From: Chromatiales bacterium
GTDB lineage: Bacteria > Pseudomonadota > Gammaproteobacteria > Thiohalomonadales > Thiohalomonadaceae
Direction of reading: 5' to 3'
Length of the DNA: 32,829 nt
NCBI GenBank assembly: GCA_030640985.1
Contig: DAOWII010000022.1
Span: forward strand, 1-32,829
Shown here in pieces: positions 1-32,829 of this stretch (the stretch's first letter is position 1; the number at the start of each line of letters is the position of its first letter). Below the pieces are notes generated by a model, which made no database searches, was not told where the DNA came from, and saw only the letters and a program-made list of their open reading frames with translations. A program made the position numbers and the translations under genes.

Positions 1-2
1 AG

Positions 3-923
3 CGTGCCGATTACTGGCTGCCGGTGGATCAGTATGTGGGCGGTATCGAGCATGCGATTTTGCATCTACTCTATGCCCGTTTTTATAACAAGTTGTTGCG
101 CGATGTGGGGCTGGTCAAGAGTAGTGAGCCTTTCAATAAATTGCTAACCCAGGGCATGGTGCTGAAAGATGGCGCCAAGATGTCCAAGTCCAAGGGCAAC
201 ACGGTTGATCCCCAGGGCTTGATTGAAAAATACGGTGCCGATACGGTGCGGTTGTTCACCATGTTCGCTGCGCCACCGGAGCAGTCACTGGAGTGGAATG
301 ATTCCGGCGTGGAAGGGGCTTCGCGTTTTCTCAAACGGGTGTGGGCTTTTGCCAATACTCACCAGGCGATAATAACTGCAGCCAATAAAAACGGGTTGGA
401 AAGTTTCGACTGGTCTACTGCCAGTGAAGTACAGCAGACTGCACGCCGTGAAATTCACGAGCAACTGAAGCAGGCCACTTTTGATTTCGGTAAGTACCAG
501 TTCAATACTGTGGTGGCGGCCTGTATGAAAATCATGAATAGCCTGCATGGTCTGGACGATGGCGATAATGAGGTTTCCAATGAAATTCGCCGTGAGGGCC
601 TGGGTATTTTATTGAGTCTGTTGGCTCCCATTGCGCCACACATGCCACACCAGTTGTGGCAGAGCCTGGCTTATGGTGATGATGTATTGTTAGCCTGCTG
701 GCCTGTGGTGGATGAGTCCGCATTGAAACGTGACAACATCGAACTGGTAGTACAGGTTAACGGTAAGGTGCGTTGCAAGATTGCGGTATCCGCCAATGCG
801 GACAAGGCGGCTGTTGAAGCGGCGGCCCAGGCCGATGTCAATGTTCAGCGTTTCACCGAAGGAAAAACCGTGGTCAAGATTATCGTGGTGCCAGGGCGCC
901 TGGTGAATGTGGTCGTTAAATAA
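3..923 (+). CDS. leuS: Leucyl-tRNA synthetase, C-terminal part (5' truncated by window)
   Basis: Frame is open from base 3 ([27 protein letters not shown]); KMSKSKGN class I synthetase motif; C-terminal VNGKVRCKI...[20 protein letters not shown]. Confidence 0.97.
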
Positions 924-998
924 AGGCAACTGTTCAGTTAACGACAAGTCGAAAGTTAAGGCCTATAGATCCATTTGGAACGATAGGTCATCCAGAGG

Positions 999-1113
999 AA
1001 AAGTGAAAAGTAACAAGAAATGAAAATATTCCTGAATAATATTGTTTGCAGCAGCGTGTTGTTTCGTTTGTCACTTGTCGCTTGTTACTTTTTACTTTCT
1101 GCTTGCGGCTTTC
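999..1113 (+). repeat. Degenerate 7-bp-period repeat around the lptE start
   Basis: Seven consecutive heptads 1065..1113 (cgtttgt cacttgt cgcttgt tactttt tactttc tgcttgc ggctttc), with reverse-oriented heptads at 999..1019 (aaaagtg aaaagta acaagaa). Confidence 0.7.
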
Positions 1114-1604
1114 ATTTGCGTGGTCCAGTGGTCTTACCTGAACAAATGTTGAAAACTCATGTGATCGGCGTCAGTGAAGCTGAACCACTGTATCAGGAAA
1201 TCCGCTTTGCTTTGGATGCTGCTGGAGGCACATTGGTTAAGCGGGAGGCTGCTTCTGCTATCTTGAAAATTTCATCAGCACGTTTTAACCGACGGGTTTT
1301 GAGTGTGGGTTCCAGCGGCCTTGCCAGTGAGTATGAGTTGAACTTTTTATTGAAATTTTCTTTACAGGAAGCGATGCATGATTCTTCACTTCAGGACGAG
1401 CAGCTTGTGCTAGTGCCCACGCAGAAGGTGAGCATTAGCCGAGCCTATAGCTTTGATAGTAGTAATGTTCTCGGAAAATCTGCGGAAGAGGATTTGTTGC
1501 GAGAGGAAATATTGCAAGTAGCGGTTAAACAAATGGTGCGACAATTACGATCTTCACTTTATAGTTCATCGCTGACAGACTCTTCAATAACAGCTAAGCC
1601 ATAA
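1020..1604 (+). CDS. lptE: LPS-assembly lipoprotein LptE
   Basis: Signal peptide with lipobox LLSACGFHLRG; located between leuS and holA as in many gammaproteobacteria. Confidence 0.93.
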   Translation: MKIFLNNIVCSSVLFRLSLVACYFLLSACGFHLRGPVVLPEQMLKTHVIGVSEAEPLYQEIRFALDAAGGTLVKREAASAILKISSARFNRRVLSVGSSGLASEYELNFLLKFSLQEAMHDSSLQDEQLVLVPTQKVSISRAYSFDSSNVLGKSAEEDLLREEILQVAVKQMVRQLRSSLYSSSLTDSSITAKP

Positions 1605-1615
1605 ACTGCCTATTT

Positions 1616-2629
1616 ATGAATCTTCGCTTTGATCAACTGGCCAGTCACCTGCAACAACAATTACTACCGATTTATTTGATCAGTGGTGACGAGCCACTGC
1701 AAATGGCCGAGGCTACCGATGCTGTGCGAGCGGCAGCACGGGTTAAGGGTTTTAGCGAGCGCCAGGTTTTCCATGTGGAAGCAGGTTTCGACTGGGGTGA
1801 ATTGTCGGTGGCTTCTGACACTCTGTCACTGTTTGCCGAGCAGCGCATTATCGAATTACGTCTTCCCAGTGGTAAACCCGGTGATGCGGGTAGCAAGGCA
1901 TTTAAAGCCTATACGGAAAATCTGCCTCAGGATAGTCTGTTGCTAATTAGCTGTGGCAAGCTGGATAAACGTCAGACACAGTCCAAATGGTATCAGGCCC
2001 TGCAGACTGCTGGAGCGGCCATGCAAATTTGGCCCGTTGAATATGCACAACTACCCGCCTGGATCACTCGACGTATGTCTGATCGTGGATTAAAACCAAC
2101 CTCTGAAGCTGCTCAACTATTGGCTGATCGGGTGGAGGGGAATTTGCTGGCCGCTGCTCAGGAGATCGACAAACTGGTATTGCTCCATGGCGAGGGCGGC
2201 ATTGATGCAGACAGTATATTGGACGCTGTCGCAGACAGCGCCCGTTACGGTGTATTTGAATTGGTGGACTCGGCCCTGGCCGGAGAGGCCGAACGCACGG
2301 TGCGCATGCTGGAGGGTTTGCGCGGTGAGGGCATTGAACCTGTGCTGGTGTTATGGGCGCTGGTGCGGGAGGCTCGCACCCTGGAAACCATCTCCCATGA
2401 ACTGGCTAGCGGCAGTCGTATGGATGAGGTGTTTCGTAAGCATCGGATATGGGATAAGCGCAAACCCCTTGTTCAGGCCGGTCTGAAGCGTCATAACGTG
2501 CGTCGTTGGCAACAACTGCTGCGCCGCGCCAACCGTATTGACCGTATGATTAAAGGCCGGATGCCGGGCAAGCCCTGGGATGAACTGGTACAATTTAGCT
2601 TATTAATGGCAGGGGTTCGAACCCTGTAG
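1616..2629 (+). CDS. holA: DNA polymerase III subunit delta
   Basis: 337 aa; YLISGDEPLQMAEATDAVR, HolA-type C-terminus; leuS-lptE-holA synteny. Confidence 0.95.
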   Translation: MNLRFDQLASHLQQQLLPIYLISGDEPLQMAEATDAVRAAARVKGFSERQVFHVEAGFDWGELSVASDTLSLFAEQRIIELRLPSGKPGDAGSKAFKAYTENLPQDSLLLISCGKLDKRQTQSKWYQALQTAGAAMQIWPVEYAQLPAWITRRMSDRGLKPTSEAAQLLADRVEGNLLAAAQEIDKLVLLHGEGGIDADSILDAVADSARYGVFELVDSALAGEAERTVRMLEGLRGEGIEPVLVLWALVREARTLETISHELASGSRMDEVFRKHRIWDKRKPLVQAGLKRHNVRRWQQLLRRANRIDRMIKGRMPGKPWDELVQFSLLMAGVRTL

Positions 2630-2690
2630 CGGGTGCGGTCACCATTTTCTGGCCGTCTGGGCAGGAAAACTCACAAACTGATTATATTCT

Positions 2691-3947
2691 ATGAATATCA
2701 AAGACTACATGCAGACTCTGGGGCAGCGGGCACGACAGGCTTCTCGCCTGATGAACACTGCGGGCACCCAGGCGAAAAACACGGCGCTGGAGGCCATGGC
2801 CGATGCCATTGAGCGGGATAGCGCACAGCTATTGCAGGCCAATGCCAAAGATATGGACGCGGGTCGGGCCAATGGGCTGGATGATGCGTTACTGGATCGG
2901 CTGGAGCTTAATGCGGAACGCATCTCGGGCATGGCGGAAGGCCTGCGTCAGATCGCTGCCCTGGCCGATCCCGTCGGTGAAATCAGTGAAATGAATTACC
3001 GTCCTTCGGGCATTCAGGTGGGCAAGATGCGCGTGCCTCTGGGTGTGATCGGCATCATCTATGAATCACGGCCTAATGTGACGGCCGATGCGGCAGGCTT
3101 GTGCCTGAAATCCGGTAACGCAGCGATTTTGCGCGGTGGCTCCGAGGCGCAACATTCCAATCAGGCCATTGCTGCCTGTATCCACGCAGGTCTGGAACAG
3201 GCCGGCCTGCCCCGCGAGGCGGTGCAGGTGATCGAGACTACTGACCGTGCCGCCGTGGGCGAATTGATTACCATGTCCGAGTATGTGGATGTGATCGTGC
3301 CCCGTGGCGGTAAGGGACTCATCGAGCGGGTTAGCGCCGAGGCGCGGGTGCCTGTAATCAAGCACCTGCACGGGGTGTGTCATGTCTATATTGATGACAA
3401 GGCGGATCAGGAAAAGGCCATCAATGTAGCCTTCAATGCCAAGACCCAGCGCTACGGCACCTGCAATACCATGGAAACCCTGCTGGTGGCCGACGCGGTC
3501 GCCGAGGCAGTGCTACCCAAGCTCGGTAAGATGTATCAGGACGAGGGGGTCGAGTTGCGAGGCTGTGCCCGTAGCGGTGAGATCCTGTCCGGCATCCAGG
3601 CGGCGACCGATGAGGACTGGGATACTGAATATTTGGCACCGATCCTTTCAGTCCGGGTGGTGGCCGACCTTGATGAGGCCATTGAACACATCCATGCCCA
3701 TAGCTCCGGTCACACCGAGTCGATTCTCACCGAGGACATTGGCCGGGCGAGACGCTTCTGCGCCGAGGTGGACTCAAGTTCGGTGATGGTCAATGCCTCA
3801 ACCCGTTTTGCCGATGGCTTTGAATATGGGCTGGGTGCAGAGATTGGTATTAGCACCGACAAGATCCATGCTCGCGGCCCGGTGGGACTGGAAGGCCTGA
3901 CCTCGCAGAAATATATCGTCATTGGTGATGGTCATATTCGGCAATAG
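2691..3947 (+). CDS. proA: Gamma-glutamyl phosphate reductase
   Basis: 418 aa; [31 protein letters not shown] and [38 protein letters not shown] motifs. Confidence 0.98.
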
Positions 3948-3971
3948 GTCGGCATTCCCAAGGGGCTGTCT

Positions 3972-4616
3972 GTGACACGTCCGGTGGGTATCTTTGGCGG
4001 CACTTTTGATCCGGTGCATTTTGGTCATCTGCGTCCTGCCCTTGAGTTGCAAGAGAGCCTGGAGCTGGAAGAAGTTCGCATGCTTCCCTGTTCTATTCCT
4101 CCTCATCGGGAAGCACCTCTGGCGAGCAGTGAACAGCGTCTGGCCATGTTGCAACTGGCGATAGATGAACAGCCCGGCCTGGTCATCGATGAGCGGGAGC
4201 TGCACCGGCCCGGACCATCTTACATGGTGGATACCCTGGCCTCGATACGGGAAGAGCTGGGGGATACCTCCTTGTGTTTGTTGCTGGGGATGGATGCCTT
4301 TATCGGTCTGGAGCATTGGCATCAGTGGCAACGATTGATCGAGCTGGCGCATATTGTGGTGGCTCATCGACCGGGCTGGGATCTGCAAGCTGAGCAAGCA
4401 TCAGCGGTGATGAAATTGTGGCAATCACACGGTCTTTCATCCCGTGCCGAACTTGCACAGCAAGCAGCTGGTGGTGTGTGGCTGCAGCCAGTGAGTCAGT
4501 TGGAAATTTCAGCCACGGATATTCGTGAACATGTACGGCAAGGTAAGTCACTTCGCTACCTGATGCCGGACGCGGTGTGGCAATTTATTGAAGATGAAGG
4601 CTTGTACCTGGATTAA
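3972..4616 (+). CDS. nadD: Nicotinate-nucleotide adenylyltransferase (GTG start)
   Basis: GIFGGTFDPVHFGHLRPALE nucleotidyltransferase motif; ISATDIREHVRQGKSLRYLMPDAV C-terminal motif. Confidence 0.97.
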   Translation: MTRPVGIFGGTFDPVHFGHLRPALELQESLELEEVRMLPCSIPPHREAPLASSEQRLAMLQLAIDEQPGLVIDERELHRPGPSYMVDTLASIREELGDTSLCLLLGMDAFIGLEHWHQWQRLIELAHIVVAHRPGWDLQAEQASAVMKLWQSHGLSSRAELAQQAAGGVWLQPVSQLEISATDIREHVRQGKSLRYLMPDAVWQFIEDEGLYLD

Positions 4617-4638
4617 CTAGAGTGAGATTAAATAGAGC

Positions 4639-5004
4639 ATGAATATAGATGAACTGAAGAAACTGGTCATTGATACCATGGATGATATGAAGGCGCAGGA
4701 TATTCGCGAGCTGGATGTGCGAGGTAAATCCAGCATTACTGACATCATGGTTATTGCCAGTGGTAGCTCGACTCGCCAGGTAAAATCCATCACTAGTCGC
4801 GTGGCGGAAAAAGTTAAAAAGGCTGGTCTGACCCCCTTAGGTATGGAAGGTGAGCGTGAAGGCGACTGGATTGTTCTGGATTTGGGCGATGTGGTTTTGC
4901 ACGTGATGACACCGCAAACCCGGGAGTTTTATCAACTGGAAAAATTATGGGGTGATGATGCCCCGGACGTTAGCGAACAGGATATCTCTACTAGCCAGGC
5001 TTAG
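4639..5004 (+). CDS. rsfS: Ribosomal silencing factor RsfS
   Basis: DIMVIASGSSTRQVKSI; GDWIVLDLGDVVLHVMTPQTREFYQLEKLW; adjacent to nadD and rlmH. Confidence 0.96.
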   Translation: MNIDELKKLVIDTMDDMKAQDIRELDVRGKSSITDIMVIASGSSTRQVKSITSRVAEKVKKAGLTPLGMEGEREGDWIVLDLGDVVLHVMTPQTREFYQLEKLWGDDAPDVSEQDISTSQA

Positions 5005-5015
5005 GGGAGCGCTGA

Positions 5016-5483
5016 ATGCATATCCATTTGATCGCTGTTGGCCATCGTATGCCTGCCTGGGTCGAAAGTGGCTATGGCGAATATGCCAAACGTCTGCCAG
5101 CCGAATGCAGTTTAAAACTGGTGGAAGTTCCCTTGGCCAAACGGGGCAAAAATGCTGATATTGCCCGTTTACAGCAGCAGGAAGCCGAACGGATTTTAAA
5201 TGCTATCCCCAAGGGCGCAAAAGTAGTGGCCCTGGAAGTGACAGGCAAAAGCTGGTCGACACAAAAACTGTCCGGGCATATGCAGGACTGGTTACAGGGT
5301 GGTCAGGACATTGCCCTGCTGGTTGGCGGTCCGGATGGTCTTTCGGCCGAGTGCCGACAGCGCGCCGATTTGCTCTGGTCATTATCACCGCTAACCTTGC
5401 CCCATCCCCTGGTGCGTATCGTCATTGCCGAGCAGCTATACCGGGCCTGGAGTATTATTCAGGGGCACCCGTATCATCGGTAG
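5016..5483 (+). CDS. rlmH: 23S rRNA pseudouridine-1915 N3-methyltransferase RlmH
   Basis: 155 aa; LLVGGPDGLSAECRQRADLLWSLSPLTLPHPLVRIVIAEQLYRAWSIIQGHPYHR. Confidence 0.97.
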   Translation: MHIHLIAVGHRMPAWVESGYGEYAKRLPAECSLKLVEVPLAKRGKNADIARLQQQEAERILNAIPKGAKVVALEVTGKSWSTQKLSGHMQDWLQGGQDIALLVGGPDGLSAECRQRADLLWSLSPLTLPHPLVRIVIAEQLYRAWSIIQGHPYHR

Positions 5484-5552
5484 GGCAGACTCAATATACC
5501 GGGTGAAAATTTAAAGTGATAAGCGACAAAAAACCTGAAAATAAAAACCACG

Positions 5553-6140
5553 ATGATGTCTGCTAGTTCTAAATATATTTATCTTGCTTCTGCTTCGCCA
5601 CGGCGCCGAGAGTTACTGGAGCAGATAGGGGTCAATTATCAACTGTTATCTGTAGATGTCCCCGAGCAACTGTTAGCGGGTGAGCTCCCTGAGGCATTTG
5701 TACTGCGTCTGGCGATGGCCAAGGCCAGTGCTGGTCGAGCCTTGCTAGATGCTGATGACCCGGCATTGGTGTTGGGTGCCGATACCATTGTGGTACATGA
5801 AGGTAGAGTATTAGGAAAACCCCGTGATAAGGTCGAAGGCCTGGCGATGTTGGAACAGCTCTCTGCCACCACCCATCAAGTGTATACTGCAATAGCACTG
5901 ATGGGTGCCGATGGACAGGTAGCCAGCCGTCTGAGTGTCAATAATGTGAGTTTTCGTGCTACCAGTCATGAAGAGCGGGAAGTTTATTGGAATACGGGTG
6001 AGCCGGGTGATAAGGCCGGCGGTTATGGTATTCAGGGAAAAGCGGCGATTTTTATTGAACGACTGGAAGGCAGTTATTCGGGAGTAATGGGTTTACCCTT
6101 GTTTGAAACATCAGAATTATTGGCTTTGTATGATATCTAG
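5553..6140 (+). CDS. maf: Maf family nucleoside triphosphate pyrophosphatase
   Basis: YLASASPRRRELLEQIG; ADTIVVHEGRVLGKPRD; GDKAGGYGIQGKAAIFIERLEGSYSGVMGLPLFET. Confidence 0.95.
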   Translation: MMSASSKYIYLASASPRRRELLEQIGVNYQLLSVDVPEQLLAGELPEAFVLRLAMAKASAGRALLDADDPALVLGADTIVVHEGRVLGKPRDKVEGLAMLEQLSATTHQVYTAIALMGADGQVASRLSVNNVSFRATSHEEREVYWNTGEPGDKAGGYGIQGKAAIFIERLEGSYSGVMGLPLFETSELLALYDI

Positions 6141-6251
6141 GGGCTCCCCAGGTTTTGTAAAACGCTGGGCAGTGATTCCGGTATTCGAGAATATTCTGAA
6201 CATTTAGCCCCGGTACATGTCAGATTCTCAGACTAATATAAGATTAATAAT

Positions 6252-7736
6252 ATGAGCGAAGAATTACTAATTAATGTAACACCTCATGAGACACGTATCG
6301 CCTTTGTCGAAAATGGCGTGTTGCAAGAAGTGCATATCGAGCGCGCCAGTAAAAGGGGGCTGGTGGGCAATATTTATAAAGGACGAGTGTGTCGTGTCTT
6401 GCCGGGGATGCAGGCGGCCTTCATTGATGCCGGCCTTGACCGCACTGCTTTTTTGCATGCTTCAGATATTTTGATTGAAAGTGATAGCGGTAATGATAGT
6501 GACGCCGGAACTCACGAGCGAAAGTCCAACGATAATATTACCAGTCTGTTACACGAAGGGCAGGAAATACTGGTTCAAGTGGTAAAAGATCCTTTGGGTA
6601 CCAAGGGTGCGAGGCTGACTACCCATATTTCGATCCCTGCCCGTTATTTAGTATTTATGCCGGGTGCTTCTCATTTAGGTATTTCACAAAAAATTGAAGA
6701 TGAGTTAGAACGCCAGCGATTAAAGGACATAGTTAAGGCCAATGCCAATAATCTTATTCCCGGCGGGTATATCGTTCGCACCGTTGCTGAAAATGTAGAA
6801 GAAGAGGCAATCCGAAAGGATATGTTTTTCCTCGAAAAACTATGGAATGCGATCCAGGAACGAGTAGTTAATGAACCAGCACCTATGCTAATCCATGAAG
6901 ACCTGGGGCTGGTGATGCGGACCATGCGTGATTTAGTTGGCGCAGAAATTGAAAAAGTACGTATCGATTCTCGCGAAACTTATCAACGGGTGGCCAAGTT
7001 TGCAGATAAATTTATTCCCGAGCTGGCGGCACGAATCGAACTCTATGCCGGAGAACGTCCTATTTTTGATATCTATGGTGTAGAGGATGAGATTCAGAAG
7101 GCACTGGAACGAAAAGTACAACTAAAGTCTGGTGGTTATCTGATTATTGATCAGACTGAAGCGATGACAACGGTAGATGTTAATACAGGAGCCTTTGTCG
7201 GTCATCGCAATCTGGAAGAGACTATCTTTAAAACCAACCTGGAGGCTACTCAGGCTATTGCTCGACAATTAAGGTTGCGCAACCTGGGTGGTATTATTAT
7301 TCTGGATTTTATCGATATGGAAGATACAGAACATAGACGGCAGGTGTTACGAGCCCTGGAAAGAATGCTGGAACGGGATCACGCCAAGACAAGTATCAGT
7401 GGTGTGTCATCTCTTGGTTTGGTTGAGATGACACGTAAGCGAACCCGTGAGAGTCTGGAGCACGTTTTATGTGAGTCATGTCCAACCTGTAATGAACGTG
7501 GAAGTATAAAAACACCCGAGACGGTTTGTTTTGAAATATTTCGTGAGATTTTGCGTGAAGCACGCCAGTTTGATGCGCAACAGTTATTAGTGCTTGCCTC
7601 CCAGGAAGTTATTGATTTGCTGGTTGATGAAGAATCAACTAGCCTGGCCGACCTGGAAGAATTTATTGGCCGACCCATCAAACTTCAGGTGGAATCACTT
7701 TATACTCAGGAACAGTTTGACGTGGTCTTAATGTGA
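6252..7736 (+). CDS. rng: Ribonuclease G
   Basis: 494 aa; MSEELLINVTPHETRIAFVENG, S1-like GNIYKGRVCRVLPGMQAAFIDAGLDRTAFLHASDI, IDQTEAMTTVDVNTGAFVG; maf-rng-yhdP order. Confidence 0.97.
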   Translation: MSEELLINVTPHETRIAFVENGVLQEVHIERASKRGLVGNIYKGRVCRVLPGMQAAFIDAGLDRTAFLHASDILIESDSGNDSDAGTHERKSNDNITSLLHEGQEILVQVVKDPLGTKGARLTTHISIPARYLVFMPGASHLGISQKIEDELERQRLKDIVKANANNLIPGGYIVRTVAENVEEEAIRKDMFFLEKLWNAIQERVVNEPAPMLIHEDLGLVMRTMRDLVGAEIEKVRIDSRETYQRVAKFADKFIPELAARIELYAGERPIFDIYGVEDEIQKALERKVQLKSGGYLIIDQTEAMTTVDVNTGAFVGHRNLEETIFKTNLEATQAIARQLRLRNLGGIIILDFIDMEDTEHRRQVLRALERMLERDHAKTSISGVSSLGLVEMTRKRTRESLEHVLCESCPTCNERGSIKTPETVCFEIFREILREARQFDAQQLLVLASQEVIDLLVDEESTSLADLEEFIGRPIKLQVESLYTQEQFDVVLM

Positions 7737-7849
7737 CCTTACAACAATAGCTACATAGTTAAGTATTGCTGGATAGGTAGTGATTAGTTACTTATGACTG
7801 ATAACTGCTTTAATCACTAACACGAGTTTCCATCACAAGTAGGTGTCAT

Positions 7850-10800
7850 TTGCAGAGCAGGAAAATCACTGCGAGGATAGGTTCTTTACTGTGGTATAGC
7901 ACGGTGACCGTGATCATTGTAACGGCAGTGATACTTGTGCTGGCTCGGATTGCCTTACCAAGGGTGGAAAGCTATCATTCTCAGGTTGAGCTAAAAATTA
8001 GTGAGTATATTGGTCAACCGGTAAAAATTTCCTCCCTGGATGCCCGCTTGATAGGCATTTCTCCCAGCCTGATTTTTAAGAATGTCCGTTTGTTGGATAA
8101 GCCCGGCGAACAGACTATTGCTCGCTTTACTGAAGCACATATTAGTCTGGATATTATTGCGTCTTTGCGTAGGCAAAAGTTTACCTTTGGTAAACTGACA
8201 GTGCTAGGTGTCCGCTTGCAGTTGGAACGCCGAACTGACGGTAGTTTTTTGTTGCAGGGAGTAGTGCTTCCGGTTAAAAAAACAAAACAAAAAAACCTGA
8301 GAGAGAGTCAGCTTGTTACATGGCTGTTGTCGCAGAAAAACCTGGCCATTGGGGATAGTCGACTGGAATGGCATGACAACTTGGCCAATAGTCCGGAATT
8401 AATTTTTGAGGATGTTAATTTAGAACTGCGCAATAGCGGTGATCGACATCAATTAAATGGTAGTGCTAAATTACCGGCCCATATCGGTGAAGAATTACAG
8501 ATAGCGCTAGATATCAGTGGTGATGTACAGAGGTCCAGTGACTGGCAGGGCGATGTCTATGCGAAGGCTAAGGGGCTACGTTCTTTTGACTGGCTACCTG
8601 CTTCATTTTTGAAGGGTACCGGGATTAAGCAGGGGGGTATGAATACTCGACTTTGGTCCCACTGGAAAGAAGGAAAGTTATACTCTGGAGAAGGTGAGTT
8701 TTCGATTCGTGATTTGAAGCTAACCAGGCAATCAGTCGAACCCGTTATTATTAATCGCGTCAGTGGCCAGCTTGCCCTGCAACATGAAAATGAATACTGG
8801 AACGTGGATGTCAATATTTCACAATTAGAACGTGATGGCCATTCCTGGCTTCCCACTCACGTGCAGTTAGAGAAATCAGATAAAGATAAAAGTGGACGAT
8901 TGTTGTCTAATTATCTGAAAATGGAAGATGTTGCTGCCTTGGCCATATTTATTCCTGGTCTGGAAAAAGATCAACTAGAACGTTTGCGTTCAATTTCTCC
9001 TTATGGCGAATTCAAAAATGTAGGTTTGGAATATCATTCCGATGGAACCTTTCGTGCGCGCACTGATTTCGACAATGCTGGTATGTTGGCATGGGAAAAG
9101 CTGCCAGGCCTCAGTGGACTTGACGGTGACTTCCAGTTTGATGGTTTAAATTTAGTATTAAATCTGGATAGTAAGGATACGCTGATTGAATTTCCTGGAC
9201 TGTTTCGTACCCCAGTAGAGTTTTCTACTTTGGAGGGAGTGCTCAAGGCACAGAAAATCGGAACGGGCTGGCAGTTGAATTCAGATAGTATTCATGCGCG
9301 TAATACCGATATTAATGCACAACTTGGTTTGACACTGGCACTGCCGGAGTCTGGCATCCCTTACATAGATCTCCGTGGGGAATTTCAGGATGGCCGGGCA
9401 GAAGGTGTCCATACTTATTACCCAACATCGATTATGAAGGACTCTTTGGTGGAGTGGTTAGAGCAGGCCTTCAGACATGGTCGGATATTAGCTGGTGGAA
9501 TCATATTTCATGGTCCCGTTAAGTCCTTTCCTTTCGCCGATAAACAAGGACGTTTTGAGGCGGCATTCACCACGGATGATCTTGAACTGGATTATATGGA
9601 AGGTTGGCCCCGCTTAACAGATGTGGAATCTGAGGTTGTGTTCGAAGGGGATGGGATGAATATTTCTGTTAATTCGGCCTGGATATTTGATAGCCATATT
9701 CGTAACAGTCAAATCTCTATTCCTCGATTTAAAACGGCCCGGCTGGGCATAACGGCAGAGGCTCAGGGACCCCTTGCTGATGTGTTGAAATTTGTCATTG
9801 AGTCACCTTTGATCGAACCATTAACGGAAACCTTGTCATCATTTAAGACTAGTGGAGAGAGTCAGGTGGAAGTTACTCTTGATATTCCGCTGGCCGCGAA
9901 GGAGAAAAAACACCGTGGCACTCATGTGGTTGGACATATATATCTTGATAATAATAAGTTTCAAGTTGTTGAAGGGGTTGAATTGACCCAACTTTCAGGG
10001 AAAGTGGACTTTGATGATACAGATTTCGAAAGTGAGCAGCTCAATGCGCACATTTTTGCAGAGCCTGCATCGCTGGCGATTACGACGGAAGATCACGGTA
10101 ATGCCGCCATCACACGAATCATTGCCGAAGGTCATGCCAAGGGGGCGGTTTTAGACAAGAACCTGGATTTACCTTTTCTTAGTTATCTGCATGGGCGTAC
10201 CACCTGGGATGGGCTGTTGACTATTCCTCATAGTGAGAATAGTGAAACGACCTTGAACATTGAAAGTGACCTGGAAGGGATGGCAGTCGATCTACCGGAC
10301 CCCTTGGGGAAACTTAAAAGTACGACAGGAAAATTAACGATAAACCAGTATTTATCAGGTGCAAGAAATGGACAGTTGTTACTCAATTACAATGATCTGA
10401 TAAATACAAATATGCAACTGGATAAAGAAAACTTTAACTTACAGCGTATGGGCGTGCATATCGGGGCGAAGCCAATCGAACTTCCTGATACAGATATTAT
10501 TTATTTGACCGGAGCGCTGGATGAGGTAGACCTCTCCGAGTGGGGAAAGGTTTTCGGTGCAGAAGAAGGTAGTGATGAATCCCTGCCTCCATTACAAATT
10601 GTTCTGGACAGGATGCACGTAATATCTCATGAAGGAGAAGACAGTCATGAGTTAACTGACTTGAGTAACCTTCCTCCCATTTCTGCCTGGGTTGGGCAAT
10701 TCAGCTATGACAATATGCATTTTGAGCAATTTGCATTCCAAACCAGTTATAGGGCAGGTCGCATGGATATTAATGATATATTTCTGGTTGGGTCGTCCAT

Positions 10801-11470
10801 AAAAGTAACTGGAGCAGGACAGTGGTATATCAAAAATAACCGTACTGAAATTCAATGGAAACTAGAGTCAGGTCACTTTGGAAAAATGATGGAAACATTG
10901 GATACTGCTAGTGTTATCACAAAAGGGAAAACTCACAGTAGCGGGTTATTCTACTGGCCGGGATCACCGGCTGATTTTTATTGGGGGCAATTAGGAGGCA
11001 AGGTTCACACGGAGATAAAGAATGGCAATCTTGATGAGGTGGAGCCAGGTTCTGCTCGCCTGCTGGGCTTACTGAGTTTACAGGCTTTACCAAAGAGATT
11101 GTTCCTTGATTTCAGCGATATGTTTAGTAAAGGGGTGGACTTTAGTAGGTTAAGTGGTGATTTTAAGATAGATAAGGGTGATGCTTCAACCAGTAATGTG
11201 AAAATCAAGACACTGGTTGGAGAAATCGACATTATCGGACGTACTCACCTGGAAAAAGAGGACATTGATCAGATTGTTACTGTTAATCCCGATGTTACAG
11301 GGAGTTTGCCTGTGGCAGGCTATTTGGCTGGTGGCCCGCAACTGGGTGCTATTATGCTATTTTTTAAGCAAGTATTTGGCAAAAAAATAGCAAAGGCCAA
11401 CAAGGTCCAATATCAGGTAACTGGGACCTGGGATGATCCTGTTATTACCAAACTCAAAGACGGGAATTGA
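7850..11470 (+). CDS. yhdP: YhdP family (AsmA-like/DUF3971) envelope protein, TTG start
   Basis: 1206 aa with one N-terminal TM segment (LLWYSTVTVIIVTAVILVLARIAL); C-terminal VTVNPDVTGSLPVAGYLAGGPQLGAIMLFFKQVFGKKI..QYQVTGTWDDPVI typical of YhdP; directly after rng. Confidence 0.88.
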   Translation: MQSRKITARIGSLLWYSTVTVIIVTAVILVLARIALPRVESYHSQVELKISEYIGQPVKISSLDARLIGISPSLIFKNVRLLDKPGEQTIARFTEAHISLDIIASLRRQKFTFGKLTVLGVRLQLERRTDGSFLLQGVVLPVKKTKQKNLRESQLVTWLLSQKNLAIGDSRLEWHDNLANSPELIFEDVNLELRNSGDRHQLNGSAKLPAHIGEELQIALDISGDVQRSSDWQGDVYAKAKGLRSFDWLPASFLKGTGIKQGGMNTRLWSHWKEGKLYSGEGEFSIRDLKLTRQSVEPVIINRVSGQLALQHENEYWNVDVNISQLERDGHSWLPTHVQLEKSDKDKSGRLLSNYLKMEDVAALAIFIPGLEKDQLERLRSISPYGEFKNVGLEYHSDGTFRARTDFDNAGMLAWEKLPGLSGLDGDFQFDGLNLVLNLDSKDTLIEFPGLFRTPVEFSTLEGVLKAQKIGTGWQLNSDSIHARNTDINAQLGLTLALPESGIPYIDLRGEFQDGRAEGVHTYYPTSIMKDSLVEWLEQAFRHGRILAGGIIFHGPVKSFPFADKQGRFEAAFTTDDLELDYMEGWPRLTDVESEVVFEGDGMNISVNSAWIFDSHIRNSQISIPRFKTARLGITAEAQGPLADVLKFVIESPLIEPLTETLSSFKTSGESQVEVTLDIPLAAKEKKHRGTHVVGHIYLDNNKFQVVEGVELTQLSGKVDFDDTDFESEQLNAHIFAEPASLAITTEDHGNAAITRIIAEGHAKGAVLDKNLDLPFLSYLHGRTTWDGLLTIPHSENSETTLNIESDLEGMAVDLPDPLGKLKSTTGKLTINQYLSGARNGQLLLNYNDLINTNMQLDKENFNLQRMGVHIGAKPIELPDTDIIYLTGALDEVDLSEWGKVFGAEEGSDESLPPLQIVLDRMHVISHEGEDSHELTDLSNLPPISAWVGQFSYDNMHFEQFAFQTSYRAGRMDINDIFLVGSSIKVTGAGQWYIKNNRTEIQWKLESGHFGKMMETLDTASVITKGKTHSSGLFYWPGSPADFYWGQLGGKVHTEIKNGNLDEVEPGSARLLGLLSLQALPKRLFLDFSDMFSKGVDFSRLSGDFKIDKGDASTSNVKIKTLVGEIDIIGRTHLEKEDIDQIVTVNPDVTGSLPVAGYLAGGPQLGAIMLFFKQVFGKKIAKANKVQYQVTGTWDDPVITKLKDGN

Positions 11471-11570
11471 AGGCTGTCCCTAGTGAAAATAAGTGCTATG
11501 CTCCTTCTATGGGCAGGTATAAAAATTACAAATTGGTAATATCTTTTTTTGTTAGATGGGGGTGTTTTTA

Positions 11571-12395
11571 GTGAGTTATGTTGCCGCCATTCAAATGGCT
11601 TCCGGCCCGAATATTAATGCGAATCTTTTAGAAGCCGACAGACTTATCAGTCAGGCAGTCACTGCCGGTGCAGAGCTGGTAGTGCTGCCAGAAAATTTTG
11701 CATTAATGAGCATGACGGAACAAGACAATGTAAGCCAGCGCGAAAAGGCGGGAGCTGGGCAAATTCAGGATTTCATGGCCGAACAAGCGGCGCATCATGG
11801 TATCTGGCTGGTGGGCGGGACGATCCCACTGGAAAGTGGCTCACCTGAACATATACGTGCTGCGTGTTTACTCTTTAATGACAAGGGAAAACAGGTTGCC
11901 CGTTACGATAAAATTCATTTATTTGATGTTTCATTGGATGAGACTGGTGAAAATTATACCGAGTCTGACACTATTGAACCGGGAAATGCTCCGGTAGTGG
12001 TAGACACACCTTTTGGTCGTCTGGGGCTGGCGGTCTGTTACGATCTACGTTTTCCGGAGTTGTTCCGTACTATGCTTCAATACGATGTTGAAATTATAGC
12101 AGTTCCTTCAGCCTTCACCGCCATTACCGGTCGCGCTCATTGGGAGGTTCTGGTGCGTGCACGGGCAATTGAAAACCTTTCTTACCTGATTGCCTCGGCT
12201 CAGGGAGGGTATCATGCTAATTCGCGGGAAACTCATGGTGATAGCATGATCGTCGATCCGTGGGGAGTGGTCCTTGATCGGCTTCCACGAGGTTCGGGTT
12301 TTGTTATTGCAAAAATTGACCGTGAACGGCTGAAAGGTATTCGGCAAAAGTTTCCTGCGCTTGAACATCGTAAAATGGCTTACCAACCCGTCTAG
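11571..12395 (+). CDS. Carbon-nitrogen hydrolase, Nit1/NitB-like (probable deaminated glutathione amidase)
   Basis: VVLPENFALM, YDKIHLFDV and LAVCYDLRFPELFR nitrilase catalytic motifs (E-K-C). GTG at 11571 has a GGGGGTG Shine-Dalgarno-like sequence and fits family N-termini better than the ATG at 11556. Confidence 0.88.
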   Translation: MSYVAAIQMASGPNINANLLEADRLISQAVTAGAELVVLPENFALMSMTEQDNVSQREKAGAGQIQDFMAEQAAHHGIWLVGGTIPLESGSPEHIRAACLLFNDKGKQVARYDKIHLFDVSLDETGENYTESDTIEPGNAPVVVDTPFGRLGLAVCYDLRFPELFRTMLQYDVEIIAVPSAFTAITGRAHWEVLVRARAIENLSYLIASAQGGYHANSRETHGDSMIVDPWGVVLDRLPRGSGFVIAKIDRERLKGIRQKFPALEHRKMAYQPV

Positions 12396-12561
12396 CTATA
12401 TAATTACATTAGGTTATTTAAAAATAAATAGCTTGAGAACAAGCTTGTCCTGAGTGATTTGTACTGAAGTTATTATAATAGATCTGAGTGCCTTTCCATT
12501 TTTTGTTCCCAACTTACAGTGCATAGTATTAAGTTTACTTCCCTAAAAGGTATGATGTCGT

Positions 12562-12876
12562 ATGAGTGATTTTGATAATGTTTCAGTGGTAAAAGAAGCT
12601 AATATTTACTTCGATGGTGGTGTTACGAGTCGGACAATTATATTTGCGACAGGAGAAGAAAAAGCTTTAGGTGTTATGTTGCCTGGTGAGTACAGGTTTA
12701 ATACGGCCAAGAAAGAGTTGATGGAGATTCAGTCTGGAGTAGTCGAAGTACTGCTCCCTGGAGGCTCAAATTGGCTGAGTGTTTCAGGTGGTGAAAGTTT
12801 CGAAGTGCCGGGTAATGCTGCATTCGATATTAAGGTGTCAGAAATTACGGATTATTGTTGTTCATTTTTAGATTAA
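12562..12876 (+). CDS. ppnP: Pyrimidine/purine nucleoside phosphorylase PpnP (DUF1255)
   Basis: 104 aa; NIYFDGGVTSRTIIF...KALGVMLPGEYRFNTAKKELMEIQSGVVEVLLPG...FEVPGNAAFDIKV cupin pattern. Confidence 0.9.
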   Translation: MSDFDNVSVVKEANIYFDGGVTSRTIIFATGEEKALGVMLPGEYRFNTAKKELMEIQSGVVEVLLPGGSNWLSVSGGESFEVPGNAAFDIKVSEITDYCCSFLD

Positions 12877-12878
12877 AT

Positions 12879-13403
12879 CTATGATCTATCTTCACCGGAA
12901 GATGACTCCATGAGTTCGCGCAAATAACGAAATAATTGCCGACTACTTGCAGGCGGCTTGTTTAATTTCTGTTCTCGTTGTGCACTGCGTATCCATTGCC
13001 GTAACTGCTGGCGGTCACACGCGGGGTATTCTCCAACCAGTTCACTGAGGGCTGTATCGCCTTCTTCCAATAATCGATCTCGCCACTTTTCAATCCTATG
13101 GAGTCTGGCTGTGGACTGGGCATCACGGTTTAGGAGCTTATCCAACGCAGACTCGATGGGTTCTGCATCAATGTTGCGCATCAGTTTTCCAATGTATTGC
13201 CGCTGGCGTTTTAAAGCACTATGACTCTTTATTTTTTGTGCATCATGGATGGCTGATTGGAGATTGTCAGGTAGCTGGATGGTTTGCAGTTTTTTGGAGC
13301 TAAGGGCAATTAAGGCTTCTCCCAGTTTTTGCAATGCATGACTCTCCCGCTTTAGCTGGCTTTTGCTAACAGGAAGGTCATCATTATTTGCTTCTTCACT
13401 CAT
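12879..13403 (-). CDS. darP: Ribosome biogenesis factor DarP/YjgA (DUF615)
   Basis: VSKSQLKRESHALQKLGEALI; SHSALKRQRQYIGKLMRN; WRDRLLEEGDTALSELVGEYPACDRQQLRQWIRSAQREQ. Start chosen at MSEEANNDD because the upstream ORF extension overlaps mgtE. Confidence 0.92.
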   Translation of the reverse strand: MSEEANNDDLPVSKSQLKRESHALQKLGEALIALSSKKLQTIQLPDNLQSAIHDAQKIKSHSALKRQRQYIGKLMRNIDAEPIESALDKLLNRDAQSTARLHRIEKWRDRLLEEGDTALSELVGEYPACDRQQLRQWIRSAQREQKLNKPPASSRQLFRYLRELMESSSGEDRS

Positions 13404-13422
13404 TGGAATATTCATAGACTCC

Positions 13423-14787
13423 CTAGACAAGAAATAATGCAGCCAGTCCGAGGAAGGCGAAGAAACCAATTACGTCGGTAATAGTGGTGAGCACCACGCT
13501 ACCCGCCAGGGCAGGGTCAGCCCCAACCCGGCGTAATAATAGTGGGATGGTGGCCCCAGCAAATGCGGCTACGAACATATTAATAATGATGGCCGCAGCG
13601 ATGATTAAACCAAGTACTATGCTGTCAAACCACCAGAATGCAGCGATGGCGATGACGATGGCCCAGGCAATACCGTTGAGTACTCCGACCATTAATTCCT
13701 TAAGCAGTAGCTGCCGGGCGTTGTGTTTACTTACCTGACCTAACGCCATGCCGCGAATAGTCAGAGTCAGAGTTTGACTGCCAGCAATACCACCCATGCT
13801 TGCAACAATGGGCATGAGGACAGCCAGTGCAACCATTTTCTCAATGGTCGCATCGAACAGGCCAATAACAAATGCGGCCAGAAATGCGGTGAGTAAATTA
13901 ACACCCAGCCAGACCGCCCTGCGTCGACTGCTGGAAATGACCGGTGCGAACATATCCTCTTCTTCACTCAAACCGGCCATACCCATGAATGAGTGCTCGG
14001 CTTCATCGCGGATGACATCAACCACATCATCAATGGTGATGCGGCCAAGGAGAATACCAGCATCATCAAGTACCGGTGCGGTTACCAGATCGCGACGTTC
14101 GAACAGGTTGGCCACATCGGTGGCCGGGGTATCGGCGCTAATAACTTCAACATCACTGCTCATGACTTCAGAGACAGCCAGAGAGGTATTTCTTGTCAGT
14201 AGTTTAGTGAGTGCCAGCAGACCCAGGAACTTTCCATCGCGGTCCACAACCATCAGACTATCGGTAGTGGCCGGAATTTCACCCAGTTGTTGCAGGTAGC
14301 ATTGTACTACGTCCAGGGTAATGTCTGCGCGTACCGTAATGGTGTCCACATTCATTAGACCGCCGGCGGTGTCTTCCGGGTACGAAAGAACCGACTCCAG
14401 GCGATGACGGTTTTGTGCATCCATGCTGTCCAGAATGTGCTGAACAACATCCTCTGGCATTTCCGGTAGAATGTCAACCAGATCATCGGTATCCAGCCCT
14501 TCAGTGGCGGCAACCAGTTCATGAGACGCCATATCCTTGATCAGGGTGGCGCGGACGCTATCATTAACCTGGGTCAGAACATCCCCGTTTACCTCAGGGC
14601 TTACCTGTTCCCATAGAATACTTCGATCTTCAACAGGAAGCGCTTCCAGGAGTGAGGCGATTTCGGCCGGATGTAACTTTGCCAGCAGTTCGGGAACCTG
14701 ATCCAGGGAACCTTCATGCAGGGAAGTATGCAGCTGATTTAGCTGTTCCTGATGTTTTTCTTGTTCAGTTATTTCGGCCATGGACAA
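13423..14787 (-). CDS. mgtE: Magnesium transporter MgtE
   Basis: LHPAEIASLLEALP N-domain, two CBS domains, C-terminal TM region with GGIAGSQTLTLTIRGMALG. Confidence 0.96.
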   Translation of the reverse strand: MSMAEITEQEKHQEQLNQLHTSLHEGSLDQVPELLAKLHPAEIASLLEALPVEDRSILWEQVSPEVNGDVLTQVNDSVRATLIKDMASHELVAATEGLDTDDLVDILPEMPEDVVQHILDSMDAQNRHRLESVLSYPEDTAGGLMNVDTITVRADITLDVVQCYLQQLGEIPATTDSLMVVDRDGKFLGLLALTKLLTRNTSLAVSEVMSSDVEVISADTPATDVANLFERRDLVTAPVLDDAGILLGRITIDDVVDVIRDEAEHSFMGMAGLSEEEDMFAPVISSSRRRAVWLGVNLLTAFLAAFVIGLFDATIEKMVALAVLMPIVASMGGIAGSQTLTLTIRGMALGQVSKHNARQLLLKELMVGVLNGIAWAIVIAIAAFWWFDSIVLGLIIAAAIIINMFVAAFAGATIPLLLRRVGADPALAGSVVLTTITDVIGFFAFLGLAALFLV

Positions 14788-14899
14788 TCTACACTCTCAT
14801 TTACCAGCTAAAGTGTAGCAAGGGGAGATGATAAAGGGAAAAAATCTTGTGATAGCTGTTGTTTTATAGTGTAGAAGGGGGCAAGTAATTGGCTGCGCC

Positions 14900-15169
14900 C
14901 TAGTTTTCTTCGCCAAAGCGCTGTCGAATTAATTCTTCCAGGCACGCCAGTGCTTCTACTTCATCTTCACCACGGGCTGATAACTGAATGGTCATTCCTT
15001 TGGCTGCGGCCAACATCATGACCCCCATGATACTTTTGCCATTAACCTTACGGCCATCATGGGCCAAGACTATATTACTATTAAATTCGCTGGCGAGGCC
15101 AACGAACTTGGCAGCAGCACGGGCATGCAAGCCCAGTTTATTGACGATGGTAATATCTTTTTCCAACAT
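14900..15169 (-). CDS. HPr family phosphocarrier protein
   Basis: NKLGLHARAAAKF (His-15 site) and GKSIMGVMMLAAAKG (Ser-46 site). Confidence 0.95.
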   Translation of the reverse strand: MLEKDITIVNKLGLHARAAAKFVGLASEFNSNIVLAHDGRKVNGKSIMGVMMLAAAKGMTIQLSARGEDEVEALACLEELIRQRFGEEN

Positions 15170-15178
15170 ATGACTCGT

Positions 15179-15583
15179 TTATAATTTGATAGGTGGGGAG
15201 TTACACAACATGACACCACTTTGTCCGCCAGCAATGGCTTTTTCGAGCAGGGTATCAAGATCCAGTTTCGGGTAATTAAAGATTTTAAATAGCATGGGCA
15301 GGTTCACTCCTGAAACGACCTGGATGTTGGTACCGTTCGCCAGTTTCGAGGCAATATTAGCAGGTGTGGCACCAAACATATCCGTGAGTATTAGTACGCC
15401 ATCTCCCTGGTTTAGCTTTTCAATCCGGTTGCGGGCTTCATTGAGTTTTAGTTCTGGATCGGCATCACAAGGGACTTCGACCACTTCGGTCATTAGTGGG
15501 CTGTGACCGAGCAGGGTTTGGGCTGTTTGTAGTAAAACTGAACCAAACTTCTCATGGGTAATGAGGAGGATGCCTACGTTCAT
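15179..15583 (-). CDS. PTS EIIA component, mannose/fructose family
   Basis: GILLITHEKFGSVLL active-site His; DGVLILTDMFGATPANIASKL. Confidence 0.94.
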   Translation of the reverse strand: MNVGILLITHEKFGSVLLQTAQTLLGHSPLMTEVVEVPCDADPELKLNEARNRIEKLNQGDGVLILTDMFGATPANIASKLANGTNIQVVSGVNLPMLFKIFNYPKLDLDTLLEKAIAGGQSGVMLCNSPPIKL

Positions 15584-16437
15584 GGGAGTTCCCGGTGTCG
15601 AGCCAGAGTGTTGGAAGGACGATCTTTAAAGTGTCGTGACAGGCGTTCGACAAAGTAGACTGAGCGGTGTTGACCACCGGTGCAACCAATGGCAATGGTT
15701 AAATAGGTGCGATTATCTCCTTCAAACTCCGGTATCCAGCGTTCGATGAAGTGACAAATGTCTGCAAACATATTGCCCACGCTTGTTTCATTTTCCAGGA
15801 AACTTACTACTTCAGGATCCTGGCCTGACAATCCACGCAAGTCCTTATTCCAGTGTGGGTTGGGCAGGCACCGGACATCAAATACAAAATCAGCTTCCAC
15901 CGGAATACCATGCTTAAAGCCAAATGACTGAAACAGTATCGCCATACTTTCGGTGTCATCCTTGCCCAGCTTGACCTTAACCAGATCACGTAATTGATGT
16001 ACATTGGTTTGACTGGTGTCGAGGGTTTTGTCTGCCTGGGATGATACTGGCTTTAACAACAGTCGTTCCTGGTGAATTGCTTCCTCCAGTGGAATATCTT
16101 CACTGGTAAGAGGGTGGCGGCGGCGGGTTTCACTGAAACGTTTTATCAGGGTTGCATCATCGGCATCGAGAAAGATAATCTGACAGTCGATACCAGCCTT
16201 TTCCAGTTGTTCCAGTGTCGTTGAGAACTCAGATAAATCATTGCTTGAATTTCGTGCATCAATACCAACAGCAGCACTATGATGACGTTTAGACATGCTT
16301 TTAACCATTTCTGCAGCAAACTCGGGTAGCATGGCAACGGGTAAGTTGTCAGTACAGTAGAATCCCAGGTCTTCCAGTGCATGTAAGACTACACTTTTAC
16401 CTGCGCCGGAAATTCCGCTGATAATAAAAAGCTTCAT
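15580..16437 (-). CDS. rapZ: RNase adapter protein RapZ
   Basis: GISGAGKSVVLHALEDLGFYCTDNLP; VDFVFDVRCLPNPHW-type motif; IGCTGGQHRSVYFVERL. Confidence 0.97.
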   Translation of the reverse strand: MKLFIISGISGAGKSVVLHALEDLGFYCTDNLPVAMLPEFAAEMVKSMSKRHHSAAVGIDARNSSNDLSEFSTTLEQLEKAGIDCQIIFLDADDATLIKRFSETRRRHPLTSEDIPLEEAIHQERLLLKPVSSQADKTLDTSQTNVHQLRDLVKVKLGKDDTESMAILFQSFGFKHGIPVEADFVFDVRCLPNPHWNKDLRGLSGQDPEVVSFLENETSVGNMFADICHFIERWIPEFEGDNRTYLTIAIGCTGGQHRSVYFVERLSRHFKDRPSNTLARHRELP

Positions 16438-17384
16438 GGGTTATTTTGTTCCAGTTTCTTTCGCTGCCGTTCAATAAAGTCTTCTGCAGCATTATAGCCG
16501 TTATAGTAAAGAGTGTGATTTCGTGCCGCCGCTTCTATTAGTACGGCAATGTTTCGGCCGGGTGCGATGGGCAACTGAATTTCTGGAACTTCAACTTCTA
16601 GCAGGTGGCGGTATTTTTGAGTACCCTGGAGGCGGTCTATTTCTGCGGGCTTTAGTGTACCTGTTGGTACCAGGTTGATGATTAGCCGCAGATTTTTAGT
16701 TAACTTGATAGCGCTGTCGCCAAACATGGCGCGAACATTGAGTACCCCCAGGCCCCTGACTTCAAGAAAGTCACGTAACAACTCCGGGCAACTACCTCGT
16801 AGTGTAATGGGTGAGACTCGCGTGAACTCGGGTGCATCATCGGCAACCAGGCGGTGTCCACGGGTAATGAGTTCAAGCGCCAGTTCACTTTTCCCCACAG
16901 AGCTCTCTCCTGTGAGAAGTACACCGATACCCGCAACATCCATAAAGACGCCGTGGATGATCAGTTTTTCAGCCAGCAATTTGTCCAGGAAATAATTGAC
17001 ATGGCCAATGAGTTTGTTGCTGGGAAGTGTAGACGTAAACAGGGCAGTGTGATTTTTTTTCGCCGCGTGAATTAATTCTTTCGGAGGCGTTAGTCCAAGT
17101 GCAATGACCACCATAGCTGTATTATCGGAGAACAGATGTGCCAGGGAGTCGGAGAGTGTATTTTTCCCGAGACCCTTCAGGTAGTCTAGTTCCGATGCTC
17201 CCAGTACCTGGATACTGTGGGGGTGTATGAAATTAAGATGTCCAATATAGGACACTGATGTCGTATTTCCGTCTTCCGGAGTAATTAAACGTTCCGCACT
17301 CTCTTTACCAGTTAACCACTTTAGTTCAAGGAGGTCTTTATAACCTTCAAACAGGGTGTTAACTGTGACGGCAGGGGTAGACAT
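16434..17384 (-). CDS. hprK: HPr kinase/phosphorylase
   Basis: GVLLTGESSVGKSELALELITRGHRLVADDAPE Walker A; LEVRGLGVLNVRAMFGDSAI HprK signature. Confidence 0.97.
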   Translation of the reverse strand: MSTPAVTVNTLFEGYKDLLELKWLTGKESAERLITPEDGNTTSVSYIGHLNFIHPHSIQVLGASELDYLKGLGKNTLSDSLAHLFSDNTAMVVIALGLTPPKELIHAAKKNHTALFTSTLPSNKLIGHVNYFLDKLLAEKLIIHGVFMDVAGIGVLLTGESSVGKSELALELITRGHRLVADDAPEFTRVSPITLRGSCPELLRDFLEVRGLGVLNVRAMFGDSAIKLTKNLRLIINLVPTGTLKPAEIDRLQGTQKYRHLLEVEVPEIQLPIAPGRNIAVLIEAAARNHTLYYNGYNAAEDFIERQRKKLEQNNP

Positions 17385-17385
17385 A

Positions 17386-17871
17386 TCAATGTTCGGGTTG
17401 GGCCTGCGTAATGAGCGCTAAAATCTTTTCACTTGAATTTGATTCCCGCAGGTCCTGGCGTAGAGATTCATCTCTGAATATGGTCGCCAGTTGTGACAGC
17501 AGTTGCAAGTGCTCGTCAGTGGAGTTTTCGGGTACAAGTAAGGCAAAAAACAGGTCGACGGGCTGGTTGTCGATGGCATCATAATCAATGCCTTGCTGAA
17601 GCTTGATAAAAGCCCCGATAGTTTCTTCACTACTTTTTACCCGGCCATGGGGGATTGCTATCCCATGGCCGAGTCCTGTACTCCCCAGTCGTTCACGAGC
17701 GATAAGACTGTCAAATATTTCTGCAGCAATAAATGTGTCACTGCTATCGGCAATAAGCGTACTTAAATATTCGAGCACCCGTTTCTTGCTACTTGCAGTC
17801 ACATCGCAGGCGATACGATCAGGGGTAAGTAAGTTGGTTACGTGCATAATAGAGCTCTGTAAAATAGACAC
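17386..17871 (-). CDS. ptsN: PTS IIA-like nitrogen-regulatory protein PtsN
   Basis: LGSTGLGHGIAIPHGR active-site motif; rpoN-hpf-ptsN order. Confidence 0.96.
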   Translation of the reverse strand: MSILQSSIMHVTNLLTPDRIACDVTASSKKRVLEYLSTLIADSSDTFIAAEIFDSLIARERLGSTGLGHGIAIPHGRVKSSEETIGAFIKLQQGIDYDAIDNQPVDLFFALLVPENSTDEHLQLLSQLATIFRDESLRQDLRESNSSEKILALITQAQPEH

Positions 17872-17892
17872 GGATTATTAAAGTTGAATATA

Positions 17893-18219
17893 TTATTCAA
17901 CTTCCTGGTGTTTTAATGAAGACTCACCTCGGTGGTGATCCTTAACTTTTTCCTTATGCTTTTTAACTTGTCTGTCCAGTTTGTCGACCAGTGCATCGAT
18001 GGCTGCATACATGTCTTCATTTTCAGCATCAGCAAATAAATTTCCGCCTGTGACATGGACGGTGGCTTCTGCTTTTTGTCGCAGTTTCTCAACACTTAAA
18101 ATAACATGGACGTTAGTAACTGAATCAAAATGGCGTTCCAGACGTTCCAGTTTGCTTGTGACATAATCACGCATGGAGTCGGTAATATCTACATGATGTC
18201 CAGTAATGTTAAGTTGCAT
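17893..18219 (-). CDS. hpf: Ribosome hibernation promoting factor
   Basis: MQLNITGHHVDITDSMRDYVTSKLERLERHFD; AAIDALVDKLDRQVKKHKEK. Confidence 0.95.
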   Translation of the reverse strand: MQLNITGHHVDITDSMRDYVTSKLERLERHFDSVTNVHVILSVEKLRQKAEATVHVTGGNLFADAENEDMYAAIDALVDKLDRQVKKHKEKVKDHHRGESSLKHQEVE

Positions 18220-18247
18220 AGTGTGTTTCTCCTCTTATGGTGCCTGT

Positions 18248-19705
18248 TTATGCCAGGCGTTTACGTTCATTTGATGGCGGGATATTCATGGCTTCCCGGT
18301 ATTTAGCGATAGTACGTCGCGCCACATTGATACCTTGTTCTGAAAGAACGGTTGCAATTTTGCTGTCGCTGAGTGGTTTGGCAATATTTTCTTCTGCGAT
18401 CATTTCCTTGATGAATGCCCGGATAGCTGTGGATGAACATTCACCACCTGCTGCAGTACTTACGTGGCTGGAAAAGAAATATTTTAGTTCAAAAATTCCA
18501 CGAGGTGTATGTAGATATTTTCGGGTGGTCACCCGGGAAATGGTTGATTCATGCATATCTACTTCCTGAGCAATATCATGTAGCACTAATGCTTTCATGG
18601 CTACGTCACCGTGTTCCAGAAAACCACGTTGGCGTTCGACAATACACTTGGCAACCTTAAGTAAGGTTTCATTCCGGCTTTGCAGGCTCTTGATAAACCA
18701 ACGTGCTTCTTGCAAATGGTTTTTCATATAAGTGGAATCGCCAGTGTTATTAACCTGTTTAATCAGGCTGGCATAATGATTGTTGATACGTAATCGTGGT
18801 GAGGCTTCCTGATTCAGTTCTACACGCCAGCTACCATTAGTGCGTCTAACATACACATCGGGGGTGATATATTCCGGTTTGCTGTTACTGATCTGGCTAC
18901 CGGGCCTGGGGTTAAGTGACTGGATAAGTTCCAGGGTACTGCGCAGGGTGTCTTCATCAAGCTTTAGGCGGCGCTTGAGTTGGTTGTAATCATGGTTTGC
19001 CAGCAAGTCGAAATAGTCTTCCAGCAGGTGTCGGGCCTCATTTATCCACGGGGTTTCTTCGGCAATACTGCGCAGTTGAAGTAACAGGCTTTCACGGAGA
19101 TTGCGTGCTGCTATTCCTGGAGGGTCAAAGTTTTGAATAGTGTGGAGTACCGCCTCGACTTCATCCAGTTCAACCTCCATCTCTGTTGGCAGGGATTGGT
19201 GTAGCTCCTCAAGTGTTGTTGCGAGAAACCCATCATCATTAATATCATCAATGATGGTTTCACCAATGGTTTGATCTCGTTCACTTATCGGGACCATGCC
19301 GAGCTGCCATAACAGGCCTTCGCGTAAACCTTCCTCTGTGGTATCTCCTGTTTCAAACTGGCGATCATCAGCAGAATGACTGCTGGTACTTGTGGCAGGG
19401 CTGGTGTTGTCGTAGGTGTCTTCCCAGTTGCTGTCAACAGGTAACTCATCGGGAATAGTGGTGGGTTGAAGTTCCAGTTCCTCAGTCCTTTCCGCAGTCG
19501 TGTCAGCAGGGCTGTCGTCAGGTGTTTTCTGCTCTTCTGGCTCATCCTGGCCTTCCTCAAGCTCCAGCATCAGGTTGCTATCCAGTGCTTGCTGAATCTC
19601 CTGACGCAAATCCAGGGTAGACAGCTGCAACAGACGAATTGCCTGTTGCAATTGAGGCGTCATGGTGAGGTGTTGGCCGAGGCGGAGTTGTAGTGACTGC
19701 TTCAT
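18248..19705 (-). CDS. rpoN: RNA polymerase sigma-54 factor
   Basis: N-terminal [35 protein letters not shown]; RpoN box [22 protein letters not shown]. Confidence 0.98.
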
Positions 19706-19717
19706 TTTTTATTGGGG

Positions 19718-19736
19718 TGTCCGCATTGAGCGGACA
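19718..19736 (-). promoter_or_regulatory. Small hairpin in the rpoN 5' leader
   Basis: Perfect 7-bp inverted repeat TGTCCGC-ATTGA-GCGGACA, 12 bp upstream of the rpoN ATG (19705). Confidence 0.45.
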
Positions 19737-19942
19737 GTTTCATATTAACTTAATTTTGGCACTGATGGCAGTATTGGACATGTTTTATTTTTCCTTTTGT
19801 TCGGTTAGAGGTAATGATAGGTAAATCTACAATAGAACCATAACTTCATAACAAACCTATAGCACTTGTCGTGCTTACTTGCCAGTTATTGGAGAGTCTG
19901 TAAGCCAGGGATGCCATAGGTTTGTTCAGGGGCTCTTTGGCA

Positions 19943-20668
19943 CTAAAGCCGGAAGTTTTGTCCTAGATAAACCTCTTTTACCTGCTGGTTTTCCAGTAGG
20001 GACTGGGGCGTGCCTTCGGCAATCACTTCGCCTTCACTCATGATATAGCCCCGCTCACATATCCCCAGTGTTTCCCGAACATTATGGTCGGTTATTAAAA
20101 CGCCTATATCACGTTCTTTAAGGTGTTTAATGATTGCCTGGATATCCAGTACCGAGATGGGGTCGACACCGGCAAAGGGTTCATCTAGCAAGATAAAACG
20201 AGGCGAGGTTGCCAGGGCGCGGGCTATTTCCACCCGGCGGCGTTCTCCTCCGGACAGACTCATGCCCTGATTGTCACGGATATGGCTGATATGTAGTTCT
20301 TCGAGTAGGCTTTCCAGCGCCTGCTGGCGCTGTTGCTTACTGAGTTCCTTACGAATTTCCAGGATTGCCATGATGTTTTGCGACACCGTGAGTTTCCGGA
20401 AGATGGAGGATTCCTGGGGCAGGTAGGATATTCCCAAATGGGCTCTTTGATGTATGGGTTTGCGGGTAATATCAAGATCATCGAGTTTTATACTGCCTCC
20501 ATCACACGGAACCAGCCCTACCATCATATAGAAGCTGGTGGTTTTACCTGCACCGTTAGGGCCCAGAAGACCGACAACCTCTCCGCTATTGATATGTAAC
20601 GAGACATCGGTTACCACTTTTCTTGAGTGGTAATGCTTGGCCAGTTTGTGTGCCGTCAGTTGACTCAT
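19943..20668 (-). CDS. lptB: LPS export ABC transporter ATP-binding protein LptB
   Basis: [53 protein letters not shown]. Confidence 0.98.
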
Positions 20669-21210
20669 GGCAATTGTCCATCTTTTTTGGGGTGTAAAAT
20701 GGCCCTTACCCGTGTCGGGTGGCTTTCATCATCACTATCGCTATGGGCCTGAATTTGCTTTTTATCCAGATCATAGATGATGTGTGCGCCACTGAACTGG
20801 TCATTCCCTTTCCATAGATGCGCTTCTTCAATAAATTCGATTTTTGCCTGTTCAGTCCGATATTCAATTTTATTGGCCTGACCACGGATTTCCGTTTGCC
20901 CTGCTCTAGGAGCCTGGTTAAATGTTGTCGGTGAGCCTTGAGCGGAAATACGTTCAATACCTTTTTCCGACTGGTAGATGATAAGTTCATCAGCATGTAG
21001 CTGAAGTCCATCCTGAGTCAGCTCTACGCGGCCCAGATATTTGCTGACCCCCTGTTGCTGCTGAATATCAACACGGTCGGCCTGAATCTGGAGCCCTTGC
21101 CCGGGGGGGGCTGCCAGGGTCTCGGTTGTGAAGGGTAGCAACAGAAATGCAGCGAACAGCAGGTGCAGCTTTTTGTTGTGACACTCTTCAGTCGTTCCTT
21201 TATTGGACAT
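20665..21210 (-). CDS. lptA: LPS transport periplasmic protein LptA
   Basis: Signal peptide ([20 protein letters not shown]) and OstA-like fold sequence; between lptC and lptB. Start uncertain; all candidates overlap lptC. Confidence 0.92.
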
Positions 21211-21757
21211 AATGGCCTCGTACATGTGATAACAGCTGCAGACGTTCATCATTGAGATAAACTCGCATTCCGACCCCCTGAAGTTGAACCTGGGGGCTGG
21301 TCAGGGTGACGGCTGCATCGGTTTCTGCATATTGGGTTTTGGGGTGGATCTGAATATTTTCGGTCCGCAGTTCCTGTGGGGCATCCCCTTCACGTTGCAA
21401 GTGTACCTTACCTTCCAGATATATTGTTTGAGTGTCATTCTTGATATTTCCCCTTGCTGCAGTGATATGCCACAGGGGGGTACTGTTGTCATAGAACACC
21501 AGGTGTGGCTGGTTTAATTCGGTGGTGTCATCCTGTGCGTAATGTTCCAGGCGGACTGCTTCCAGACGATGTTGAGTGATACCGTTTTCGTTCATGGTGA
21601 CGGCACTGAAATTGTCCATAAAATAATCGGGGCTACGAACGGGGGTCGGGGTTGTTGTGCTCTCTACCAGGAGCTGTTCGGTTTCCTGTGATAACCAGTG
21701 GCTGATAACGGCCAGTATCGCAATGGTCAGGGAAAGGAACAGAGTGCGTCGTTTCAT
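21200..21757 (-). CDS. lptC: LPS export system protein LptC
   Basis: N-terminal TM, PDYFMDNFSAVTMNENGITQHRLEAVRLEHY; position between kdsC and lptA. Confidence 0.93.
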   Translation of the reverse strand: MKRRTLFLSLTIAILAVISHWLSQETEQLLVESTTTPTPVRSPDYFMDNFSAVTMNENGITQHRLEAVRLEHYAQDDTTELNQPHLVFYDNSTPLWHITAARGNIKNDTQTIYLEGKVHLQREGDAPQELRTENIQIHPKTQYAETDAAVTLTSPQVQLQGVGMRVYLNDERLQLLSHVRGHYVQ

Positions 21758-22278
21758 TGCAGGTAGGGTTTAAACTGTTCCTGCAAGGTGTTCTGGGCTT
21801 CCATGATGAGTTCACATATATCGCGTGCGGCACCACGGCCACCACCATTGGGGCTGGTCCAGTGGGCATGTTGTTTGACCAGGTGGTGGGCATCCTGAAC
21901 AGCGACAGCCAGCCCCACTCGAGTCATGATCGGCAAATCGACAACATCATCACCTACATAGGCAACTTGTTTGGCGTTAAGTCCGAGTTTGGCAATGAGT
22001 TCTTCAAAGGCTGGAAGTTTTTCTATCTGTCCCTGGTAGACATGCTTTATACCCAGACTGTCCATACGGTGTTGGACGACCTTTGAGGTTCTGCCGGTGA
22101 TGATGGCAACATCGACGCCCGAGGCTTGTAGCATTTTCATGCCATGGCCATCTCGGGAATGGAAGGCTTTGTATTCCTGGCCGTCATCAGCCAGGTAGAG
22201 ACTGCCATCGGTGAGTACGCCATCAACGTCGAATATTAGCAGACGGATGTCAGCGGCTTTTTTGAGCAGATCCTGCAT
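21754..22278 (-). CDS. kdsC: 3-deoxy-D-manno-octulosonate 8-phosphate phosphatase KdsC
   Basis: LLIFDVDGVLTDGSLYL; FHSRDGHGMKMLQASGVDVAIITGRTS; AYVGDDVVDLPIMTRVGLAVAV. Confidence 0.97.
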   Translation of the reverse strand: MQDLLKKAADIRLLIFDVDGVLTDGSLYLADDGQEYKAFHSRDGHGMKMLQASGVDVAIITGRTSKVVQHRMDSLGIKHVYQGQIEKLPAFEELIAKLGLNAKQVAYVGDDVVDLPIMTRVGLAVAVQDAHHLVKQHAHWTSPNGGGRGAARDICELIMEAQNTLQEQFKPYLQ

Positions 22279-22349
22279 TGCGAATATCGTCTTTCTTCGT
22301 TAAGAATGAATACGAGTATGAATTGACATCATACCCCATTGGCCTGTGC

Positions 22350-23336
22350 CTATACCACGCCTGCCCGTAACAGATCGTGCATATTCAGGGCGCCACAGAG
22401 TTGTCCTGAATTATCCACCACAGGCAGGGCATTAATGCGATGTTCATCCATTAAGCGCAGAGCCTCGGCAGCGAGCAGATCCGGCGTGATGGTAAAACAG
22501 TTCTGGTGCATGACCTGAGCGATGTTCAGTTTCTGGATGTCTACTTCGCCATGATCCAGCAGACGACGCAGGTCGCCATCGGTAAAGATACCCGCTAGTC
22601 GGCCCTGTTCATCGATTACCGTCGTCATTCCCAGGCCTTTCTCCGTCATCTTTAGTAGCGCTTCGCTGACAGAGGCTTGCTCACTCACCTTGGGCAGGGC
22701 ATCACCGCTGTGCATCAGATCCTCAATGCGTAGCAACAGGCGTCTGCCTAAGCTACCCGCAGGATGGGAGCGGGCAAAATCTTCCTCAGTGAAACCACGG
22801 GACTCCAGCAGAGCTACGGCCAGTGCGTCTCCCATGGCGAGTGCCGCCGTAGTGCTGGCGGTAGGTGCCAGTCCCAGTGGGCAGGCCTCTTTGGCTACAC
22901 TGACATCCAGGTTAACGGTTGCCGCCCGGGCCATACTGGATGTGGTTACACCGGTTAAGGTGATAAGGGGGATCCCCAGTCGTTTGATGATAGGCAGGAT
23001 GGTCAGGATTTCACCGGTCTCTCCGGAATTGGACAGCGCCAGCACAACATCCTTGGCGGTGATCATGCCCAAATCCCCGTGACTGGCTTCACCGGGATGG
23101 ACAAAAAACGCCGGGGTGCCGGTGCTGGCCAGAGTCGCTGCTATTTTATCACCGATATGGCCGGATTTCCCCATGCCGGTGACTACAATGCGTCCCTCAC
23201 AGGCAAGCATGTGGCGACATGCCTCGGCAAAGCGTTCGTCGATACGCTCAAGCAGGTCGCTGATGGCATGAGCCTCAGTTTCCAGCACCGCCTTGCCCAG
23301 ACGCTGCAGATTGTTATCGTCGATATTGCGGCTCAT
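22350..23336 (-). CDS. kdsD: D-arabinose-5-phosphate isomerase KdsD
   Basis: SIS domain (GRIVVTGMGKSGHIGDKIAATLASTGTPAFFVHPGEASHGDLGMI) plus two CBS domains. Confidence 0.97.
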   Translation of the reverse strand: MSRNIDDNNLQRLGKAVLETEAHAISDLLERIDERFAEACRHMLACEGRIVVTGMGKSGHIGDKIAATLASTGTPAFFVHPGEASHGDLGMITAKDVVLALSNSGETGEILTILPIIKRLGIPLITLTGVTTSSMARAATVNLDVSVAKEACPLGLAPTASTTAALAMGDALAVALLESRGFTEEDFARSHPAGSLGRRLLLRIEDLMHSGDALPKVSEQASVSEALLKMTEKGLGMTTVIDEQGRLAGIFTDGDLRRLLDHGEVDIQKLNIAQVMHQNCFTITPDLLAAEALRLMDEHRINALPVVDNSGQLCGALNMHDLLRAGVV

Positions 23337-23464
23337 AGTCTTTATCGTATTTGTTCAATGATTATAAGTTTAATGTTTAAGATTTGGTAGCCGTGGTTTT
23401 AGTCGTAGGGATTTAGACCTCAGAGTAGCCCCATTCGCCAGGTTTTGTGTGGCGTTCACATTCT

Positions 23465-24436
23465 TTACCGGATGATCGTGTAATACAGAAAGCCCATATA
23501 GGCGATATAGCCCATTAGCAACAATGCGCCCTCTGGACGGCTGAGTCGGCCGGGTTTCTTAAAACCATAGGCCATAATAAGCAGTAAGATACTCAACCCA
23601 AGCATCACTGGATAATCCCTGCTCAACACTTCGGCAGGTATGGTTCCCGGCTGGATCAGTCCGGGCATGCTCAGTACCGCCAGCAGATTGAACATATTGG
23701 AACCCAGGATATTGCCGATGGCGATATCGTGCTCATTCTTCAGCGCACTCGTTACTGAGGCAGCCAGTTCCGGCAGGCTGGTGCCGATGGCAATAATGGT
23801 CAGGCCGATAATCAGATCGCTGAGACCAAACCATTTGGCTATATTCACTGCTCCCCAGACCAGCATATGGGAACTGAGCAATAGAAAAGAAAGTCCGATC
23901 ACGATCCATATGACGGCTTTTCTCATGGGTATATGGCTAGGGATCTCATCTTCGTATTCCGCATCCATGGGATCGCTACGTTTTTCCTGTAGGCCGATAT
24001 AGACCATCCATGACAGTACCAAGGCCATGCCAAACAGTAGCAACAGGCCATCCAGTCGGGTCAGTTCACCATCCCATAGTAATATCAACGCAACAAAGAT
24101 TACTGCAAACATTATCGGGAATTCGCGGCGCAGGGTTTGAGAATGCACTGCCAGCGGCGCGACCAGAGCTGTTATTCCAAGTACCAGTCCAATATTCGCA
24201 ATATTTGAACCAAGGGCATTACCGATACCCATATGGGGGTTTCCGTTCCATGCCGCCATGGCTGAAACCAGTATTTCTGGGGCCGATGTGCCCAGGCCAA
24301 CAACGGTTAGGCCAATGATGATAGGAGCGACACCAAGGTTACGTGCAGTGGCCGAAGCGCCCATGACAAATCGATCGGCGGACCACACCAAAAGGGCAAA
24401 ACCAGCAATAACAGCAAGTAGGGACAACCAGATCAT
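23465..24436 (-). CDS. Calcium/sodium antiporter (YrbG family)
   Basis: Two CaCA alpha repeats (GLTVVGLGTSAPEILVS...NALGSNIANIGLVLG; GLTIIAIGTSLPELAAS...NILGSNMFNLLAV). Confidence 0.95.
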   Translation of the reverse strand: MIWLSLLAVIAGFALLVWSADRFVMGASATARNLGVAPIIIGLTVVGLGTSAPEILVSAMAAWNGNPHMGIGNALGSNIANIGLVLGITALVAPLAVHSQTLRREFPIMFAVIFVALILLWDGELTRLDGLLLLFGMALVLSWMVYIGLQEKRSDPMDAEYEDEIPSHIPMRKAVIWIVIGLSFLLLSSHMLVWGAVNIAKWFGLSDLIIGLTIIAIGTSLPELAASVTSALKNEHDIAIGNILGSNMFNLLAVLSMPGLIQPGTIPAEVLSRDYPVMLGLSILLLIMAYGFKKPGRLSRPEGALLLMGYIAYMGFLYYTIIR

Positions 24437-24515
24437 AAATTAGAAATGTTTATTTTATTGGTGTCTAAAGAGGCGCATTAAATCGGCTTGGGAGACTAAA
24501 TGCAAGTGCTGCAAC

Positions 24516-25340
24516 CTATGGTTCTATGGATGTCTCTTGTTCAGGCGAGTCTTCACCTTCAAAGTTTCCGTCCAGCTCTTGATCCCAACCGTCATCAAAG
24601 TCGTCATCAAAGTCCTCGAATGCTTCTTCCGGCGGATTACCGTCATAGACCAGGCTTTGTCGCCGTTGTAGATAAGCGTCACGCAGAAAAACATAAGGGT
24701 CTAGTGCTGCATCTTCTAGCACCCGGCTGGCTTTTAACAGTTTGGCCCGGGTATCTACCCCTCGAAGGACAACTGCACCATAGCGTGGGGTCGAGTCTTT
24801 AATGTCGAGTACGGGGTCTATTTTATATTCGGGTACAAGGCCAATGCCATCACGGAAAGTAGTAGGACCAAGGATGGGCAGTACCAGATAGGGACCACTG
24901 CCAAAGCCCCAGTGGCCTAGTGTTTGGCCAAAATCCTCATTGTGTTTGGGTATGTCCCAGCTGGAGGCCACATCAATGAGCCCGAACAAGCCAACGGTAG
25001 AATTAACAAACAGGCGCGAGAAATCAGAACTTGCCTGACCAATCTTTAGTTGCAATAAATCATTGGCGAGAACCAGTACATCGCCCAAATGGCTAAAAAT
25101 ATTTCTGATACCTTTTTTAACCGGGCTGGGGATTACTTTTCCATAGCCTTTTGCAACGGGTTTCAGCACCGTCTTATCCAGGGTTTCATTGAAGCGATAA
25201 ATCGTGCGGTTATAAGCTTCAAAGGGATCACTGGCATCTCTGTCTTCATTGAATGTGGCGCAACCACTGCTGCTCAGAGCAAGCATGAAAATCAAAAATA
25301 AACTTAAATGATTTGTTGGGTAAAAACGACTACTTTGCAC
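24516..25340 (-). CDS. mlaA: Phospholipid-binding lipoprotein MlaA (VacJ)
   Basis: Lipobox LSSSGCAT; DPFEAYNRTIYRFNETLDKTVLKPVAKGY; NSTVGLFGLIDVASSWDIPKHNEDFGQTLGHWGFGSGPYLVLPILGPTTFRDGIG. Confidence 0.96.
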   Translation of the reverse strand: MQSSRFYPTNHLSLFLIFMLALSSSGCATFNEDRDASDPFEAYNRTIYRFNETLDKTVLKPVAKGYGKVIPSPVKKGIRNIFSHLGDVLVLANDLLQLKIGQASSDFSRLFVNSTVGLFGLIDVASSWDIPKHNEDFGQTLGHWGFGSGPYLVLPILGPTTFRDGIGLVPEYKIDPVLDIKDSTPRYGAVVLRGVDTRAKLLKASRVLEDAALDPYVFLRDAYLQRRQSLVYDGNPPEEAFEDFDDDFDDGWDQELDGNFEGEDSPEQETSIEP

Positions 25341-25410
25341 GCTACAATCCCTGATTATGTATTAGAAACAAGATGGTGACAGGCATAGTAATTGAGATCA
25401 AGACTTGAGC

Positions 25411-25596
25411 CTATTTGCGCGAGGTGCGGGTGGCCCCACAGCGATGGCAACGATATTGGGTCACTAGCTTGCCTTGTTTTACATCAAAGGGGTTTTCGTT
25501 TACGGGTTCCCACTTATGGAAGCCACTTTTACACAATGTTTTACCTTTATGGAGCACCTTCAGTGATGGCTGTTTGAATTTTATAACCTTTCCCAC
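25411..25596 (-). CDS. Small Cys/His-rich hypothetical protein (possible zinc ribbon), GTG start
   Basis: 61 aa with C-x4-H...Y-R-C-H-R-C-G-A pattern; starts 3 nt after the stop codon of the upstream DedA/PAP2 gene. Confidence 0.7.
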   Translation of the reverse strand: MGKVIKFKQPSLKVLHKGKTLCKSGFHKWEPVNENPFDVKQGKLVTQYRCHRCGATRTSRK

Positions 25597-25599
25597 GGC

Positions 25600-27615
25600 T
25601 CAAAAATCCTGCTTTGTTTTTAACAGCAAAGTCATATCAGCACTCTTGGTTACAGTTATGTCTTCCGTGGCCTGTAGACGATGGGGTAGTGCTTTCACAT
25701 CTTTCTGCAATTGTAGCAACGGGTGAGTGAAGTCCTTCAGTGTATGCGGAATATTGGCCACACCCGCTATATTTTTTAGACCCAGCGTTGCTACATTACC
25801 GAGCCAAAGGGTGTTGTTGTCTGGCTGCAGGCTGACAGGGGCTGACCACAGTCGCAAAGCATAAAGTTGTTGTGTTTCGGGTACAGGGTAAACCAGTAGC
25901 AGGCTTTCATTGCGACCTTCGTGTACCTGGGGCAAGACGGGAAGCCGTTTAATATCTACATCGCGGCCAAACCATTGCATCCAGGAACTGGCAGTAAGGG
26001 CCGGTGCAGCTCGCCATCCCCGGGTTTTCAGTGTGCTTTGTAATTGTTCCAGTGTACCCGCATATTGCACGGTCAGTGGATGCCGGTGGGTCGCTCGTAG
26101 ATCAGAGCGGAAACGTGGCAGTGTTTGCCACTGGCCTTGCCACCATTGTGCGATTTCCATCTCGCTGGTTTGGTGGTGCGGGGCATAATGAGCCAGTTCA
26201 TCATCAAGGCGTTGCTGGATGTTCCAGCCTCCGGCGATAGTGATCACCAGTATTGCCGTTACACTCAATGTTCTGGCTGACAGCGTCGCCGATGGATGCT
26301 GTTGATAGGCAATGCCCAGCAGGGCTACCCAGGTGAGCCCCAGAGTCAGTCCCGCCACTACGCCGGAAAGCAAATGAGCGCCCAGATAAAGGCGGGAAAA
26401 GGCAATCATTGCTATTAGCGTTCCGACAATGGCGTAGCTGATCCAGCGGCGGGCGGCCTTTTGTTCCCTGGCGACAAGCACCGCCAGAAATCCATAAACA
26501 ATCATACTGTGCGTGGCGTACGGACTGGGAAAACTGAAATTGCCCACATCCGTGACGGCGGCTAAAGGGGGGATCATCTTAATAAGTAGATTGAGGCTAT
26601 AGGTGAGCAGCAGGGCAAAAGCGGCTGCAGCCACCCAGTGAATACTGGCGTGCCAACGGCGGTGCCATGTGAGCCATGCAAGCAGAGCAATAAACAGTAT
26701 CGATAGTACCTGTGGCGCTCCTACCAGGGTGACGCCAGTCATGAGTGAGTCCATCCAGGGCGTGCGCAAATCCTGTAGCGTCTGATAAACATAGTTGTCC
26801 ATGTTGGGCAATAAGATATTACCGCCAATAGCTTGCAGAATTAACAGAAACAGTACCCCGGCCAGGAGTAATACTAGCGCCAATAGTGTCAGTCCTTTGG
26901 CTTCCGGGTGGTGGGGGTCCAGTAAGGCCGCAGGAACTTCTCCTAGTTTCGGATGAAGTTTGCTCCATTCCAGCGTGCGGCGGATCATGAAGTGGGCACG
27001 AGGCTGTAGCAGTTTGAATAGTCGATGGCTCAACCAGATAACAACGAATATGATAGTCAGTAGCAGGCCTGCAAGCATGGCCAGACGGGTGGCTACTTCC
27101 GCTGCCAGTCCCAGTGAGGCAGAGAACACCATGCCGGGGATCACGTAGCAGGGTGCCCAAAGCAAGGCTGAGCCAACATTAAACAAGATAAAACGTCGGG
27201 TGGGCATATCCAGCATGCCCGCCACTACCGGAATTACGGGTCGGATAGGACCAATAAAACGTCCTAACAGTACACTCTTGCCGCCATGATGGTAGAAGAA
27301 GTCCGTGGATCGGTTTAGTAACACCGGGTAACGACTAAGAGGCCACATGGTTCTGATCTGCTGGTGAAAATGGCGCCCCAGCCAGAAGCTGATGCCATCG
27401 CCGATGATAGCCCCTGAAGCGACGACTGCCAGGGTGGGCCACAAGGGAAGACTGCCTGTCCCCACCAGAGCGCCAGCACCAAAAATAAACACGGCCCCAG
27501 GCAGAAATATACCCACAATGGCAAGAGACTCCACCAGGGCGATGAGGAAAATCACCCCCATGGCCCAGTAAGGGTGAGCGCTGATCCAGTCAAGAAGGGA
27601 AGTTACAAAGTCCAT
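25600..27615 (-). CDS. Multidomain membrane protein: DedA (SNARE-associated) + PAP2 phosphatase + LssY-like C-terminal domain
   Basis: N-terminal DedA motif (FLPGAVFIFGAGALVG; FIGPIRPVIPVVAGMLDMP); PAP2 motifs (SFPSPYATHSM; SRLYLGAHLLSGVVAG); C-terminal soluble region typical of LssY-type fusions. Confidence 0.85.
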   Translation of the reverse strand: MDFVTSLLDWISAHPYWAMGVIFLIALVESLAIVGIFLPGAVFIFGAGALVGTGSLPLWPTLAVVASGAIIGDGISFWLGRHFHQQIRTMWPLSRYPVLLNRSTDFFYHHGGKSVLLGRFIGPIRPVIPVVAGMLDMPTRRFILFNVGSALLWAPCYVIPGMVFSASLGLAAEVATRLAMLAGLLLTIIFVVIWLSHRLFKLLQPRAHFMIRRTLEWSKLHPKLGEVPAALLDPHHPEAKGLTLLALVLLLAGVLFLLILQAIGGNILLPNMDNYVYQTLQDLRTPWMDSLMTGVTLVGAPQVLSILFIALLAWLTWHRRWHASIHWVAAAAFALLLTYSLNLLIKMIPPLAAVTDVGNFSFPSPYATHSMIVYGFLAVLVAREQKAARRWISYAIVGTLIAMIAFSRLYLGAHLLSGVVAGLTLGLTWVALLGIAYQQHPSATLSARTLSVTAILVITIAGGWNIQQRLDDELAHYAPHHQTSEMEIAQWWQGQWQTLPRFRSDLRATHRHPLTVQYAGTLEQLQSTLKTRGWRAAPALTASSWMQWFGRDVDIKRLPVLPQVHEGRNESLLLVYPVPETQQLYALRLWSAPVSLQPDNNTLWLGNVATLGLKNIAGVANIPHTLKDFTHPLLQLQKDVKALPHRLQATEDITVTKSADMTLLLKTKQDF

Positions 27616-27868
27616 GGTGTCATTTTACAGACTACATCATTATTTTGTTCAGATAATGGGATGTTCGTTGAAATTAAGGAACTTATAAAGTAAGTCAGAA
27701 CTCTGACTCAATTCCGGGCGAGGAATATTGGAGTCAAAATCATCGTTTATGGCTCGCCCGGAACTATCCTGCGATATTTTGTATGGTGCGTTTTTTGGTC
27801 GGGAGTGGTAAAGTTGGTTCTTATACGCCGCATTTGGGGCGGCGATTACTCAAGGGGAGATTCTTCAA

Positions 27869-28222
27869 GTGAAAAAGTTAAGTGTTTTATTTTTGGTGTC
27901 CGTTCTGTTTTCGGTGATGGGTTGTTCAGATAAGTCTGAAACCGATACCCAGGCTACCCAAGCTTCACAACCGGCGGCTACAGCGGGTCCAGCCAGCTCT
28001 CAGGGCAAGGTTCTGGAAGCTGCCCAGGCAGGCATGTACACCTATATTAAAGTTGATTCTGCTGGTAAAGAGATGTGGATGGCAGCTTCTGCCTTAAAGG
28101 TTAACGCGGGTGATACTATTTCCTGGACAGGTGGTGCCATGATGCGAAACTTCACCAGCAAGAGCATGCGTAAAACCTACGACGAGATATTGTTTGTGGA
28201 TAAGGCGACTGTAGTTAATTAA
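27869..28222 (+). CDS. NrfJ-like lipoprotein (GTG start)
   Basis: Lipobox FSVMGCSD; GKVLEAAQAGMYTYIKVDSAGKEMWMAASALKVNAGDTISWTGGAMMRNFTSKSMRKTYDEILFV matches the NrfJ-type fold pattern. Confidence 0.7.
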   Translation: MKKLSVLFLVSVLFSVMGCSDKSETDTQATQASQPAATAGPASSQGKVLEAAQAGMYTYIKVDSAGKEMWMAASALKVNAGDTISWTGGAMMRNFTSKSMRKTYDEILFVDKATVVN

Positions 28223-28251
28223 ACAGTTAAGCAAGTACACAGCATTACCAT

Positions 28252-28290
28252 AAAAAAAGGCCGTTCCTGTTATCAGGGGCGGCCTTTTTT
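28252..28290. terminator. Bidirectional intrinsic terminator between convergent NrfJ-like gene and hemL
   Basis: AAAAAAAGGCCG-TTCCTGTTATCAGGGG-CGGCCTTTTTT; long stem with A/T tracts on both sides and an inner CCTG/CAGG pairing. Confidence 0.92.
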
Positions 28291-28316
28291 ATGGCATATT
28301 GAAAATGGTTCTTGTA

Positions 28317-29600
28317 TTACAAACTCGCCAATACCTTACCCGCCGCAGCGATGGTTTCATCCAGGTCAGCCTGAGTGTGAGCACTGGAGACGAAACCGGC
28401 CTCAAAGGAGGAAGGTGCCAGGTAGACCCCTTCATTGAGCATACCGTGGAAGAACAGGTTGAAACGGTCGGCATTGCAGAGGTTAACCACTTGGTCGAAG
28501 CTGTTGATTTTTTCTTCTTCGGTGAAGAACAGACCGAACATTCCACCGACGCGGTTGTTGGTCATGGGGATGCTTGCTTCGGCGGCCTTGGCCATGATGC
28601 CTTCCACCAGGTAGTCAACCTTCTTGCTCAAGTCTTCATAGAAACCGGGCTGGCTGATAATGTCCATGGTGGCTAGACCGGCGGCCATGGCTACCGGGTT
28701 GCCGGAGAGAGTACCCGCTTGATAGACAGGACCCAGAGGCGCGATAAACTCCATGATTTCCCGCTTGCCACCAAAGGCACCAACGGGCATGCCGCCACCG
28801 ACGACTTTGCCCAGGGTGGTCAGATCCGGTGTGATTCCGAGATGGCCCTGAGCACCGCCCAGGGAAACACGGAAGCCGGTCATCACTTCATCCAGAATCA
28901 GTACCGTGCCGTACTCATCACAGACTTCACGCAGCCCTTCGAGGAAACCGGGAACGGGTGGAATGCAGTTCATGTTGCCCGCAACGGGTTCGACGATGAT
29001 ACAGGCAACTTGTCCGCCTACATGACTGAAGGCTTCACGTACGGCATCGATATCGTTGTAGGTCAGGGTAATGGTGTGCTCGGCCAGGGCAGCAGGTACG
29101 CCCGGTGAATTGGGCACGCCCAGAGTCAGGGCGCCGGAGCCGGCTTTTACCAGCAGGGAATCGGAGTGGCCGTGATAGCAGCCCTCAAACTTAACGATTT
29201 TATCGCGGCCGGTGAAACCACGGGCCAGACGAATGGCGCTCATGGTGGCTTCGGTGCCGGAGCTGACCATACGCACCATGTCCATGGAGGGCACCAGCTC
29301 ACACAGGCGGTCGGCCATTTGGGTTTCCAGCACACAGGGCGCGCCAAAGCTCAGGCCATTGGCAGCGGTCTCCTGCACGGTCTTGATGACATCAGGGTGG
29401 GCGTGACCGGCAATCATTGGCCCCCAGGAGCCTACGTAATCGATGTAGCGGGTATCACTCTCGGACCAGGCATAGGCACCTTTGGCACGCTTGAAAAAGA
29501 CAGGTTCACCACCGACACCTTTAAAGGCGCGTACTGGCGAGTTAACGCCACCGGGGATATGTTGTTGGGCGGCTTCGAACAGTTCATGAGAATGAGGCAT
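28317..29600 (-). CDS. hemL: Glutamate-1-semialdehyde 2,1-aminomutase
   Basis: [72 protein letters not shown]. The ORF extends upstream but the family start is at 29600. Confidence 0.97.
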
Positions 29601-29650
29601 AGTCAGTTTTCCAGTCAGTATTGAATTAAACGTAAAAGAGTATTTATTCT

Positions 29651-29672
29651 TTGAGGTGGAACGCCACCTCAA
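29651..29672 (-). other. Perfect 9-bp hairpin in the thiE-hemL intergenic region
   Basis: TTGAGGTGG-AACG-CCACCTCAA inverted repeat. Confidence 0.6.
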
Positions 29673-29743
29673 CAAGGGGCTAATCCTACCAGAAATAGAC
29701 GCAGCTGTTCAGCAGGCTAAACCCGGTGAGTGAATCTATTGGC

Positions 29744-30436
29744 TCAAATCGCTTCTTGTTTACTATTGTGGGCATCGCAGTCCTGAGATGAAGGTGGATA
29801 CAGGTTACAGATTGATTCAGCGGCACCGCGAATATCTGTTTGGCCAAATACCCCGTGAATCACGGCCAGCAGATCGGCACCCGCCTCGACCAGGGGGGCT
29901 CCGTTGTCGCCGGTAATGCCGCCGATGGCGACGACGGGCAGCTGGAGTTCGGCGCGGGCTTCTCTTAACAAGGCAGGGTTTGCCTCCTCGGCCTTCGGTT
30001 TGGTGCTGGATGGGTAGAAGCGGCCAAAGGCCACATAGTCCGCACCCATGGCAGCAAAGTGTCGGGCTCGTTCCAGATCGTTGTAACAGGAGATGCCGAT
30101 AATGGTCTCGTTACCCAGCCGCTGGCGAGCCACTTTATAATCATCATCGTTTTTACCTAGATGAATACCATCGGCCTTGATCTCCATCGCCAGTTCGATG
30201 TCATCATTGATAATCAGTGGTACCTGAAATTGGCGGCATAACTCCAGCAATCGGCTAGCCTGTTGGAGGCGCAAGGAATGATTATCGCTCTTGTCCCGAT
30301 ATTGCACCATGCAGGCACCACCTTGCAGGGCCTGCATTACTGCCTGTGGTAATTGCTCGCCGGGGGTAAGCGACGGGTCGGTAATGACATAAAGGCCTTG
30401 TTTTAACTGCCTATTCACTTCGAGGTTCACCTTCAT
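29744..30436 (-). CDS. thiE: Thiamine-phosphate synthase
   Basis: GLYVITDPSLTPGEQLPQAVMQALQGGACMVQYRDK; IINDDIELAMEIKADGIHLGKND; VAIGGITGDNGAPLVEAGADLLAVIHGVFG. Confidence 0.95.
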   Translation of the reverse strand: MKVNLEVNRQLKQGLYVITDPSLTPGEQLPQAVMQALQGGACMVQYRDKSDNHSLRLQQASRLLELCRQFQVPLIINDDIELAMEIKADGIHLGKNDDDYKVARQRLGNETIIGISCYNDLERARHFAAMGADYVAFGRFYPSSTKPKAEEANPALLREARAELQLPVVAIGGITGDNGAPLVEAGADLLAVIHGVFGQTDIRGAAESICNLYPPSSQDCDAHNSKQEAI

Positions 30437-31241
30437 CTCTGGCCCAAAACAGACGACTGGGCTGGTGCTGCCCCATGCCTGTCCGGTAGCCATTCTTGAG
30501 TGCTTCCCAGGTGTATTCCTGGCCCTCATGAATGGCGGTAAAGGGTTCCAGCCCTTGAGCCATCAGACCAGCAATGGCCGAGGCCAGGGTGCAACCGGAG
30601 CCATGATAACTGTGGGGCAGACGCTCCCAGGAGAAGGTCTCCAGGCGGCGCATATTGCCGTACAAAGTATTATCCACAGTGTCGGTGTTTTCATGGGTGC
30701 CGGTAATCAATACAAATTCACAGCCATCGGACAGTATCTCCTGGGCACAGGCATCCAGGGTGTCCGCCTCAGGGGCCAGTTGTCGGGCTTCATTGCTGTT
30801 GGGTGTGAGTATGGTGGTATAAGGAAAGAGCAGCTCGATCATGGCGGCTTCCATCTCTTGATTCGCCAAGGTGGCACCGCCACCGGCACGCAGGATGGGA
30901 TCCAGCACCACCGGAATATCGGGGTAGTCGGAAAGAATAGTGTGGATTGACCCGATGACTTCTATGCTACCCAGCAGCCCGATCTTGATGGCATTGATGG
31001 GCATATCTTCCAGCACGGCCCGAGCCTGTTCAATCACCAGACCGGCTTCGACTGGCTCGACCCGCTTGACGTCCTGGCTGTCCTGCACCGTTAATGCGGT
31101 AATCACCGGTGCCGCCTGCCCCCCCATACTGGCGATGGCTTCAATATCCGCCTGGATGCCAGCCCCTCCAGTAGGGTCGTTACCGGCAAATACCAGGGTG
31201 ATGGGAATGTTTGCCGTTATGGCACTTTCCGTTTGTTCCAT
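30411..31241 (-). CDS. thiD: Hydroxymethylpyrimidine/phosphomethylpyrimidine kinase
   Basis: VFAGNDPTGGAGIQADIEAIASMGGQAAPVITALTVQDS; YHGSGCTLASAIAGLMAQG. Confidence 0.95.
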   Translation of the reverse strand: MEQTESAITANIPITLVFAGNDPTGGAGIQADIEAIASMGGQAAPVITALTVQDSQDVKRVEPVEAGLVIEQARAVLEDMPINAIKIGLLGSIEVIGSIHTILSDYPDIPVVLDPILRAGGGATLANQEMEAAMIELLFPYTTILTPNSNEARQLAPEADTLDACAQEILSDGCEFVLITGTHENTDTVDNTLYGNMRRLETFSWERLPHSYHGSGCTLASAIAGLMAQGLEPFTAIHEGQEYTWEALKNGYRTGMGQHQPSRLFWARDEGEPRSE

Positions 31242-31425
31242 GAAGTGAATGCTCTGCTGAGAGATAAGAAGCAGCAAAGTACCTGTATTTCAGGGAGGAC
31301 TCAAGGGTTTGTGGGTATGGCTACCTGCTGGGCAGTAAGGGCCTGCTCGGCGGAGGGTGCCGGCGGTGCACTCCGTTTACTGGAAAACGGAATTATAACT
31401 GCCTGCTGATGTGGGGTAACGTTAA

Positions 31426-31459
31426 CCTGAAACCGGTGGGTCAGCTCACCGGTTCCAGG
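31426..31459 (-). terminator. Strong hairpin just downstream of the cytochrome gene
   Basis: CCTGAAACCGGTG-GGTCAGCT-CACCGGTTCCAGG; about 13-bp stem with one mismatch/wobble, starting 11 bp after the stop codon; poor U tract on the minus strand. Confidence 0.45.
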
Positions 31460-31469
31460 CTTTTCTATC

Positions 31470-31967
31470 CTACAGTACGGGGCTATTGCTTGCCGGTGGC
31501 TTTTTCGGCAGCACAATAAAGGCATGGTCATTGGCTTCATGACAGGCCATGCACTGCTGGCGCATATGCTCAAAGGCTGCCCTGAACTGTGAGTGGTTTT
31601 TAGCCTCAATGGCGGGGCCAAACTGGCTGAAGGCCGATTCCATGAAAATTTTGGCCGTCTTTGCCCGTTTGGGACGGGTGATAATGAGGGTATTGATCAG
31701 GTCGTCCATCTCCTCCATCTGGTATTCGGCAAACTCCCATTTGCCTTTCTTGGCCGCCCAGTAGAGGTTCTTGTAGCGTTCGCCCATCTGCAGCATCACC
31801 ACCGAGGCTCCGGGGAGCACCTTGACCATGTTGTCAACCTTCTGCTCCTGGGTGGCGGTTTTGCGCCAGTCTTCATAGTCAGATGCCAAGGCTGCAGTGG
31901 ATATGCCACCCATGGCGATAAATATCAGGCAAGATTTTAGTAACCGCTGTGTAGTTTTCACTTTCAT
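31470..31967 (-). CDS. Periplasmic monoheme c-type cytochrome (C-terminal CMACH, cytochrome c'-like helical protein)
   Basis: Signal peptide (SCLIFIAMGGISTAALA); single CxxCH near the C-terminus (RQQCMACHEAND). Confidence 0.8.
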   Translation of the reverse strand: MKVKTTQRLLKSCLIFIAMGGISTAALASDYEDWRKTATQEQKVDNMVKVLPGASVVMLQMGERYKNLYWAAKKGKWEFAEYQMEEMDDLINTLIITRPKRAKTAKIFMESAFSQFGPAIEAKNHSQFRAAFEHMRQQCMACHEANDHAFIVLPKKPPASNSPVL

Positions 31968-31995
31968 GATTCCGTATTTTATTCAGTTAACGCGA

Positions 31996-32024
31996 ATGAT
32001 AGTTATTATCATTCGCGTTGTCAA
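31996..32024 (-). promoter_or_regulatory. Sigma70-like promoter with overlapping Fur-type operator, driving the cytochrome gene
   Basis: Minus strand TTGACA (32024..32019) - 17 bp - TATCAT (32001..31996). Overlapping TGATAGTTATTATCA (31997..32011), one base from TGATAATnATTATCA, inside a perfect 13-bp inverted repeat 31989..32001/32007..32019. Confidence 0.8.
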
Positions 32025-32132
32025 TACTGGAGTGTACCTCATTGAGGCACATTATTTTTATAAACCTTTACTTTTGTGGGTCTCTCTGCCATATTTTTGT
32101 AACAATTAGGGATTAATAAGGAACAATAGATA

Positions 32133-32829
32133 ATGGATATCCACGGGAACCTTCGTCTTACCTCTCTCACTCGCCCCTTGGCGGCGTTACTGTTTTCACT
32201 GTTAATGCTCTGCTCACTGCCGGGGCAGGCGGCCCCGATATTTCCTGGTGAGCTGTTCCTCGCAGGCACAAATCCTTACACCGTGGCCCTGGGGGATGTG
32301 GATGGGGATAACGCCCTGGATATGGTGGTGGCTAATGCCAACAGCCATAACGTCAGTGTGCTGCTGGGTGATGGTGCTGGAGGCTTTGCCGCGGCGGTCA
32401 ACTACGCTGTCGGCTCGGCTCCTTACTCCGTGGCCCTGGGGGATGTAAATGGGGATAACACCCTGGATATGGCGGTGGCTAATGCCAGCAGCCATAACGT
32501 CAGTGTGCTGCTGGGTGATGGTGCTGGAGGCTTTGTCGCGGCGGTCAATTACGCTGTCAGCTGGAATCCTCGCTCCGTGGCCCTGGGGGATGTGGATGGA
32601 GATAACGCCCTGGACATGGTGGTGGCTAATCACGACGGCCATAACGTCAGTGTGCTGCTGGGCGATGGTGCGGGGGGCTTTGCCGCGGCAGTCAATTACG
32701 CTGTCGGCACAAACCCTGTCTTTGTGACCCTGAGTGATGTGGATGGGGATAACGCCTTGGACATGGTGGTGGCTAATCGCGGTAGCCAGAACGTCGGTGT
32801 GCTGCTAGGCGATGGTGCGGGGGGCTTTG
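32133..32829 (+). CDS. FG-GAP/VCBS-type repeat secreted protein, N-terminal part (3' truncated by window)
   Basis: ATG at 32133, signal peptide (LAALLFSLLMLCSLPGQAA), then repeated VALGDVDGDNALDMVVAN...NVSVLLGDGAGGFAAAVNYAV; frame is open to the window end. Confidence 0.9.
   Translation, partial: MDIHGNLRLTSLTRPLAALLFSLLMLCSLPGQAAPIFPGELFLAGTNPYTVALGDVDGDNALDMVVANANSHNVSVLLGDGAGGFAAAVNYAVGSAPYSVALGDVNGDNTLDMAVANASSHNVSVLLGDGAGGFVAAVNYAVSWNPRSVALGDVDGDNALDMVVANHDGHNVSVLLGDGAGGFAAAVNYAVGTNPVFVTLSDVDGDNALDMVVANRGSQNVGVLLGDGAGGF
32265..32829 (+). repeat. 147-bp (49-aa) in-frame tandem repeat, about 3.8 copies visible
   Basis: Units start at 32265, 32412, 32559 and 32706 (exact 147-bp spacing); long identical blocks such as cataacgtcagtgtgctgctggg. 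Confidence 0.95.

Follow-up and report, generated by a model that had tools for sequence, protein, structure and literature searches.

The stretch of Chromatiales DNA that was analysed (the window, 32,829 nt) carries a Fur operator at the promoter of a gene for a small c-type cytochrome, and relatives of this cytochrome often belong to Fur-controlled gene sets that also encode a porin, a flavin protein and a membrane protein for electron transfer. Judged from sequence comparisons, the explanation that joins these two findings, i.e., a Fur operator on the window gene and a cytochrome family that functions in a Fur-controlled relay for iron assimilation, is on balance the probable one.

Fur operator and promoter

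The Fur box, AATGATAGTTATTATCATT, is at positions 31995–32013 (no strand assigned) and matches 17 of the 18 fixed positions in the 19 bp consensus used for scoring, AATGATAATNATTATCATT. The runner-up anywhere in the window scores 13. The 7-1-7 core, TGATAGT-T-ATTATCA (positions 31997–32011), is one base from consensus. An inverted repeat of 31 bp (positions 31989–32019, likewise unstranded) encloses the box and consists of perfect 13 bp arms (31989–32001 and 32007–32019, without mismatch) and a 5 bp centre. A simulated control, 1.5 Mb of sequence from an order-3 Markov model of the window, has a single site that scores 15 and none that scores 16 or more. This score and the inverted repeat together make chance an implausible explanation for the site.

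The cytochrome promoter is on the minus strand and displays the -35 hexamer TTGACA (32024–32019), a 17 bp spacer and the -10 hexamer TATCAT (32001–31996). It matches 11 of 12 hexamer positions and is the top of two promoter-like sites in a scan of positions 31270–32200. The Fur box covers the -10 hexamer and the spacer. The cytochrome ATG (position 31967) is 28 bp past TATCAT, and the minus-strand sequence up to it is TTGACAACGCGAATGATAATAACTATCATTCGCGTTAACTGAATAAAATACGGAATC-ATG. Direct reading of the sequence confirms the original prediction of a near-consensus Fur box inside a perfect 13 bp palindrome, over a TTGACA-17-TATCAT promoter that precedes a CxxCH cytochrome gene. Transcription that starts downstream of TATCAT would begin at the repeat's edge, which argues that the repeat is an operator and not a leader hairpin. 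Its sequence marks the site as a true Fur operator, and control of the window cytochrome gene by Fur is highly probable.

The genome assembly is 1.77 Mb and 79% complete, and it has two FUR-domain proteins. L001 is Fur by NCBIfam NF006999 (195.8 bits, cut-off 146), and the fur gene called for by the Fur reading is present. The second protein, L002, is nearest to Irr/PerR types but is below the cut-offs (IrrA, 123.7 bits vs 150). The 17 bp pattern has two exact matches in the assembly; the match outside the window falls within a coding gene. Fur-like sites of high score are scarce in the assembly. Allowing at most one mismatch, they are the window site, one intragenic site, one at contig C68 and one at C203. 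On C68, TTGACA and a palindromic Fur box precede a gene for an ABC transporter substrate-binding protein (Pfam SBP_bac), and the layout matches that of the window promoter. We take this substrate-binding protein to be of the Fe(III) type. A gene for an LbtU-family siderophore porin (C203; L012 1501, G000; 196 bits, cut-off 90) starts at a Fur-box-like site.

The cytochrome and its neighbours

The cytochrome is a small periplasmic c-type protein of 165 aa (positions 31470–31967, minus strand). It has a signal peptide-like N-terminus and a C-terminal haem site, CMACH, at residues 139–143 (C139, C142 and H143). The match to Pfam Cytochrom_C_2 (PF01322) is weak, at 20.1 bits and below the cut-off of 26.5, and sequence searches of NCBIfam and PDB gave no significant match. 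An alignment of 44 sequences shows P52, M58, R64, Y65, W70, W77, Y82, Q83 and E86 to be invariant together with the haem site. The AlphaFold model is a confident helical bundle (pLDDT 87.9). When this predicted structure is compared by Foldseek, the top PDB matches are cytochromes c', although these are weak (E 0.15, TM about 0.4–0.6). M58 lies where the first bundle helix begins, and the haem site is at that end of the bundle too; from this position M58 is a candidate for the sixth haem ligand, an arrangement that presumably resembles c556 and b562. The invariant Met suggests a six-coordinate, c556-like haem, and M58 would argue against a five-coordinate high-spin haem. The protein is probably a four-helix, low-spin periplasmic electron carrier. 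It shares the four-helix bundle and the CxxCH near the C-terminus with the cytochrome c'/c556 superfamily (PF01322), but it differs in falling under the Pfam cut-off and in the invariant Met of the first bundle helix.

The genes downstream of the cytochrome, named by reading of the sequence, are thiD (30411–31277), thiE (29744–30529) and hemL (28317–29675), all on the minus strand. This segment (28317–31277) is context and is outside the operator. A divergent gene for an FG-GAP repeat protein (32133–32828) runs off the contig end. The suggestion that the Fur box also controls this gene is not upheld. A plus-strand promoter was not found, the centre of the box is about 130 bp from the FG-GAP ATG, and FG-GAP genes are not recurrent neighbours of the cytochrome in relatives.

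Related loci

Relatives were obtained from a genome scan and consist of 37 loci. PepSY_TM is beside the cytochrome in 14 of the 37, usually with FMN_bind and Porin_O_P. Both FMN_bind and PepSY_TM accompany the cytochrome in 13 of 37 loci, and 11 of these 13 add a Porin_O_P-type porin. The usual orders of the cassette are porin-FMN-PepSY-cytochrome and cytochrome-porin-FMN-PepSY; in L066 the cassette is some 2 kb downstream and ApbE is just upstream. A flavinylation-type motif, GAT, is present in all 12 clustered FMN_bind proteins, and 11 of the 12 have DGI[ST]GAT. Reading of the sequences shows a TonB-receptor-like gene adjoining the cytochrome in L067 and L076, MauG-like and LbtU-like genes adjoining it in L053, and, in L049, a GMC-type dehydrogenase gene that spans bases -2999 to -12 relative to the cytochrome match. 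With such a dehydrogenase before the cytochrome, the family may also be able to serve other electron donors or act as a general carrier. In the library that was searched, no paper brings together all five elements of porin, FMN-binding protein, PepSY, cytochrome and iron.

Conservation of the palindrome, on which the original prediction turned, is found in relatives as an enrichment of Fur boxes. Boxes that score at least 14/18 are present in 16 of 32 cassette-type (cytochrome-unit) upstream regions vs 10 of 225 others (Fisher p 1.5e-10, a value that is indicative only because the loci are non-independent and a TonB cluster was assigned to the cassette type after inspection). Of the 10 boxes outside the cassette-type set, six belong to genes that either come first in a cytochrome unit or have their intergenic gap in common with one. 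A perfect 18/18 box is present in L058/L037. Both the Fur box and the cassette are lacking in roughly half of the relatives (Thiodiazotropha, Thiohalomonas and others), and the conservation of the box excludes most of this Thiohalomonas/Thiodiazotropha half. A tree places the window cytochrome in a set of 12 rows with support of 96/95; nine of the 12 are labelled as Fur-box or cassette, and L048 and L051 are nearest to the window protein.

In L051 and L056 as well, the cytochrome cassette is followed by thiD-thiE-hemL, and L048 has thiD-thiE. In L051 the porin-FMN-PepSY genes are between the cytochrome and thiD-thiE-hemL, and these genes are missing from the window. Neither PepSY_TM nor FMN_bind/ApbE is beside the cytochrome at the window locus, no PepSY_TM gene was found in the 79% complete assembly, and the FMN_bind matches in this assembly are Rnf/Nqr-type subunits by context. 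The simplest reading is that the partners were lost at the window locus and the regulated cytochrome was retained; possibly, cassette partners lie in the fifth of the genome that the assembly lacks. A search of the window for remains of the porin-FMN-PepSY cassette found none. In L048, a Fur-box-like site (14/18) precedes thiD, 1792 bases past the cytochrome match on its downstream side.

Thiohalomonas-type relatives, which belong to the same family, have a different operator. Their cytochrome gene is without a Fur box and has the palindrome TTTAGA-N5-TCTAAA (TTTAGAATNNNTCTAAAT), which we take to resemble the Irr ICE box. It is nearly the sole such site in each Thiohalomonas-type genome; the two others precede, in G014, an Irr/PerR-like gene and, in G016, the gene for a peroxiredoxin. 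A similar site precedes trxB in the genome of the window. The palindromes before the Irr/PerR-like regulator, peroxiredoxin, trxB and cytochrome genes represent a candidate small Irr/PerR-like regulon in gammaproteobacteria. Since the Thiohalomonas-type cytochromes form a separate supported clade in the tree, the different operator may mark another gene lineage and not a swap in place. Palindromes of the TTTAGA-N5-TCTAAA type are located at L092 1501–1518, L096 1501–1518 and near L086 1501, and at loci L065, L072, L080 and L004.

Proposed function and alternatives

c-type cytochromes are usually turned down at low iron. In Pseudomonas fluorescens Pf-5, for example, several are down when iron is short (PMC3377617). 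For a conserved haem protein, repression by Fur is the opposite choice, which points to a job worth its iron. The Fur operator, and the presence of relatives in Fur-controlled porin, flavin and membrane electron-transfer gene sets, imply that cells probably make the cytochrome deliberately at times of iron scarcity. With sufficient iron, Fe(II)-Fur would occupy the operator and block RNA polymerase, and the cytochrome would be produced only under iron starvation. Ferric complexes would enter via an outer-membrane porin or TonB receptor, and electrons would be carried outwards by the PepSY membrane protein and the ApbE-flavinylated FMN_bind protein. The cytochrome would join this electron relay, by which ferric iron or its chelates would be reduced. 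The gene neighbourhoods favour the role in iron reduction or acquisition that was originally raised; we infer the role itself, as well as the repression, the direction of electron flow, the substrate and any retention of this role by the solitary cytochrome. From the neighbourhoods, the case for a flavin-haem relay through which the family contributes to iron assimilation is evenly balanced, and the same role is less probable for the solitary window cytochrome. More tentative, and rather doubtful as a whole, is the proposal that porin, flavinylated FMN_bind, PepSY and c'-fold cytochrome constitute a new flavin-haem relay under Fur control, which would reduce iron for assimilation in several gammaproteobacterial lineages, with haem invested when iron is scarce and an Irr/PerR-like regulator replacing Fur in one genus.

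PepSY flavinylated clusters have been tied to iron assimilation and Fur repression, with DUF2271 and DUF4198 as common partners, in the portions available of Meheust et al. 2021 (PMC8238504). The relatives are similar to these clusters in having PepSY_TM and a flavinylated-type extracytosolic protein in an iron-regulated context, with ApbE in one locus and TonB receptors in some. They differ in having FMN_bind, a Porin_O_P-type porin and a small c-type cytochrome, and the window locus has the cytochrome alone. No description of a cytochrome partner was found in those portions of PMC8238504. VciB and FoxB, PepSY-type membrane proteins tied to iron reduction, represent the kind of membrane partner that is envisaged for the relay, but the available parts of the sources make no mention of a c'-fold cytochrome partner. 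The uncharacterised cytochrome family gains a testable function, which would add a haem component to the flavinylated PepSY iron systems.

The main alternative is that the cytochrome serves, under Fur control, as a carrier in stress or respiration (peroxide, NO or dehydrogenase electrons) and has no part in iron uptake, with low iron and oxidative stress merely having common regulators. This is unlikely, yet it has several observations in its favour: the TTTAGAATNNNTCTAAAT palindrome on the cytochrome gene of Thiohalomonas-type relatives, with the other sites before the Irr/PerR-like and peroxiredoxin genes and the trxB site in the genome of the window; MauG/peroxidase-like neighbours in L053 and L057; and the GMC dehydrogenase in L049. 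However, the window protein has its nearest relatives in the Fur/porin/FMN/PepSY group and not in the Irr/PerR-like one.

L002, as a second FUR-domain protein, or an unseen Zur or Mur might bind the window site in place of Fur, but this is quite improbable: the putative Irr/PerR-like operator is clearly unlike the TGATAAT type, and the window site comes close to the Fur consensus and has a layout in common with that of the iron-type transporter gene on C68. It is scarcely credible that the site is a chance palindrome, or a hairpin or terminator with no operator function. The perfect arms do extend past the 19 bp core and vary from site to site, as such an origin would allow, but the simulated sequence has no comparable site, boxes are enriched in relatives, and terminator prediction is negative at the window site.

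In several Fur boxes, self-complementarity extends into the flanks by a further 6–7 bases per side, with flank sequences that differ from site to site. These are the window repeat (31989–32019), a site near position 1189 of L011, and sites at -2763 in L047, -2724 in L057 and -2817 in L059 relative to the cytochrome match. Self-complementarity of at least 6/7 in the flanks is present in 5 of 20 Fur boxes vs 0.26% at nearby positions.
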